Assembly (NCBI RefSeq): GCF_014697195.1
Contig: NZ_JACJRJ010000028.1
Span: forward strand, 1 to 64,000
Length of the DNA: 64,000 nt
Direction of reading: 5' to 3'
Source: Cylindrospermum sp. FACHB-282
GTDB lineage: Bacteria > Cyanobacteriota > Cyanobacteriia > Cyanobacteriales > Nostocaceae
In this document: positions 1 to 64,000 of the stretch, in pieces
Layout of the letters: each line of letters starts with the position of its first letter
Position numbering within the stretch: the stretch's first letter is position 1
The notes under the pieces: model-generated
What the model was told of the DNA's origin: nothing
The model's database searches: none
Seen by the model: only the letters and a program-made list of their open reading frames with translations
Position numbers and translations under genes: made by a program

Positions 1-84
1 CCCTCTCAAGGACAGCGGATTGAATTGGTTAGAGGTCAATTCCTCATCACCCAAAAATTCATCTCATCACCTCCCTTCGGGTAG
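1..84 (+). CDS. 3' end of an unidentified gene (partial)
   Basis: Frame 1 is open from the window edge to a TAG at 82-84 and gives 27 residues beginning PSQGQRIELVRG. The stop is followed directly by a hairpin that looks like a terminator, which fits the real end of a gene entering from the left. The fragment is too short to identify, and a chance open frame of this length cannot be excluded. Confidence 0.3.
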   Translation, partial: PSQGQRIELVRGQFLITQKFISSPPFG

Positions 85-108
85 GTGAGAGGCTTCTTTT
101 TGTTTCAG
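62..108 (+). terminator. Probable intrinsic terminator
   Basis: An imperfect stem (CTCATCACCTCCC against GGTAGGTGAGAG, TTCG loop) is followed by a T-rich stretch ending TTTTTGTTT. It lies just after the stop of the partial gene at 1-84 and upstream of the convergent recF end. Confidence 0.45.
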
Positions 109-189
109 CTAAACAGACTCAAAAAATACCCAATTAATCGAGTAAAATATTAATTTTTGTAGTCAAATTATTGACTTTTAACTACTGAT

Positions 190-1323
190 TTAGCAAAAAT
201 TTACTGTTGATGATATCTCTCCCGCCTTCACAAATAGAATTTGGGAGGAATTCAACCAAGGGGAATTAAAAGAACCCAGGTGAGTGGTAGTAATCAAGGT
301 TTGGAAGCGATCTTGAATAGCATCAAGCAATTGATTTTGGCGGGATGGGTCTAATTCCGCTAGAACATCATCAAGCAAGAGTAGTGGTGGCTCTTTGACG
401 ACGTCTTCAATTAGTTGTAGTTCTGCTAATTTTAAGGCTAGAACCAGGGTTCGTTGCTGACCTTGAGAACCGTATTGACGAGCTGGTGTTTGGTTAATAA
501 TTAATTCTACTTCGTCGCGGTGAGGTCCGACAAGGGTCGTGCCTCGGTATATTTCGGCAACGGCTCGCTGTTGTATTTTGTCCAAAAAGTCTGAGTGCAC
601 TGCTTCTGGATTGTTTGGCGTCAGAGGCACATTAGGCGCGTACTTGATTTGTAGTATTTCTGTACTGCCACTAATACTAGCGTGCCAAGCGGCGGCGATG
701 GGCGTCAGTCGCTGGATAGCTCGGTGTCGGCGTCTAATTACGCTTGTGCCGATGGTAGCTAATTGTGCATCCCAGAGGGCTAATTCAGATTGTAGAGACT
801 TTGCTGGCAAAGTCTCTACATGGCGTTTTAAGAAAGCATTGCGCTGGCGTAAAACCTGGTTATACTGCTGCAAAATGTGAGCATAAATCGGTTCGAGTTG
901 GATTAAGAGTGTATCTAGCCAGTTGCGGCGACCTTCAGGGCCACCGCGCACCAGTTCTAAATCTAGACTGGAGAACTGGACTGCATTGAGGACGCCGAGA
1001 AAGTCCATTTGACGGCGCACGGATTCGCCATTAAGAGCGACGCTCCGGCGACCATTACGGCGTAAAGTTAAGGTCAAGTCACTAGTACCTGTATCTCGCT
1101 CTAGGGTGGCATTAATTTGGGCTGTAGGTTCCCCGGAGCGGACTAAATCGCGATCGCGTGAGAGCCGGTGCGATCGCAATGTTGCCAGTAACTCCACCGC
1201 CTCCAACAAATTAGACTTTCCCTGAGCATTATTACCAACCAAAATCGTTTTGGCAGCAGTAAACTCAACCTTTTGGTCTTGGTAATTACGAAACTGTCGG
1301 AGGTGAATGGATTTGAGGTACAT
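190..1323 (-). CDS. recF: DNA replication and repair protein RecF
   Basis: SMC-like ATPase that binds single-strand gaps and helps load RecA, acting with RecO and RecR in the cytoplasm. The 377-residue protein has a Walker A GNNAQGKS at about residues 30-37, an ABC-type signature YGSQGQQRT and a Walker B run [12 protein letters not shown] near the C-terminus, the usual RecF order and length. I start it at the ATG giving [11 protein letters not shown]. The frame stays open 32 codons further, but that part is translated from a tandem heptamer repeat ([12 protein letters not shown]) and is not protein-like. It runs convergent to the partial gene on its left, and its upstream side abuts the P-type ATPase gene on the same strand with only the repeat tract between. 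Confidence 0.96.
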
Positions 1324-1440
1324 GGTGTTGGGCAATGGGTAATGAGTAATGGGTAATTGGTAATTGGTAATTGGTAATTGGTAATTGGTAAAAACTAATC
1401 CCCAATCCCGAATTCCCAATCCCTAATCCCCAATTCCCAA
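1324..1440. repeat. Short tandem heptamer repeat (STRR type)
   Basis: The tract holds at least five consecutive copies of TAATTGG, flanked by degenerate copies (AATGGGT, AATCCCC, AATTCCC). It fills the whole gap between the recF start and the ATPase stop. Such heptamer tracts are known from Nostocales intergenic regions. Similar ones occur here at 23824-23899 and 59740-59860. Confidence 0.8.
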
Positions 1441-4299
1441 TCACACAGTTTTCTTACCCATAAACCGGAAGAATAGCTTTTCCATTTCGATCCAGACAAA
1501 CATCAAGGCACTGAAGCCAATACAAACCCCCAACTCCGAGAGACTTAGAGGGTGAGTACCAAAGAAAGCTTGCAGAGGTGGAACGTAAACTAGCATTAGT
1601 TGCAAAATCGTTGTCACTACCACAGATCCCAGCACAAAAAGATTGGAGAAGGGATCCATCTCAATAGTCAGTTGGTTGTTAGAGCGAATGGCGATCGCAT
1701 GACCCATTTGGGAAATACAGAGGGAAGTAAATACCATCGTCTTCCAAGCTTCACTATTACCCTGATAGCCAGCGGCATGGGTATGATTGTATGCCCACTC
1801 CATGAGAATAATGGTAATGATGGCGAAGATAATCCCAATCCGAACGATGTAAGAACCCAACCCCCTAGCAAAGATGCTTTCGCGGGGACTAAAGGGCGGA
1901 CGCTTCATCACATCTGGTTCCGGGGGTTCCACCGCCAATGCAAGAGCTGGTAAACCATCTGTGACCAAGTTCATCCAGAGAATTTGCAAGGGGGTAAGGG
2001 GAACACCTCCCAGTCCGAGGAGTGGTGCGGCTGCAATGGTGAGAATTTCGCCAACGTTACTACCCAGGATGTATTTAATAAAGCGGCGGATGTTGGTATA
2101 AACGACTCTGCCTTCCTTGGTAGCGGCGACAATGGTGGCAAAGTTGTCATCTAGTAGCACCATATCGCTGGCTTCTTTACTCACATCCGTACCAGTGATG
2201 CCCATTGCGATCCCAATATCAGCTTGTTTCAGGGCTGGGGCATCGTTGACGCCATCCCCTGTCATCGCCACAAACCTGCCCCGGCGTTGCATTGCTTGGA
2301 CAATTCGCAGTTTGTGTTCTGGGGCGACTCGCGCGTAGATGTTCACCAGGTCAACGTTTTGGTCTAGTTCTTCGTCGCTCATCCGCTGCAATTCCTGACC
2401 CGTGAGGACGCGTACACCGGACTCGGCTATTCCTAAATCAGTGGCGATCGCCCGTGCGGTTAACTGGTGGTCTCCAGTAATCATCACTGTGCGAATGCCT
2501 GCTTCCCGACACTCTTGCACTGCGGCTTTAACTTCTGGACGAGGGGCATCTAGCATCCCCACCAATCCCAGCCAAACCAAGTTTTGCTCTGATGTCTCAT
2601 CTGACCCTTCTGGCGGGTTTTCGGACAGGGGTTTATAGGCAAAACCTAGCACCCGCAAACCGTTACTCGCCAGGCGATCATTTTCTGCCAAAATTTGCTG
2701 ACGTTGCTCATCGCTCACAGGGGCGGCTAAAGTCCCTAGATGAATTTGAGTGCAACGTGCCAAGGTTAACTCTGGTGAACCTTTGGTAAACATTAAGTAA
2801 CTTTCAGATTGCAAAAATCCAGAGATCGCTGGATCAACAGATGTCACAGAAGCTTCACCTGTGGCGACTTCTTCCACCTGACAAATTACGCTCATGCGCT
2901 TGCGTTCAGAGGAAAAGGGAAATTCACCAACACGGGGTAGTTTACTGTTCCACTGGTCTTTTTCAATTCCCGCTTTTCCCGCCAGGGTGACTAATGCTCC
3001 CTCTGTGGGATCTCCGAGAATCGCCCATTCCCCTTTGTCTTGTTGCAGTACCGAATCATTACAAACGGCACAGGCGACTAGTAAAGCAGAGATTTCTGGA
3101 TACTCATCTACGGGAATTTTTGCCCCATTTAACTGAAAATCTCCTGTGGGTGCATAACCTTCGCCAGTGACACGAAAAGCAGAATTATTCGTATAGACTG
3201 ATTGCACCACCATTTTATTCTGAGTCAAGGTCCCAGTTTTATCAGAGCAAATTGTGTTTACCGAACCCAATGTTTCTACTGCTGGCAGTTTGCGAATTAA
3301 GGCATGTCGGCGCACCATCCGCTGGGTTCCTAGGGCCAAGGTAACGGTAATTACGGCAGGTAAGCCTTCTGGGACTACAGCCACCGCCATACTTAAAGAC
3401 ACTTCCAAGAGGTCTTGGATGTTGCTAAAGCCTCTTGCCTGAATGATGCCGCCAACCACAACGATCGCTACTAGAATCAAAGAACCAGTAACTAGAACGT
3501 TGCCTAGTTGGGTCATTCGCTGCTGTAAAGGCGTAGGCTCACTCTCCACCGCTTGCAACATGGCAGCAATTTTGCCAAGTTCGGTTTGCATCCCGGTGTT
3601 GGTGACGAGAACTTTGGCTCGTCCTTGGACGACTTCCGTGCCTTGAAAGACTAAATTGACGCGATCGCCTAAATCTGTTTCTACTGGTAATGTTAGTTTT
3701 GCCTGTTTGTTGGCAGCTACCGCTTCACCAGTCAATGCCGACTCACGTATTTGTAAATTAGACTGTTCGATCAAGCGTCCATCAGCGGCTATCTGCACAC
3801 CCGCTTCTAGCAGCATGACATCCCCTGGAACTATTTCTTTAGCTGCTACCTCCACCAGTTTGCCGTCGCGCAGGACTCGCACTAAGGGAGATGACAATTT
3901 TTTTAGGGCGGCTAGGGCTTTTTCCGCCCGGCTTTCTTGGACATAGCCAAGGATGCCATTGAGAATGACAATCGCCATAATCGCGATCGTATCTTTGAAT
4001 GGCACTTCACCAGGCTTCAAGTTGCCTGCTTGCCAAGCAATCACGTCTAAAATCCCAGAAATTAAGGCCACGCCAATCAGCATCAACAACATAATGTTTT
4101 TGAACTGATCCAGCAGAATTTCCCAAGCACTGCGGCCAACATTTTCTTCGAGTTCGTTGGGGCCGTATTTTTGCAACCTCTGTTGAATTTCTTGAGTTGT
4201 TAAGCCTCCGTCTGCGTTACTATCAAGCAGGTCTAGCGCTTTATCAACTTCTAAACTATGCCAAACGGCAGCAGCTTCAGGCAAAGAATTAGCAGACAT
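1441..4299 (-). CDS. Cation-transporting P-type ATPase, Ca2+-type (P2)
   Basis: ATP-driven cation pump of the inner membrane, most like the SERCA/PacL-type calcium ATPases. The protein of about 952 residues has an N-terminal cation-ATPase domain, the TGE actuator motif (ALTGEAVAA), the PEGLP motif in the fourth membrane helix ([10 protein letters not shown]), the phosphorylation site CSDKTGT near residue 350, KGSPE in the nucleotide domain, [12 protein letters not shown] in the hinge, and a C-terminal set of membrane helices. All catalytic residues are present. I use the ATG at 4297-4299; a GTG four codons upstream is possible. Calcium is inferred from the family, because closely related P2 pumps move Na+, K+ or Mn2+. 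Many antisense open frames lie inside this gene and are shadows. Confidence 0.94.
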
Positions 4300-4585
4300 C
4301 GTATAGGTCACAGGAAATGGTTACAAAATTCGATCATAATTTAGCGATGGCAGGAAAACCATCAACTAAAGTTACATTAGGGCTGTCGCCAAGCTGTATA
4401 AAGTATAGAAGTGATTCGGTTACCCTTGCCAATTTTCTTCTTGAGAAAATATGTAATATTTCTTAATAACAATTTATTGAGAACAAATTTTCTGGAAAAG
4501 GGTAAATCACACAAAGCAAAAGTGCCTTGATCAATCAAAATATATGCCACAATTGACTCTAGGCGTGCTAAACCGTTGAATTAAT

Positions 4586-6265
4586 ATGCTTGATATGAGT
4601 TTTGCACTCCCCAGTTTGACCTCTAGCCAAATGTTTGGGCAAAAAACGATCCGACCGATTACTGCCGCTACCCTGTATGGCATTGCTTTCATCAAAGATA
4701 GACTCATAGCTATCGACAGTAGCAAGGGACATCTCCTGGAAATTGATCCTACCTCTGATAACTGCAAAATACTCAATCCCCACCAAGTAAGAGAATTTGC
4801 TGAGGTCACTGGTATAGCAGTCTGGGAAGATACCTTGTGGGTAACCCGTGGTAACAGTGTTTATTTGTCAAAGCTGGCCTCGTTAGGTCTGGAGCATTTC
4901 GCCACATTACCTTATCCTGCTGACGGCGTTGCTGTTTGGGAGTCAACAGTTTATGTCAGTTGTCAAAGGCTGGGTTACATTCTAGTATTTGATCGTGAGA
5001 CACGCAAAGAAATTACCAGATTTTATGCCCCTGGAGTTGGGGTAGAAAATTTGACTGTCAGTCAAGAAAATCTTTGGGTTTGCGATCGCCTAGAACAAAC
5101 AGTTTACTCAATGGACAGAGCAACTGGAGAAATTCGCTTTAGTGTGCTGACTCCCTTTGACTCGCCTACAGGCATCGGCTTACATAAAAATGATGAAACA
5201 GGACAGGAATGTCTCTACATCGCTTATGCCTCTGAGGAGCCTTATATTCGGGATAACCCCAATGCAGACCCGAATCATGAGCTAACCTACCGCGATCGCA
5301 CTTTTATTCACCCCCTGTATTATCATTACGAGCCAGATAAACGCTACGCCCTCTCTAATGGTTATCTCGTAGAAATGTCCTATGTTGAGGAAATTTCCCC
5401 CCTAGACGAGGTGTATTTACCAAACGTAGAATGGCGCATCGCCCTACCATCAGAAACTGAACGCCAAAAGGTGAAACACGTTGAACCCATTGGTTTACCC
5501 TTCACAGAAGAAATCCTTGAGGGACAACGGGTGGCAGTATTTAAATTTGATGCCCTCACCCCAGGCGAACGACATCTATTTGGCTGGAAAGCGCTGTTAG
5601 AAGTCCGAGGGATCAAATATCGCATCACACCTAAAGATGCAGAAGGACAACCCGAACTCTCACCAGAATTCCAAGCTCGCTACCTAGTGGATGATGACGA
5701 CTTAGCAATGGATACTGCCATTGTCCGCCGTGCCTCTCGTGAAGCCATCGGTTCGGAAACTAATATGTTGCGGAAAATGTACAATATCCGCAACTACGTT
5801 TACGATGAGTTATCTTATGGTATTAAACCCTACATTGATACACCAGATGTAGTGTTAGAACGTGGTGTGGGTTCCTGTGGCGAATACGTCGGTGTATTAC
5901 TAGCCCTCTGCCGTTTGAATGGTATTCCCTGCCGCACCGTAGGCAGGTACAAATGCCCTCCCAATGGTGAACAACAAGGTGTACCCTTGCAACCTGACTT
6001 TAACCATGTTTGGCTAGAGTTCTACATACCGAATATTGGCTGGTTGCCAATGGAATCGAATCCTGATGATGTTGGGGATGCTGGCCCATATCCCACACGC
6101 TTTTTTATGGGCTTATGCTGGTATCACATCGAAATTGGTAAAGGTGTCACCTTTGAAACTGTTACCAGTAATGGTACCCGACTGACGAAAGAAGATGTAC
6201 CTCTTGGTGATTTGGCAATTAATCATATTCGGTTTACAATTCTTAAAGAATTACCACCTTTTTGA
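4586..6265 (+). CDS. Transglutaminase-like protein with N-terminal beta-propeller-like repeats
   Basis: 559 residues. The N-terminal half (about 25-250) has repeated short strand units (GIAFIKDRLIAID, GIAVWEDTLWVTR, GVAVWESTVYVS, LTVSQENLWVCD) typical of a YVTN/NHL-like propeller. The C-terminal half (about 380-540) is a transglutaminase core with a complete triad: Cys431 in GSCGEY, His474 in FNHVWLE and Asp494 in ESNPDD. Such cores act as cysteine proteases, peptidases or crosslinkers; the substrate is unknown. No signal peptide is obvious. The gene is transcribed alone, divergent from the ATPase and separated from it by about 290 bp. Start at ATG 4586; a second in-frame Met lies three codons on. 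Confidence 0.82.
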   Translation: MLDMSFALPSLTSSQMFGQKTIRPITAATLYGIAFIKDRLIAIDSSKGHLLEIDPTSDNCKILNPHQVREFAEVTGIAVWEDTLWVTRGNSVYLSKLASLGLEHFATLPYPADGVAVWESTVYVSCQRLGYILVFDRETRKEITRFYAPGVGVENLTVSQENLWVCDRLEQTVYSMDRATGEIRFSVLTPFDSPTGIGLHKNDETGQECLYIAYASEEPYIRDNPNADPNHELTYRDRTFIHPLYYHYEPDKRYALSNGYLVEMSYVEEISPLDEVYLPNVEWRIALPSETERQKVKHVEPIGLPFTEEILEGQRVAVFKFDALTPGERHLFGWKALLEVRGIKYRITPKDAEGQPELSPEFQARYLVDDDDLAMDTAIVRRASREAIGSETNMLRKMYNIRNYVYDELSYGIKPYIDTPDVVLERGVGSCGEYVGVLLALCRLNGIPCRTVGRYKCPPNGEQQGVPLQPDFNHVWLEFYIPNIGWLPMESNPDDVGDAGPYPTRFFMGLCWYHIEIGKGVTFETVTSNGTRLTKEDVPLGDLAINHIRFTILKELPPF

Positions 6266-6567
6266 GTTGGGAATTGGGCATTGGGTATTGGTAATTAATT
6301 ACTAGGCAAAGGGTATGGGGCATTTTTACAGTTTCCCCATTCCCTTATTTTCTCAGGCGAATAATTTTAATTAATATTTAGCGTTTGAGCTTGATTACTG
6401 CTTGATCAAGTTATTTCAATTACTGGTTTAACTAAGAAGATGTGATTTTGATCATTTTCTTACATAGAAAAATCAGTCATAGTAGAAATCGGGTTTCTTA
6501 CGGTTGAAAAAAGCACAGTTCTGCCGAACGATAGATATAAACCCAGTTTTTCAACGGTAATAAAAAA
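6266..6567. other. Intergenic region without a recognised gene
   Basis: It starts with a short degenerate heptamer stretch (GGGAATTGGGCATTGGG) and then becomes AT-rich. It presumably carries the promoter of the downstream GTG-started gene. I found no open frame or strong hairpin. Confidence 0.5.
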
Positions 6568-7929
6568 GTGAATACTTGGATCAATCCTGAATTTGAAAAA
6601 ACGGTGCTACAAACACCCTCTGACAGGAGGACTGGGGGGAACTTAGACAATACTCATAATCCTCATTACTCTCCTCCCGAAGAGCAGCAGATATACCAAC
6701 ATTTGCTGCATTTAGTACGCCTAGAATCTCCCGGACAAATGATTGAGCGCTTTCGAGCCTTATTTATTGAGGGTCTAGGTTATCCTGAGCCACAAATTCC
6801 GTTAATGCTGGACAAAATTACAGCCTCGAAGACAGCAGTACAGGAGTTTAAGTTTTTTCTCAACCGTTGCTGTCATATTTTAATAAATCGATGGCATATG
6901 CAACCCCAAATGCATCATGCCATTTCTGAGTTAATCAACTTATTTGTATCCCCACCTATCAAATCAAGGTCAGCTAGTTTACGTTACAGAGAAATTAGGC
7001 GCTTGCGTGAACTAATCAAGGTGTTTACCGAAAGTGACCAATACCAAATTTTGCTTCGGTTCACCCAGGTAGTCAATCAACCCAGTCAGTTGGATACTGA
7101 AAAGGGAAATCAGCCGCTGATCACATTGATTCGCCGCTATCCTTACTTACATGAACATTACTTAATCAGTGAAGATTCTACCTCAGAACAGCAGCAGACA
7201 GTGCGGCAAATTCAGACACTAGCTCAGAAAAAATTTGAAATTGATTTGTCGCAATATGTGATCTATAAGGTGCGCTGCAATCAGATAATCCAAGGAGCTT
7301 CAGTAGCTGATATCAATCGGATTTTACGACCTGTTAATAATCCTACATTGTTGAGCGATCGCGAACTATTTTCCACACTTAAACAATTTATCGGTAAAGT
7401 TGAAGGTGACTACACCTACAAAGACTTAGCGCAGAATTTTTTACGCTATAGCAGTCAGGTTTCTTCTTTCCGCGCTTTTAAAGATGATCTATATCAATAC
7501 CTGACATCCTCCATTGATGGAGAATATGGAAAACGCCAATTTAATCAGCGGTTATATAACCAACTGCAAAATACATTACCACAAGCTAATTCTCAGAAAC
7601 TAGATGATTTTTTAGTTGTGAGAACTTGTAGTCAGCTACTCAACTTTTTAGTTGTTAATAGCCAATTATCACCGCAGCACTTTACCTTTGTGGATTTGGT
7701 CACTAACCAAGGTTCGATGCTCACCATTGGGTTGTTGCTGAAAATTGTGCTAATTTGTCGTAAAGTCAAGCCACATCTAGAAAAGCGGTTGGCAATTTTG
7801 TTTAACCACTACGAATCTTCTACTACTAATTGTATTCAGTGGTTAGTCAAAGCTCTAGAACAATTAAATATCGCCCTCAGTATTCACTTTGGGAATCTTG
7901 ATGTATCCTACTTTAAGCAAATGCGTTAA
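6568..7929 (+). CDS. Hypothetical protein, 453 residues
   Basis: I do not recognise this protein. It is soluble-looking, predicted mostly helical, rich in Leu, Gln and Arg, with no signal peptide, membrane segment or catalytic motif that I can see. The start is a GTG at 6568 after AAAAAA, without a clear ribosome binding site. The next in-frame ATG (giving MIERFRALF, about residue 58) would shorten it. The 3' end is convergent with the PD-(D/E)XK nuclease gene, leaving only about 20 bp. Base composition and HIP1 content match the neighbouring core genes, so it is probably a native cyanobacterial gene. Confidence 0.75.
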   Translation: MNTWINPEFEKTVLQTPSDRRTGGNLDNTHNPHYSPPEEQQIYQHLLHLVRLESPGQMIERFRALFIEGLGYPEPQIPLMLDKITASKTAVQEFKFFLNRCCHILINRWHMQPQMHHAISELINLFVSPPIKSRSASLRYREIRRLRELIKVFTESDQYQILLRFTQVVNQPSQLDTEKGNQPLITLIRRYPYLHEHYLISEDSTSEQQQTVRQIQTLAQKKFEIDLSQYVIYKVRCNQIIQGASVADINRILRPVNNPTLLSDRELFSTLKQFIGKVEGDYTYKDLAQNFLRYSSQVSSFRAFKDDLYQYLTSSIDGEYGKRQFNQRLYNQLQNTLPQANSQKLDDFLVVRTCSQLLNFLVVNSQLSPQHFTFVDLVTNQGSMLTIGLLLKIVLICRKVKPHLEKRLAILFNHYESSTTNCIQWLVKALEQLNIALSIHFGNLDVSYFKQMR

Positions 7930-7950
7930 TGCTCAGTCAATTTTAGGAAA

Positions 7951-8805
7951 TTACCTGGGAGTTCTAGAAATTGGCCTTGGGCTTGATTGTGAAGATTTTA
8001 AGCTGGAAAACTCACAGATAGAATTAAAGGGGCAAAAGCGGCAGTGGGTTCCAGGGTTGGGTGGAAATATTTTATTAAAATTATTATTTTCTGCTTGATA
8101 TTTTTGTAAATCTTGCTGGTGCTTTTGAGCAATATTAGCTAACTCAAATTCTAAAGATATTAATTCACTATTATTTATACTAATTAACTCCGATTCTTGA
8201 CAAACTTCTAAATTATAAAATGAGGCAAAGGCTATTTTTCCAGGGTAAAGATAGTGAGCAGCTAGCAAATAAACTAATGCTTGTCGGCGGTCAAAAGCAG
8301 ATTTACCAGTTTTGAAATCTAATATATGTAAAGTGCTATCGGACTCACTAAAAACACAGTCCATAGCTGCATACAACCGAAAGCAATATTCCTCTTGTTC
8401 AATAATAATTGGTTTGGGAAAACCTTCATCTCCAGGAGTTAATTGAAGAATGTGTTTACCCAAAAGCAAGGGTGCATGATGGTATTTTTGCAAAATTTGC
8501 AGCACCCGTTGCTTAACTTGTTCAGCAGAATTACTCAATTCTAGTAGCTGGGCAACTTTTTCTACCCCATCGGACTGATTTAACAAATGCCGATGATGGT
8601 GAAATTCATATACCCCTTTTTGGGCAAGGATACCAATCCGCTGGGGTGGTGTGGTATTTGCCAACAGGGATTTAACTTGTGGTTCATGTTGCCGCGCTTT
8701 GATAAACCCCCGCCTCATCTGGCAATGCCAGCGTTCTTGCCCTGTCGCTGGGGCAATTAAAGACCAAAGGTGATAGCTGGCAAATGGTCGGTCGGGGGTT
8801 GACAT
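7951..8805 (-). CDS. PD-(D/E)XK nuclease family protein with a probable Fe-S cysteine set
   Basis: 284 residues, related to the RecB/Cas4-like exonuclease fold (PF12705-type). The active-site strand reads LHILDFKTGKS, preceded by a run containing MDCVFSES. The C-terminus has CRFCPFNSIC (Cys255, 258, 264), and there is one N-terminal Cys28 in RWHCQM. One early and three late cysteines is the layout of the iron-sulfur staple in AddB/Cas4-type nucleases, so a 4Fe-4S cluster is likely but inferred. No helicase or cas gene is nearby. Role is probably DNA repair or end processing. Start is an ATG giving MSTPDRPF. It is divergent from the phosphohexomutase gene. Confidence 0.8.
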   Translation of the reverse strand: MSTPDRPFASYHLWSLIAPATGQERWHCQMRRGFIKARQHEPQVKSLLANTTPPQRIGILAQKGVYEFHHHRHLLNQSDGVEKVAQLLELSNSAEQVKQRVLQILQKYHHAPLLLGKHILQLTPGDEGFPKPIIIEQEEYCFRLYAAMDCVFSESDSTLHILDFKTGKSAFDRRQALVYLLAAHYLYPGKIAFASFYNLEVCQESELISINNSELISLEFELANIAQKHQQDLQKYQAENNNFNKIFPPNPGTHCRFCPFNSICEFSSLKSSQSSPRPISRTPR

Positions 8806-8915
8806 CGCTCAGGCACAATGGGAGAAAATACGGTGGGATACTTGCGGCTACGCACGCTTTGCGGGAAGCTTCCTATTAGTAACGAAACAATCATGCACGG
8901 GAGAAAGTGGCATAT

Positions 8916-10343
8916 ATGAGCAACCGTAGCAATTCCAGCAAGATAAAATTTGGTACTGATGGATGGCGAGGTATTATTGCCGATGATTTTACTTTCCCCA
9001 ATGTGCGGAAAGTGACTAGGGCAATAGCTAGTTATCTGGAAACAGCCTATAGCAAAGACAGACCGGTGCTGATCGCCTACGATACTCGGTTTTTAGCGGA
9101 TGAGTTTGCCCGGACATCTGCCGCAGTTTTGGCAGATTTGGGTTGGAATGTGAAAATTACTGATCGGGATTGTCCTACACCAGTAATTGCCTACAACGCC
9201 CGTCACCTGAATTCCGCTGGGGCGTTAATGTTTACCGCTAGCCATAATCCAGCACCCTACTGTGGAATTAAATATATCCCAGACTATGCTGGGCCTGCCA
9301 CTCCAGAAATTACTGATACTATTGTGGCAAATATAGAAGGTGCATCGGATGAGTTGCCCGGAAGCAACCCAACAGGAGCAATTTCTACTTTTGATCCGAA
9401 ACCAGATTACCTGCAATTTATCTATACACTACTTGATGTAGAAAAGATTAGGGGGGCTAATTTAAAGGTCAAGTATGATGCGCTCTATTCTACCTCTCGC
9501 GGCTATTTAGATGAGGTTTTGTTGCACAGTGGCTGTCAGTTAGAAAGCTTCCACGCTTGGCGGGATGTGCTGTTTGGTGGGGGGATGCCAGAACCCAAGG
9601 GAGAAGAATTGGTTGGCTTGGTGGAAGCTGTCAAGGCTGATCATGCGGATTTGGGTTTGGCTACGGATGGCGATAGCGATCGCTTTGGTATTGTTGATGA
9701 ACAGGGAACTGTTCTTACTCCCAACACTGTGCTGTTAGTTCTAGCACGTCATTTAATAAAAAACAAAGGTAAAACCGGTGCGATTGTTCGGACTGTGGCT
9801 ACTACTCACCTGCTAGATAATTTCGCCGCTAAACATGGGCTGCAAATTTATGAAACCGCTGTAGGCTTTAAATACATTGGTGAAAAGATGCGGGAAACTG
9901 CTGTGCTGATTGGTGGGGAAGAATCAGGCGGTTTAAGTATTATTGGGCATATCCCTGAAAAGGATGGCGTTTTAGCCGATATGCTGGTGGCTGAGGCTAT
10001 AGCTTATGAGGGTAAACCTTTAAGTCAATTGGTGAAGGAAGCGATCGCCGAAGCTGATGGGCCGCTGTATAATGATCGCCTTGATTTACACCTCACCGAA
10101 CCTCACAAAATCGCTGTGATCGACGCCTTTACCAAAAACCCGCCGACAGAAGTCACCGGAATTAAGGTGAAGGAAGTCGGGCGCAAGGATGGCATTAAAC
10201 TCTATTTAGAAGAGGGTAGCTGGGTGCTGCTGCGTCCTTCTGGTACTGAACCGCTGGTACGGGTTTACCTGGAAACCAACTCTCCAGAAAAACTCGCGCA
10301 AATCGCTGCAGAAATGAAGAGTGCGATCGCTAAACTAGAGTAG
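8916..10343 (+). CDS. Phosphoglucomutase/phosphomannomutase family protein
   Basis: Cytoplasmic alpha-D-phosphohexomutase that interconverts hexose 1- and 6-phosphates for glycogen and cell-wall precursor supply. About 475 residues, with the four usual domains: KFGTDGWRG at the N-terminus, the phosphoserine loop TASHNPAPYCG, the metal-binding loop ATDGDSDRFG, the sugar-binding EESGG, and the phosphate-binding RPSGTEPLVRVY at the C-terminus. I chose the ATG at 8916, which has GGGAG about 12 bases upstream; a GTG at 8907 would leave no room for a binding site. Whether glucose, mannose or glucosamine phosphate is preferred cannot be read from the sequence. Confidence 0.93.
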   Translation: MSNRSNSSKIKFGTDGWRGIIADDFTFPNVRKVTRAIASYLETAYSKDRPVLIAYDTRFLADEFARTSAAVLADLGWNVKITDRDCPTPVIAYNARHLNSAGALMFTASHNPAPYCGIKYIPDYAGPATPEITDTIVANIEGASDELPGSNPTGAISTFDPKPDYLQFIYTLLDVEKIRGANLKVKYDALYSTSRGYLDEVLLHSGCQLESFHAWRDVLFGGGMPEPKGEELVGLVEAVKADHADLGLATDGDSDRFGIVDEQGTVLTPNTVLLVLARHLIKNKGKTGAIVRTVATTHLLDNFAAKHGLQIYETAVGFKYIGEKMRETAVLIGGEESGGLSIIGHIPEKDGVLADMLVAEAIAYEGKPLSQLVKEAIAEADGPLYNDRLDLHLTEPHKIAVIDAFTKNPPTEVTGIKVKEVGRKDGIKLYLEEGSWVLLRPSGTEPLVRVYLETNSPEKLAQIAAEMKSAIAKLE

Positions 10344-10359
10344 TGTAGAATCCCCCTAG

Positions 10360-10394
10360 CCCCTCTCTGCTTGCGGGGAGGGGAATTATTTTTT
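10360..10394 (+). terminator. Intrinsic terminator after the phosphohexomutase gene
   Basis: CCCCTC pairs with GAGGGG around a short loop, followed by ATTATTTTTT. It begins 17 bp after the stop codon. The run of T ends just before the start of the LapA-like gene. Confidence 0.6.
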
Positions 10395-10399
10395 AAGTT

Positions 10400-10669
10400 A
10401 TGAAAAATATTACTAGTTTGCTGATATCTGTAGTTATAGCTGTTTGGGTTGTGGCGATCGCGATTATCTCTGTTCAAAACGCCACCCCTGTATCGTTAAA
10501 GTTTTTGATATTCCAATCGGTGCAAATCCCAATGGGTTTGGTGCTGGCTTTTAGCGCTGCGGTGGGATTGATAGGAATGGCGGTTTTGCAGCCTCTCTGG
10601 GGGTTGGGTGAGTCTCAGTCTAGAGTTGATGAGGATGCAGAGTTTTTTGTTGATGATGAGGATTTTTAG
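10400..10669 (+). CDS. LapA-domain (DUF1049) small membrane protein
   Basis: 89 residues with two hydrophobic segments (about 5-25 and 40-65), an intervening SVQNATPVSLKF turn typical of the LapA/DUF1049 family, and a short acidic C-terminal tail (VDEDAEFFVDDEDF). Members sit in the inner membrane; in E. coli LapA acts with LapB in lipopolysaccharide assembly, but the cyanobacterial role is not known. The start ATG is at 10400. The 3' end of this gene, including the acidic tail codons, is repeated about 700 bp downstream beyond the toxin-antitoxin pair. Confidence 0.8.
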   Translation: MKNITSLLISVVIAVWVVAIAIISVQNATPVSLKFLIFQSVQIPMGLVLAFSAAVGLIGMAVLQPLWGLGESQSRVDEDAEFFVDDEDF

Positions 10670-10705
10670 GAGTTTTTTTCACGCAGAGGCGCAAAGGCGC
10701 AGAGA
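10625..10705. repeat. Direct repeat, left copy (lapA-like 3' end plus GCGCAAAGGCGC motif)
   Basis: This stretch covers the last codons of the LapA-like gene (GATGCAGAGTTTTTTGTTG and onwards) and the CGCAGAGGCGCAAAGGCGC repeat. A near-identical copy lies at 11322-11405, so the ParE/ParD-like cassette is bracketed by direct repeats of about 80 bp. Confidence 0.85.
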
Positions 10706-10707
10706 AG

Positions 10708-10986
10708 TTAATCGGGATAGCGTTTTGAGGTGTGGAGAACTCGCAGAATTTCTACTGTTTCTTCTTTGACTCGGTAAATGAGTATATACGGTGAGTTAGA
10801 AATTATCAGTTCCCTTGTCCCCTCTACACGTCCAGATTTCCCCATAAAGGGATAATTTTCTAGTTGATTGGCAGCATTTTGAATCTTCAATATTAGTTCC
10901 GGTGCTGCTGTGGGATTGTCTTTGAGAATGTAACTATGTGCCTGTTCTAAGTTACGCAGCGCCCGACGTAGCCATCTAATCTGCAT
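10708..10986 (-). CDS. RelE/ParE superfamily toxin
   Basis: About 92 residues beginning MQIRWLRRALRNLEQ, with the superfamily pattern: an N-terminal strand, two helices (AHSYILKDNPTAAPELILKI), then GKSGRVEGTRELIISNSPYILIYRV and the terminal VEILRVLHTSKRYPD. ParE members poison DNA gyrase and RelE members cut ribosome-bound mRNA. The R-E-L and HT(S/R)K(R)YP features fit the ParE side better. The ATG at 10986 overlaps the antitoxin stop by 11 bp; a TTG five codons upstream is possible. Toxin follows antitoxin, the usual ParDE order. Confidence 0.87.
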   Translation of the reverse strand: MQIRWLRRALRNLEQAHSYILKDNPTAAPELILKIQNAANQLENYPFMGKSGRVEGTRELIISNSPYILIYRVKEETVEILRVLHTSKRYPD

Positions 10987-11218
10987 GGGTAAGTCTGGCA
11001 AATGTGGCTTTTACTTCTTCATCACTAGCAAAGTCTCCAGCATCAGCTTCAGCAATACCTTTTTGAATCTCTTCGATTTGCCATTGATACATTTCTAAAT
11101 AAGCGGCTACTGCTTCATTTAAAACGTAACTGCGATCGCGGTTCATCCCTGTGGCAATTGTATCAAGTGCGGTTTTTTTCTCGCTGTCTATCCGAAAGGT
11201 AATATTTTCTTTGCTCAT
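10976..11218 (-). CDS. ParD/CopG-type ribbon-helix-helix antitoxin
   Basis: 80 residues. The N-terminus (ENITFRIDSEKKTALDTIATGMNRD) is a ribbon-helix-helix DNA-binding domain, and the C-terminal part, rich in Glu and Asp (EEIQKGIAEADAGDF), is the kind of tail that wraps the toxin. It should neutralise the ParE-like product and repress the shared promoter upstream of 11218. The two coding frames overlap, so translation is coupled. Confidence 0.87.
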   Translation of the reverse strand: MSKENITFRIDSEKKTALDTIATGMNRDRSYVLNEAVAAYLEMYQWQIEEIQKGIAEADAGDFASDEEVKATFARLTHAD

Positions 11219-11321
11219 CGCCTCACCAGATCAATCTGTATTGCATAATATCATATTGCCTTATTTTGTATTGCAATGCAAGTAATAGGAGGTGCAATCA
11301 CCTACCGTGGGGCATAGCCCA

Positions 11322-11405
11322 TCGCGTTTAGATGAAGATGCAGAGTTTTTTGTTGATGATGAAGATTTTTAGGGTTTTGGTTTCGCGCAAAGGCGCAAAG
11401 GCGCA
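11322..11405. repeat. Direct repeat, right copy (duplicated lapA-like 3' end)
   Basis: TTTAGATGAAGATGCAGAG and the following bases repeat the 3' end of the LapA-like gene with a few changes (GAGG to GAAG). They are followed again by GCGCAAAGGCGCAAAGGCGC. No coding frame continues upstream, so it is a scar and not a second gene. Confidence 0.85.
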
Positions 11406-11453
11406 CCAGAGGAAGGGGCTAAAATCTAAATTGTGTGTTTTAAATGAAAATCT

Positions 11454-12260
11454 TTGGCTTACGATAATATTTGCCGCTACCTCACCGATAATTACCCGTT
11501 ATCTTTTGTGCAATGGTTAATTGCAGAAGATATCAATAAAATTGAGGTACTACCGACTGAGTTACCTATTCAACCGATTCGTTGTGATGCATTGTTTCTG
11601 CTACCGACATTAAATCGCATTCTGTATCTAGAAATTCAAACTTCGCCAAAATCTGATCCACCCATGCCAATACGGATGTTAGATTATTGGTTGAGGATTT
11701 ACCGTAAATATTCGTGTCCTGTACAACAGGTAGTGATTTTTCTCCAGGAGACAAATTCACCTGATGTTTTTGTTGATAGTTTAATAGTAGAGAATACACG
11801 GCATCAATACCAAGTGATCAGGGTATGGGAACAAGAAAGCGAACCTCTTTTACAAGTTCCCGCTTTATTACCATTAGCAGTTTTAGCCAAGACAGATGAA
11901 CCAAATAAATTACTACAGCAAGTTGCTTTAGCTATAGATAAAATTGAAGAACAGCCGCAGCAAAAGAATATTGCAGCTTGTGTAGAAGTATTGGCTAGTT
12001 TGAAGTTTGATAAACAATTAATTCAACAATATCTCCGGGAGGAACTTATGCAAGAAGCACCCATGTATCAAGAAATTATTAAGCGCGGTAAATTAGAGCT
12101 TGTTATCCGCCAGTTGAAACGTCGTGTTGGGGAGATTTCGCCAAAGTTAGCGTCACAAATTAAAGAGTTATCAGGTGAAAAATTAGATGATCTTTCCGAA
12201 GCACTTTTAGATTTTTCTCAACCTTCTGATTTAGTAACTTGGATGGATAATCAAGGGTAA
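11454..12260 (+). CDS. Rpn/DUF4351 family PD-(D/E)XK nuclease
   Basis: 268 residues of the recombination-promoting nuclease (Rpn, transposase_31-like) family common in cyanobacteria. The N-terminal nuclease domain (about 1-130) opens with MAYDNICRYL; the catalytic positions appear as Asp in IRCDALFL and the E-x-Q of LEIQTS. The C-terminal domain (about 199-268) is the DUF4351 type: RGKLELVIRQLKRRVG, then IKELSGEKLDDLSEALLDF. The start is a TTG at 11454; no in-frame ATG gives a full domain. An internal ATG at 12048 has a near-perfect ribosome binding site, described separately. E. coli Rpn proteins are DNases with anti-phage activity, so a defence role is plausible but inferred here. Confidence 0.85.
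   Translation: MAYDNICRYLTDNYPLSFVQWLIAEDINKIEVLPTELPIQPIRCDALFLLPTLNRILYLEIQTSPKSDPPMPIRMLDYWLRIYRKYSCPVQQVVIFLQETNSPDVFVDSLIVENTRHQYQVIRVWEQESEPLLQVPALLPLAVLAKTDEPNKLLQQVALAIDKIEEQPQQKNIAACVEVLASLKFDKQLIQQYLREELMQEAPMYQEIIKRGKLELVIRQLKRRVGEISPKLASQIKELSGEKLDDLSEALLDFSQPSDLVTWMDNQG
12048..12260 (+). CDS. Possible internally started small protein (Rpn C-terminal domain alone)
   Basis: Within the Rpn gene, GGGAGG at 12037-12042 is followed five bases later by an in-frame ATG, giving a 70-residue product starting MQEAPMYQEI that is the C-terminal DUF4351 domain alone. In E. coli, Rpn genes are reported to make such a short intragenic form that acts as antitoxin to the full-length nuclease. The signal here is strong, but expression is inferred. 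The independent copy at 12296 begins at the equivalent codon. Confidence 0.4.
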   Translation: MQEAPMYQEIIKRGKLELVIRQLKRRVGEISPKLASQIKELSGEKLDDLSEALLDFSQPSDLVTWMDNQG

Positions 12261-12295
12261 AATCTTGGCAGAGTTGAAATCTCAGAGAGGAATTA

Positions 12296-12520
12296 ATGGA
12301 AGAAGCCCCAAAGTATCAAGAGATTTTTCAAAAAGGCATGAACATTGGTAAATTGGAAATTATTTTCCGTAAAATCAATCGGCGCTTTGGGGTAATTTTA
12401 CCAGAATTAGAGTCACAAATCAAAGAATTATCAAATCAACAGTTAGATGCACTTGTGGATGTATTTTTAGATTTTTCACAACTGTCTGATTTGGTAGATT
12501 GGATGGCTAATCAAGGGTAA
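12296..12520 (+). CDS. Stand-alone DUF4351 domain, tandem copy of the Rpn C-terminus
   Basis: 74 residues starting MEEAPKYQEI. They align over the full length with residues 199-268 of the Rpn protein just upstream (RKINRRFGVILPELESQIKELS against RQLKRRVGEISPKLASQIKELS, and the same LDFSQ..DLV.WM.NQG ending). It has its own GAGAGG five bases before the ATG and starts exactly where the internal start of the upstream gene lies. It lacks any nuclease domain. It may be a truncated duplicate or a functional free antitoxin; the conserved frame, ribosome site and stop argue against simple decay. Confidence 0.65.
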   Translation: MEEAPKYQEIFQKGMNIGKLEIIFRKINRRFGVILPELESQIKELSNQQLDALVDVFLDFSQLSDLVDWMANQG

Positions 12521-12555
12521 GATGGTTTACTATATTTTTACTTTGAAAAGAAATT

Positions 12556-13377
12556 ATGATTGAGCAAGAATTGACTTGGGATGAATGGGTAGAAGAGTTA
12601 ACAATGGCATCAGGCGGAAAAATTGACTATTGTTATCTTGATGAAGACTATGCAAAAGTTCAACACCCTGAACTTTACGAGTATTACCAGATGGGATATG
12701 ACGTTAATGATCTCGTCAGTGAAAAGTTAATGAGTTATGAAGGCGGGGATGTAGAAATTTGGCTAGATCCAGATGAACCTGATGATAATCAATTGGATGC
12801 GATCTTATCCAATACTGAGTTTTATCACACCTTCTCTGAAGAAATTAAAAGTTTAAGAGTTCTCAATAGCATCCTGATTTCTGGTGATAAGACTCAAAAA
12901 AGTCTCAAAAGGCAAATTTATATTGGTGCAATCACTTGTCTTGAAACTTATTTGTCTGACGCGTTTATCAACACGGTTTTATCAGACCAAGAATATATTA
13001 AATCTTTCTTCTATTCATTTAAAGACTTTAAAAAACAAAAATTGGGAATGAATGAGTTATTTAACTACCTTGATAAAGCAGAAGAAATAGCAAAAAAAAC
13101 TATGCTGGAAATCATATACCATAACTTGCCAAAAGTTAGCGAAATGTACAAAGCAATTCTAAATATTTCATTTCCCGAAAGCGGCAAAATTTACAAATAT
13201 ATAGCTACTAGACATGATTTAGTCCATAGAAATGGAAAAACTAAAGATAGTAAAAAGATTCTTATTGATGAATCAATCGTTAATGAAGTAATCAACAATA
13301 TTGAAAACTTTGTAACCGAAATTGACCAAATGTTGCAAGAAAAGAAGAAATCTTCTGAAGTTGGAGAGACAGTCTAA
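12556..13377 (+). CDS. HEPN-domain protein (RX4H)
   Basis: 273 residues. The N-terminal part (1-110) is acidic and unrecognised (DEDYAKVQHPELYEYYQMGYD). The C-terminal part (about 110-255) resembles the HEPN proteins of the MAE_28990/RiboL-PSP group: a helical region with YIGAITCLETYLSD and the motif RHDLVH (Arg219 to His224), the RX4H pair that is catalytic in HEPN ribonucleases. It follows the Rpn domain copy by 35 bp on the same strand and may share its transcript. The family includes toxins and abortive-infection effectors; a cognate nucleotidyltransferase is not next to it. AT-rich relative to core genes. Confidence 0.7.
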   Translation: MIEQELTWDEWVEELTMASGGKIDYCYLDEDYAKVQHPELYEYYQMGYDVNDLVSEKLMSYEGGDVEIWLDPDEPDDNQLDAILSNTEFYHTFSEEIKSLRVLNSILISGDKTQKSLKRQIYIGAITCLETYLSDAFINTVLSDQEYIKSFFYSFKDFKKQKLGMNELFNYLDKAEEIAKKTMLEIIYHNLPKVSEMYKAILNISFPESGKIYKYIATRHDLVHRNGKTKDSKKILIDESIVNEVINNIENFVTEIDQMLQEKKKSSEVGETV

Positions 13378-13445
13378 TACTGTTCTGTACTTCCAGTATC
13401 AGTAATCCTAGACTTCTTGACAAAACAAAACGCTTATTTGCTTTC

Positions 13446-13490
13446 TTCTTAGCGCCTTTGCGCCTTTGCGTGAGACAAAAAACAGCGATC
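13446..13490. repeat. Dispersed CGCCTTTGCG repeat copy
   Basis: TTAGCGCCTTTGCGCCTTTGCG followed by TGAGACAAAAAACAGCGAT belongs to the same repeat family as copies near 10681, 11383, 18527, 36975, 56225, 57190 and 57920. It separates the HEPN gene from the DUF433 gene. Confidence 0.75.
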
Positions 13491-13546
13491 AGGTAGTACG
13501 GTAAGCAGTTAAAATAGAAAACAAAACCAGCCTACCTTTAAACAAT

Positions 13547-13762
13547 ATGCAGTATCAAAATATTATTACCATTGAACCAGGAAAACGAGGTGGGAAACCT
13601 TGTATTCGTGGGATGCGAATTACCGTATATGATGTTTTATCATATCTTGCTTCCGGCATGACTTATGAGGAAATATTTAGTGATTTTCCTTATTTGACAC
13701 AAGAAGATATCCTAGCTTGTCTCAGCTATGCCGTTGATAGAGAACGGGAAACTGTTAAATAA
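13547..13762 (+). CDS. DUF433 protein (putative VapB-type antitoxin)
   Basis: 71 residues: ITIEPGKRGGKPCIRGMRITVYDVL, then YLASGMTYEEIFSDFPYLTQEDILACLSYA, the complete DUF433 winged-helix pattern. These usually precede a DUF5615 PIN-like toxin gene. Here the next gene is a DUF29 protein, so the expected toxin is absent and this looks like an orphan antitoxin or DNA-binding regulator. Start at ATG 13547. Confidence 0.85.
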   Translation: MQYQNIITIEPGKRGGKPCIRGMRITVYDVLSYLASGMTYEEIFSDFPYLTQEDILACLSYAVDRERETVK

Positions 13763-13781
13763 ACTCACTCACCAGCAAGTT

Positions 13782-14213
13782 ATGAGCGCAACATATCAAA
13801 CAGATTTCAACTTTTGGATAGAACAAACAGCCCAACTATTGCGGGAAAATCGCTGGCAAGAAATTGATAAAGAACATTTAATTGAGGAGATTTCCGACTT
13901 GGGTAAAAGTGAAAAGCGAGCAATTTATAGTCAACTAATTCGCTTGCTTTTACATTTGCTCAAATGGCAATATCAACCCCAGCGGCGCTCAGATAGTTGG
14001 CTAGATTCTATCACTGATGCTCGTACCCAAATTGAATTAACTATTAAAGATAGTCCCAGTCTTAAAAAGTATCCGACAGAACAACTTGAAGAAAGCTATG
14101 AAAGAGCACGTCGGCAAGCTACGAAACAAACAGGATTACTAATTTCTGTATTTCCAGAAAATTGCCCATATTCTTTAGATTTAGTATTAAATGAAGACTG
14201 GCTACCTGAATAA
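13782..14213 (+). CDS. DUF29 family protein
   Basis: About 143 residues from MSATYQTDFNFWIEQTAQLL, with the DUF29 hallmarks IDKEHLIEEISDLGKSEKRA, LLLHLLKWQYQPQRRS.SW and a closing FPENCPYSLDLVLNEDWLP. Function is unknown. The family is greatly expanded in cyanobacteria. I start it at the ATG at 13782, 19 bp after the DUF433 stop; the open frame reaches back to 13728 but that part overlaps DUF433. A paralogue lies at 55589-56044. Confidence 0.85.
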   Translation: MSATYQTDFNFWIEQTAQLLRENRWQEIDKEHLIEEISDLGKSEKRAIYSQLIRLLLHLLKWQYQPQRRSDSWLDSITDARTQIELTIKDSPSLKKYPTEQLEESYERARRQATKQTGLLISVFPENCPYSLDLVLNEDWLPE

Positions 14214-14255
14214 AAAATTAAAAATTTATTAATTAATAATTAACAAAGTAACTAG

Positions 14256-14282
14256 AAAAAAGGGCAGGTACAAAACCCACCC
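14256..14282 (-). terminator. Intrinsic terminator of ndhD
   Basis: On the minus strand GGGTGGGT pairs with ACCTGCCC (two G-U pairs in RNA) and is followed by six T. It lies about 30 bp after the ndhD stop. Confidence 0.65.
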
Positions 14283-14313
14283 TCAAAGCAATATTAATTT
14301 AAACCATCAATTG

Positions 14314-15891
14314 CTAATTACCAATTATCGGCGCACTCAAAGAAACATTTTGCACTTCTTTTTGTGCTGTTAGTGTCGGCACAGAATCACGCAATCTTGC
14401 TGTCAATTGTACAGTTGTAGCGTCGTACATTTGAGTTAGCAACTTGGGATAGAAACCAATACCAATAATTGGAATCAACAAACAGGCGATGATAAAGACT
14501 TCGCGGGGTTCAGCATCTATCAAAGCTTGATGAGAAACTAATTCTTCGTTCTCTTCACCGTAGAAGATTTCCCGCAACATTGACAGCAGATAAATTGGAG
14601 TTAAAATCACCCCAACTGCCATCAAGAAAATCACAATGACTTTGAATGTAGGGCTATAAGCATCGCTAGTAGCAAAGCCAACAAATATCATTAATTCTGC
14701 CACAAAACCGCTCATTCCTGGCAATGCTAAAGAAGCCATTGAACAAGTGGTGAACATAGCGAAAATCTTCCGCATTCTCTTACCAACACCACCCATTTCA
14801 TCCAACATTAGGGTGTGTGTCCGGTCATAAGTTGCGCCTACAAGGAAGAACAAACTCGCCCCAATCAACCCGTGGGAAACCATTTGTAACACTGCCCCAC
14901 TCAATCCCAAATCGGTGAAGGAGGCAATACCAATGAGGACAAAGCCCATGTGGGAAATTGAGGAATAGGCAATTTTACGTTTAAGGTTGCGCTGGGCAAA
15001 GGATGTTAGCGCGGCGTAGATGATATTTACTACCCCCAAAACCACTAACACAGGCGCAAAATAAGCGTGGGCATCGGGGAGCATTTGAGCATTCATCCGA
15101 ATTAAGGCGTAACCGCCCATTTTCAGCAGAATACCAGCCAGCAACATGTGTACCGGCGCTGTAGCTTCACCGTGGGCATCAGGTAGCCAGGTGTGCAAGG
15201 GAATAATCGGCAACTTGACGGCGTAAGCAATCAGGAAGCCTGAATAAAGTAACAGTTGAAGATTGAGGGCGAAGTCCTTCAGCCCTAGGGCTTGCATATC
15301 AAAGGTGACTGTACCGCCATAAAATCCCATTGTCAGGGCAGACAGTAAAATAAATAGCGACCCGCCAGCGGTGTATAAGATGAACTTAGTCGCTGCGTAT
15401 TGCCGCTTTTTACCTCCCCAAATCGACAACAAAAAGTATATCGGTACTAGTTCCAGTTCCCACACCAGGAAAAATAACAGCATATCCTGGACGGCGAAAA
15501 CGGCAATTTGACCGCCATACATTGCCAAAATCAAGAAGAAGAAGAGTTTCGGCTTAAAGGTCACAGGCCAGGCTGCTAAAATCGCCAGGGTGGTAATGAA
15601 TCCTGTCAAGATAATTAGGGGCATGGACAAGCCATCTGCCCCTACTGACCAATTCAAACCGAGTTGTGGTACCCAGGGGTAACTCTCCACCAGCTGCAAA
15701 TCGGGATTGGAGAAATCATACCCAGTATAAAAGGCGTAAACAATCAGTGCAAAATCTATCAGCCCGACGATGAGGGAATACCAGCGCACTGTTTTGCCAT
15801 CTTTATCTGGGATGATGGGAAGCAGTAGTGACGCCGCTATTGGGAACAGAATAATCGTCGTCAGCCACGGGAAATTAGCTATATTCATCAC
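14314..15891 (-). CDS. ndhD: NAD(P)H-quinone oxidoreductase chain 4 (NdhD, NDH-1)
   Basis: Antiporter-like proton-pumping subunit of the thylakoid NDH-1 complex, used in respiration and cyclic electron flow. 525 residues with about 14 membrane helices. Conserved features include the helix-5 glutamate in [13 protein letters not shown], the lysine-bearing [13 protein letters not shown], the loop [30 protein letters not shown] and the terminal region with EIFYGEE. The ndhF gene lies upstream on the same strand, but 2.7 kb away because an unrelated gene sits in between. The association with ndhF and rbcR points to the ndhD1 type (NDH-1L/respiratory complex), which is inferred from order. Confidence 0.95.
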
Positions 15892-16349
15892 AATCAGTCT
15901 GCAATTAAAATCATGTTTGGCAAAAAGTCACTAGTTATTAACTAACAGCTTTTTGGCGGTTTTGCCTTCATTGTTAGGTTGATTTAATCAAATTGGCAAT
16001 CCCTCATTCTGCTTTCGAGGAGTCTTTTTTAACATCTGATGTACGGAATGTAGGGTGGAATACTCCCAGTTCAGTCAAAAGTTTACCCTACATCAAAGAC
16101 GATATCACCAATCATCGACATCCTGGGAATCCTCAAATGTCAGAATCAGGATTTTCAGGATTAGAGGATTAACAGGATTTTTGTAATTTTTCAAGGGGAT
16201 AGAGGGTCAATATTTGCTTTGGCAAAATTTAGAATTTCGATAGTTCTTTGAATAATCTGATCGGCATCAGCTTCTATAATATTAGGATCGGTATTATATA
16301 TTACTTTTACAAAAAAAAAGTGGTAAAATAGTCCAATTGTTATTTTGCG
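15892..16349. other. Intergenic region between ndhD and the HEPN gene
   Basis: About 460 bp with no gene. An inverted repeat (ATGTAGGGT at 16048-16056, ACCCTACAT at 16085-16093) and an AGGATT-rich stretch at 16145-16185 (CAGGATTTTCAGGATTAGAGG) stand out. The last 100 bp before the HEPN gene are strongly AT-rich. The ndhD promoter, if it has its own, would be here on the minus strand. Confidence 0.5.
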
Positions 16350-18482
16350 ATGAATATGATTATTTTCTATAAGGTTAGTTTGTGGACTAAAATATATCTA
16401 TTTAATGTAGCTGCAATCATGATAAAAAATATTGAAATCTTAAAAAAGATATGGCGAGAAAGATGCGAATTAATTAAAAACAATGAAACAGGAGATTATA
16501 GTCGTCATTTATTGCTAATATTGCAAGATTTACACGAAGAGATTTATGTCAATAAAGATCATTTTGCCAAAAGTCAATATGGAAAAAAGTTTTTTGAAAT
16601 ATCTCTATGTAATTACTGCGTTTTTTTCACTAATACTAAAGATAATCAAGGGCAAGGATTTGATTTGCCAACGCAAAAAGAGTTAAATAAGCTAAAAAGA
16701 GATTGGGCAGCAAAGGTAAACCAGGAATTATCTTTTATTGTTGAGACTTTATCCAAGGATAATAAAACTGGAGGTAAATTTAAATTAGAAGACTTTCTAA
16801 TATTAATTAGAAATATAGAAAATAAATTAACCTCAGTAAAAAACTTTGAACTGACTCTTAAATTATTATACAAACAACTCCTTGAAAGTAAACCAGATGA
16901 TCAGCAAATCCAATTTCTCGTAGACACAATAATTTTACTTTTTAATAGGAAAGGAATCTTATCTATAGAAGACATATTAGATAGTCAGTTTGAAGATTTT
17001 AAAGATATAAATCAAGATTATTTAATTCCAAGGGTATGGGGATCACCATCACAAAATCAAAAATCATCTGACGAGTATAGGGAAGAACTTAAACTATATT
17101 ATGAAAATCTCAGTTTTGAACAAAGACTTTATTTTTTAAATAAGATTTATTGCCAAGATCCTCAAAAATATCAAGTCATTTTTTGGATAAAAGGTATTCA
17201 ATTTGAAAATAAATTTAATATTGGAAATGTCTATTTTTATAGTCCAAAAAGGCATGGCAAAAAAATTAAAAATGAAGATAATTTAGACGATTGTTTACAA
17301 AAATGGGAAAATAAATCACATTATTGTGTAGCAATTGATATACAAGGTATAGACAGCAAATTTATGGCAATTAGAGCCAAACAGATGGCTGAAAGAACTA
17401 TAGCTGCTTTATCAACGCGAAAAATGAAAGAACAGCCTATTATTTTATCAGATGATTTTTTGATATGTGATATCACAGGAAAAATACAAGATTTCAAGTT
17501 TAAAGGACGTAGAGACAATACAATAATTAATGAAGAAAATTCTATCGAAACACAAAATCAACGATTAAGAATAGGTAGCTGGATATCTTCTGAAACTATA
17601 TGTCACCCAACTGTAGAAAAATGGTTTACATCTATCGATTTATACAGACAGGCATCTGAATCTTTACAAAGTTCTCAAGAATTGTTAAATTCATGGTTTG
17701 CTATAGAAAAGTTTTCTGCTGACTCTGGGGTGGTTTCTACAAGACTGCCTAATTTATCAACTGATTTAAAGAAGCTTAACATTAAGCTTTTTTTAGAAAC
17801 TATAGATTTATGGGTTGGAAACGATGATGCTATTAAAACAGTTCAGTTACTTCTAGTGTTTAGTGAGTTAAGAATTTTCTTACATAAAGAAGCTCGAAAT
17901 GCTTTAATAGAATTTACTAGACCAATAATACTTAGTAATCAACTGCCAAAATTTTTTGTAGAAGAATATATATCCGATCCTAATCAGCCATCATTAGTAG
18001 AATATATTTCCAGTGATTTACTCAATTATTTTTACAACGATGTTGAGCTTAGTATAGAAAAATTTGTAGAAAAACTACCTGCAATAAAAAAAGAATTAGA
18101 GAAACATGATAAAAAAATACCTACATACCTTGAGACTTGTTATGAGGTTTATTATAACCCTCTTGATTGTGAAAAATACATATTAGAAAAAATTTTTGAA
18201 ATTAAAAGTAATATTTATAATATTTACCGGATCCGTAATATGCTTGTTCATTCAAGTAATACGCAAAGTAAGCTACTAGATTATTATTCAAAACGTAGTA
18301 GAGAGTATTGCTTTGCACTTTTAAATTCTATTGGATACAGAATATGTACAACCTCAGACGATGCAGAAATTATGTCATTGGAATTTTATTTTAGAGAGAT
18401 AATTATTGACGCAAATATTGCTTTAGAAGCGGTAAAAGATAAGAAAACAATGGACAAGTTTAGAAAATGGGCTTTATCGTAA
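16350..18482 (+). CDS. Large protein with a C-terminal HEPN-like domain (ApeA-like candidate)
   Basis: 710 residues, not closely recognisable. The middle contains RAKQMAERTIAALSTRK and a helical stretch (SIDLYRQASESLQSSQELLNSWFAIEKF). The C-terminal 130 residues include YRIRNMLVHSS, an RX4H pair (Arg629, His634) in the helix context seen in ApeA-type HEPN ribonucleases. The large N-terminal region matches nothing I know. The gene is strikingly AT-rich, with Asn/Lys/Ile-rich coding unlike both flanking ndh genes, and lies on the opposite strand between ndhF and ndhD, which suggests acquisition by transfer. Start is uncertain: ATG 16350 or ATG 16419. An RNA-targeting defence role is inference. 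Confidence 0.65.
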   Translation: MNMIIFYKVSLWTKIYLFNVAAIMIKNIEILKKIWRERCELIKNNETGDYSRHLLLILQDLHEEIYVNKDHFAKSQYGKKFFEISLCNYCVFFTNTKDNQGQGFDLPTQKELNKLKRDWAAKVNQELSFIVETLSKDNKTGGKFKLEDFLILIRNIENKLTSVKNFELTLKLLYKQLLESKPDDQQIQFLVDTIILLFNRKGILSIEDILDSQFEDFKDINQDYLIPRVWGSPSQNQKSSDEYREELKLYYENLSFEQRLYFLNKIYCQDPQKYQVIFWIKGIQFENKFNIGNVYFYSPKRHGKKIKNEDNLDDCLQKWENKSHYCVAIDIQGIDSKFMAIRAKQMAERTIAALSTRKMKEQPIILSDDFLICDITGKIQDFKFKGRRDNTIINEENSIETQNQRLRIGSWISSETICHPTVEKWFTSIDLYRQASESLQSSQELLNSWFAIEKFSADSGVVSTRLPNLSTDLKKLNIKLFLETIDLWVGNDDAIKTVQLLLVFSELRIFLHKEARNALIEFTRPIILSNQLPKFFVEEYISDPNQPSLVEYISSDLLNYFYNDVELSIEKFVEKLPAIKKELEKHDKKIPTYLETCYEVYYNPLDCEKYILEKIFEIKSNIYNIYRIRNMLVHSSNTQSKLLDYYSKRSREYCFALLNSIGYRICTTSDDAEIMSLEFYFREIIIDANIALEAVKDKKTMDKFRKWALS

Positions 18483-18519
18483 ATAATTTTAATATCCATT
18501 TTTTAAACCAAACTCTTAA

Positions 18520-18562
18520 TTCCTCTCCGCGACTCTGCGCCTCTGCGTGAGATAAAAAAGAT
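18520..18562. repeat. Dispersed CTCTGCGCCTCTGCG repeat copy
   Basis: TCCTCTCCGCGACTCTGCGC followed by CTCTGCGTGAGATAAAAAAG, of the same family as the copies around the toxin-antitoxin cassettes. It lies just after the large HEPN gene. Confidence 0.75.
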
Positions 18563-18595
18563 GTAGGGGCGGACTTTCGTCCACCCCTATTAAAA

Positions 18596-20701
<2,106 letters not shown>

Positions 20702-21030
20702 TGACGCCTACTTTTAGAATTCTTAATTAACTTAGGACTGTAGCAGTCGCTTGCGGGGGTTATCGATCCACTGCGTTGAGGGGGAGAGTGTACTGCCCTG
20801 CGGTGAGTTATAGGCGGAACGCCTTCCCGAAGAGTAGCAACTGCCGTCAGCAATGCCCGACTTGTAGTCTCCCAGAGGGCGACTTCCCGTTGAGTGAACT
20901 GCGCTGCGGACGGTTTTCAGAGGACTGTGACGGAGAGAGAAGTTTGAGTGGTCTCCGTGCCTAGCCAATTGCCCGTCCGCAGGCAACTGTCCAGGTCGGA
21001 ACTGTTAATAATTGTGACACACACCCTTGA
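20702..21030. other. GC-rich structured region upstream of ndhF
   Basis: No convincing gene. Much richer in GC than its surroundings, with nested inverted repeats: GGCGGAACGCC near 20812, TGCGGACGG (20905-20913) with CCGTCCGCA (20973-20981), and between them GGAGA with TCTCC (20932-20956). It reads like degenerate palindromic repeats or a structured 5' leader of ndhF. Confidence 0.5.
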
Positions 21031-21067
21031 GGATAAAATACCCCACCCAATGACCTTTGGGTGGGGT
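21031..21067 (-). terminator. Intrinsic terminator of the thioredoxin-like gene
   Basis: A perfect 11-bp stem (ACCCCACCCAA with TTGGGTGGGGT, 6-base loop) is followed on the minus strand by ATTTTATCC. It lies about 40 bp after the stop of the gene at 21109. Confidence 0.75.
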
Positions 21068-21108
21068 GTTAAGCATGGTTTTAGATTTGCCGACGTTAGT
21101 CTTGCCCT

Positions 21109-21495
21109 TTAGGCTGATCGACACTCCAAATCTGCTGATTTTGGGCTATTGTATGATTTGTGGCTAGTGCTAAACTCTAGTTTAATTTCTTCTAAGGCCA
21201 GACGTAGATCTTCTCTACCGCGAAAACCTTCCAGGCGATGCCGGATCATGCCATTTTCAATCAAAAGTAAAGTTGGTAGTGATTTAAGTCTATAAGTGTT
21301 AGACAGTTTGAAATTTTGATCGGCATTAATCCCAACTAGTTTAATTTCGTCACCACATTGGGCTTGAAATTGCAACAGCAACGGATGGATGATGCGACAC
21401 AAGCCACACCAAGGTGCTTCAAAATTAACTAAAACAGGAATTGGAGATTCTAAAACTTCTTGAGTAAATGTCCGCTCACTAACCGACAACACCAT
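21109..21495 (-). CDS. Thioredoxin-like protein with a CGLC active site
   Basis: 128 residues with a full thioredoxin fold: VLVNFEAPWCGLCRIIHPLL carries the redox pair Cys30 and Cys33, followed by VGINADQNFKLSNTYRLKSLPTLLLIENG with the conserved cis-proline. Canonical thioredoxins have CGPC; replacement of the proline by leucine is seen in a thioredoxin type restricted to cyanobacteria (often called TrxC), expected to shift redox potential. Cytoplasmic, monocistronic by its own terminator. The partner enzymes are not known. Confidence 0.88.
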   Translation of the reverse strand: MVLSVSERTFTQEVLESPIPVLVNFEAPWCGLCRIIHPLLLQFQAQCGDEIKLVGINADQNFKLSNTYRLKSLPTLLLIENGMIRHRLEGFRGREDLRLALEEIKLEFSTSHKSYNSPKSADLECRSA

Positions 21496-21642
21496 GACGC
21501 CTCTTGAATTATAGGGTTTTTATATCAAACTAGCTATCAGCACCGAAGAGTTGGCTTTCTTAGTCACTGCCGATAGACGCGCTCAGGGCATAAATAAAAA
21601 ATTATGCGAAAAAAATTGAGCCTATTGATTGTGGCTTTGACA

Positions 21643-21675
21643 AAAAAGCCAGCGCGACATTCACGGTGGCTTTTT
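21643..21675 (-). terminator. Probable terminator, usable in both directions
   Basis: AAAAAGCCA pairs with TGGCTTTTT around a 15-base loop, with A-run and T-run on either side, so it can work on both strands. It lies about 200 bp downstream of the NnrU-like gene on the minus strand. The rest of the 21496-21876 gap shows no gene. Confidence 0.55.
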
Positions 21676-21876
21676 ATTAGATGTTCAACTCCTGATTGCC
21701 GTTGACTACTCAGGAAAGTCAATTAACCAGCAACTACCAATATAAAATCTCAAACCGACTGAGGACAACTCCACTGACAGCTATTTGATTTCATCCTACA
21801 TTGATTCGGTAGCATTTGATAAGCTGATATTTTCCTTGACTTGGGATTTTTTGCTGATAGTGGGGATCGTCTAAAA

Positions 21877-22599
21877 TTACCATCTTATCCTACTAGTAGC
21901 TATCAGCAACAGAGGATGCGCCCACCAAAGCAGGGATATAAAAATGGCAACTCCTAAATAAGCAGGGCGCAGAAATTCCTGCCATTTGATAGATTGACGA
22001 CCGTCAATAATTGCTTTAAAGGGAATAGTTGAAGTCCGCTGTTTGACCAATTCAAAGGCTTCTCCATAGCGGTAGCCTAGGCGACGATCTCCATGCCAAA
22101 CCCCAAAAAGGTGATGCAACACTAACCCTATCGAGGTCATCAAGGTAAAGGTAGTACCTAGCCAGACTGTATGAGCGACACACCAAATTATTTGCCCCAC
22201 CATCTGGGGATGACGGGTAATACGAATTATTCCTGTCTCGTAAAGGTGGACTTGGGGCTTTTGAATGGCAGCAATTTCTAGTAGATTGAAAGTAGCAGGA
22301 TATAAAAACAAAAACGAAATCGCTGACAGCACCCAAACTACTGCTGCCACTCCAGGCACACCTTGCACCTGCCAAAGTTGCAAGCCATCATAACGATGGT
22401 TAATAAAGTAGGTAATCAATATTACAGCTAACGGTAGACTGATGAGTGCAAAGAAAATGCGATAAAGCCTTGGTCCGATATGCTTTTCTGCCCAAGGGCG
22501 CAAGGCTGCTCCACCACTGTGGGCGATCGCAAAAGCTAATTGCAACCCCAGCATGACAAAATGACTGGAGGTAAACCAAGGATTCGGCATCATATACAT
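21877..22599 (-). CDS. NnrU family membrane protein, candidate zeta-carotene isomerase (Z-ISO)
   Basis: 240 residues with about six membrane helices. It carries the NnrU-family signatures FAIAHSGGAALRPWAEKHIGPRLYR near the N-terminus, GIIRITRHPQMVGQIIW in the middle and HHLFGVWHGDRRLGYRYGEAF later, with the histidines expected to ligate haem b. In plants and some cyanobacteria this family includes 15-cis-zeta-carotene isomerase of the carotenoid pathway. The TRHPQ..G motif is shared with membrane methyltransferase-like proteins. Assignment as Z-ISO is inferred from family and organism. It is divergent from rbcR. Confidence 0.78.
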   Translation of the reverse strand: MYMMPNPWFTSSHFVMLGLQLAFAIAHSGGAALRPWAEKHIGPRLYRIFFALISLPLAVILITYFINHRYDGLQLWQVQGVPGVAAVVWVLSAISFLFLYPATFNLLEIAAIQKPQVHLYETGIIRITRHPQMVGQIIWCVAHTVWLGTTFTLMTSIGLVLHHLFGVWHGDRRLGYRYGEAFELVKQRTSTIPFKAIIDGRQSIKWQEFLRPAYLGVAIFISLLWWAHPLLLIATSRIRW

Positions 22600-22805
22600 T
22601 AGGTGAAGTAATTTAAAAAAATCTTAATTCAGTACAACCAATACCACAAAGTATTCCAAAGGAGACTTTAGTCAAGATGTTGTGGTACTGTCTTTTTCCA
22701 GTAAAGTGTCCAAGTTTAAGATGCAACAAATTTTGCCCAGCTGATTGCTGTGACACCTGATTTGTTGCCAAAGCCACTCCTTTCAAAGTTTGTGGGTTGA
22801 GCCTT

Positions 22806-23819
22806 ATGTCTGACCTTCCTTTCACTTTAGATCAGTTACGTATTCTCAAAGCGATCGCTGTAGAAGGAAGCTTCAAGCGCGCCGCTGATAGTCTTTACGT
22901 CTCCCAACCTGCCGTCAGCTTACAAGTCCAAAATCTAGAACGGCAGCTGGATGTCCCCTTATTCGACCGTGGCGGACGTCGCGCACAATTAACTGAAGCA
23001 GGGCATCTACTTTTAAGCTACGGTGAAAAAATCCTCAGTTTGTGCCAGGAAACATGTCGCGCTATTGAGGATTTACAAAATCTCCAAGGCGGTACTTTGA
23101 TTGTTGGCGCTTCTCAAACTACTGGCACTTATCTTTTGCCGAGAATGATTGGCATATTTCGGCAAAAATATCCAGATGTGGCAGTACAATTACACGTTCA
23201 CTCTACTAGGCGGACTGCCTGGAGTGTAGCTAACGGACAAGTAGATCTGGCAATTATCGGTGGTGAAATTCCCGGTGAATTGGCAGAATCTTTGGAAATT
23301 TTGCCCTACGCTGAGGATGAATTAGCGCTGATTTTACCTGTATTCCATCCTTTTGCCAAACTGGAAACGATCCAAAAAGAAGACCTATATAAACTACAAT
23401 TCATTTCTCTAGATTCTCAATCGACTATCCGCAAAGTCATAGATCAGGTGCTAGCACGCTGTGAGATTGATACCAGGCGGTTTAAAATTGAAATGGAACT
23501 AAATTCCATAGAAGCAATTAAAAATGCCGTGCAATCTGGTTTGGGTGCGGCTTTTGTCTCTACCTCGGCGATCGCTAAAGAATTACAAATGGGCGTGCTG
23601 CATTGTGCTCCCATTGAAGGTGTTGTTGTCAAGCGAACGCTATGGCTGATTTTTAATCCCAATCGTTATCGATCCAAGGCAGCAGAAGCCTTTAGTCAGG
23701 AAATTCTGCCGCAGTTTGCTACTCCTGGCTGGAATCAAGATGTGTTAAAATTAGCACAAAAGAAACTAGTGGTAACTACATTGGATGCAGCGACTCCCCG
23801 ATCCTCAGACGTCAGCTAA
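22806..23819 (+). CDS. rbcR: LysR-type regulator RbcR
   Basis: About 337 residues. The N-terminal winged helix ([40 protein letters not shown], here in pieces) is that of the RbcR/Ycf30 subgroup, and the effector domain begins with [20 protein letters not shown]. RbcR activates rbcLXS and other carbon-fixation genes in response to metabolites. Its nearness to ndhF and ndhD is a typical Nostoc arrangement. I use the ATG at 22806; a TTG three codons upstream also opens the frame. Confidence 0.9.
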
Positions 23820-23823
23820 CATA

Positions 23824-23899
23824 TTGTCATTGGTCATTAGTTACTGGTCATTAGTTTTAAGGACTAAGGACTAATGACTAATGACTAATGACTAAAAAC
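23824..23899. repeat. Heptamer repeat tract (STRR type)
   Basis: Degenerate copies of CATTGGT/CATTAGT followed by GGACTAA and TGACTAA units fill the gap between rbcR and the kinase gene. The last units run into the kinase start codon region. Confidence 0.75.
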
Positions 23900-23903
23900 T
23901 AAA

Positions 23904-25235
23904 ATGGAAGTTTACTGCACTCGTCCCCGCTGCTCCCGCCCAAAAAACTTTTTTGCTGACTTAGATGATATTACGACCCTGAAAACAACCCAGCAAAAAT
24001 ACTGCACTACCTGCGGAATGCCACTAATATTAGATGGTCGCTATGTGCCAAGCAAGCTGCTGGGAAGAGGGGGTTTTGGTGCAGCCTTTTTGGCAGGCGA
24101 TCGCCGCATTCCCGGAATGCGCCCATGCGTGGTTAAGCAGTTCCAACCCGCGGGAAATTTAACCTCAAATCAACTGCAACTAGCGCAACAGCTATTTGAG
24201 AGAGAAGCAGACGTTTTAGCGCAAATAGGTAACGAACACGAGCAAATTCCTGGCTTATTTGCTTTTTTTCCAGCGATAGTCCAGAGCCTTCAACCAGGGC
24301 AGCAAGACCAGTTTTTTTACTTAGTACAAGAATATATTGATGGGCAAAACCTAGAGGAAGAATTAGCTCAAAAGGGCAAGTTTTCTGAAGCAGATGTGTT
24401 GGAATTACTCAGAGAAATTCTCAAAGTCCTAAAGTTCGTCCATAACAAAAGCATTATCCACAGAGATATTAAACCCTCTAACATCATGCGTCGTCGAGAT
24501 GGTAGAGTCTTCCTGCTAGATTTTGGTGCAGTTAAGCAAGTTACAAACGCCCCTTCTAGTTCTGCTGCTTCTTCCACAGGAATTTATTCTCTGGGATTTG
24601 CACCCCCTGAGCAAATGGCTGGAGGGCAAGTATTCCCATCTACAGATTTATACGCTTTGGCTGTAACTATTATTACTTTGCTGACAGGTCAGGAAGCAAG
24701 TCAGCTATTTGATGCCTATAGTAACCAATTGAAATGGCGATCGCAAGCAACTGTAAGCCGCCCCTTGGCTGATATTTTAGACAAGATGCTCCTGCCTGCT
24801 GCTAACCAACGCTTTCAGTCAGCCCAGGAGGTTTTAGACGCCCTAGAACCAGGTAATAAACCACCACTGCCAATAAAGAGTCAACCAGCATTTTCCACAT
24901 GGGAGTTGTTAGCTGGAGCAGCATTTAGTGGGTTTGAGGGTGCATTGATCGCGATCGCCCTTTTAAGTCTGGTACATAACCCCATAATTACTCTGGGTAT
25001 TTCAGCGGTGATTTTAGGGATACTAATTTTTTCCCAAACGAGGCGCTGGATTGAAAAATTTGATTTGTTAATTATTCCAGGTATTAGTTTTGCTTTGATA
25101 TTTTTCATTCCCTTGTTTCGGGTCGGTCTTAGTATTCCACAAGTGGTGATTTTAGCGGTTACTGCTAGTTTAATAGCTATTGCCATAACAGCACTATTTC
25201 GTCTTATTTATAAATTGTTATCTCTTCTGCTTTAA
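23904..25235 (+). CDS. Membrane-anchored Ser/Thr protein kinase with N-terminal zinc ribbon
   Basis: 443 residues. Cys5, Cys10, Cys34 and Cys37 form a probable zinc ribbon. The eukaryotic-type kinase domain follows (about 47-315): GRGGFGAAF glycine loop at 54, lysine in CVVKQFQ, catalytic loop HRDIKPSN (Asp188), DFG in LLDFGAVKQV and APPEQ. All catalytic residues are present. The C-terminal 110 residues hold about four membrane helices with no extracellular sensor domain. Downstream on the same strand are two membrane-anchored solute-binding proteins (116 and 156 bp spacings), which could supply the missing sensor function. Substrates unknown. Confidence 0.88.
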   Translation: MEVYCTRPRCSRPKNFFADLDDITTLKTTQQKYCTTCGMPLILDGRYVPSKLLGRGGFGAAFLAGDRRIPGMRPCVVKQFQPAGNLTSNQLQLAQQLFEREADVLAQIGNEHEQIPGLFAFFPAIVQSLQPGQQDQFFYLVQEYIDGQNLEEELAQKGKFSEADVLELLREILKVLKFVHNKSIIHRDIKPSNIMRRRDGRVFLLDFGAVKQVTNAPSSSAASSTGIYSLGFAPPEQMAGGQVFPSTDLYALAVTIITLLTGQEASQLFDAYSNQLKWRSQATVSRPLADILDKMLLPAANQRFQSAQEVLDALEPGNKPPLPIKSQPAFSTWELLAGAAFSGFEGALIAIALLSLVHNPIITLGISAVILGILIFSQTRRWIEKFDLLIIPGISFALIFFIPLFRVGLSIPQVVILAVTASLIAIAITALFRLIYKLLSLLL

Positions 25236-25350
25236 TGGCACTATGTTCAGAATGTTTAGAGATTAGAAAAATAGTTCAGTAATTTTTAAAACTTATATTT
25301 TTTAAGTATACTGTTTATAACAGTACGTATTTTTTATTTCCCAAAATATT

Positions 25351-26421
25351 ATGTCTGCGAAAAAGGAAACACTTAACCTTTTCTTAGCAATGCTCATAAG
25401 CATTGGCTTAATCTTCGCTGGCTTATGGTTTCTGATGGAACGCTGGGCACAATTAACTAAAAATCAAGTTAGCACTTCTTCCTCTCCTAACTCTTCAGAG
25501 AGTGGTAACCAGACTAATTCTTGGATGATTCAAAACCAGCCAGTGACTAAATGTAATGTGGCAAACCTACCAGGTGGGACATTCAACTATGGCGGTAGCA
25601 CAACATGGGCACCGATTCGTGGACAGGTAGATCCAGTGCTTGAACGCACCTGCCCTCAATTTACTTTACGCTACACTCAATCTCTTAATAAACCACCCGG
25701 CTCTGGCACGGGTATTGAGATGTTGATAGATAATCAACTAGCTTTTTCTCAATCTTCTCGCTCAATCAAGGGTGAAGAAAACCAAAAAGCTCAACAAAAA
25801 GGATTTAGCTTGAAAGAAATTCCAGTAGCAATTGATGGAATTGCGATCGCAGTCAACCGAAACCTTAACATCCCTGGTTTAACCGTTGCTCAACTAAAAG
25901 ACATATACACTGCCAAAATTACCAACTGGCAAGAGGTAGGTGGGCCAAATTTAACCATTACGCCCTTATCTCGTAGCAAAGAAGCGGGAGGTACAGTGGA
26001 ATTCTTTATCGACAACGTTCTTAATAAAGAGAATTTTGGTATCAACGTTAGTTATATTGGCACTACTACGGAAGCACTACGAAAACTAGCTTTAAATCCG
26101 GGTGGAATTTATTATGCTTCTGCCCCAGAGGTTGTACCCCAGTGTACCGTTAAGCCCCTGCCACTAGGGCGCACAAGTGGGCAATTGGTAACTCCCTACC
26201 GAGAACCCTATATACCTACCTCTGAATGTCCTATGAAGCGTAACCAGTTGAATGATCAGGATTTTCAAAGTGGGGAATACCCAATTACTCGTAATTTATT
26301 TGTAATTTTGAAACAGAATGGTCAAACAGACGAGCAAGCTGGGGAAGCCTATGCAAATTGGCTGTTGACATCACAAGGCCAAGAACTGATCGAAAAGGCT
26401 GGATTTATCAGAATTAAGTGA
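25351..26421 (+). CDS. PstS-like solute-binding protein with N-terminal membrane anchor
   Basis: 356 residues. One N-terminal hydrophobic segment (about 8-28) without a lipobox acts as anchor or uncleaved signal, followed by a Ser/Asn-rich linker and a phosphate-binding-protein-like domain: FNYGGSTTWAPIRG, SGTGIEMLID, FSQSSRSIK, IPVAIDGIAIAVN, YTAKITNWQEVGGPN, PLSRSKEAGGTVEFF. The combination is that of PBP_like_2 domains. No ABC permease or ATPase gene is nearby, so it is more likely a ligand sensor or scavenger than part of a transporter. A decayed paralogue lies at 28060-28597. Confidence 0.85.
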   Translation: MSAKKETLNLFLAMLISIGLIFAGLWFLMERWAQLTKNQVSTSSSPNSSESGNQTNSWMIQNQPVTKCNVANLPGGTFNYGGSTTWAPIRGQVDPVLERTCPQFTLRYTQSLNKPPGSGTGIEMLIDNQLAFSQSSRSIKGEENQKAQQKGFSLKEIPVAIDGIAIAVNRNLNIPGLTVAQLKDIYTAKITNWQEVGGPNLTITPLSRSKEAGGTVEFFIDNVLNKENFGINVSYIGTTTEALRKLALNPGGIYYASAPEVVPQCTVKPLPLGRTSGQLVTPYREPYIPTSECPMKRNQLNDQDFQSGEYPITRNLFVILKQNGQTDEQAGEAYANWLLTSQGQELIEKAGFIRIK

Positions 26422-26576
26422 GCTAGGTTTGTACCTAATTGCAACTTGCTGATGAAAGCAAAAGGCTGAATTTGTTAGCTAAATTTTAAACTTGTCGGCA
26501 ACAAAGCCATCAATGTTCGCAGCTGTTTAACGTGGCAAAATAATCAAATTTTAAACATCATTATTAAAACTAGCTC

Positions 26577-27977
26577 ATGTCAAAAAAGAATGAAACAGTG
26601 GTTTTAGCCTTAGCCCTAATCCTAACGACTGGGTTAGCAGGTGGCGGTATTTGGTGGTTTGCTAGTAGTTCTGGGGTTAAATTTGGTGGTTCTACTGCTC
26701 AAAATCCGGAAAGTGTCAGCAATGCATCAATGGTAGAACGCATTAGTTTTGGTGAAAGAACTTTAACTCCGGGTGATGTAACTCCAGCTAAAAAAGAGGG
26801 TGTGCAAGCGATCGCTGATAAAAGTTACGATCAGGCGATCGCCAATTTGGAAGCAGCCATAAAACTAAAGCGAAACGATCCAGAGGCACTGATATTTCTT
26901 AATAATGCCCGCATAAAATCTGGCAAAAACTATACCGTTGTTGCATCTGTACCACTGGGTACTGAACCCAATACTGCTTTAGAAATTCTACGTGGCATCG
27001 CTCAAGCCCAAAACGAAATTAACTCCTCTGGAGGAATTAAGGGAGTGCCGTTAAAGGTTGGCATAGCTAACGACGACGACAAGCCAGAGATATCTCAGCA
27101 AATTGCTGCCAACTTAGTCAAAAATCCAGACGTATTAGGTGTAGTGGGCCCTAATGCTAGCGATGCTACTTTAGCTGCAGGCACTATCTATACTAAGGGA
27201 CAACTGGTAGCTATTTCCCCTACCAGCACTTCAGTCAAAATTTCCAACTTTAGCCGCTACGTTTTTCGCACGGTGCCCAGTGATTTCATGGCTGCCAGAA
27301 GTTTAGCCAACTACATGGTGAAAACCTTGCAGAAAAAAAAAGCCGCGGTTTTCTTTAATTCCCAGAGTAATTATAGCCAGTCCCTCAAGTCCGAGTTTGT
27401 TTCATCTGTTTCCTTGGAGGGTGGACAAGTACCCAGTGAATTTGATTTGTCCAAAGCTGATTTTAGTGCCGCTCAAAGCGTAGCACAAGCGACTCAGCAA
27501 GGAGCTGAAGTGTTGATGCTAGCCACTAACAGTGATTCCTTGGATAAGGCTTTGCAAGTAGTTCAGGTTAACCAGAAACGGTTGCCTCTACTGGGGGGTG
27601 ATGATGTTTACACCGTTAAAACTTTAGCAGTTGGTGGGCAACAAGCTGATGGGATGGTAGTGGCAGTTCCTTGGCATATCGATGGCGATTCTCAGTCAGA
27701 TTTTCCTCAGAAATCCCGGCAGTTGTGGGGTGCTGATGTAAGTTGGCGTAGTGCCCTCGCTTATGATGCCGCACGTACTCTTATTGCTGCATTAGAGTCT
27801 AATCCTACGCGTTCTGGCATACAACAGGCCCTTTCCTCCCCTAGCTTTTTTACAACAGGCGCTTCTGGTGCGATTCGGTTCTTAGCATCAGGCGACCGGA
27901 ATGCCCCAGTCCAACTTGTAAAAATTATTCCTGGTAATCGCTCTCGTGCTGGGTATGACTTTCAGCCATTACGATAA
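26577..27977 (+). CDS. Branched-chain amino acid receptor-like binding protein with membrane anchor
   Basis: 466 residues. An N-terminal hydrophobic segment (about 7-28) is followed by a short TPR-like unit (KSYDQAIANLEAAIKLKRNDPEALIFLNNA) and then a periplasmic type 1 binding fold of the Peripla_BP_6/LivJ family (VASVPLGTEPNTALEILRG, GVPLKVGIANDDDKPEI, LGVVGPNASDATLAAG, SPTSTSVKISNFSRYVFRTVPSD). No transporter genes accompany it. With the kinase and the PstS-like protein it forms a three-gene, same-strand group. The TPR plus receptor combination is typical of cyanobacterial proteins fused or linked to Ser/Thr kinases. Confidence 0.85.
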   Translation: MSKKNETVVLALALILTTGLAGGGIWWFASSSGVKFGGSTAQNPESVSNASMVERISFGERTLTPGDVTPAKKEGVQAIADKSYDQAIANLEAAIKLKRNDPEALIFLNNARIKSGKNYTVVASVPLGTEPNTALEILRGIAQAQNEINSSGGIKGVPLKVGIANDDDKPEISQQIAANLVKNPDVLGVVGPNASDATLAAGTIYTKGQLVAISPTSTSVKISNFSRYVFRTVPSDFMAARSLANYMVKTLQKKKAAVFFNSQSNYSQSLKSEFVSSVSLEGGQVPSEFDLSKADFSAAQSVAQATQQGAEVLMLATNSDSLDKALQVVQVNQKRLPLLGGDDVYTVKTLAVGGQQADGMVVAVPWHIDGDSQSDFPQKSRQLWGADVSWRSALAYDAARTLIAALESNPTRSGIQQALSSPSFFTTGASGAIRFLASGDRNAPVQLVKIIPGNRSRAGYDFQPLR

Positions 27978-28059
27978 TTAGCATTGAACTTCCCATGACT
28001 AAATACAGAAATAATTTGCGCCTAACTCATGACTGGAAGTCACGAGTGTGCGGCTTGCA

Positions 28060-28597
28060 GAAATCAATAATTACAACTGAACTAACGACCAGATAAATAA
28101 TCGGAGGCAAGTTATGGGCCCCAATCTCCCGATTATGCCTGATTTCTGCTGCATCAATGATGGCGGGACAGTAGAACTTTTTGTCCAAGACATCTTGGGT
28201 GGTCAACCTTTCGGTACTTAAGTGGAATTTGTCTCCACAACCACCCAAGCCTTGCAATAATTGGCTGGTAGTCCTGGTGGCATCTATTTACGCTTTTACC
28301 CCAGAGATTATTCCTCAATGTTCCATTAGAGCCTTGCTGTTGGGGTGAACACAAGGGTAATACATTGCTCCCTACCAAGAATCATTTGTCCTCCCGTCTA
28401 AATATTCTGATAGACGGAACAAATTGAACATTGAGGCTTTGAAATCAGGAAAGTACCCGATTACCCTTAATCTGTTTGTGGTAGTCAAACAGAATAGTCA
28501 AACTAAGCAGTAAGCAGGTGTGGCTTAAGCCAACTTACTGCTGATTGAGCAGGGACAGGAACTGATTAACCAAACTGGGTTCGTCAAAATCCCCTGA
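28060..28597 (+). pseudogene. Decayed PstS-like binding-protein gene
   Basis: Reading without regard to stops gives segments alignable to the PstS-like protein at 25351-26421: QVMGPNLPIMP (against EVGGPNLTITP), GGTVELFVQDIL (GGTVEFFIDNVL), STTTQALQ, SPGGIYLRF (NPGGIYYAS), SGKYPITLNLFVVVKQN (SGEYPITRNLFVILKQN) and a final GQELINQTGFVKIP (GQELIEKAGFIRIK), ending at TGA 28595-28597. Several in-frame stops and at least one frame change interrupt it, and the first half of the gene is missing. It is the remnant of a third binding-protein gene in this cluster. Confidence 0.85.
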
Positions 28598-28684
28598 CAC
28601 CTGTTCTTAATAGCTCGAGAGAGCAGTGGCTCCTGTTGTATATCTCCGGAGGGTGGTTTCTCCTAAGATATCTGAATCTGCTCT

Positions 28685-29443
28685 TTAGCTGGTTCTATTA
28701 ATCGATTCTGCTGGCAAGCAAATAAGATTATCACCTTGGGTGAGGATTAAGCCGCGTTGACGCAACTTGCCCATCAAGCGGGTGACGGTGACACGAGTTG
28801 AACCAATCGCGCTACCAATTTGGGCATGAGTGAGGGGGAAAGGCAGACAATAGCCGCGAATCACATCGGGGTCAGTTTCGCTCATTGCCGGCTCTCCATA
28901 TTCCTCAATTAACAATGTGAGAAATCCTAAAAGTCGGTCAATTGTGCGTCGTTGTCCCAAAGCACTCAGCCACAGCAGCTTACGCTGGTGCTGGTATCTA
29001 AAGGCATCCATGACTTCACGGCGGAAGTGAGGCCAGTTGTCTAAGTCATGCCAGTACATCCACAGCACCGCAGTTTGATCAACGTGGGCGTAAGCCTGAA
29101 GTGTGAATGGTGACTGGGCAACAATTTCAAAAGGCTGTCCCGCTCCCACAAAACCCAAGAAAGCTTCTTCTGGGGTTCTGTTGATTCGTCGAGATGTTAG
29201 CTGACTGGCAGTGGCACTAACCTGGGCGGTTCCTACCATGCGGATCGCACCCCTTTGCACCAAATATAGCAATCCAGGCCTAGCTGGAATGCGCTCATCT
29301 TTGCTGAAGGTGCGGCAGCGGTAGTGTTCTTGGGCCCAATCAAGAATTCGTTGCCAAGTTAAGAAAGGCCGTGATGCCTCGGAGAAAGAAGATGGAGATT
29401 GCATAGGTAACAAAGAGCGTTCGGCTGAAGACAAAGACGACAT
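28685..29443 (-). CDS. Crp/Fnr-family transcription regulator with an NtcA-like recognition helix
   Basis: About 252 residues. The N-terminal cyclic-nucleotide-type beta roll is diverged (LLYLVQRGAIRMVG, FLGFVGAGQPFEI). The C-terminal winged helix has LTHAQIGSAIGSTRVTVTRLMG; the GSTRVTVTRL segment is the recognition helix known from NtcA, so a GTA-N8-TAC-like target is expected. It is longer than NtcA (about 223) and has a different effector domain, so it is not NtcA itself. I use the ATG at 29441-29443; a TTG four codons upstream also opens. A GTA-N8-TAC site lies in its upstream region. Confidence 0.82.
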   Translation of the reverse strand: MSSLSSAERSLLPMQSPSSFSEASRPFLTWQRILDWAQEHYRCRTFSKDERIPARPGLLYLVQRGAIRMVGTAQVSATASQLTSRRINRTPEEAFLGFVGAGQPFEIVAQSPFTLQAYAHVDQTAVLWMYWHDLDNWPHFRREVMDAFRYQHQRKLLWLSALGQRRTIDRLLGFLTLLIEEYGEPAMSETDPDVIRGYCLPFPLTHAQIGSAIGSTRVTVTRLMGKLRQRGLILTQGDNLICLPAESINRTS

Positions 29444-29574
29444 AAAAAGGTGCAAGGAGTGTCTTTGTGTTGGCGAGGCAGGCTAAACGCCTAACAGCGC
29501 CAGCCATCTAAAGTGAGTGTAGAAAGCAAAATTGCCCTCTACTCTTCTGTTATACTTCTTACTGTACAATGATG

Positions 29575-29588
29575 GTAGTAAAGTTTAC
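29575..29588 (-). promoter_or_regulatory. Candidate NtcA-type site in the divergent intergenic region
   Basis: GTAGTAAAGTTTAC matches GTA-N8-TAC. Read toward the Crp gene, TATAAC follows after 20 bp (29549-29554), close to the NtcA class II promoter layout. Chance matches to such a short pattern are common, so this is only a candidate. Confidence 0.35.
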
Positions 29589-29718
29589 TCACTATTCATC
29601 GATTATTCATCAAATTTTATCCTACTCTCATTTTTCTCTATCTAGATTAAGCTTCTATCTTTAGATAGAAGAAACCGGATCAAATGATCTGTGATACAGG
29701 TTTTTTACAAAGGACTAA

Positions 29719-30585
29719 GTGCATCAGAGGCTACTCGTTAGTGAATATGCAGCGACTAAGCAGTTAGTATGCAGTCAACTAGTGGCTGCCCTAAATATTT
29801 ATACCAGTAATGGGGTAATTGTATGCATAGAAGATGGAAAAATTCCTCTATTTAAAGGTAGAGACGATGGGGAAATTTTATATATTTCAGGTGTAGCTCT
29901 GCGGCTATCAAAATCTCAGAATTCAAAAGCTATGGAGCTTGCTGATGGGATTGCTGCTCACTTATTGGCGACATCTAGCGACTTTTTCAATGTCCAAATA
30001 GTTCCCCCAGGTTGGATTCATTTAAAATTGACTCATTCTACTTTAGCGGTTTGGCTGCAAAATCTCGCAGTTGGTAGTGCAACTTTAGAGAAGGTTCAGG
30101 GTAGAGAAGCAAGCCTCATCCAAAATCCTTCTAGATTGTTTGCTATTCAATATGCCCATGCACGCTGCCGTTCCCTAGTCTTACTAGCTCAACGAGAGGG
30201 ATTAATTAAATTGAGCGGATCAGTGACAGATGGTAGTCTAGCTATTTCAGATGTCATCGCTCAACAGCCTATACCTTGGCTTAACTGTGATCAGAGACTT
30301 CGCCTTAATCACCCTGATGAGGCCCATCTAATTGCCGAGTTGGTGCAAGTGGTAGATGATTGGGAGTGTTCTGATGGTAGTGGCTCGGTTAATTGGGAAA
30401 AAGCAGCGCTAAATTTGAGCCAAGCTTTTGAAACCTTCTGGTGTAATTGCCGTATTTGGGGTGAGGTGAAAATTTCCTCACCGGAGCTAGCCCAAGCAAG
30501 ACTCGGATTGTTGATGGCGACTCAGTTTGTTTTAAGGTCTTTGCTGGAAGAAAAACTGGGTGTTTTTGCGCTCTTGGAACTATAG
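29719..30585 (+). CDS. Free-standing DALR anticodon-binding-domain protein
   Basis: 288 residues. The C-terminal region (about 150-288) has the helical pattern of the DALR anticodon-binding domain of arginyl-tRNA synthetase: LFAIQYAHARCRSLV, LIAELVQVVDDWE, ALNLSQAFETFWCNCRI, and ARLGLLMATQFVLRSLLEEKLGVFAL. The first 140 residues resemble no catalytic class I core; the HIGH and KMSKS motifs are absent, so it cannot be an active synthetase. It starts with GTG at 29719. It may bind tRNA or be a paralogous regulatory protein. It is divergent from the Crp gene. Confidence 0.75.
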   Translation: MHQRLLVSEYAATKQLVCSQLVAALNIYTSNGVIVCIEDGKIPLFKGRDDGEILYISGVALRLSKSQNSKAMELADGIAAHLLATSSDFFNVQIVPPGWIHLKLTHSTLAVWLQNLAVGSATLEKVQGREASLIQNPSRLFAIQYAHARCRSLVLLAQREGLIKLSGSVTDGSLAISDVIAQQPIPWLNCDQRLRLNHPDEAHLIAELVQVVDDWECSDGSGSVNWEKAALNLSQAFETFWCNCRIWGEVKISSPELAQARLGLLMATQFVLRSLLEEKLGVFALLEL

Positions 30586-30760
30586 GAGGTCATCAGATTT
30601 AAATTTAGATTTGGTCTTACCGCTTAATGGCAAATCCTCAATTCCAAATCCTCAATTCCAAATCTAAAATTGGGTCTGTGGAAAATCTAAAAACTTTTAT
30701 CGCAGCTATTGACTGTATGAATCGCCTCGGCTATAGTATCAGGTGTGTGAGGAGCGAACC

Positions 30761-30808
30761 AGCAAGGGCGCCGAGACGAAACACGGCCAGTCGTCGGTGC
30801 CCTTTCTG
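30761..30808. other. Long GC-rich hairpin between convergent genes
   Basis: CAG-AAGGGC-CCGA-CGA on the left pairs with TCGTCGG-GCCCTT-CTG on the right (loop AACACGGCCAG), about 17 pairs with small bulges. It lies between the convergent DALR and HAD genes, so it may be a shared terminator, although no clear T-run follows, or a palindromic repeat. Confidence 0.55.
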
Positions 30809-30839
30809 ATGTTTATGGTACTGGTTTGAAAGAGTTCTT

Positions 30840-31715
30840 TTACAGCAGCAAAAATTTTTCGATGGCTACTGCGGCGCCGTCTTCTTCTACCCTAGGAGCT
30901 ACCCACTGAGCGATCGCTTGAACTTCTACTGGTGCGTTGCCCATCGCTACACTAATACCAGCATAATCCAGCATTTCTATGTCGTTGAAGTTATCGCCAA
31001 TGGTCATAACGTTGGCTCTTTCTAATCCCAGCAGTTTTTCAGCTAGATAACTTACAGCAGTTCCCTTATTGACAAAAGCATTAGCCGCTTCCAAAAAGGT
31101 GGCTACAGATGTTGTCAGGTACAATTCGGCGGGTGTGTATTGGCGGCGCAAATTGCTCAGAAGTTCGTCGATTAGGTCTGTGTCATCGCACAAAGCTAGG
31201 ACTTTAGTTGGTTCGTTTGTTAATATTTGACGCAAATCACCTACGGGTATGGGAACAATACCAGAACGTTCAGCATAAAGTTGGGTTTCTTTGGTTAACT
31301 CCCGCACGTAAAGCTGGTCATTAATGTAGAAGTGGACAGATAAAAGCGATCGCCTTTCAGGCTGTTCAAAATAATCTAGTAATTGCCCAGCAATTTCCCT
31401 AGAAAGCGTCAAATGGCGATGAACTTTTTGGCTGGTTGGGTCTTGAATCCAGGCTCCCTGATAGGCTATTAATGGCAGAGTGGAGTTAATTTCTTGGTGG
31501 AAATGCAAGGCTGAACGATACATCCGACCGGTGGCGATCGCCACTTGAATTCCTCTTGCTTGCACCGCAGCGATCGCTTGCTTGACAGATTCGCTCAAGG
31601 TGTTAGATTCCCCAGCGATCGTACCATCTATATCTAAAACCAATAGCTTAATATCTATTCCAGCTTCACCCTGATTGCCAGTCAATGCCAAGTGAGTGGT
31701 TGATTTCTTCGGCAT
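30840..31715 (-). CDS. Cof-type HAD-IIB phosphatase
   Basis: 291 residues. HAD motif I is LLVLDIDGTIAGESN (two catalytic Asp), motif II is VAIATGRMY, the C2 cap lies in the middle, and the end has NKGTAVSYLAEKLLG with motif IV MTIGDNFNDIEML. These enzymes dephosphorylate sugar phosphates or flavin-type phosphates; the substrate is not predictable. Start at the ATG giving MPKKSTTHLAL. Confidence 0.9.
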   Translation of the reverse strand: MPKKSTTHLALTGNQGEAGIDIKLLVLDIDGTIAGESNTLSESVKQAIAAVQARGIQVAIATGRMYRSALHFHQEINSTLPLIAYQGAWIQDPTSQKVHRHLTLSREIAGQLLDYFEQPERRSLLSVHFYINDQLYVRELTKETQLYAERSGIVPIPVGDLRQILTNEPTKVLALCDDTDLIDELLSNLRRQYTPAELYLTTSVATFLEAANAFVNKGTAVSYLAEKLLGLERANVMTIGDNFNDIEMLDYAGISVAMGNAPVEVQAIAQWVAPRVEEDGAAVAIEKFLLL

Positions 31716-31773
31716 AAATTCCCCTGGTTAAAGTCTCATTGACGCTAGTGGGCTGTGGGGAGATACAAAGAAA

Positions 31774-31796
31774 TATTGCGTCTTACAGACGCAATA
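31774..31796 (-). terminator. Possible terminator after the PEP-CTERM gene
   Basis: TATTGCGTC pairs with GACGCAATA around TTACA. On the minus strand it is followed by the moderately T-rich ATTTCTTTG. It lies 190 bp after the PEP-CTERM gene stop and upstream of the HAD gene. Confidence 0.4.
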
Positions 31797-31981
31797 AAAA
31801 AAACCAGGATTTTTAGGTAATCCGGTTTATGAAGTGGGGAAAGGCACATCTAAATAACCTGAAGAAATTGGTAGTGGTTGACCATTCAATATTTGATAAC
31901 CTAACTGGGATTGATACCCCAATCTATTTTCAAACTTGACTGCCAAAGGAGTTAGGTGAAAAAACACTCATGAGACAAAGT

Positions 31982-32683
31982 CTATGACTTTACCATAGCG
32001 AGCTTTTTGTTTTTTGACCACAAACCAAACCCTGCAATTAGACCAATCCCAAATAAGGCTGAGGGTTCAGGTACTGACTTATAGTTGTATGTGACTTTCA
32101 GCTTGGCGTTGGCTAAAGTAGTGGCGACGCTAGTAATATTACCCGTGCCTGTAAACGATGACACAGCTTGAGCCGAGTACAAAAAGTTGACATTGCCAAG
32201 TCCGGTAAATATGCCCAAGTCCGAGGCACTATTAAAGGTCTTAGTCTGGGAGCTACTGGCGGTTAGATTATTGATTGTCTTTCCAGAAGTGCCTCCAAAA
32301 TCTAAGGTCTCGTCATCGGCCGAGACATCGTAACTCATATTCTGGGTGATATATATCGGACTTAAACCGGCGAGATTCAAGTTACTGTTGACTATGGATA
32401 ATATCCCACCCCAAGTCACATTTATTGTAGCTGGGAGTGCGTCCATACTTTCAAACTTGGCATTTCCAGCTAAGTCACCGCTGAAATCTAGGACTACTGA
32501 CTCTAGGGTACCGAGAGACGAGTCAAACTGCTGGATACTTAGGGCTTGGTTGATGACGTTTGTCTTCTGAGTTGGCGTAGAAGTGGTGTAGCTGAGACTA
32601 GCTGCACTTGCAGACCCGGCAGTTGCCACCACCCCGGCTAGGGTAGTAGCAGCTACTAAACCATTAAAAAGTTTTGTGTTCAT
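31982..32683 (-). CDS. Exported PEP-CTERM protein
   Basis: 233 residues from the ATG at 32683: an N-terminal signal peptide (MNTKLFNGLVAATTLAGVVATAGSASA, in pieces, cleavage after ASA), a Ser/Thr-rich beta-type secreted domain, and the C-terminal sorting signal VPEPSALFGIGLIAGFGLW followed by basic SKNKK. PEP-CTERM proteins are processed by exosortase and end up at the surface or in exopolysaccharide. The open frame extends 39 codons further upstream, but that part is AT-rich noise without a start context. No exosortase gene is in the window. Confidence 0.85.
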   Translation of the reverse strand: MNTKLFNGLVAATTLAGVVATAGSASAASLSYTTSTPTQKTNVINQALSIQQFDSSLGTLESVVLDFSGDLAGNAKFESMDALPATINVTWGGILSIVNSNLNLAGLSPIYITQNMSYDVSADDETLDFGGTSGKTINNLTASSSQTKTFNSASDLGIFTGLGNVNFLYSAQAVSSFTGTGNITSVATTLANAKLKVTYNYKSVPEPSALFGIGLIAGFGLWSKNKKLAMVKS

Positions 32684-33151
32684 GCCTAAATTATATGATA
32701 CCTGTACTATTATAATTTTTAACTCAATAGCTTTATTTAAAGCCTGGATAAATATACTTAATTTTGTGTAAAATTTTAACTTAAACTTGATTTTGACCAA
32801 TGATCGCTTTTCGGAGCTTAGTGTAAAACTTTGCTGTGGGGAGCCAGGGGACTGAGTATCAGACTAGTTTTTGCCAGCTACTCATAATATTTACCGGAAT
32901 GGCACCAGCCGAACAACAACGGACAAGACTATCAAGACGAATATTTACAAATTAGACAAATAGGAAATTATATGCTGGTGACGTTAAAAACTTTGTGTCC
33001 TTTAGTCTTAGGAGTTTTGATGAGTGAACAATGGTGATCACCAGTGTTGTGCTTTGATATGAGTAGCTGGATAACGTGACGTACCGACACCGCACTGATT
33101 ACAGTACAGTGTAGGCTTCTGAATACCAATTAAGATATTTAAAATAGGGCT
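32684..33151. other. Intergenic region between the PEP-CTERM gene and polA
   Basis: About 470 bp between divergent genes, so both promoters must be here. I see no convincing small gene; the short frame at 32899-32955 (ATGGCACCAGCC) has only 18 codons. Confidence 0.45.
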
Positions 33152-36076
33152 ATGTCCCAAAATTTTGCTAACCAGTTGACTACCGATTCTGCAACCACAA
33201 CACAGCCCACCTTCATCCTCGTCGATGGACACTCCCTCGCTTATCGTTCATACTTCGCTTTTGCTAAAGGAAGAGACGGAGGACTGCGGACAAAAGCGGG
33301 GGTTCCTACCAGTATATGTTTTGGCTTTCTTAAGTCACTGCTAGAGGTAATGGCCACACAACAGCCACAAGCAATGGCGATCGCCTTTGATTTGGGTGAT
33401 ACAACTTTCCGCCATCAAGCTGATGATACCTATAAAGCTGATCGTCCGGAAACGCCAGAAGACTTTATTCCCGACTTAGCAAACTTGCAAGAGTTGCTGA
33501 GTGGTTTCAACTTGCCTGTTTTAACGGCTCCGGGTTACGAAGCAGATGATATATTGGGAACCTTAGCACAAAGAACTGCTGCTGCTGGGTATAGAGTGAA
33601 GATTCTCACAGGCGATCGCGATTTATTTCAACTGATCGACACTGACAAAGAAATCACCGTCCTGTATTTTAGTCCAGATGCCTGGAAGCGTTCCACATCC
33701 AGCATTACTGAATTTAGTACAGAACAAGTAAAAGAAAAATTAGGCGTCTTTCCTTCGCAAGTTGTCGATTTCAAAGCTCTGTGCGGTGATAAATCTGATA
33801 ATATTCCTGGAGTCAGAGGAATTGGGGAAAAAACAGCAGTACAGCTGCTTAATGCATACAATTCCCTAGAAAATATTTATGCTGTATTAGACCAAATTAA
33901 AGGTGCAACTCAGAAAAAACTCGAAGCTGGTAAAGAAGATGCTAAAATGTCACGCTTTTTAGCAAAAATAGTTCTTGATGTTCCCCTAGAACTTGATTTA
34001 GAAGATTGTAAATTAACAGGATTTGATGCCAGCATTCTCACACCAATTTTAGAAAAATTAGAATTAAATAAATTCTTAGGCAAAATCAACGAAATTCAAC
34101 AGCAATTTGGGGGCAAAGTTGTAGAAACTCCAGCCACACCCAAAACTGATGAAGATGATGATACATCGTTTTACAGTGCTAGCGAAACAGCAGCAGTTCA
34201 ACGGCAAACTGCTTTACTAATTCAACCACAAATCATCAACACCGAAGCCAAACTAAACGAGTTGGTAAAACTATTAGAAAAATTTACCAATTCAGAAACA
34301 CCCGTTGCTTGGGATACTGAAACCACGGCTTTAGAACCAAGAGATGCTACTTTAGTGGGAATTGGTTGTTGCTGGGGAAGCCAACTAGATGAAGTTGCCT
34401 ATATTCCCTTAAATCACAAAATTGGGGAAAATCTCAATCAACATTTAGCATTAACAGCACTACGTCCAATTCTGGAAAGTGCTGATTATCCCAAAACTTT
34501 ACAAAATGCCAAATTTGACCGTTTAATCCTGCGGTGTCAAGGAATTAATTTGGCAGGAGTAGTGTTTGATCCCATGCTGGCAAGTTATGTGTTAAATCCA
34601 GATAATACCCATAATTTGACTGATTTGGCGCAGAGATACTTGGGGTTGACAGCTAAAAGTTATCTAGAGTTAGTTCCTAAAGGCAAAACCATCGCTGATA
34701 TCAGCATTCCTGCTGTAGCAGATTACTGCGGTATGGATGTTTATACGACATTTGGATTAGTACCAAAACTGCGAGAGGAACTAGAGAAAATTCCTACTTT
34801 GCACAAGCTATTACTAGAGGTAGAACAACCGCTAGAAACAGTTTTAGCGGAGATGGAATATACAGGAGTTCGCATTAATTCAGCTTATCTCCAAGAACTT
34901 TCCCAGCATCTAGAAACAGACTTAGCCAAGTTAGAAGAGAAAGCTACTGGAATAGCTGGAGAAAAATTTAATTTGGGTTCTCCCAAACAAATGAGCCAGA
35001 TTTTATTTGAAAAATTGGGTTTGAGTACTAAGTATTCTCGGAAAATTCAAACCGGTTATTCTACAGATGCAGCAACATTGGAAAAACTCCTAGAAGTTGA
35101 TCAAACTGGTTTTATTGAAGCCATCATTGAGTACCGCACTCTATCTAAATTAAAATCTACTTACGTGGATGCACTACCAGCATTAGTACGTGCAGATACC
35201 CAGCGGGTGCATACTGATTTTAATCAAGCCGCGACATCAACAGGAAGGCTATCTTCTTCTAATCCAAATTTGCAAAATATCCCGATTCGTACTGCTTTTA
35301 GTCGCCAAATTCGCAAGGCGTTTTTGCCAGAACCAGGTTGTTTAATGGTAGCTGCTGATTACTCACAAATTGAATTGCGAATTTTGGCTCATTTGAGTCA
35401 AGAACCTATATTAGTGCAAGCATATAAACAGAATGAAGATATTCACACTGTAACAGCACGGTTGGTATTTGAAAAAGAAGATGTCACCTCAGATGAACGA
35501 AGGCTAGCAAAAACCATCAACTTTGGCGTGATTTATGGAATGGGTTCTCTAAAGTTTGCGCGTTCAACTGGTGTAGATAAAAATAATGCGAATGAGTTTA
35601 TTAAGCGATTTAATGAAAGATATCCCCAAGTTTTTGCCTATTTGGAGGGAGTAAAGAAACAAGCAATCGCTCAAGGATATGTAGAAACTATTCTTGGTAG
35701 AAGGCGTTATTTTGATTTTACTAGCAATAGTTTGCGCCAGTTAAGAAATAGCAATCGAGAAGATATTGATTTAAGCAAATTAAAAAACTTAGGTGCTTAT
35801 GATGCAGGGTTACTACGTTCTGCTGCTAATGCACCAATTCAAGGTTCCAGTGCTGATATTATCAAAATTGCCATGGTGAGATTGCATGAGATTTTAAAGA
35901 AATATCAAGCGCGTTTGTTGTTGCAAGTTCACGATGAATTGGTGTTTGAAGTTCCTCCCCAAGAGTGGGAAGAATTGCAACCGCAAATTAAGTCAGTGAT
36001 GGAAAATGCTGTTTCTTTAACTGTACCTTTGGTGGTAGATGTCCGTGCAGGTGATAATTGGATGGAGATGACGTGA
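33152..36076 (+). CDS. polA: DNA polymerase I
   Basis: 974 residues with three domains. The 5' nuclease domain (about 20-310) has ILVDGHSLAYRSYF and YEADDILGTLA, plus the helix-hairpin-helix GVRGIGEKTA. The 3'-5' exonuclease domain (about 360-560) keeps its acidic residues (AWDTETTALE, NAKFDRLIL, DYCGMDVYTT), so proofreading is likely active. The polymerase domain has motif A DYSQIELRILAHLS, motif B KTINFGVIYG and motif C QVHDELVFEV. Cytoplasmic, works in Okazaki fragment maturation and repair. Start ATG at 33152; a short Thr-rich N-terminal extension precedes the first domain. Confidence 0.97.
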   Translation: MSQNFANQLTTDSATTTQPTFILVDGHSLAYRSYFAFAKGRDGGLRTKAGVPTSICFGFLKSLLEVMATQQPQAMAIAFDLGDTTFRHQADDTYKADRPETPEDFIPDLANLQELLSGFNLPVLTAPGYEADDILGTLAQRTAAAGYRVKILTGDRDLFQLIDTDKEITVLYFSPDAWKRSTSSITEFSTEQVKEKLGVFPSQVVDFKALCGDKSDNIPGVRGIGEKTAVQLLNAYNSLENIYAVLDQIKGATQKKLEAGKEDAKMSRFLAKIVLDVPLELDLEDCKLTGFDASILTPILEKLELNKFLGKINEIQQQFGGKVVETPATPKTDEDDDTSFYSASETAAVQRQTALLIQPQIINTEAKLNELVKLLEKFTNSETPVAWDTETTALEPRDATLVGIGCCWGSQLDEVAYIPLNHKIGENLNQHLALTALRPILESADYPKTLQNAKFDRLILRCQGINLAGVVFDPMLASYVLNPDNTHNLTDLAQRYLGLTAKSYLELVPKGKTIADISIPAVADYCGMDVYTTFGLVPKLREELEKIPTLHKLLLEVEQPLETVLAEMEYTGVRINSAYLQELSQHLETDLAKLEEKATGIAGEKFNLGSPKQMSQILFEKLGLSTKYSRKIQTGYSTDAATLEKLLEVDQTGFIEAIIEYRTLSKLKSTYVDALPALVRADTQRVHTDFNQAATSTGRLSSSNPNLQNIPIRTAFSRQIRKAFLPEPGCLMVAADYSQIELRILAHLSQEPILVQAYKQNEDIHTVTARLVFEKEDVTSDERRLAKTINFGVIYGMGSLKFARSTGVDKNNANEFIKRFNERYPQVFAYLEGVKKQAIAQGYVETILGRRRYFDFTSNSLRQLRNSNREDIDLSKLKNLGAYDAGLLRSAANAPIQGSSADIIKIAMVRLHEILKKYQARLLLQVHDELVFEVPPQEWEELQPQIKSVMENAVSLTVPLVVDVRAGDNWMEMT

Positions 36077-36174
36077 AGTCAGTAAATCACAAAGTTTTTC
36101 CCCAAGGGGCAAGGGCTTCGCGGACACCGCAGGTGAACTGAGGCGGGAGTGGATGTCACTAGGGGGATTTTTTG

Positions 36175-36621
36175 TTATTCTTGACATGGATCTAACTGGG
36201 GTGGATGCCAACCCGCTTCTACCCAAAAACGACGAGCAACTTGAATGGAAGGCTCATCACGCCGTTCATCATTGAAGTCAAAGCGATTGCTAGTAGCTCT
36301 CCCTGTAGGAGTTGTACCTACAATTTTTATCCCATCTTTTGTCCAAATAAAATGCTCAGACCATTGTTGCTGACGGGGATTAAATAGAGAGACTTGTTCT
36401 TGAGTTTTCGGATCAATACCTAATATAAAATTATAGTGCCGTTCATTACAACGATGGCAAGCTAAAGCCAAATTATCCAGTTCATCTGAGCCACCCAAGG
36501 ACTGAGGCATGATATGGTCAATCGTAAAACGGTCTGGACTTAGATATTCTGGAGAGTGGCAGTATTCGCAGAGGAATTTAGCTCGTTTTCTTATAAGTCG
36601 TCGAGTTTGTTCGGACACCAT
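36175..36621 (-). CDS. HNH endonuclease
   Basis: 148 residues. CEYCHSPEY, DRFTIDHIMPQSLGGSDELDN and LALACHRCNERH give the complete HNH set with two zinc-binding CxxC pairs and the catalytic DH. The remainder (VSLFNPRQQQWSEHFIW.KDG, VGTTPTGRAT) is the usual tail of this cyanobacterial subgroup. Its start overlaps the end of the preceding small gene by 31 bp, so the two are coupled. Target and role unknown; such genes are often parts of mobile or defence loci. Confidence 0.88.
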   Translation of the reverse strand: MVSEQTRRLIRKRAKFLCEYCHSPEYLSPDRFTIDHIMPQSLGGSDELDNLALACHRCNERHYNFILGIDPKTQEQVSLFNPRQQQWSEHFIWTKDGIKIVGTTPTGRATSNRFDFNDERRDEPSIQVARRFWVEAGWHPPQLDPCQE

Positions 36622-36860
36622 TTACTTTTTGCTGCTAGTTGAGCGTTAATCAAGGTAAATATTCGCTCTAATTCAGAGATACCTACATATTCCGCTTCTT
36701 CTTCAGGAGTGAGCGTATTAGTTTTTTTCTTTTCTAAAAGTTCTTCAAAGCGAGACTGTAGTTCCTCGGTAAATTTAAATAGATAAATATTACCAAATTC
36801 GCTCATCCTGATACCAGAAGATATTAAGGATGAGGGTTGAACCATTAATTGAGTAGTCAT
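36591..36860 (-). CDS. Hypothetical protein coupled to the HNH nuclease gene
   Basis: 89 residues, helical and charged: FGNIYLFKFTEELQSRFEELLEKKKTNTLTPEEEAEYVGISE, shown here in part. It resembles small cyanobacterial proteins that precede HNH nuclease genes, with a long amphipathic helix and no known motif. The 31-bp overlap with the HNH gene implies translational coupling and a joint role, perhaps as partner or inhibitor. The start could also be the internal Met giving MSEFGNIYLF. Confidence 0.7.
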   Translation of the reverse strand: MTTQLMVQPSSLISSGIRMSEFGNIYLFKFTEELQSRFEELLEKKKTNTLTPEEEAEYVGISELERIFTLINAQLAAKSKWCPNKLDDL

Positions 36861-36942
36861 TGTGTGTTCATAGTGTCTTTAGTTCTATTGTGCCTTAATT
36901 AATCTATGATTTATAGAGGTGTGGGGAGTGCGGGAGTAATAA

Positions 36943-37057
36943 TATAGCGTTTCCTAGTCTGCTGAGGTACAAATCTCTGCGTACCTCTGCGCTTTACTTT
37001 GCGTCCCTTTGCGTTTCAAAATATTATCTGTACCTCACGTAACTCTTAATCGCTATA
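36943..37057. repeat. MITE-like element with TATAGCG ends
   Basis: Terminal inverted repeats TATAGCG...GAGGTAC and GTACCTC...CGCTATA bracket a core containing TCTCTGCGTACCTCTGCG and TTTGCGTCCCTTTGCG. The whole is 115 bp. It shares its TATAGC ends with the palindrome at 39367. The rest of the 36861-37368 gap has no gene. Confidence 0.65.
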
Positions 37058-37368
37058 AGGATCTGCCAGTACTAATTTTCTGAAAATTTTAACTAATAAT
37101 TGTATATTTATACCTTGGTTATCTTGGCAAAACTGGCAAAATTTCTGCTGTAGGCTCTTAACTTGGCGAAGGATTATAAGACTAAATCATTATAATAATG
37201 TAACGTACTTTATATCACCATAGCATCCATATCTGTACCGTAAAACCACGGTGATGGCGTTGCACCCCCTCTACCAATGGGTAAACCTGCAAAAACCCTT
37301 GAGCGATTGGCGAAGTTGAATATTAGGAGTCGAGGGGTACATTTGCACCCCCTGTGGTTCTCAACTAC

Positions 37369-38871
37369 TTACCGAGCGCGGCAGAATTTGCGATCGCCAT
37401 CATGCTCTGGATATTGCCAAGAATAAGCAAAATGGCTCACCCCCTTGATTTGGGGGGCAAATTGGCGCAGTGCTTGCATTTGCACTTCTAGCGATGGACG
37501 ATTGGGGCCGATTGATGCGCCCCACTTACCAGCCAAAGCGGGAATCACCTGAGTACCTGGTTTTGCTACACTCAAAACCCGCTGCACTTGCGCGGCAATA
37601 CAATTGCCGTTATTGCAAGTTGCATAAGCCATAGGATGCCACTCCAGATTACTAGGAAAGCGATCCCAAGGTTGTAAGCGAGAATCATAACCTTGTCCTA
37701 AATTTTGGTTACCTTCAGGGAAAAACACCACTCCTGCGGGAATACCTTGCTGTTGTGCTGGGTAACTAGCTAAGGAGACAAAATCTAGGATACCTTGCAT
37801 CGCATGGGCAACTGCTAACTGCCATAATTCCATTTGCAGAAGTGGTTGTCTGTCAGTTGCAGTTAAGATTGACTTTGGCGCTGGTGGGGGAGTGCGCCCT
37901 TGCCATAGGGGTTCACCTTCTTGAGGATAAAGTTTATCGACTTCATTGATATCTCCAGCGGTGATGTATCCCTTACTCAAAAAGCGCCGAATCAAGTCTA
38001 GCCCTTTGTTATTCTGTGCCCTTCTAAATAAAGCCTCTTGGGTTGCTGGCGTAAATAACCATAAATCTGTAACTTTAGTGGCGATAGAATCACTTCCTGC
38101 TTGCCTGGGATAGCGTATATAGTCAAATAGCAAGCCATCTGGGCGACGACGCAGCACCTCCTGTACCATGCGGTAGTAGTCGGTTTTTGCTTGGGAATTG
38201 TAGGGGTCGATAAATACTTGAGAGCTATTATCTACAAGATATAAGCTTGTTTGACCTTTGCCATTACGAGCGATCGCACTTTCCTTATCTCGACGCTGGG
38301 CGTAGGTATAGCCGAAATTGACGGTAAACATCCAAGCATAAACCTTCAAGCCTCGTTCCCGCCCTTTTTTAATTGCTACGGCAAGTAGATCCGTATTTTC
38401 TGAACCTGGGGTGCGAACTACAGAAGGCCAAGCCGTGGGGTTAGCTGCCCCTGGCAATAGTACCTGCCCGTCAGCAAATGCTTCTAAATAAACTTGGTTA
38501 TAGCCACGGTTGACAATCCGATCCATAATTTGGTCAACTGCTCCTGGCTGAATGTCACAGGGATACAAGCGCAACCAAATTGCTTGGTTTTCCGGCCAAG
38601 TACGATTGCGGCAATCCTGTAATTCCTGTGCGTGTTTTTGTACTAGCTTTTGGTATCGCCTCTCGGCATCTTGATTGTTTTTCAGTGCTGACAAACGTAA
38701 CTTTTCTTTTTCTTGTGCCGCCGTTGGTGATAGCTGACAATACTGAGATACTTGCGCCTCTGCTGGTTGGTTTCCAAAATTGGGAATCAACAAACTACTG
38801 CTAAAAACGACAGCTAATAAGCGCCGCCAAAATAATATTGGTCTTGTAATATTCAAGGGATGGTTAGACAT
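37369..38871 (-). CDS. GH10-like (GHL10) glycoside hydrolase family protein, exported
   Basis: About 500 residues from the ATG giving MSNHPLNITRP. An N-terminal hydrophobic segment (FWRRLLAVVFSSSLLIPNFG) precedes an AEAQ cleavage-like site, followed by a coiled stretch (EKEKLRLSALKNNQDAERRYQKL). The barrel includes WLRLYPCDIQPGAVDQIMDRI, YNQVYLEAFADGQVLLPG, GLKVYAWMFTVNFG, FIDPYNSQAKTDYYRMVQEVL and DGLLFDYIRYPRQ, the pattern of the glycosyl hydrolase-like 10 / DUF187 family. It probably cleaves polysaccharide in the periplasm; the substrate is unknown. Confidence 0.8.
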   Translation of the reverse strand: MSNHPLNITRPILFWRRLLAVVFSSSLLIPNFGNQPAEAQVSQYCQLSPTAAQEKEKLRLSALKNNQDAERRYQKLVQKHAQELQDCRNRTWPENQAIWLRLYPCDIQPGAVDQIMDRIVNRGYNQVYLEAFADGQVLLPGAANPTAWPSVVRTPGSENTDLLAVAIKKGRERGLKVYAWMFTVNFGYTYAQRRDKESAIARNGKGQTSLYLVDNSSQVFIDPYNSQAKTDYYRMVQEVLRRRPDGLLFDYIRYPRQAGSDSIATKVTDLWLFTPATQEALFRRAQNNKGLDLIRRFLSKGYITAGDINEVDKLYPQEGEPLWQGRTPPPAPKSILTATDRQPLLQMELWQLAVAHAMQGILDFVSLASYPAQQQGIPAGVVFFPEGNQNLGQGYDSRLQPWDRFPSNLEWHPMAYATCNNGNCIAAQVQRVLSVAKPGTQVIPALAGKWGASIGPNRPSLEVQMQALRQFAPQIKGVSHFAYSWQYPEHDGDRKFCRAR

Positions 38872-39366
38872 ATACACAGGTAGATGGACAAAACAAGCAT
38901 TGACCCCAAGTGAAATAATTGGGGACAATATGTATCGAAATCTCTAGTTAATCAGGGTTTTCTACCCTAACTTTTCCAGACTCCTAAATTCCTATTTCTG
39001 TTGCCACTTTCTTTATAAACAAATCTACGTTTTACGCATTGACAAAAAATAGTAAATATGGTTATCAGTTTGATTGATGGAAAGTCCTATAGATTTAGGA
39101 CTTAACGGACACAAAATAGCAAACATGGGGTATGGGTTTGTGCCATTAAAAGCATAATTCCTGCCTTAGGGAACTCACGCTACAGGTAGGATGCGTCAGG
39201 GGACGCATCAAAAACGGCTAAATTTGTCAAGGAAAATCAGTCCTCAAATCATATAAATTGCCAAATGCCTGGAAAAAAAGCAGGCTAAACCTGCTTTTGG
39301 GAAGATTATACACCTGACTGAAAAAAAGGCAAGAGTTAGGACAAACTAAGGTTTGTTCATGCTTTA

Positions 39367-39416
39367 TATAGCAATCCTATTTGATTTGTGAACACAAATG
39401 ATTTAGGACTGCTATA
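39367..39416. repeat. 50-bp TATAGCA palindrome
   Basis: Two 24-base arms, TATAGCAATCCTATTTGATT and its imperfect complement ending AGGACTGCTATA, differ at four positions and are separated by AA. Half of the same element occurs at 45510-45529, where it ends a broken gene. Confidence 0.8.
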
Positions 39417-39561
39417 GTATGTGCAGTTCATGATAGCTACTTTTATTTGTCTGTGAAACATTGCTTAACTAATAAGCCCATGAATAATAGAGGTTAGTTG
39501 TTTTTTCAAAAATCTTAATTAATTCAAAATCTGCCTACAGCAGACTACAGGTTCAAATTAA

Positions 39562-39602
39562 TCAAGAGTCAAAAAGTTAGACTCTGGACTTTTGACTCTT
39601 GA
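39562..39602 (-). terminator. Terminator of psb27
   Basis: TCAAGAGTCAAAA-GT pairs with ACTTTTGACTCTTGA around a 10-base loop; on the minus strand TTAATTTG follows. It begins 18 bp after the psb27 stop. Confidence 0.6.
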
Positions 39603-39620
39603 TAATAGGGTAGCTAATAA

Positions 39621-40019
39621 TTAACCACCACGCTTTAGCGCTGCCTCTACTTGGTTTAACTCTTTTTCTAGACGATTTTTGAGCTTTTCAGGAACGGGTC
39701 GATTTGGGTAAGAACTGTAATGCCCAGCTAAGGAGTTGAGAGCTGTTCGCATTGTTGTAAAGGAGCTAAGGACAGAAATAGAGTTAGCCCGCTGGTAGCG
39801 GGCTGAAAAGTCATTAATTTTTTGACGTGCTTCTGCTTGAACTGCTGCTTTATCTGGTGAATCACCTGATAAATCTAGGGCTTGTCTCATGGTACTGATT
39901 ACAGCTAAGGTATCTTGGCGATAATCACCAGTTAAACTATCAGGACTGCCAGAACAGCCTATTAAGCCGATAGATACAACTAAAACTAGGGCAAGCAGAC
40001 GCGACCAATAGCGCTTCAT
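39621..40019 (-). CDS. psb27: Photosystem II assembly lipoprotein Psb27
   Basis: About 132 residues. A lipoprotein signal (LLALVLVVSIGLIGC, lipidated Cys22) directs it to the thylakoid lumen face. The mature four-helix domain (TGDYRQDTLAVISTMRQAL, INDFSARYQRANSISVLSSF, MRTALNSLAGHYSS.PNRPVPEKLK) is diagnostic of Psb27, which binds CP43 in unassembled photosystem II and prevents premature manganese-cluster binding of extrinsic subunits. I use the ATG giving MKRYWSRLL; an ATG two codons earlier is possible. Transcribed leftwards, downstream of cofH on the same strand with a 110-bp gap. Confidence 0.93.
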   Translation of the reverse strand: MKRYWSRLLALVLVVSIGLIGCSGSPDSLTGDYRQDTLAVISTMRQALDLSGDSPDKAAVQAEARQKINDFSARYQRANSISVLSSFTTMRTALNSLAGHYSSYPNRPVPEKLKNRLEKELNQVEAALKRGG

Positions 40020-40129
40020 ATGCATTTAGTAAAACAATACGTAAATCAAGGACTATCCTATCCTGGAATGGTATCTTGGGGATCGCTTGAGTGCTGAGTG
40101 AAGAAAAACAAGAGTCAAAAGAAGTGTTT

Positions 40130-41272
40130 TCACCTTTTCTCGATTCTTTGATAGAGAGTATCTCGTTGGTGGTAAGGTCGTCCTAGGGATGCGATCGCAT
40201 TTTGCAAGGTTTCTACTTCCATACAAGTACCGCCCACAGCACCTGCCATTGTGGTAATATGTTCTTCCATCAATGTGCCACCAATATCGTTACAACCCCA
40301 AACTAAGGCTTCTATCGCCCCAGCTAATCCCAGTTTGACCCAACTCGGTTGATGGTTAGGTATCCAATTTCCCAAGAAAATCCGCGCCACAGCCCCCAGT
40401 AGCAACACATCAGCTAATACTGGTTGATCGCGGCCCACACGACGACGTAAGGATTTGGGCGCTTCTTGTCCCACAAAGGGTAAGACAATAAACTCAGTAA
40501 TCCTGGCAGGGTATCCCTGATTGATTGCAGTTTGTTGGAGCGATCGCAATTTTTCTAAATGCCCAATTTGTTGTTCTGGCGTTTCAATATGCCCCGACAG
40601 CATGGTGCTGGTAGTGTGCAAACCTAATTTGTGAGCCGTACTGACAATTTCTAGCCAAGTGTCGGTGTCAATTTTCTCAGGACACAATATCCGCCGCACT
40701 TCATCATCCAACACCTCAGCGGCTGTTCCCGGCATTGAACCCACACCAGCATCCCGCAAAGCAGTAATTACATCCCCATAAGAAAGTCCGTCAAGTCTGG
40801 CGATAAATTGCACTTCTTGGGGAGAGAAAGCATGCAAATGTAGCTGGGGAAATTCCTGCTTGATAGTTTCTACCAGCTTCAGGTAATAAGGCAAAGATTT
40901 GCCGTTTATTTGGGCTTGTGGATTTAATCCCCCCTGCATACATATCTCTGTCGCCCCCCGCTGCACCCCATCTGTAGCTTTTTCCAGAATTTGCGCCCAA
41001 TCTAACCAATATGCATCGGCATCACCATCATCCCGGCGGAAAGCACAAAAACTACAGTGTTGCTCACAAATATTAGTAAAGTTAATATTGCGGTTAATTA
41101 TGTATGTGACAGTGTCACCTGCTTGAGTTTGGCGGAGTTTGTCAGCCGTAGCCCGAATATGAGCGATCGCCTCTGGATCAGTTTGTTTTAACAATACAAC
41201 TCCCTCTGAGGGCGATAAATCGTATCCTATTAAGGCTCGCTCAAGAATATCATCAACAGTTATAGTAGGCAC
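40130..41272 (-). CDS. cofH: FO synthase subunit 2 (CofH), radical SAM
   Basis: 380 residues. Radical SAM enzyme that joins 5-amino-6-ribitylaminouracil to tyrosine on the way to FO (8-hydroxy-5-deazaflavin), the antenna of cyanobacterial photolyases. The CX3CX2C cluster motif is Cys69, Cys73, Cys76 in CEQHCSFC, followed by the Phe-rich INFTN strand before it and [46 protein letters not shown]. cofG, needed for the second step, is not in the window. Start ATG at 41272. Confidence 0.94.
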
Positions 41273-41462
41273 AGTTCATCAAACACAAATCATTTATCTT
41301 ATTTTCGCAATAAATTCAACTAATTGGCATCTGATTTTGTATTTCGGCAACAAATCATTTAACTTAAATTTATTCAACTTAGATTATTTTCTTATCTAGT
41401 ACGACACGGCGGAAATGAAGCCACCATTCAAAATAGACGAAAATCTGACACTGTATTCATTT

Positions 41463-43106
41463 TTATTTTTTATTTTTTATTACGCCTTGCGGTACTAGTT
41501 GCCAAAGTTCTACACTAACAGGCTTTATTTTATATTTTGCATCTTTCTCAATTTCCTTGATTAGTCCATGAGAAGGTGCAACCAAAAACAAATCAAAACC
41601 ATCAGGAATCGGTAAGAGATTTTTTTTCAGAACAGCAGGAGAAATTACACGGCAAGTATGACAGTAAGGCTTTAACTGTAGCTGCACGTGGGAATTGATT
41701 TGATGGCTCAAGCCTAATATCATCCCCATACTTCCGTCACTGATCAAAAGCGGTCTATTAGCTCTATTAATAAACTCAGCAGCATAGAAATTAACATCGC
41801 TATGGCTCTTAGTCCACCAATAATTAGCTTGAGAACTAATCACACCAGAATAGACTGCGCCAGAGAACAGTAGACATAAAATAATTTGCCATAGTTTCTG
41901 TTGGCGTGAGATAGTTGTAATTCCAGTAGCTAGAAGATAAGCAATAGATATTTGAATACCCAAATAACCAGGCGTGAGATATCTTAAAATTATTGTTCTG
42001 GCTCCCCCATCTATTAAATCTTTCAACATAATGGGTAGGCAAGTTACTAATATTAATGTCAAAATAAACAACCATGCTTGAATGTAAGTCTTTCGACAAA
42101 GGAAATAAAGAGAATACCCTGACAGAATTACCAACAGTGCTACCAGGGTGATCTGAATTATGTATGTCAAGGGATTTTCAAACCCAAAATCTATAACTGC
42201 TCTCTCATTATTGGTATCAATAAAAATCCGGCTCAGGTTAAAAGTCCATATTTTAATTAAAGACAATGTAGGCATATTACCCTGTCCACCAACTGTCTTA
42301 TTGATGTGATTTAAGTTCGTAATAATCACTACAAGCCAGGGAGAAAAAACTGTAAATCCAGCAATGGATGCCAACAGATAATTAATCATCCTCTTGCTGA
42401 AGCGAAAACCTTCAATGGTAATTACATAAATTCCATGTGCAACTGTAACTATTGCAGAAGATGGAAAAGTGTAAAGACTAAGGGCTACAGTTGCTGCATA
42501 TATTCCCCATTTCAGCTTTGTATTGAGGCGTATTGCGTGGAGGAGTGATGCACTTGACAACAAAATTGTTACTGTCCATAAACTATACTCCCTCGCTTCT
42601 TGAGCATATAGTACATGAAATGGTGATATACCGATTAATGCAACAGCTATCCATGCTGTCAAGGACGAATCAAATAATTCTCGGCACAACCAATAGATAC
42701 AAGGCAAAGCTAGCAAGCTAAGTAAAGCAGACAAACTTCTGAATGCTGCCACAGAATTACCAAACCACTGTACCCAGAACCATGTGATTACGTAATATGC
42801 TGGTGGATGCTGAGGATCTTCTAATGCCAAGGAGTTAATTGTATCATTTAAACCTTTGTTCAGATTAATATTTTGGTATTTATCTAAATCCTTAACGCTA
42901 ATTCTATCAACACTAGCAACCCGCTCAACTAATTCAGCTTCTGTATATCCTGAAATTCTTAATGATGTAAAGGCTTCATCATCCCAGTAGGCTTTTTTGT
43001 CAATGTTTATAAAACGAAAACTTACGCCTAATACTAAGACAATGACAAGTATAAATCTTAAAATCCTAGAATGTTTGTCCGAAGAAAGCGAGAAACTTAT
43101 CCTCAT
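41463..43106 (-). CDS. GT39-type membrane glycosyltransferase
   Basis: 547 residues with about 11 membrane helices. After the first helix comes YWDDEAFTSLRISGYTEAELV, whose acidic pair is the catalytic-site motif of the PMT/ArnT (GT39/PF13231) superfamily, and then a soluble loop with DPQHPPAYYVITWFWVQWFG. These enzymes move a sugar from a polyprenyl phosphate onto proteins or lipids on the outer face of the membrane. It is divergent from the next GT39 gene and appears to belong to the same glycosylation cluster. Confidence 0.85.
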   Translation of the reverse strand: MRISFSLSSDKHSRILRFILVIVLVLGVSFRFINIDKKAYWDDEAFTSLRISGYTEAELVERVASVDRISVKDLDKYQNINLNKGLNDTINSLALEDPQHPPAYYVITWFWVQWFGNSVAAFRSLSALLSLLALPCIYWLCRELFDSSLTAWIAVALIGISPFHVLYAQEAREYSLWTVTILLSSASLLHAIRLNTKLKWGIYAATVALSLYTFPSSAIVTVAHGIYVITIEGFRFSKRMINYLLASIAGFTVFSPWLVVIITNLNHINKTVGGQGNMPTLSLIKIWTFNLSRIFIDTNNERAVIDFGFENPLTYIIQITLVALLVILSGYSLYFLCRKTYIQAWLFILTLILVTCLPIMLKDLIDGGARTIILRYLTPGYLGIQISIAYLLATGITTISRQQKLWQIILCLLFSGAVYSGVISSQANYWWTKSHSDVNFYAAEFINRANRPLLISDGSMGMILGLSHQINSHVQLQLKPYCHTCRVISPAVLKKNLLPIPDGFDLFLVAPSHGLIKEIEKDAKYKIKPVSVELWQLVPQGVIKNKK

Positions 43107-43562
43107 TATAGCTTGATAGAATATTTCTGGTAAATATTAATTCATCGTCTTCTAGATAATTCCGGACATAATTATTTTTTTAACGAACCTGATTGAATAG
43201 TTATTCAAACACAAGGAATTTTTAAGTAAATGTAAAATTTTGATGAATTAAAAATGAATGCTATAAATGAGTAATTCAAAAGTACTTAAAATAATATTTA
43301 GGAAGTATAAAATGTCAGGATAAATGGAACCAAGTGGAGTATTCAGCATGGCAAAATCTACCTGTTTCAGGCTGTGAAAATAGCCTGAAACATCTTTGGC
43401 TGAAGACTAAATCAGCACTTCATCTCGTTGCTCAGTATTTAGGTAGCTCTTTTTCCTTTGGTAATTAAGTTGCAGTCCATGTATACTGATATACTACTAA
43501 AGGTAGCTTTGTTTCTATCACGTTCGTTTGAATTTGTGTTCGGTATTGTTTTGGCGTATTGA
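43107..43562. other. Divergent intergenic region with a repeat and a perfect hairpin
   Basis: TGTTTCAGGCT (43363-43373) and AGCCTGAAACA (43382-43392) form a perfect 11-bp stem with an 8-base loop. The segment at about 43214-43255 (AAGTAAATGTAAAATTTTGA) is nearly repeated at 45617-45655 upstream of the GT2-GtrA gene. Both divergent GT39 promoters must be here. No gene seen. Confidence 0.55.
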
Positions 43563-45296
43563 ATGAGTCAGCTTAATTTTGAAAAAAATATCAATTTTTC
43601 TATGATGAATAAAAGTTTAGTAATCCCGAAGTTTTCCTGGGGCTTCTCACTAGAGTGGCTGCTGCTGAGTGCGATCGCCATCTCAATATTGCTGCGAATT
43701 CTCAATCTGGGAAGTCGGGAATTTTGGTATGACGAAGTTTTATCATTACTCCTTTCAACTGGGCAGAAAACTGCTTACAACACTCCTGGGGATACACCAG
43801 TAGTCTTGGCAAACTATACATCCTTGTTAAGTTTACCCGTTGAGTCAGGTGTGGGCGAAATAATCCTCACCCTGAAACAGCTAATTCATGGTCTCCTAGG
43901 AGGGGAACCTCATCCACCAATATTCTTTTTAAGTCAGCATCTCTGGCTACGTCTTTTTGGTAACAGTGAAATAGCAATGCGGAGTTTGAACACATTATTT
44001 AGCATTGCAGCGATATTTAGTGCTTACGGTTTAGGTAAGACTTTTTTAGGACATCGTGGAGGACTATTTTTAGCAGCCTTACTAGGAATTAATCCGTTTT
44101 TTTTATTCCACTCTCTCAATCTCCGGATGTATGCCCCTCTAGTTTTGTGGGTAACATTAAGTTCATGGGCACTACTGCATCTGATTGATCAGCGGGATAC
44201 TCAAATTCCTGACAGTCCCCGCAGTCAGTGGTTATGGAATACCATTCTGATTGTGTCCATCCCTGCTGGATTACTAACTTTTTATTTATATGGCTATTGG
44301 GTAATTGTTTTAGCAGTCTTGGTACTTTACCTTGATAGACAGCATTGGTTGCAGCATGGCTGCCGTTTGGGATTTGGAGTTTTGCTGGCTATGCCCTGGA
44401 TATTATGGGGTACTATCAAACAACTCCGCAATAGCGACTTGAACCGTTTTGGTGCAGGGGCTAAATCTGTACCTGCGTGGTTGAATCACTTGCAGGATGT
44501 GACTCGGACTTTGGGTACTGATTTACTTGTGGGAGATTGGGTAACTAGTCTAGAGCCAATTAACGTCACCATAGCTGGTTGTTTGGTCATCTTGTTACTG
44601 TTAACCTGTTGTATCAGCCTTTGGCGTCAGGGTGAGCAGAAGAAATTAGGTGTAGCTTTGATATTAGGAATTTTGCCGCTGTTTCTAGCATTGGTAGTAG
44701 ACATAGCAACTAAAAAATTTACATTGGGGTTTGGCTGGGGACGAACGATGATTATTATTCTCCCTGGCTGTTTATTATTACTAGCTTTATGGGTCGAAAG
44801 GGGAGTTTCTAGTCAATTGCGTACACCCATAGCAACAGGTTTATTACTTGTGTATCTCACCATCAGTATTGGTGATTTTAGCTTGCGGCCACGTTCGGTT
44901 TTTCATTCAGTTGCCGAATTGATTTTACAAGAAAGAAATCAACCAACTTTAATAGCGATGAATTCCCAAGCTTGGGGTCATGTTATGCGTTTGGCTTATT
45001 ACATTCCCTCAAAGTCCCCTGTGATGCTGCTAGCCCAAAAACCCGGAGAATTGGCAACTTCTTTAGAAAAAGTCCTGAAGGATGAAGCGGGTAAATATCA
45101 TCGTGTTATTTGGTTAGATAGCAGCAGTCCTCTGTGGTCTCGTTTGAAAACTGAAGCGGAAATAGAAACCCAAAAACAGAAAGTTAAACAAGTTTTATCA
45201 ACCCAGTTTCAGCTAAATAGCACTCAGTCTTTATCCGGTACTATGTTTCTTGATAAGTTTACTGCTAGTCTTTACAAAAATGCTTCTTTTAAATGA
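43563..45296 (+). CDS. GT39-type membrane glycosyltransferase
   Basis: 577 residues, about 10-12 membrane helices. The first periplasmic loop has SREFWYDEVLSLLLSTGQ with the superfamily acidic residues, then GEPHPPIFFLSQHLWLRLFG and NPFFLFHSLNLRMYAPLVLW. The C-terminal 150 residues form a soluble domain. Presumed polyprenyl-phosphate-sugar glycosyltransferase. Start ATG at 43563; an alternative Met (MMNKSLVIPKF) lies 14 codons on. Confidence 0.85.
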   Translation: MSQLNFEKNINFSMMNKSLVIPKFSWGFSLEWLLLSAIAISILLRILNLGSREFWYDEVLSLLLSTGQKTAYNTPGDTPVVLANYTSLLSLPVESGVGEIILTLKQLIHGLLGGEPHPPIFFLSQHLWLRLFGNSEIAMRSLNTLFSIAAIFSAYGLGKTFLGHRGGLFLAALLGINPFFLFHSLNLRMYAPLVLWVTLSSWALLHLIDQRDTQIPDSPRSQWLWNTILIVSIPAGLLTFYLYGYWVIVLAVLVLYLDRQHWLQHGCRLGFGVLLAMPWILWGTIKQLRNSDLNRFGAGAKSVPAWLNHLQDVTRTLGTDLLVGDWVTSLEPINVTIAGCLVILLLLTCCISLWRQGEQKKLGVALILGILPLFLALVVDIATKKFTLGFGWGRTMIIILPGCLLLLALWVERGVSSQLRTPIATGLLLVYLTISIGDFSLRPRSVFHSVAELILQERNQPTLIAMNSQAWGHVMRLAYYIPSKSPVMLLAQKPGELATSLEKVLKDEAGKYHRVIWLDSSSPLWSRLKTEAEIETQKQKVKQVLSTQFQLNSTQSLSGTMFLDKFTASLYKNASFK

Positions 45297-45320
45297 AATT
45301 ATTCACATAAAGAAATCAAT

Positions 45321-45529
45321 TTGCGACTTTTTATCTATCTTATTTCCCGATTTTTAATAGCTTTGGTACTTATACGATTATCGTTAATCTATAACGTATT
45401 TTAGCAAACTTATGATGAGCCAGCCCATATTACCGCAGGTAGGGAATGGCTTGATAAAGGACAGTATACAGATGAACCTTTTCATCCCCCTTTAGCACGG
45501 TTTTTTATAAATCAAATAGGACTGCTATA
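45321..45529 (+). pseudogene. Remnant of a GT39-type glycosyltransferase gene
   Basis: One frame reads LRLFIYLISRFLIALVLIRL (a first membrane helix), an in-frame TAG, then QTYDEPAHITAGREWLDKGQ and YTDEPFHPPLARFFINQ. The second part is the N-terminal catalytic loop of the GT39 superfamily. The frame ends within half of a TATAGC palindromic element (45510-45529), so the rest of the gene has been lost. The remaining 45530-45863 is AT-rich and without a gene. Confidence 0.75.
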
Positions 45530-45863
45530 CCTGGTTAATAGTCCATCGATTACTGGATAATTACGGTTATAGTTGTTTTTATTGAATGAACCTTATAGAA
45601 CCGTCATTTTTTTAGAGGAATTATTAGTTAAATGTAAAATTTAGATGAATTAAAACAAAAATATGATGAATTAAAAGAAAATCCTATGAACTAATAGCTA
45701 GCAATTAATTAATATCAGAACAGCTAACAATAATCATAAATTTTAGGAAATGTTGGCTGCTATAGTTCAGGTGACAAAAGCCCTGATCTGTGGGACAAAA
45801 GATATTACGCTTGATTAACTGTCAACTTTCATACACTATCTCCTGCAAATTGAAATTTATTTT

Positions 45864-47108
45864 ATGAATGTCAACCCATCAAACTCGCTGTTAACAGTTC
45901 CTACTGGGCAATTACAGATTTCGGAATTTACTGCTACTAATGTGGGTGCAGGTAGTAACGTTGTCCATCTATCTCTAGTGATTCCCACTTATAAAGAATG
46001 TGACAATATCAAAAATGTTGTTTCTATATTAAGCGGGTTACTGGATGAAGCTATCCCTGGAAACTACGAGTTGATTGTGGTTGATGATGATAGCCCAGAC
46101 AATACTTGGGAAGTAGCACAATCATTGATGGAAGACTATCCCCAGTTGCGGGTGATGCGACGCCAACAGGAGCGGGGACTGTCTTCGGCGGTCATACGTG
46201 GGTGGCAAGCAGCTAGGGGAACTGTGTTAGGTGTGATTGATGGGGATTTGCAGCATCCACCAGAGGTGCTGATGCAATTGTTCGGCAAGGTTGAACAGGG
46301 AGCAGATTTGGCAGTAGCCAGCCGTCATGTCGAAGGAGGAGGCGTTAGTAGTTGGAGTATTGTCAGGCGGTTTTTATCCCGTGGTGCTCAGGTGCTGGGA
46401 TTAATTATTTTACCGGGGGTATTGGGAAGAGTAACTGATCCGATGAGTGGTTATTTTATGGTGCGCCGGAATGCGATCGCCGGGGCAACACTCAATCCAG
46501 TAGGTTATAAAATTCTTCTGGAGGTGATCGGGCGGGGAAATGTGGGCAACATTGCCGAAGTGGGCTATGTGTTTTGCGAACGGAAAGAAGGTGAAAGCAA
46601 GGTTACATGGAAGCAATATTTAGATTACATTCATCACTTAGTGCGGTTGCGGGTGTCCACAGGGCGGCTGGGTAAAATCAGGCGCAAGATTAATTTTCCC
46701 ATTGGTCGTTTCGTTCGTTTTGGGTTGGTGGGACTAAGTGGGGTATTTGTGGATATGCTGATGCTTTACTTGCTGAGTGATCCTACAACCCTAGCTTTGC
46801 CCCTGACGCGCAGTAAAATCATTGCTGGCGAAATTGCAATTTTCAATAATTTCTTGTGGAATGACGCTTGGACATTTGCTGATGTCAGTATGAGACAGCA
46901 GGAAGGACATCAACGCCTGAAGCGCTTTTTGAAATTCAACATTATTTGCCTGGCCGGATTGGTGTTGAATGTACTGGTATTGAATTTAGTGTTCAATTTG
47001 CTGATTCCTAACCGCTACATCGCCAACCTAATCGCGATCGCAGTTGCTACCATCTGGAATTTCTGGGTTAACTTAAAACTGAGTTGGCGAGTGACTGACG
47101 TGAAATAG
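45864..47108 (+). CDS. GT2 polyprenyl-phosphate glycosyltransferase fused to a GtrA membrane domain
   Basis: 414 residues. Residues about 35-265 form a dolichol-phosphate mannosyltransferase-like GT2 domain (LSLVIPTYKECDNIKNVV, IVVDDDSPDNTWEVA, metal-binding VIDGDLQHPPE, SRHVEGGG, DPMSGYFMVRRN). Residues about 285-410 form a GtrA-type four-helix domain (FGLVGLSGVFVDMLMLYLL, EIAIFNNFLWNDAWTF, LIAIAVATIWNFWVNLKLSW). It would charge polyprenyl phosphate with a sugar and help flip or transfer it, providing the donor for the neighbouring GT39 enzymes. Confidence 0.92.
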   Translation: MNVNPSNSLLTVPTGQLQISEFTATNVGAGSNVVHLSLVIPTYKECDNIKNVVSILSGLLDEAIPGNYELIVVDDDSPDNTWEVAQSLMEDYPQLRVMRRQQERGLSSAVIRGWQAARGTVLGVIDGDLQHPPEVLMQLFGKVEQGADLAVASRHVEGGGVSSWSIVRRFLSRGAQVLGLIILPGVLGRVTDPMSGYFMVRRNAIAGATLNPVGYKILLEVIGRGNVGNIAEVGYVFCERKEGESKVTWKQYLDYIHHLVRLRVSTGRLGKIRRKINFPIGRFVRFGLVGLSGVFVDMLMLYLLSDPTTLALPLTRSKIIAGEIAIFNNFLWNDAWTFADVSMRQQEGHQRLKRFLKFNIICLAGLVLNVLVLNLVFNLLIPNRYIANLIAIAVATIWNFWVNLKLSWRVTDVK

Positions 47109-47286
47109 TCACAGCTAGGGATTTTATATCTCAAACATTCGTTTACAGTCCAACTCGACTTGTTAATGGCATGGCGATGAGAGTTTCTTTTTGAGGTTTA
47201 CACCACTTTTGTAGGAAGATAATTTGGTTGCTGAGAGCATACACTAGCTACCAACTCTTGCAAGCAAAACCTCTATCTGACAAAGG

Positions 47287-48978
47287 ATGCATTTATATAA
47301 TCGGTATGCTAAAGTGCCCCATGCCTGGCCGTGCCTGATGTGGTTTATTCTCGGACTCGGTTTGCGCCTAGCCAACTTAACAGCAAAGCCTCCTTGGACT
47401 GATGAATTTTCTACCTTGGTGTTTAGTTTGGGGAATAGTTTTTTGCAAGTACCGCTAGATCAAGCGATCGCACCTGATATCCTCTTGCAACCACTACAAC
47501 CCCAAGCTGGTGCTACTTTCCAAGACGTCTGGGCACACTTGAGCCACGAAACTAACCATCCCCCACTTTACTTTGTGTTAGCTCACTGGTGGATGCAGTT
47601 ATTTCCCACTCAAGGAGGTTTAGTTTCGTTGTGGGGGGCGCGATCGCTGGCTGCTATTTTTGGCGCTGCATCTATCCCCGTCATCTATGGCTTAAGCTGG
47701 CTGAGTTTTCGCTCCCACAAGGCTAGTCATCTAGCTGCTGCCATGATGGCAGTCTCGCCCTACGGCATATTTCTGGCACAAGAAGCACGCCATTATACCT
47801 TGGCCATCTTGTGGGTGATTGCTTCTCTCGCCTGCTTGGTAATTACCACAAGTCACATTCAAAACCGCACACAATTACCCATTTGGGCAGCACTCACCTG
47901 GGTGGTAATTAATGCTTTGGGTATAGCAACACATTATTTCTTCACCCTCACCCTCTGCTCGGAAGCGCTGGTTTTGCTTGTTCTGGCTTGGCAACACCGC
48001 CCCCCTCTCTCCCCACCTTGGTGGCGCATCTATGCTGTTGCTGTGGGCACTTGTGTGGCGGGTATGGTTTGGATCCCAATATTTTTGCAAAACAGCTATG
48101 GTAGCAAATTAACCGAGTGGATACAGCAGCCCCGCGTGGGATTTGCTTGGTTAAGCCCAATTTTTCAAGCGATCGCCGCCTGGATAACGATGCTTTATTT
48201 GCTACCAGTTGAAGCCCCACAACTAGCAATTATGATTGCCTCTGGACTGGTAATGCTGATTTTCATGATTTGGGCAGCCCCAATACTGGTTCATGGGTTT
48301 AAGATTCAGCTACAGCAGCCAGAAACCCGTTTCACAACTCAGGTGTTTATTGGGCTAGTTGTCGGTGCGATCGCATTATTCTTTATCTTTACCTACTTTC
48401 TAGGAATTGACCTAACACGGGGCGCACGTTATAACTTCGTTTACTTTCCCGCAGTCATAGTTTTACTAGGGGCAACTTTGGCAGTTTGTTGGCATTCTCC
48501 CCAGGAATTTATCGGCAGATGGGGAATAAATGGGCCAAAAGCCGTGATGTTAATTTTGCTGATGGGATTTCTCAGCGCCGTGACAGTTGTGTGTAATCTT
48601 GGCTATCAAAAATACTACCGCCCTGACCTATTTGTGCAACTAATACAGCAAACATCCCAAGTACCAGTACTGATTGCCACCACCCACAAAACTCATGTAC
48701 ACATTGGGGAAATGATGGGTGTAGCCAGGGAGTTTAAAATTAAAAATCCAAAATTTCCCTCTTCCCTGTTTCTTCTCGCCCATCAAGACCAAGATCCCAA
48801 TACTTCCACTACTAGCCTAGAAAATACTTTAAAGGTATTACCACGACCCTTTGACCTGTGGTTAGTAAATTTTCATGCTCCTGTAGCCGAAGCAGTGAAA
48901 AAATGTGCTGCTGACACCCAATCCTTACCAGCAGTCAATGGTTACGAATATAAAATGTATCACTGCGGTGATAGTTAA
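47287..48978 (+). CDS. GT39-type membrane glycosyltransferase
   Basis: 563 residues, about 10 membrane helices. The first loop has KPPWTDEFSTLVFSLGNSF with the catalytic acidic residues, then SHETNHPPLYFVLAHWWMQLF and SPYGIFLAQEARHYTLAILW. The C-terminal domain is soluble and ends near YEYKMYHCGDS. It follows the GT2-GtrA gene on the same strand by 180 bp; an AAAGG lies just before the ATG. Probable acceptor glycosyltransferase using the product of the GT2 enzyme. Confidence 0.86.
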   Translation: MHLYNRYAKVPHAWPCLMWFILGLGLRLANLTAKPPWTDEFSTLVFSLGNSFLQVPLDQAIAPDILLQPLQPQAGATFQDVWAHLSHETNHPPLYFVLAHWWMQLFPTQGGLVSLWGARSLAAIFGAASIPVIYGLSWLSFRSHKASHLAAAMMAVSPYGIFLAQEARHYTLAILWVIASLACLVITTSHIQNRTQLPIWAALTWVVINALGIATHYFFTLTLCSEALVLLVLAWQHRPPLSPPWWRIYAVAVGTCVAGMVWIPIFLQNSYGSKLTEWIQQPRVGFAWLSPIFQAIAAWITMLYLLPVEAPQLAIMIASGLVMLIFMIWAAPILVHGFKIQLQQPETRFTTQVFIGLVVGAIALFFIFTYFLGIDLTRGARYNFVYFPAVIVLLGATLAVCWHSPQEFIGRWGINGPKAVMLILLMGFLSAVTVVCNLGYQKYYRPDLFVQLIQQTSQVPVLIATTHKTHVHIGEMMGVAREFKIKNPKFPSSLFLLAHQDQDPNTSTTSLENTLKVLPRPFDLWLVNFHAPVAEAVKKCAADTQSLPAVNGYEYKMYHCGDS

Positions 48979-49025
48979 TATGAGAAATTTTCCCAATCCC
49001 TAATCCCCAATCCCCAGTCCCTACC

Positions 49026-49127
49026 TTCTACGATGATTTCAATGCGCCACAATTACGCCCCTCTGTTTTGAGTACTGATGCTCAAGCTATGACGCGCAAT
49101 ATCCTCTCCCAGATGATAGATAAATAG
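49026..49127 (+). pseudogene. Possible C-terminal gene remnant
   Basis: A 33-codon frame (FYDDFNAPQLRPSVLSTDAQ, then AMTRNILSQMIDK) ends at TAG 49125-49127. It follows a heptamer-type run (CCCAATCCCTAATCCCC). It looks coding and has no start codon upstream, so it may be the tail of a lost gene. I cannot assign a family. Confidence 0.3.
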
Positions 49128-49147
49128 TAGTTACACTTGACAGCTAT

Positions 49148-49699
49148 TCATCTGGGCTTTTGAGTTTTCATATATCGATAAATATCCGCAATATTGCGGG
49201 CATCATCAATGCCTCTATGGTGTGTGCCTTTCAATTCCATTCCCAGATGGGTGAGAGCATTTGCCATGCCAAACCCTTTAGATACGCCAAGATATTCTGA
49301 AAATTCCTTTTTGATATTTATGTGTTCTGAACCAAAAGGATATGGAACATTATGAAAAGCACAATCTTGCAGAAATTGCGCTTTGTCATAATTACCCCAA
49401 GAACAGAAAATATGATGGGGAAATGAATCAATCCATGCTTTAAACGTAGAAATCGCTTCGGCAAATTGAGGCGCATTTGCCACGTCTTTCTGAGATATGC
49501 TTGTCAATTCGGTACAAAAATCTGTCAGATGTACATTTCTCACAGGTTGAATAAATTGTTGAAACTCTGAATCAATTTCCCAGGTTTTTCTATTGAGCAT
49601 CACCGCACCAATTTCGATAATTTCCATTTGATGCCGAGGTATACTACCTTCGTTACAGCAAGTAGCCTCCAGATCGACTATGAGAAAATAATGAGACAT
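49148..49699 (-). CDS. DEDDh 3'-5' exonuclease (ERI-1/KapD-like)
   Basis: 183 residues. Exonuclease motif I is FLIVDLEATCCNEGSIPRHQMEIIEIGAV, given in pieces, with the DLEATC start typical of the ERI-1/KapD branch. Motif II is CSWGNYDKAQFLQDCAFHNV and motif III is HHRGIDDARNIADIYRYM, so all five acidic/His catalytic residues appear present. Probable RNA or DNA trimming enzyme. It starts 17 bp after the MarR gene stop on the same strand, separated by a CTTAGTC heptamer run. Confidence 0.88.
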   Translation of the reverse strand: MSHYFLIVDLEATCCNEGSIPRHQMEIIEIGAVMLNRKTWEIDSEFQQFIQPVRNVHLTDFCTELTSISQKDVANAPQFAEAISTFKAWIDSFPHHIFCSWGNYDKAQFLQDCAFHNVPYPFGSEHINIKKEFSEYLGVSKGFGMANALTHLGMELKGTHHRGIDDARNIADIYRYMKTQKPR

Positions 49700-49716
49700 T
49701 AGTCCTTAGTCCTTAG

Positions 49717-50220
49717 TCATAAGTTATTCTGCTTATCACTCCATCCCGCCATTTCACAGGGTTTGGTGCCATCTATAATTGACTGCAAATGCTGATTAAA
49801 ATCGCCTGCTTGTTGACCCAAGGCACTGAAAAAATCATGATCAATTTTGTTGACTATCTTAATTGCCTCTATTGTCAACTCATAACCTTTATTAGTTATG
49901 CTTAATGCCTTTGCTCTGGTATCTTTGGCATCAGTTTCTCGTTTAATTAAACATCGTTGTTCCAAAGCACGTAAAACTTTGGAAGTCATCATAATATCTG
50001 TCTTAGCGTGAGCAGCTAACCTGGCTTGGGTAACTGTTTCTTCCCCTTGACTTAGCCAAATAATTCCTGCTAGTAAGACAAACTGTACATGAGTCAATCC
50101 CAGATGGCTCAGTCCATTATTCATTTTCCTTTGCCAGAAATTAGATACCTGCCAGAGTAAAAATCCTGGGCTATCATCTGGACTCTCAAACTGAAATACT
50201 TGGTTGTTCGGCAATGTCAA
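49717..50220 (-). CDS. MarR family transcriptional regulator
   Basis: 167 residues with the MarR winged helix: LTHVQFVLLAGIIWLSQGEE, VTQARLAAHAKTDIMMTSKVLRALEQRCLIKRETDAKDTRAKALSITNKGYEL (in pieces), and dimerisation helices at both ends. Cytoplasmic repressor of small-molecule or redox stress response genes; the ligand is unknown. Upstream of the exonuclease gene, possibly co-transcribed with it. Confidence 0.88.
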   Translation of the reverse strand: MTLPNNQVFQFESPDDSPGFLLWQVSNFWQRKMNNGLSHLGLTHVQFVLLAGIIWLSQGEETVTQARLAAHAKTDIMMTSKVLRALEQRCLIKRETDAKDTRAKALSITNKGYELTIEAIKIVNKIDHDFFSALGQQAGDFNQHLQSIIDGTKPCEMAGWSDKQNNL

Positions 50221-50782
50221 ATTTCACTCTCTTTATTATTTCTCTATTTGGCAACATCAAGCTAGCAACTACATCAAAATCAGGTTTGTGAATTTCCCAT
50301 AAACCAAATCTCAATATATAGACTCAGTAAAGTTGATTCTCAATAAAATCCAGATGGGGTATTACTGGAAATATAGATGCTTCACAACCATCAAAAAACT
50401 GGATCTCGCGCCAGAAAAGAATAAATTTATTACTTATATCATAATCATAGGTTTCCTTGCCGATAACTCTAGCGATTACTGTGAAAGCTTGACATTTTTC
50501 CTGGCACCCAAATTTAAGTTTCGGGGGCTAATAAATCACCTATTTATTGACGTTCAGGCATTTAAGCGGTTACTTTTTGCCATGACAGGCTTGCATAAAA
50601 TCACCTTTGATCTGCTTTTGCACATGATTTTTGGATGCCATCACTATCCAGTATCTAGGATTTTTCATCAGAGTATTCAGATGAAAGTTATGATTATATT
50701 AATCGTGATTAATATACTATCCAAGTAAGCGTGGAAACATCTAAATACTTGCTTGACTAATTAGTGAGTATGTGATACTGAA
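50221..50782. other. Intergenic region without a supported gene
   Basis: An open frame of 131 codons (50333-50728, plus strand) exists but its product is an odd mix of hydrophobic and aromatic runs without a ribosome site. I do not call it a gene. No strong hairpin seen. Confidence 0.4.
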
Positions 50783-51214
50783 TTAGGCTGAAGCAAAAGG
50801 TTTGATCCAGCCAATTTGCAAGGCGGTATCGAGAGTGATCTGCACCAAAGCAGCAGCGGCTCCGCCAACACAAACCAAAATACACTTTCAAGAGCCAGCA
50901 GAATTCCAACCAACTTCTATCTGGGTTAATCCCCGCACTAAACCAAAGGCAAAGACTCCACCAGCTTTGAGTTGGGCATTTTTATCTAAGGGGATAATAT
51001 AGCGGTAGGTGACACCAACCAGTAAGCCAGAGAACCTAGCAATCGCCCCACTCAGCCAAAAGTGTAAATTTAGAGGAGTAATTTGCCAACTGGTAAGTAT
51101 CGTAAAATACTTTGCTAGCACTAAAGCATTCACAAAACTGGTAATCAGGAAAGCTAAACCGAGAGATAAACCCCCAATTATTAGAGCCTTGAGGGATTCT
51201 AAGGGTTCTACCAT
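50783..51214 (-). pseudogene. Membrane protein gene with an in-frame TGA
   Basis: From the ATG at 51214 (MVEPLESLKALIIGGLSLG) the frame encodes about three membrane helices to a TGA at 50888-50890. It then continues in the same frame for 34 more codons (KCILVCVGGAAAALVQITLD onward, ending IGWIKPFASA) to TAA at 50783-50785. The sequence on both sides of the TGA reads as one protein (NSAGS, stop, KCILV), as if a TGG had become TGA. The product would be a small conserved-looking membrane protein of unknown function next to petN. A truncated but functional product is also possible. Confidence 0.65.
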
Positions 51215-51340
51215 CAGTTGAATATCTGAATGAAGATTCACAATTGTCCAACACCTCCACCAATGCAGTTGATTCATCAACTGTCCTTTCCCGGTATGAT
51301 AAATATTAGAGACCTCTTGTAATTATTGAAAATAAAGACT

Positions 51341-51430
51341 ATGGAGATTTTGACACTGGGCTGGGTATCATTGCTAGTTGTATTCACTTGGTCAATTGCA
51401 ATGGTAGTTTGGGGACGCAACGGACTGTAG
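51341..51430 (+). CDS. petN: Cytochrome b6f complex subunit VIII (PetN)
   Basis: 29 residues: a single membrane helix with [20 protein letters not shown] at the start and VVWGRNGL at the end, an almost exact PetN. It is one of the small subunits needed for stability of the cytochrome b6f complex in the thylakoid membrane. The ATG at 51341 follows AATAAAGACT. It is missed by length-filtered gene finding. Confidence 0.95.
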
Positions 51431-51437
51431 AGGAATT

Positions 51438-51599
51438 GTGGAAAATCCATTCCTGAGTATTTTGGCTTTAGTTGCTGTACTGCTTCTGGTAGCAGTCACT
51501 GGAGGTGTTGGTTATTTGACACTGGCAGATTGGCGCGATCGCCGACGTCGAGAAGACGAAGCACGCGAACTCCGACGCAACACTCCCAAGCGGCGATAA
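51438..51599 (+). CDS. Small single-helix protein downstream of petN
   Basis: 53 residues from a GTG: MENPFLSILALVAVLLLVAV, a Gly-rich turn with one predicted membrane helix, then YLTLADWRDRRRREDEAREL, strongly basic and acidic, ending NTPKRR. It starts 8 bp after the petN stop, with AGAGGAATT just upstream, so it is very likely in the petN transcript. I do not recognise a named family. The one-helix plus charged tail layout suggests a small thylakoid subunit or assembly factor. Confidence 0.75.
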   Translation: MENPFLSILALVAVLLLVAVTGGVGYLTLADWRDRRRREDEARELRRNTPKRR

Positions 51600-51777
51600 T
51601 TCTCTATGCAGCAAATATAGGGCTATTTTCTGCGACCAAAAATATTTTTTAAGGACACGGTATTGTCGTGTCCTTATATTCTTAGATTTATAAATCTAAT
51701 CAAACTGCGTTCAACACTTAAATCACTTCCTTTCTGGAAATATATTACCAGCAATATTGTTCGCGTTTTCTACACAA

Positions 51778-51945
51778 ATGAAGTACAAGGATTTACATAT
51801 ACGATTGTCAGAAAGGCAGTTAAATAAATTACGAGCTTATACGGTGCATAAAGAAAAGGCTATTACCAGTCTGATAGAAGGCTGGATTGATAAACGACCG
51901 AACACAGAAATTCACAAAAACGACCCTAACCCGATTCCTTCTTAA
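51778..51945 (+). CDS. Small CopG-like (ribbon-helix-helix) protein
   Basis: 55 residues starting MKYKDLHIRLSERQLNKLRA. The strand IRLSERQ followed by two helices (LNKLRAYTVHKE, ITSLIEGWIDKR) fits a ribbon-helix-helix DNA-binding protein. I use the ATG at 51778; a TTG seven codons upstream is possible. No toxin gene adjoins it; the next gene is the GAF kinase. Confidence 0.6.
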   Translation: MKYKDLHIRLSERQLNKLRAYTVHKEKAITSLIEGWIDKRPNTEIHKNDPNPIPS

Positions 51946-52037
51946 GCTTGCGGCTTAATTTACTCAGAGTTTGCATCGTTTTTGTCCCGGCATTCATCTC
52001 ACTCATTACTCCCGCTATTGCGGTGAGTGAGAGGCTT

Positions 52038-55000
52038 ATGCCGGAGTTAGCTAAAATAGAGCTAATACAATCAAGTTCCCAACAAAAATATCAGCCAGAT
52101 ATGACATTTTCCCTGTGTCAGGGTGACCAACAAAAAGCTTTGTCTAGAGTAATTGCTCACATTCGCGAGTCTCTAGATATAGACACCATCTTCAAAATTA
52201 CAGTCACCGAAGTGCGCCAGCTTCTGAACACTGACAGAGTTGGGGTATTTCGGTTTTATCCTGAGTTGGAATGGGAAGGAGAATTTCTCTATGAGGATGT
52301 AGGAACAGAATGGGTTCCAGCATTGGCAACTAAACTGCGCGACCACTGCTTTGCTGCGGAATTTGCCGGACTATATCAACAAGGTCGGATTAAAGCGATC
52401 GCTGATATCTATCTTGATAGTGCCAGCGATTGCCACGTCCAAATTCTAGAAAGATTCCAAGTACGTGCCAATATAGCTGCCCCCCTGATGAAAGGTAAAG
52501 ATTTATGGGGATTGCTATGTATTCATCAATGTAGCGGCCCACGGCAATGGGAAGGATCAGAAATTGAGTTTGTGCAACTAATTGCCGAACATTTGGCAGT
52601 TGCCTTGCAGCAAGCAGATTACCTGGAACAGGTAAAACTACAATCGGCACAACTAGCACAAGCAAAAGCCAGAGAAAAAGCAGCGGAATGGCAGAAAATA
52701 ATAGCCAAAACCATTGAGAAAATTCGTCAGTCTCTAGACTTAGAAAGTATTTTCCGCACCAGCACCGAAGAACTCAGGCATTTGCTAAAAGCTGATCGCG
52801 TGGCTATCTATCGCTTCAATCCAGATTGGAGTGGTGAATTCGTGTTTGAATCTCTGTCAGAGGGTTGGGACGCCCTGATGCTAGAGCAGTTACAGCGCCC
52901 AGAATTGGGTGAAAACATCAGCGAATGTCGGTTGCAAGACTTAATTGCACCCCCAGTGACTGATACTTACTTACAAGACACAGAGGGTGGTCGCTTCAGT
53001 AGAGGTGAAGTATACCGTGTTTGTAATGATATTTACAACACTGGCTTTAGCGACTGCTACATTAAAGTCTTAGAGAGCTATCAGGCCAGAGCTTATGTAA
53101 TCATTGCCATTCTTCATAATCAAAAGCTCTGGGGCTTGCTAGCCGTTTACCAAAATGCCGGGCCTCGTGATTGGCAAGAAGATGAGGTGTACTTGCTCAC
53201 ACAAGTTGGCAGCCAATTTAGTGTAGCTTTACAGCAAGCTGTATTTTTACAACAAATGCAGACCCAAGCAGCAGAGATCAGCAAAGCTGCGGAAAGGCAA
53301 AGAGGACTAGCGAACACAGTAGAAAAAATTCGCCAGTCTCTTGACATTGACACCATTTTTAAAACCACTACTCAAGAAGTTCTGCGGTTATTAGAAGTAG
53401 AAAGAGTAGCAATTTATCGCTTCTACCCTGACTGGAGTGGGGAATTTGTTGCTGATTCCATTGTTGATGGTTGGACGCCAATGGTTAAGCCACAGCCAGT
53501 TACGGAACGGCTCCTTTTGCAAGGGACGAAAGCAGGTAAATTTGCACGGAATGAAATATTTGTCCCGATTTCTCAAGGCGAAAAATTGTGGGGATTGCTA
53601 GTAGCTTATCAAAACTCCCAACCCCGTTATTGGCAAGATGAAGAAATCAACTTGCTGGCCCAAGTTGGCATCCAACTGGGGGTAGCATTACAGCAAGCTG
53701 AGTCCTTGAAACAAGTGCAGGTGCAAGCGGAGAAACTGGCTAAAGCTACCGAAAGGGAAAAGGCATTAGCAGCAACGGTGGAGAAAATTCGCCAGTCTCT
53801 TGATCTGAATACTATTTTTGCTACCAGTACTCAAGAAGTGCAGCGGCTATTGGAAGTTGATCGAGTGACAATTTATCGCTTCCGCCCTGATTGGAGTGGG
53901 GAATTTGTTGCCGAGTCATTAGCCTATGGTTGGACACCGATACGGGAACTTGTGCCTGTAATTGCCGATGATTATCTGCAAAAAACCCAAGGAGGAGACT
54001 ACGCTAAGGGTAAAATTCTTGTCATTAAAGATACCCACACCAGCAATGATTCTAATCGCCATTTTGCCCTAATTGAGCCAATGGAGGCGAGGGCCTATAT
54101 GATTGTGCCGATTTTTCAGGGGGAGAAACTCTGGGGATTACTGGCAGCGTATCAAAATACAGAACCCTATGATTGGCAAGAGGATGAAGTAGATTTGCTG
54201 GTGCAAATTGGTTCTCAATTGGGGGTAGGACTTCAGCAAGCGGAATTGCTCGAACGAACTCGCCGTCAAAAAGAAGAAATTACCCAGACTCTCAAAGAAT
54301 TGCAGAAAACTCAAAGCCAGTTAATTCAAAGTGAAAAAATGGCTGGATTAGGGCAGTTAGTTGCTGGGGTAGCCCATGAAATTAACAACCCGATTAGCTT
54401 TATTTACGGTAATATCCCCTACGTTACTCAACATACTAAAGATTTGCTAAACTTGCTGCGCCTTTACCAAGAAAACTATCCTCAGCCAACAAGGGAAATT
54501 CAACAGCAAGCAGCAGAACTGGATTTAGATTTTATTGCTGATGACTTACCCAAAATCCTCACTTCTATGATGATGGGGGCAGATCGCATCCGTGAATTAG
54601 TCTTGTCGTTACGGACTTTTTCTCGACTTGATGAAGCAGAAATGAAGCCTGTTGATTTGCATGAAGGTATTGAAAGCACTCTTTTGATTTTGCAACATTG
54701 GCTGCAACCAGAGACTAAATCCCTAGCTATTGAGGTAGTTAAAGAATATGGTGATTTGCCTCTAGTTGAATGCTATGCAGCTCAGATGAATCAGGTGTTT
54801 ATGAACATTCTGAGTAATGCAATTGATGCTCTGGAAAAATTAGCATCTGCTGGAGAAATAATTGAAAATCCTACAATTTGGATTCGTACAGCAGTCATTG
54901 AAGGAAATTATATCCAGATTCGCATTGCTGATAACGGTTGTGGTATTCCGGAGGGGATGGAATCGCGTATTTTTGAACCTTTCTTTACAACTAAGCAACC

Positions 55001-55133
55001 TGGTCAAGGTACTGGTTTAGGTCTATCAATTAGCTACCAGATTATTGTGGAAAAACATGGCGGTCAAATCAAGTGTGTTTCTCAACCTGGTAACGGTTGT
55101 GAGATTTGGATAAAAATTCCGATGAAACGGTAG
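52038..55133 (+). CDS. Multi-GAF (cyanobacteriochrome-type) sensor histidine kinase
   Basis: About 1031 residues: four GAF domains in tandem (roughly 20-205, 225-430, 450-560, 590-740), a coiled coil, HisKA with phosphoacceptor His780 in AGVAHEINNPISF, and a HATPase_c domain (NQVFMNILSNAIDAL, ADNGCGIPEG, GTGLGLSISYQI). GAF1 has DHCF (Cys104) and DCH (Cys132) in the order of DXCF cyanobacteriochromes, with LWGLLCIHQCSGPR. GAF2 has GGRF and DCY (Cys340), like red/green types. GAF3 is shortened and GAF4 has lost the cysteine. No response regulator is attached. I start at ATG 52038, with GAGAGG just before; an upstream TTG at 51948 would add a hydrophobic stretch that looks like a signal peptide and does not suit this protein. 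Confidence 0.88.
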   Translation: MPELAKIELIQSSSQQKYQPDMTFSLCQGDQQKALSRVIAHIRESLDIDTIFKITVTEVRQLLNTDRVGVFRFYPELEWEGEFLYEDVGTEWVPALATKLRDHCFAAEFAGLYQQGRIKAIADIYLDSASDCHVQILERFQVRANIAAPLMKGKDLWGLLCIHQCSGPRQWEGSEIEFVQLIAEHLAVALQQADYLEQVKLQSAQLAQAKAREKAAEWQKIIAKTIEKIRQSLDLESIFRTSTEELRHLLKADRVAIYRFNPDWSGEFVFESLSEGWDALMLEQLQRPELGENISECRLQDLIAPPVTDTYLQDTEGGRFSRGEVYRVCNDIYNTGFSDCYIKVLESYQARAYVIIAILHNQKLWGLLAVYQNAGPRDWQEDEVYLLTQVGSQFSVALQQAVFLQQMQTQAAEISKAAERQRGLANTVEKIRQSLDIDTIFKTTTQEVLRLLEVERVAIYRFYPDWSGEFVADSIVDGWTPMVKPQPVTERLLLQGTKAGKFARNEIFVPISQGEKLWGLLVAYQNSQPRYWQDEEINLLAQVGIQLGVALQQAESLKQVQVQAEKLAKATEREKALAATVEKIRQSLDLNTIFATSTQEVQRLLEVDRVTIYRFRPDWSGEFVAESLAYGWTPIRELVPVIADDYLQKTQGGDYAKGKILVIKDTHTSNDSNRHFALIEPMEARAYMIVPIFQGEKLWGLLAAYQNTEPYDWQEDEVDLLVQIGSQLGVGLQQAELLERTRRQKEEITQTLKELQKTQSQLIQSEKMAGLGQLVAGVAHEINNPISFIYGNIPYVTQHTKDLLNLLRLYQENYPQPTREIQQQAAELDLDFIADDLPKILTSMMMGADRIRELVLSLRTFSRLDEAEMKPVDLHEGIESTLLILQHWLQPETKSLAIEVVKEYGDLPLVECYAAQMNQVFMNILSNAIDALEKLASAGEIIENPTIWIRTAVIEGNYIQIRIADNGCGIPEGMESRIFEPFFTTKQPGQGTGLGLSISYQIIVEKHGGQIKCVSQPGNGCEIWIKIPMKR

Positions 55134-55247
55134 GTTAAAGTATTTGTTTGGCGCAAATGATGATCTGATGATTTACAATTGTTAGAACTTTTGAAGGAAC
55201 ATCGCCTGATGAAGTTTTGCAAAAAGTTAGCTTGAGGGGATTTAAAC

Positions 55248-55460
55248 ATGAAACAATATCTACCTTTTATACTTATTGGCTTTCTGCTATTTGTGGCAGG
55301 AGGTGATAAGGTGTTTCCTGGTGCTCTAGGTCAAGCTAGCACTCAAACCCGTACAGCCATGAACAATTTTTTTATGGGTCTGTCTCCCTCTTGGAAACCG
55401 AAGACGAAACCCTATGAGCGGACAGAGCAACAACTGCGGGAAGCAGAACAACAAAAATAG
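55248..55460 (+). CDS. Small membrane-associated protein, unknown
   Basis: 70 residues: a hydrophobic N-terminal helix (YLPFILIGFLLFVAGGD), then VFPGALGQASTQTRTAMNNFFMGLSPSWKP and a charged C-terminus. GAGGGG lies 12 bases before the ATG at 55248. Single-helix anchored, unknown function. It lies 114 bp after the kinase gene. Confidence 0.65.
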   Translation: MKQYLPFILIGFLLFVAGGDKVFPGALGQASTQTRTAMNNFFMGLSPSWKPKTKPYERTEQQLREAEQQK

Positions 55461-55588
55461 CGATTTGGCTTGAAACTGAGCTTGATTATTACTACTCGAA
55501 TAAAAAGATTAACTTAAATCAGCAATTATCTATCTTTTTATTACAAGAGAAGTGATGCTAAAATCATATATCCATAAAGGAGAAGATT

Positions 55589-56044
55589 ATGAGCAATCAA
55601 TCTGTTCATACAACCAATAATCTCTACGCACAAGATTATAATTTATGGTTAGAGAAAACTGCTTATTTGTTAAAAAATAAGAATTTCTTAGAGTTGGATT
55701 TAGAAATTTTAATTGAAGAAATTGAAAGTATGGGAAGAAGTGATAAAAATGCTTTAAGGAGTAATCTTAGAGTGCTTTTAATGCACCTTCTCAAATACAA
55801 ATTTCAACCCCAAAACCGATCCAATAGCTGGTTATACACTATCTATGAACATCGTCAAAGATTGCAAGAAGCATTTTTAGATAGTCCTAGCCTAAAAAGC
55901 TATTATACGGAAGTTTTTGATATTTGTTACCAACATGCTCGCAAAGAAGCATCTATTGAAACTGGACTTCCTCTGTCTATTTTTCCTCAAGACTATCCTT
56001 TTTCTGTTGATGAAACCTTAGACTCTGATTTCTTCCCAAGTTAA
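55589..56044 (+). CDS. DUF29 family protein
   Basis: 151 residues with the DUF29 pattern: YAQDYNLWLEKTAYLLKNKNF, LDLEILIEEIESMGRSDKNALRSNLRVLLMHLLKYKFQPQNRS (in pieces), and a closing LPLSIFPQDYPFSVDETLDSDFFP. A paralogue of the gene at 13782. An AAGGAG lies eight bases before the ATG at 55589. Function unknown; such proteins are numerous in Nostoc-type genomes and often sit next to toxin-antitoxin genes, as here. Confidence 0.88.
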   Translation: MSNQSVHTTNNLYAQDYNLWLEKTAYLLKNKNFLELDLEILIEEIESMGRSDKNALRSNLRVLLMHLLKYKFQPQNRSNSWLYTIYEHRQRLQEAFLDSPSLKSYYTEVFDICYQHARKEASIETGLPLSIFPQDYPFSVDETLDSDFFPS

Positions 56045-56054
56045 TCACAATCGG

Positions 56055-56160
56055 TTTTTTGTTTCGCGCACCAGCGAAGCGTATCCCTTACGGGAGCCGG
56101 AGGCTCTAGCACGAAGTGCGTTAGGCGCAAAGGTGCAAAGGAAGAAAAAGAAGGCGCGAT
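56055..56160. repeat. Direct repeat, left copy, before the VapBC pair
   Basis: GCGCACCAGCGAAGCG, GGAGGCTCTAGCACGAAGTG, CGTTAGGCGCAAAG and GCAAAGGAAGAAA run in order. The same order with small changes occurs at 57177-57278. A further GCAGAGGCGCAAAG copy lies at 56225-56255. The rest of the 56045-56401 gap has no gene. Confidence 0.88.
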
Positions 56161-56401
56161 AGCGAAGCGCTGCTGCTTTCAGCAGATCGCATTTTTCGGG
56201 TGTGTGGCTATATCTTTTTTGTCTCACGCAGAGGCGCAAAGCCGCAGAGAGAGTAAGAAGAGGGCAATGCACGTTGGAAATGATTGCATTTTGGAGGTTT
56301 GGGATTTTTAAGAGCGATCGCCAACTCTGATCTTATATACTTGTTATATGTACAGGTAATAAAATGTGCTGTTTCATGTTAGTTAAGTTACATTCAACAG
56401 G

Positions 56402-56692
56402 ATGAGACAACAAATGACTATACAGCTACAATTGAAACCAGAAATAGAAGCTCGTATTATTGCCCAAGCTACTAAACAAGGTTTATCAGTAGAAGCTTAT
56501 CTTGAATCTTTGATTGAAGATAGTTTGACAAATCAGGAGGAACAATCTTTTTCTCAAGTAGCAACTCAGGAGGAGTGGGAAACTGCACTAACAAATTTAA
56601 TCAATAGTCCTGCTTTTGCTTTAGCACCACCACTTTCAGATGCAGCTATTAGTCGTGATGGTATTTATACCAGAGAAGATGAAATGTTATGA
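56402..56692 (+). CDS. Putative VapB-type antitoxin
   Basis: 96 residues. The N-terminal MTIQLQLKPEIEARIIAQATKQGLSVEAYLESLIED forms a ribbon-helix-helix-like DNA-binding unit, and the acidic tail ends DGIYTREDEML. It overlaps the PIN toxin gene by ATGA, the usual coupled arrangement. The start may be the ATG at 56402 or the one at 56414. Confidence 0.78.
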   Translation: MRQQMTIQLQLKPEIEARIIAQATKQGLSVEAYLESLIEDSLTNQEEQSFSQVATQEEWETALTNLINSPAFALAPPLSDAAISRDGIYTREDEML

Positions 56693-57138
56693 AATATCTG
56701 GTAGATACTAATATTTTACTGCGTCTAGTACAAAAAAATAGTCCCATGCACCTTGATACTCAAAGGGCAATTTTAACGCTCAAAAAACAAGGTGATTTCT
56801 TATGTATTATCCCACAAAATATAATTGAATTTTGGGCTGTTGCTACAAGACCAATTGAGAAAAATGATTTAGGTTTATCTATCACTCAAGCAGAAGAAGA
56901 AAGCGAAAAACTTAAAAAGATATTTATATTGGAATGGGATACACCACTAATTTTTACTGAGTGGGAATCTCTTGTTATTAAATACCAAGTTATGGGAAAA
57001 CAGGTGCATGATGCACGTTTAGCTGCGGCTATGGTAGCTCATAATATTACACATCTATTAACATTTAATGTTGATGATTTTAAACGGTTTTCGGAAATTA
57101 TAGCTGTTGAGCCACGTGGTGTTGCAGCGCAGGCTTAA
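56689..57138 (+). CDS. PIN-domain toxin (VapC-like ribonuclease)
   Basis: 149 residues. MKYLVDTNILLRLVQKNSP carries the first PIN aspartate, EFWAVATRPI the middle glutamate, and VHDARLAAAMVAHNITHLLTFNVDDFKRF the final aspartates. Complete catalytic set, so probably an active ribonuclease that cleaves tRNA or rRNA when freed from its antitoxin. The last codons overlap, on the opposite strand, the repeat-derived tail of the next gene. Confidence 0.88.
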   Translation: MKYLVDTNILLRLVQKNSPMHLDTQRAILTLKKQGDFLCIIPQNIIEFWAVATRPIEKNDLGLSITQAEEESEKLKKIFILEWDTPLIFTEWESLVIKYQVMGKQVHDARLAAAMVAHNITHLLTFNVDDFKRFSEIIAVEPRGVAAQA

Positions 57139-57847
57139 TTATATTAGGGTTGTCGTAGCTTACTGTAGGTATCGCTTTTTTTTCACGCACCAGCGAAGCG
57201 TTCGCGGAGCGTGCCGGAGGCTCTAGCACGAAGTGCGTTAGGCGCAAAGCCGCAAAGGAAGAAAGAGAAGAGGCGATATCTGTTACTTTTCTCCAATAAT
57301 ATTCATATCCCATACCGTAGAAAACAACAGCTTTAGGTTGATATTTTTTGATTCTCTGACTAATATGATTTATTCGTTTCTCAATACAATAATTTCTATA
57401 AGTATCTCTATCAGATAAAAAAGGAATCTTAGAATGTTTACCATATATCCAATTATTAATAGATGGTGATGGTAAAGGCAATAATTCTAATAAACAAGTC
57501 TCTTTATCTTCTCTACCTAATTTATTTACTTGATATTGACGAACATCTTCTGTATCAATATTCTCTTTTCCATTAGCACTTAATGTAATACGAATTAATC
57601 CCTTCCATGTATTTTGTATTTTTGCATCCCATGCTCCCATATCTTCATGATATTTTGCAACATCGTCTATTTCCTTCTGCCCTCTTGTTGCCCATATATT
57701 TATTCTGTCATTAATATCGTTAAAGTCTTCTCCTCCTGCTTCTTCCATACCAATAAACCAATATTTTCCTTTATAATTACCATATCCATAAAATGTATCA
57801 ATTCTTTTTTGTACAAGCTCATCATTCAAAAAAAATTGACTGTTCAT
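57098..57847 (-). CDS. Uracil-DNA glycosylase-like family protein with a repeat-derived C-terminus
   Basis: 249 codons. The first 185 or so resemble UDG-like proteins of unknown function: GKYWFIGMEEAGGEDF near residue 27 and PKAVVFYGMGYEYYWRKV near 170 are the core strand-loop elements. From about residue 190 the frame runs through the dispersed repeat at 57177-57278 (SSFAALRLTHFVLEPPARSA) and on into the end of the PIN gene. The natural end of the protein therefore seems replaced by repeat sequence; it may be truncated and inactive. AT-rich, like other accessory genes here. Confidence 0.62.
   Translation of the reverse strand: MNSQFFLNDELVQKRIDTFYGYGNYKGKYWFIGMEEAGGEDFNDINDRINIWATRGQKEIDDVAKYHEDMGAWDAKIQNTWKGLIRITLSANGKENIDTEDVRQYQVNKLGREDKETCLLELLPLPSPSINNWIYGKHSKIPFLSDRDTYRNYCIEKRINHISQRIKKYQPKAVVFYGMGYEYYWRKVTDIASSLSSFAALRLTHFVLEPPARSANASLVREKKAIPTVSYDNPNIIKPALQHHVAQQL
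57177..57278. repeat. Direct repeat, right copy, after the VapBC pair
   Basis: CGCACCAGCGAAGCG, GCCGGAGGCTCTAGCACGAA and GTGCGTTAGGCGCAAAG match the copy at 56055-56160. Together they bracket the VapBC pair. This copy is also read as codons of the UDG-like gene. Confidence 0.88.
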
Positions 57848-57914
57848 AAATATTTGATATTACGCTTTGGGAGTTTTTTACAATTAATTGCATTCTTTTA
57901 ATTCTCTTTTATCT

Positions 57915-57985
57915 TTGCTCCTTTGCGACTTTGCGCGAAACAAACCTCCCAACCTCTCTGCGCTTCTGCGTGAGAAAAAAGTAAG
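57915..57985. repeat. Dispersed CTTTGCGACTTTGCGCG repeat copies
   Basis: CTCCTTTGCGACTTTGCGCG and CTCTCTGCGCTTCTGCGTGAG are two neighbouring members of the same family, between the UDG-like gene and the pnt operon. Confidence 0.75.
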
Positions 57986-58018
57986 GGTATAGCAACAAAC
58001 TACACCCCTACAAAAGGC

Positions 58019-59425
58019 TTAAAGCTGCTTCACTTCAGAAACCAACTTAGCCACCATATCCTTAGCGCTACCAAATAACATCGTCGTTTTATCCTTATAA
58101 AACAACTCATTATCTACACCGGCAAAACCGGTACTCATCCCGCGCTTAATTACAATTGTTTGCTTTGCTCGATCAACTTCCAAAATCGGCATCCCATAAA
58201 TTGGGCTACTAACATCAGTACGCGCCGCAGGATTTACAACATCATTTGCCCCAATTACTAAAGCTACATCTGCTTGTTCAAACTGGGGATTAATATCATC
58301 CATGTCGTATAACTGGGTATAAGCTACATTTGCTTCAGCTAGCAATACGTTCATGTGTCCCGGCATTCTTCCCGCTACAGGGTGAATGGCATACTTAACA
58401 TCAACACCCATCCGTTCTAGTTGATCTGCCAACTCGCGGACGCTATGCTGTGCTTGAGCAACTGCCATCCCGTAACCGGGGACAATTACTACAGAACGAG
58501 CATAACCTAACATCATCGCTCCTTCTTCGGGATCGATGCTGCGGACGGTTTGATCGGTTGCGCCACCAGCCGCAGCACCACCACCTGTAGCTGAACCTGA
58601 ACCGAAAGCGCTGAACAGCACACTGAAGAGGGAGCGGTTCATTGCTTTACACATAATCTCGGTGAGAATTAAGCCGGAAGCTCCCACCAATGCGCCGGCG
58701 ATGATTAACATATTGTTCATCACCACGAAACCAGCCGCTGCTGCTGCTACACCTGATAAGGAGTTTAACAGGGAAATTACTACGGGCATATCGCCGCCAC
58801 CAATGGGGATGACGAACATTACACCCAACACCAAGGAAACGGCAACTACGGCGAGGAATACGGGCAGGCTATCTGGTGTGATGAGTAAATAGGCACTTCC
58901 CGCCAAATATGTCCCCAGTAGTAAGAGGTTAAATGGTTGCTGGAATGGAAAGGTAATTGGGGAACCGCTGATTAAACCTTGCAATTTGGCGAAGGCTAGA
59001 AAACTACCTGTGAAGGTGACACCACCGATTAACACGTCCAATAACATGGAAATGTTGACATCTAGGGGTATGGGTGCTGAAGAATCCAGCAATCTCCAAA
59101 ATTCAGCTACGGCGACTAGTGCGGATGCTGCACCGCCTAAGCCGTTGAGTAAGCCCACCATTTGGGGCATTTCGGTCATTTGGACTTTGTAAGCGGCGAT
59201 CGCACCCAGGACTGATCCTATGGCCAAACCTATCAAAATCATCTCGTAATTTAATACGTGCTGATCTAACATTGTGGCAGCGATCGCCAGCAACATCCCC
59301 ACAGCAGCGACAACGTTACCGTTTCTGGCTGTAGCGGGAGAACCCAGCTTTTTCAAACCGAGAATGAATAAAGATGCAGCGACTAAGTACGTCAGCTGAA
59401 TGCCAGTTGGTAAAAAGTCGCTCAC
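58019..59425 (-). CDS. pntB: NAD(P) transhydrogenase subunit beta
   Basis: 468 residues. The N-terminal two thirds hold about nine membrane helices of the proton channel, and the C-terminal domain III binds NADP(H): VVIVPGYGMAVAQAQHSVRELADQL, HPVAGRMPGHMNVLLAEANV, and VALVIGANDVVNPAARTD (in pieces). With the alpha parts it couples hydride transfer between NADH and NADP+ to the proton gradient. The start codon overlaps the stop of the small alpha gene by four bases. Confidence 0.96.
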   Translation of the reverse strand: MSDFLPTGIQLTYLVAASLFILGLKKLGSPATARNGNVVAAVGMLLAIAATMLDQHVLNYEMILIGLAIGSVLGAIAAYKVQMTEMPQMVGLLNGLGGAASALVAVAEFWRLLDSSAPIPLDVNISMLLDVLIGGVTFTGSFLAFAKLQGLISGSPITFPFQQPFNLLLLGTYLAGSAYLLITPDSLPVFLAVVAVSLVLGVMFVIPIGGGDMPVVISLLNSLSGVAAAAAGFVVMNNMLIIAGALVGASGLILTEIMCKAMNRSLFSVLFSAFGSGSATGGGAAAGGATDQTVRSIDPEEGAMMLGYARSVVIVPGYGMAVAQAQHSVRELADQLERMGVDVKYAIHPVAGRMPGHMNVLLAEANVAYTQLYDMDDINPQFEQADVALVIGANDVVNPAARTDVSSPIYGMPILEVDRAKQTIVIKRGMSTGFAGVDNELFYKDKTTMLFGSAKDMVAKLVSEVKQL

Positions 59426-59715
59426 GCCTTAATCTCCTTTTTCTTGAACATTTGCAACATTCTGTCTGTGACTAAAAAACCACCCACGACGTTGACGGTT
59501 GCCAGTACTACGGCAATCAAACCGAGAATTACTGACAAATTCGTCTCTCTAGCGCCAGCAGCCACCATCGCCCCCAGTACCGCAATGCCAGAAATCGCGT
59601 TTGAGCCTGACATTAAGGGGGTGTGTAGGGTAGGGGGTATTTTGTTGATGACTTCAAAACCAATGAAAGATGCCAAAACAAATACAAACAATGCAGCAAT
59701 TAATGCTTCTGTCAT
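59422..59715 (-). CDS. pntAB: NAD(P) transhydrogenase subunit alpha part 2 (membrane part)
   Basis: About 97 residues from MTEALIAALFVFVLASFIGFEVI, with the conserved PPTLHTPLMSGSNAISGIAVLGAM and three to four membrane helices. In cyanobacteria the alpha subunit is split in two, and this is the membrane part. I start at ATG 59715; the frame opens eight codons earlier but there the sequence is repeat-like. Confidence 0.94.
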   Translation of the reverse strand: MTEALIAALFVFVLASFIGFEVINKIPPTLHTPLMSGSNAISGIAVLGAMVAAGARETNLSVILGLIAVVLATVNVVGGFLVTDRMLQMFKKKEIKA

Positions 59716-59739
59716 GAAATAAAATCTCCTTCGAGTCAT

Positions 59740-59860
59740 TAGTCATTGGTCATTAGTCATTGGCCATTGGGATTGGGGAACAGGTGATTAATTTCCATTA
59801 GCGATTACCCATTACCCATTACCCATTACTGATTACCCATTACCCATTAGCGATTACCCA
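59740..59860. repeat. Heptamer repeat tract (STRR type) in the pnt operon
   Basis: Long runs of TTACCCA/ATTACCC units, plus CATTGGT and CATTAGT variants, fill the 145-bp gap between the two alpha genes. The tract is transcribed as part of the operon. Confidence 0.85.
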
Positions 59861-61018
59861 TTACCTAACTGCCAAGGCTTGCAGTGCATCCTTGACTCGT
59901 TGATTTCTAATTTCGCCGGCGTGGGTAACACAAGCTGCATCAACGATGTCGTCGGCAAGGTTCACCTGTAAGGCTTTGTCTTTAATCAGCAGTTGCATCA
60001 GTGATGTGATGTTTTTGGCATACAATTGGCTGGCGTGGACTGGCATCGATGATGGCAGATTGATGGGGCCGATGATTGTCACGCCGTTCCAGACAATATC
60101 TTTGCCGGGATCAGTGCAGGCGCAGTTCCCGCCTTGTTCGGCGGCTAAATCTACAATTACTGAACCTGGTTTCATTTGTGCCACCATTTCTTCTGTGACA
60201 AGTATTGGTGCTTTTCTGCCAGGGACTTGGGCCGTAGTGATCACAATATCGGAATTTTTGACGTGCTCGGCAACAACTTCTTGGGTGCGTTGTTTGCTAG
60301 CTTCGGAGATTTCTTTGGCGTAACCACCAGCGGCGGTTGTTTCTTCTTCAAGTTTGACTTCGACGAATTTCGCCCCTAAGCTTTGGACTTCTTCTTTAAC
60401 GGCTGGACGGATGTCAAAGGCTTCTACTACGGCTCCTAGGCGTCTAGCGGTGGCGATCGCTTGCAATCCTGCCACACCTGCTCCCATGATAAATACTTTC
60501 GCTGGGGCGATGGTGCCGGCGGCTGTGGTTAACATTGGGAAATATTTTGGTAATGCCGCAGCAGCAATCAATACTGCTTTATAGCCTGCTAGTGAAGCTT
60601 GGGAGGACAAAGCATCCATACTTTGCGCCCTCGTGCTGCGGGGAATCAATTCCATCCCCAAGGCTGTGACTTTACGATTTGCCAGTTGCTGGGCTATCAC
60701 TGGATTACCCAAGGGATTGAGGAAGCTAATTAAGACAGATCCAACTTTCAGCAAATCAATTTCTGACCGTCCATCTTCTCGTTCTTCGGGTGGGCTAACT
60801 TTGAGCAGGATATCTGCTTCGCCCCATAATGTGGCAGGATCGCTAATTATTGTGGCTCCTGCGGCTTCATAGTCTGCATCATTAAAAAAGGCTCGCTCTC
60901 CCGCACCCTTTTCTACCCATACTTCCAAACCTTGTTTTACCAACCGGGCCACGGTGTCAGGAATCAATGCTACACGACGTTCCCAAACTTCAATTTCTTT
61001 AGCAACTGCTATTTTCAT
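59861..61018 (-). CDS. pntA: NAD(P) transhydrogenase subunit alpha part 1 (NAD-binding)
   Basis: 385 residues. Domain I of transhydrogenase, related to alanine dehydrogenase: RVALIPDTVARLVKQGLEVWVEKGAG, the NAD-binding GAGVAGLQAIATARRLGAVVEAFDIRP, and DIVITTAQVPGRKAPILVTEEMV (in pieces). Cytoplasmic, binds NAD(H). First gene of the pntA, pntAB, pntB operon. Confidence 0.96.
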   Translation of the reverse strand: MKIAVAKEIEVWERRVALIPDTVARLVKQGLEVWVEKGAGERAFFNDADYEAAGATIISDPATLWGEADILLKVSPPEEREDGRSEIDLLKVGSVLISFLNPLGNPVIAQQLANRKVTALGMELIPRSTRAQSMDALSSQASLAGYKAVLIAAAALPKYFPMLTTAAGTIAPAKVFIMGAGVAGLQAIATARRLGAVVEAFDIRPAVKEEVQSLGAKFVEVKLEEETTAAGGYAKEISEASKQRTQEVVAEHVKNSDIVITTAQVPGRKAPILVTEEMVAQMKPGSVIVDLAAEQGGNCACTDPGKDIVWNGVTIIGPINLPSSMPVHASQLYAKNITSLMQLLIKDKALQVNLADDIVDAACVTHAGEIRNQRVKDALQALAVR

Positions 61019-61772
61019 GAAATCTCCTGGAGATAAGTACCTAATATCTGCTAACTATGGAATTTTCCCGATGAGGGTTTTCCCGCACTGATAGCCCATA
61101 GCCGGGCAGTATCAGCCATGATTTTTTCGCTTTAGATTGAACCTTGAAATTTTGCTTTCCCACTCTGAGTTCTCCCGGCAAAAGCTAACTTTGCCGCTTG
61201 CAGACGTCATAATTCCAGATAGTTGCAAACCGGTTTACATACTGCACATCCTATGTTGCTTCCCCAATTTTCCATCTTGGTCTTTAGCTTCTTTTAGGGA
61301 TTGAAAAAATTTGGTATTACTTTCTGACATAAGTGCAATATTGATCAAATTTCTCCAGCTTGATAATTTCCCAATTAATTTTTTAATGATTGCTGCTTTC
61401 GTTCAAGCTATTTTAATCAATTTATCCTAAGTTAAGTGGCGATCGCCAATGGTATAACTCAATTTTTATAACAAAGCCCTTGATTTTATATACACTTATA
61501 CATATTTGTCAACACTAACAAATCACTACTGTGTTTCTATCTACTGCCCATTTGCTCGCGCCGATGACCTAGAGGGCATCAAGTCCAACAATAATAGGTA
61601 AAATTTATTGCATCTTGTGTAGGCGATCGCTCAAGACTCTAAAGATAATGGCACTTTTTGCGAGCATTTCACGTCAATTGTCATGAAGTCAGAGTAAAGT
61701 TTAGTTAAGAATACTAACGCTCATTTATTGAGATTACAGACTTACCATACTATCTGCTAGAGGAGTTTAACT
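61019..61772. other. Long divergent intergenic region
   Basis: About 750 bp between pntA and the DUF2808 gene, so it must hold the promoters of both. HIP1 octamers lie near 61440 and 61624. No small open frame with a ribosome site, and no strong hairpin, was found. Confidence 0.45.
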
Positions 61773-62285
61773 ATGCGACGTGTACTTTCTACCTTAGCTG
61801 TAACTGGCTGTTTATTAACTGCTTTCCCAGTGATGACCTGGGGGCAAACCTTACCTGGATTAACACTGTTTAGCGGCGTCAAAAGCGAAAATCAGTTGCC
61901 CTTTCGGTTAGATTTTGGTGGACAAACCAATAGCACGGATCGCTACATCTTAAGAATTCCTGCCCAAAAGATGAAATTGGCAGTTGCCCAATTTGCCGTT
62001 ACCTACCCAAATTATTACAAAGGAAGTTTTGATACCAAAAATATTGCAGTCAAGGTCAAAGGGAAAAAAGTTCCCCTAGCTGAGGTGAAGTGGAATAAAG
62101 AAGGTCGCGTCCTGGAAATATTTCCTCAAGAGCCAGTGCCAGCAGGTAGTAAGGTGGAGTTAGTATTATCTAACGTGCAAAACCCATCCTTCGGTGGAGT
62201 TTATTATTTCAATTGCCAGATTCTCTCCCCCGGCGATGTACCCCTACTACGTTACTTGGGCACCTGGATTTTGAGCATTTCTTGA
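61773..62285 (+). CDS. DUF2808 secreted protein
   Basis: 170 residues. A signal peptide (RRVLSTLAVTGCLLTAFPVM, cleavage near TWGQT) is followed by the DUF2808 domain: LPFRLDFGGQTNSTDRYILRIPAQKMKLAVAQFAVTYP, YPNYYKGSFD, VKWNKEGRVLEIFPQEPVPAGSKVELVLSNVQNPSFGG (in pieces) and the YYFNCQILSPGD ending. Periplasmic or surface, unknown function. AGAGGAG lies nine bases before the ATG. Confidence 0.86.
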   Translation: MRRVLSTLAVTGCLLTAFPVMTWGQTLPGLTLFSGVKSENQLPFRLDFGGQTNSTDRYILRIPAQKMKLAVAQFAVTYPNYYKGSFDTKNIAVKVKGKKVPLAEVKWNKEGRVLEIFPQEPVPAGSKVELVLSNVQNPSFGGVYYFNCQILSPGDVPLLRYLGTWILSIS

Positions 62286-62420
62286 TTTGTGGACAGTAGT
62301 CAGTTGTTACTCATAACTGGTTGCTAGTAAATTTTTTCCCTAAATCCGGTTTTCTCACCATTAAAGTGATAAAATTACAGATTGTGACTTTTTATAAAAA
62401 TCGCCTAAGAGGAGAACAGT

Positions 62421-62555
62421 ATGCAGCGCACCCTGGGCGGCACTTGCCGTAAGAGAAAAAGAACATCTGGATTTCGCGCCAGAATGCGGACACCAGACGG
62501 GAGAAACGTGATCAGCGCCAGGAGAAGAAAGGGACGCCATCGTCTGAGCGTTTAG
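62421..62555 (+). CDS. rpmH: 50S ribosomal protein L34
   Basis: 44 residues: [20 protein letters not shown] at the start, then [20 protein letters not shown] and RLSV, an unmistakable L34. AAGAGGAG precedes the ATG. It begins the conserved string rpmH, rnpA, PH protein, yidC. Confidence 0.97.
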
Positions 62556-62580
62556 GGTATAACCTGCAAAAAGAACAGCT

Positions 62581-62982
62581 GTGGCCTTGCCCAAAGCAAA
62601 TCGACTAAAATCCCGAAAAGATTTCCAGGCAGTTTTCCGGGAAGGAATTCGGCGTCAAAGCTCTCATTTCACATTGAGAGCCTTGAAACCACGGCGTTTG
62701 AAAGAGCCTTCTTTGGATGCTGCCGCGAAAGCTAATCTTGTCAGTACGCAAATTGGCATTTCCATTAGCACCAAAGTTAGCAAACGAGCAGTAGTCCGCA
62801 ACAAAATCAAGCGCCAGATTACCGCGGCTTTTTATGAATTGTTGCCCAAATTATCACGAGGATGGCGGCTAGTAGTAGTTGTAAAACCAACGGCAGCAGA
62901 ATCTAAGTGCGGAAGCCAACAATTTCTGCAAGAATTAGAGCAGTTGTTGGCACAAGCAGAGGTTTTCGATGGGCATTCGTGA
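62581..62982 (+). CDS. rnpA: Ribonuclease P protein component
   Basis: 133 residues. Starts with GTG at 62581, 25 bp after rpmH. NRLKSRKDFQAVFREG at the N-terminus and the RNR motif RAVVRNKIKRQITAAF identify it. It binds the RNase P RNA for tRNA 5' maturation. The middle has an insertion (ALKPRRLKEPSLDAAAKA) common in cyanobacteria. Its end overlaps the next gene by 14 bp. Confidence 0.95.
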   Translation: MALPKANRLKSRKDFQAVFREGIRRQSSHFTLRALKPRRLKEPSLDAAAKANLVSTQIGISISTKVSKRAVVRNKIKRQITAAFYELLPKLSRGWRLVVVVKPTAAESKCGSQQFLQELEQLLAQAEVFDGHS

Positions 62983-63358
62983 AGAAATTTATTATGAAGG
63001 TGGGCCCCATATTGGGGATTTAATCATCAATCTGTTAATTGGGCTAACCGTGGTTGGTATACCATTGACAGTTGGGGCAATTGTCAGGGCTTTGTGGCTG
63101 CGCTTCCGCATCACTGACCGCCGAATTACTGTGATGGGTGGTTGGATGGGGCGCGATCGCACTGACGTAATTTATTCAGAAATTGTCAAAGTTGTCAAAG
63201 TCCCCCGTGGTATTGGCGCTTGGGGCGATATGGCTCTTACCCTGAGAAATGGCAGCTTGCTAGAAATGCGGGCTGTACCCAATTTTCGGGAAGTCTATGA
63301 CTACATTAGCGAAAGAATTGCTACCAAAAATGCCCAGTCTACTAATATTGCTAAGTAG
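62969..63358 (+). CDS. PH domain-containing membrane protein
   Basis: 129 residues. One membrane segment (LIINLLIGLTVVGIPLTVGAIV) precedes a bacterial PH (bPH2/DUF304-like) domain: LRFRITDRRITVMGGWMGRDRTDVIYSEIVKVV, in pieces, and GAWGDMALTLRNGSLLEMRAV. Conserved between rnpA and yidC in cyanobacteria. Overlap with rnpA suggests coupled translation. Function unknown, presumably linked to membrane protein insertion. Confidence 0.85.
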   Translation: MGIREEIYYEGGPHIGDLIINLLIGLTVVGIPLTVGAIVRALWLRFRITDRRITVMGGWMGRDRTDVIYSEIVKVVKVPRGIGAWGDMALTLRNGSLLEMRAVPNFREVYDYISERIATKNAQSTNIAK

Positions 63359-63597
63359 TCAGCTAGGCTAGTGGACTATGGTGGGAATGAAACGAGCATT
63401 CAAAATTAACCAGAAGCTGATGATATAAGATTTTTGAATTTTGTTCGCGGAGCGTGCGGTCGGCTCTATTTTGAATTTTGAATTTCGACTTCCGGTTGTG
63501 TGCGGCTATCCGTAGCTAACGCTAGTCGCATACTAATCATGATTTAGATAAATTAGATTCAGTTCAGTTTAAAGTACCTCAGGTTTAATTCAGAATA
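63359..63597. other. Repeat-containing gap before yidC
   Basis: CTAGTGGACTATGGTGGGAA followed by GCATTCAAAATTAAC resembles CTAGTACGACACGGCGGAAA followed by CCATTCAAAATAGAC at 41396-41440. Palindromic pieces (TTCGCGGAGCGTGCGG) follow. No gene. Confidence 0.5.
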
Positions 63598-64000
63598 ATG
63601 GATTTTGGTATCGGGTTTCTCTCGAACAACGTCATGCTGCCAATCATAGACTTTTTCTATGGTATTGTGCCTAGCTATGGATTGGCGATCGTGGCCTTGA
63701 CATTGATAGTCCGCTTCGCCCTCTATCCCCTAAGTGCTGGATCAATTCGCAGCATGAGACGGATGAGAGTTGTGCAGCCTCTAATGCAAAAGCGGATGGC
63801 AGAAGCCAAAGAGCGGTATAAAGACGATCCGCAAAAGCAGCAGGAGGAAATGGTCAATGTCCAAAAAGAATTTGGCAACCCATTAGCAGGATGTTTGCCA
63901 CTGCTGTTACAAATGCCAGTGTTATTGGCGTTGTTTGCTACTTTGCGGGGTTCACCTTTTTCTGGTGTAAACTACTCCGTTAATCTGCAAGTCTTTCCCG
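63598..64000 (+). CDS. yidC: Membrane protein insertase YidC/Oxa1 (5' part)
   Basis: The first 134 codons, running off the window. [20 protein letters not shown] is followed by a membrane helix ([20 protein letters not shown]), the cytoplasmic loop [20 protein letters not shown] with its coiled region, and [20 protein letters not shown], the typical YidC core with its substrate groove helices. Inserts thylakoid and plasma membrane proteins alone or with Sec. The C-terminal part lies beyond 64000. Confidence 0.95.

Follow-up and report, generated by a model that had tools for sequence, protein, structure and literature searches.

A conserved, off-register copy of a probable internal antitoxin beside a probable Rpn-type nuclease gene in Cylindrospermum sp. 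FACHB-282

Rpn nucleases (RpnL) are restrained by a C-terminal product, RpnS, whose translation starts inside the nuclease gene, and some loci carry a separate rpnS gene downstream (Zhong et al. 2023, PMC10327210). To the knowledge of those authors this was the first antitoxin to be found inside the gene of its toxin. The combination of an intragenic start with a separate copy has already been described in Escherichia coli for rpnE/ypaA (rpnES) and rpnC/rpnCS, and the same paper reports that YpaA is synthesised in E. coli, mentions fusions of rpnE with the separate copy, infers a repeated origin of the separate copies of rpnC and rpnE and contains the name DUF4351. The C-terminal domain varies in its number of four-residue units (its register), and the text and the legend of Fig. 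4D state that RpnCS with an added repeat fails to counteract RpnCL and that blocking requires an equal repeat number, a rule measured in E. coli RpnC only, with one added repeat and an SOS reporter. The main text and legends of that paper contain no statement that separate copies are off-register, and a search by title and abstract opening, with most subscription journals outside its scope, found no other papers on Rpn registers among the matches listed. The layout is known from E. coli; the off-register property of the separate copies was not found stated in the literature.

The locus described here lies in a window of 64,000 nucleotides, the whole stretch of DNA analysed, from Cylindrospermum sp. 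FACHB-282 (Table 1). Like E. coli rpnE/ypaA and rpnC/rpnCS, it has a predicted internal start for its C-terminal domain, a separate copy next to it (here called the solo) and a varying number of four-residue units; in rpnE/ypaA the separate copy has the ribosome site of the internal start. Unlike the E. coli systems, its nuclease belongs to another sequence group and carries a C-terminal domain of another sequence (DUF4351), and identity between the solo and the internal product is no more than 58%. DUF4351 (PF14261) is matched in a Pfam search by the whole nuclease, by its C-terminal part and by the solo, the small domain that bears the internal ribosome site and start codon matching at E 7.2e-22; the value of E 8.6e-07 belongs to the match of the nuclease to TIGR01784, which at 29 bits is under the cut-off of 52.1. 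The name Rpn is given to the nuclease because of this sub-cut-off match, the layout and a D...ExQ motif formed by D45, E60 and Q62, which we take to be candidate active-site residues and which are kept in the nuclease of strain NIES-4074. The AF2 model of the nuclease (pLDDT 45.7) is too poor for judging a PD-(D/E)XK N-terminal domain. The initial annotation had pointed to GGGAGG with an in-frame ATG giving a 70-residue C-terminal product, and to an independent gene 35 bp past the nuclease stop whose first codon corresponds to the internal ATG and which has a GAGAGG of its own, and both are confirmed in the sequence. It had also called the solo a tandem copy of exactly the internal product, and here "exactly" does not stand: aligned from the first Met, 43 of 74 residues are identical and the solo has one four-residue insertion.

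Table 1. Features of the nuclease gene and the adjacent solo, in window coordinates
Feature	Position	Strand	Basis
RpnL-like nuclease toxin, C-terminal DUF4351	11454..12260	+	TTG start without Shine-Dalgarno; 268 aa; domain and sequence searches
Internal Shine-Dalgarno, GGGAGG	12037..12042	+	sequence; duplex -10.3 kcal/mol
Putative intragenic RpnS-like product from ATG 12048, 70 aa, shorter register (without the extra four-residue unit)	12048..12260	+	sequence, alignment
In-frame TGA upstream of the L-R-E-E-L relic	12275-12277	+	sequence
L-R-E-E-L codon relic (CTC AGA GAG GAA TTA)	12281..12295	+	sequence; upstream identity profile, 28 pairs
Ribosome site of the solo, GAGAGG, within the relic	12285-12290	+	sequence
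Solo RpnS-like gene, 74 aa, DUF4351 alone	12296..12520	+	ORF list, domain search, dN/dS, AF2 model
Extra four-residue unit MNIG in the solo, without counterpart in the adjacent nuclease domain	12338..12349	+	alignment (one version: 12335-12346)

The surroundings of the pair include, before the nuclease at window 10708-11218 on the minus strand, a ParE-family toxin gene (PF05016) overlapped on its upstream side by a short ORF of 80 aa without a Pfam match, and, downstream of the pair at 13547-14213 (+), ORFs with DUF433 and DUF29, which as listed overlap by 35 nt, the start of the second being putative. By eye, DNA similar to the ParE region sits after the pair in NIES-4074, as if modules had been shuffled. 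At the C95 pair of the window genome (G000; L004/L005) a CGCAAAGG tandem repeat is joined to the solo's ribosome site, just upstream of the solo, and similar repeats were found by blastn at window 10673-10705, 11375-11404 and 56215-56252; repeats of this kind may mediate duplications. PADLOC gave no hits on five proteins, viral relatives were looked for and none were found, and a promoter and terminator scan gave no signal above shuffle level.

The internal start was assessed by the energy of the Shine-Dalgarno duplex with the 16S tail. In the window this is -10.3 kcal/mol at the internal ATG, which lies five bases 3' of GGGAGG, -6.5 at the solo ATG and +0.4 at the nuclease's own TTG, values that would be compatible with a scarce toxin and an abundant antitoxin. 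Of the 161 unique toxins in the window's family 148 could be used, and over these genes, which are kin and not 148 independent cases, the energy at the internal start averages -8.28 kcal/mol against -3.45 in synonymous recodings, whilst the other in-frame Met codons average -1.20 (n=291). A value of -6 kcal/mol is reached by 95% of the internal starts and by 1% of the other Mets; the background is 9.0% of 5761 ATGs taken in any frame from 120 loci, true starts counted in. When the set was enlarged by further cyanobacterial families, an anchor Met was recognised in 227 of 259 toxins, with 218 reaching -6 and nine lying between -4 and -6 kcal/mol; in the other 32 no Met was recognised, in several cases due to narrow search patterns. 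The intragenic antitoxin start of the initial annotation is backed by these comparisons. On sequence grounds an internal start is strongly supported, in that its ribosome site is found again in each of five cyanobacterial groups, which we delimited from the residues flanking the internal Met, and exceeds synonymous recodings, and the internal product is a likely antitoxin.

The solo has kept a trace of its descent. The 15 nt 5' of its ATG encode L-R-E-E-L, the residues that precede the nuclease's internal Met, and for this reason the solo's ribosome site is former nuclease coding sequence, in line with the earlier suggestion that the antitoxin region had been copied out as a gene of its own. 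Across the 28 toxin-solo pairs in which toxin and solo each have the anchor Met, DNA identity upstream of the solo and the internal start is 84% at -9 to -1, about 50% at -21 to -10 and 31% at -75 to -61, a profile which suggests that homology of the copies typically resumes at the ribosome site; in some pairs it extends further, and in some solos (L001, L097, L127, L229) homology at the ribosome site is absent. The duplex energy of the solo reaches -6 kcal/mol in 21 and -4 in 28 of 33 pairs. Where search-fetched loci extended 400 nt or more downstream, an adjacent solo was present for 10 of the 153 unique toxins.

Comparison of the solo with its NIES-4074 ortholog over 69 codons gave dN 0.079 and dS 0.443 (dN/dS ~0.18), which shows, as judged from one ortholog comparison, that the predicted gene is under purifying selection; for the nuclease between the same genomes dN and dS are 0.057 and 0.329 at the N-terminus and 0.096 and 0.651 at the C-terminus. 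The sequence evidence supports the solo as a conserved copy of the rpnS part, carried out as its own gene. In a tree of 27 C-terminal domains the two orthologous solos form one clade (support 99/96), whereas C18 of the window genome has a solo that groups with its own toxin (100/98); because the label "solo" needs at least four changes on well-supported branches, solos arose repeatedly. The AF2 model of the solo (mean pLDDT 77.8) has a long first helix at residues 7-31; it matched no PDB fold at E 0.001 or better, and PDB sequence searches at E up to 1 returned 6 and 3 hits, none with an Rpn name. Short DUF4351 ORFs also occur alone. Some of 113 such solitary ORFs have kept the RpnS part and its start next to a toxin N-terminus that is shortened or frame-shifted; 14 are without an N-terminal match and some matches exceed 200 residues in shifted frames, counts in which short matches may be to the RpnS helix only and which, the regions having been picked for short ORFs, give no frequency. 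Head-to-tail DUF4351 arrays were seen at L350 (G271) and L351 (G258), with ten and at least seven matches spaced by ~0.9-1 kb in genomes of 2.5-2.6 Mb.

The two copies differ in register. The extra unit is located within solo residues 14-18, so that the coupling helix of the solo is one unit longer than that of the adjacent nuclease; the nuclease reads IIKRGKLE, without the unit, and the solo IFQKGMNIGKLE, with it. The NIES-4074 locus (AP018269.1; L001, L066) is like that of the window in the identity and order of its two genes and in the sequence upstream, which is similar, but the extra unit is in its nuclease (IIQRGVKSGKLE) and its solo reads IMKRGKLE; that solo, unlike the window solo, has no LREEL relic and no GAGG before its ATG. 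The solo-toxin difference is +4 in the window and -4 in NIES-4074, and the unit number of the solo is not that of its toxin. Since it is one unit off, the window solo would most likely have little or no neutralising effect on the adjacent nuclease, but since the rule comes from E. coli RpnC the mismatch may be tolerated by cyanobacterial partners.

A search of 350 cyanobacterial loci (overlaps included) yielded 39 toxin-solo pairs. The register could be measured in 33, seven of which match, and 32 of the 33 length differences are multiples of four, zero counted in; the six unmeasurable pairs are L161, L296, L046, L034, L035 and L347, of which L161 and L035 by eye differ too. Two mismatched pairs, L250 (a 180-aa remnant) and L297 (difference no multiple of four), were removed for further comparison, and an earlier set with shorter toxins had contained three further loci that fall outside the rule adopted afterwards: L159, a match, L111, a mismatch, and L244, with unrelated domains. 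In the resulting 31 pairs there are seven matches, where within-group shuffling of the solos predicts 5.5 (P of at least 7 = 0.26), the solo is the shorter in 16 and the longer in eight, and the register lengths of toxin and solo are correlated (Spearman 0.59). All seven matches are at short registers, with 7-16 residues from anchor to core. The three pairs of the window genome (C35, C18, C95) are all mismatched, and three loci with a toxin followed by two solos (L097; L325/L345; L339/L346) have three distinct registers each. Tandem full-length toxins shared a register in only 4 of 38 cases, and toxins of different loci had the same register in 24-38% by bin at core identity of at least 0.9 and in 14-18% at 0.5-0.9. 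At core identity of at least 0.9, 0 of 15 toxin-solo pairs match (4 of 33 for tandem toxins); below 0.9 the figures are 7 of 18, a larger share than for different-locus toxins, and 0 of 5, so that a part of the older solos may act for the toxin beside them. With toxin register and identity both controlled for, eight usable pairs were left, with one match against 1.5 expected. Selection for mismatch was considered, and these data do not show it: beside toxins of different loci 0 of 15 would stand out as too few matches, but not beside tandem toxins, and over all 31 pairs the matches equal random pairing. These data show that the register changes fast in general and that solos are unbound to the register of their neighbour.

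A comparable picture was obtained in E. coli. In K-12, YpaA carries KLEG, which is absent from RpnE (inactive per annotation), and the ribosome site is where the copied block starts. In 4,750 of 5,426 genomes a stretch covers 80% or more of the K-12 region, a count that takes in single-copy fusions. K-12 and 24 strains drawn from two evenly spaced 60-row lists (5,371 matching genomes) were compared, the strains being chosen with an eye to differing lengths and so not a random sample; the 22 with both rpnE and ypaA showed ten register combinations and no match, where random pairing of these combinations predicts 0.59 matches (P(0)=0.52). Three strains picked as single-copy (L267, L374, L375) have rpnE fused to the solo's tail. 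All four rpnC loci in which a second copy was read are mismatched as well, by +8, -10, -20 and -14 residues (counted by eye), two of these not being multiples of four, and the rpnC copies are without an internal Met.

The initial annotation suggested that the toxin may have two antitoxins, and it is here that our reading departs from it. A solo acting as a second, dosage-raising antitoxin of the adjacent nuclease, its four extra residues being tolerated in binding, would account for its adjacency on the same strand, for its conservation since the split from NIES-4074 (dN/dS ~0.18), for a register common to 7 of 31 pairs, and to 7 of 18 below 0.9 core identity, and for the production of YpaA in E. 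coli (Zhong et al., PMC10327210). It sits badly with a one-unit mismatch that is reversed in NIES-4074, with matches no more frequent than under random pairing, with the absence of any match in the 22 sampled E. coli strains, with an identity of only 58% to the internal product and with the equal repeat number required in Fig. 4D of the same paper. On this balance we regard it as unlikely, an RpnS that is off-register and uncoupled being the likelier reading. Because tandem full-length toxins differ in register too, the mismatch requires no special function. The solo could be a functionless remnant of a partial tandem duplication in which the register shifts through neutral slippage at a 12-bp repeat. 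The register is equally free in tandem full-length toxins (34 of 38 differ) and a toxin N-terminal match lies just upstream of 99 of the 113 solitary ORFs, but the sole orthologous solo pair has a dN/dS of ~0.18 and the Shine-Dalgarno site and start are kept while the flanks diverge, which makes a remnant improbable.

The solo might instead serve mainly as a donor cassette whose recombination with the 3' end of the nuclease gene gives the toxin and its internal antitoxin a new register at once, as the single-copy E. coli rpnE loci with the solo's tail and the fusions mentioned in PMC10327210 would suggest. The G002 nuclease (L070) also fits: its DNA agrees with that of the window at ~98% of positions as far as 12053 (587/600) and at ~81% thereafter (146/180), with no solo in the 3.2 kb covered, so that its C-terminal part seems to have been replaced as a block. 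That 3' part is, however, closer to the window nuclease (51/70) than to the solos (42/70, 46/70), and a donor has no need of its own ribosome site; we hold this to be very improbable as the main role.

The reading we prefer, to which we would give a probability of about 0.5, is an Rpn-type gene-within-gene locus whose solo is a conserved, register-independent copy, most likely a poor neutraliser of its neighbour and a probable antitoxin against other variants. A weakly started RpnL and a strongly started internal RpnS would be made from one gene, and because one gene encodes both, their four-residue registers always agree. The rpnS part would have been tandemly duplicated with its coding-derived ribosome site retained, giving the separate gene, which was conserved while its register evolved independently and is now one unit off. 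We infer from these features that the internal product and the solo are translated and that the solo fails to neutralise its neighbour; its role could be that of a reserve against other register variants, a recombination cassette or a weak extra antitoxin. Its persistence would probably reflect use as an antitoxin against Rpn variants of other registers, whether allelic or incoming, and by recombination into the nuclease gene it could alter the toxin along with the internal antitoxin. Chromosomal anti-addiction antitoxins, such as the ccd homologues, may act on a toxin that is not their neighbour, and the solo resembles these in being a homologue that possibly acts on a toxin other than the adjacent one.

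It is a tentative and rather doubtful extension that the solo rpnS genes of cyanobacteria and E. coli form a standing off-register reserve, translatable, protecting against variants and able to be spliced in to switch register. If it is true that outside copies are usually off-register, they would not simply be spare antitoxins for their neighbour, and the hypervariable unit number would be tied to allele-against-allele immunity or to register switching.
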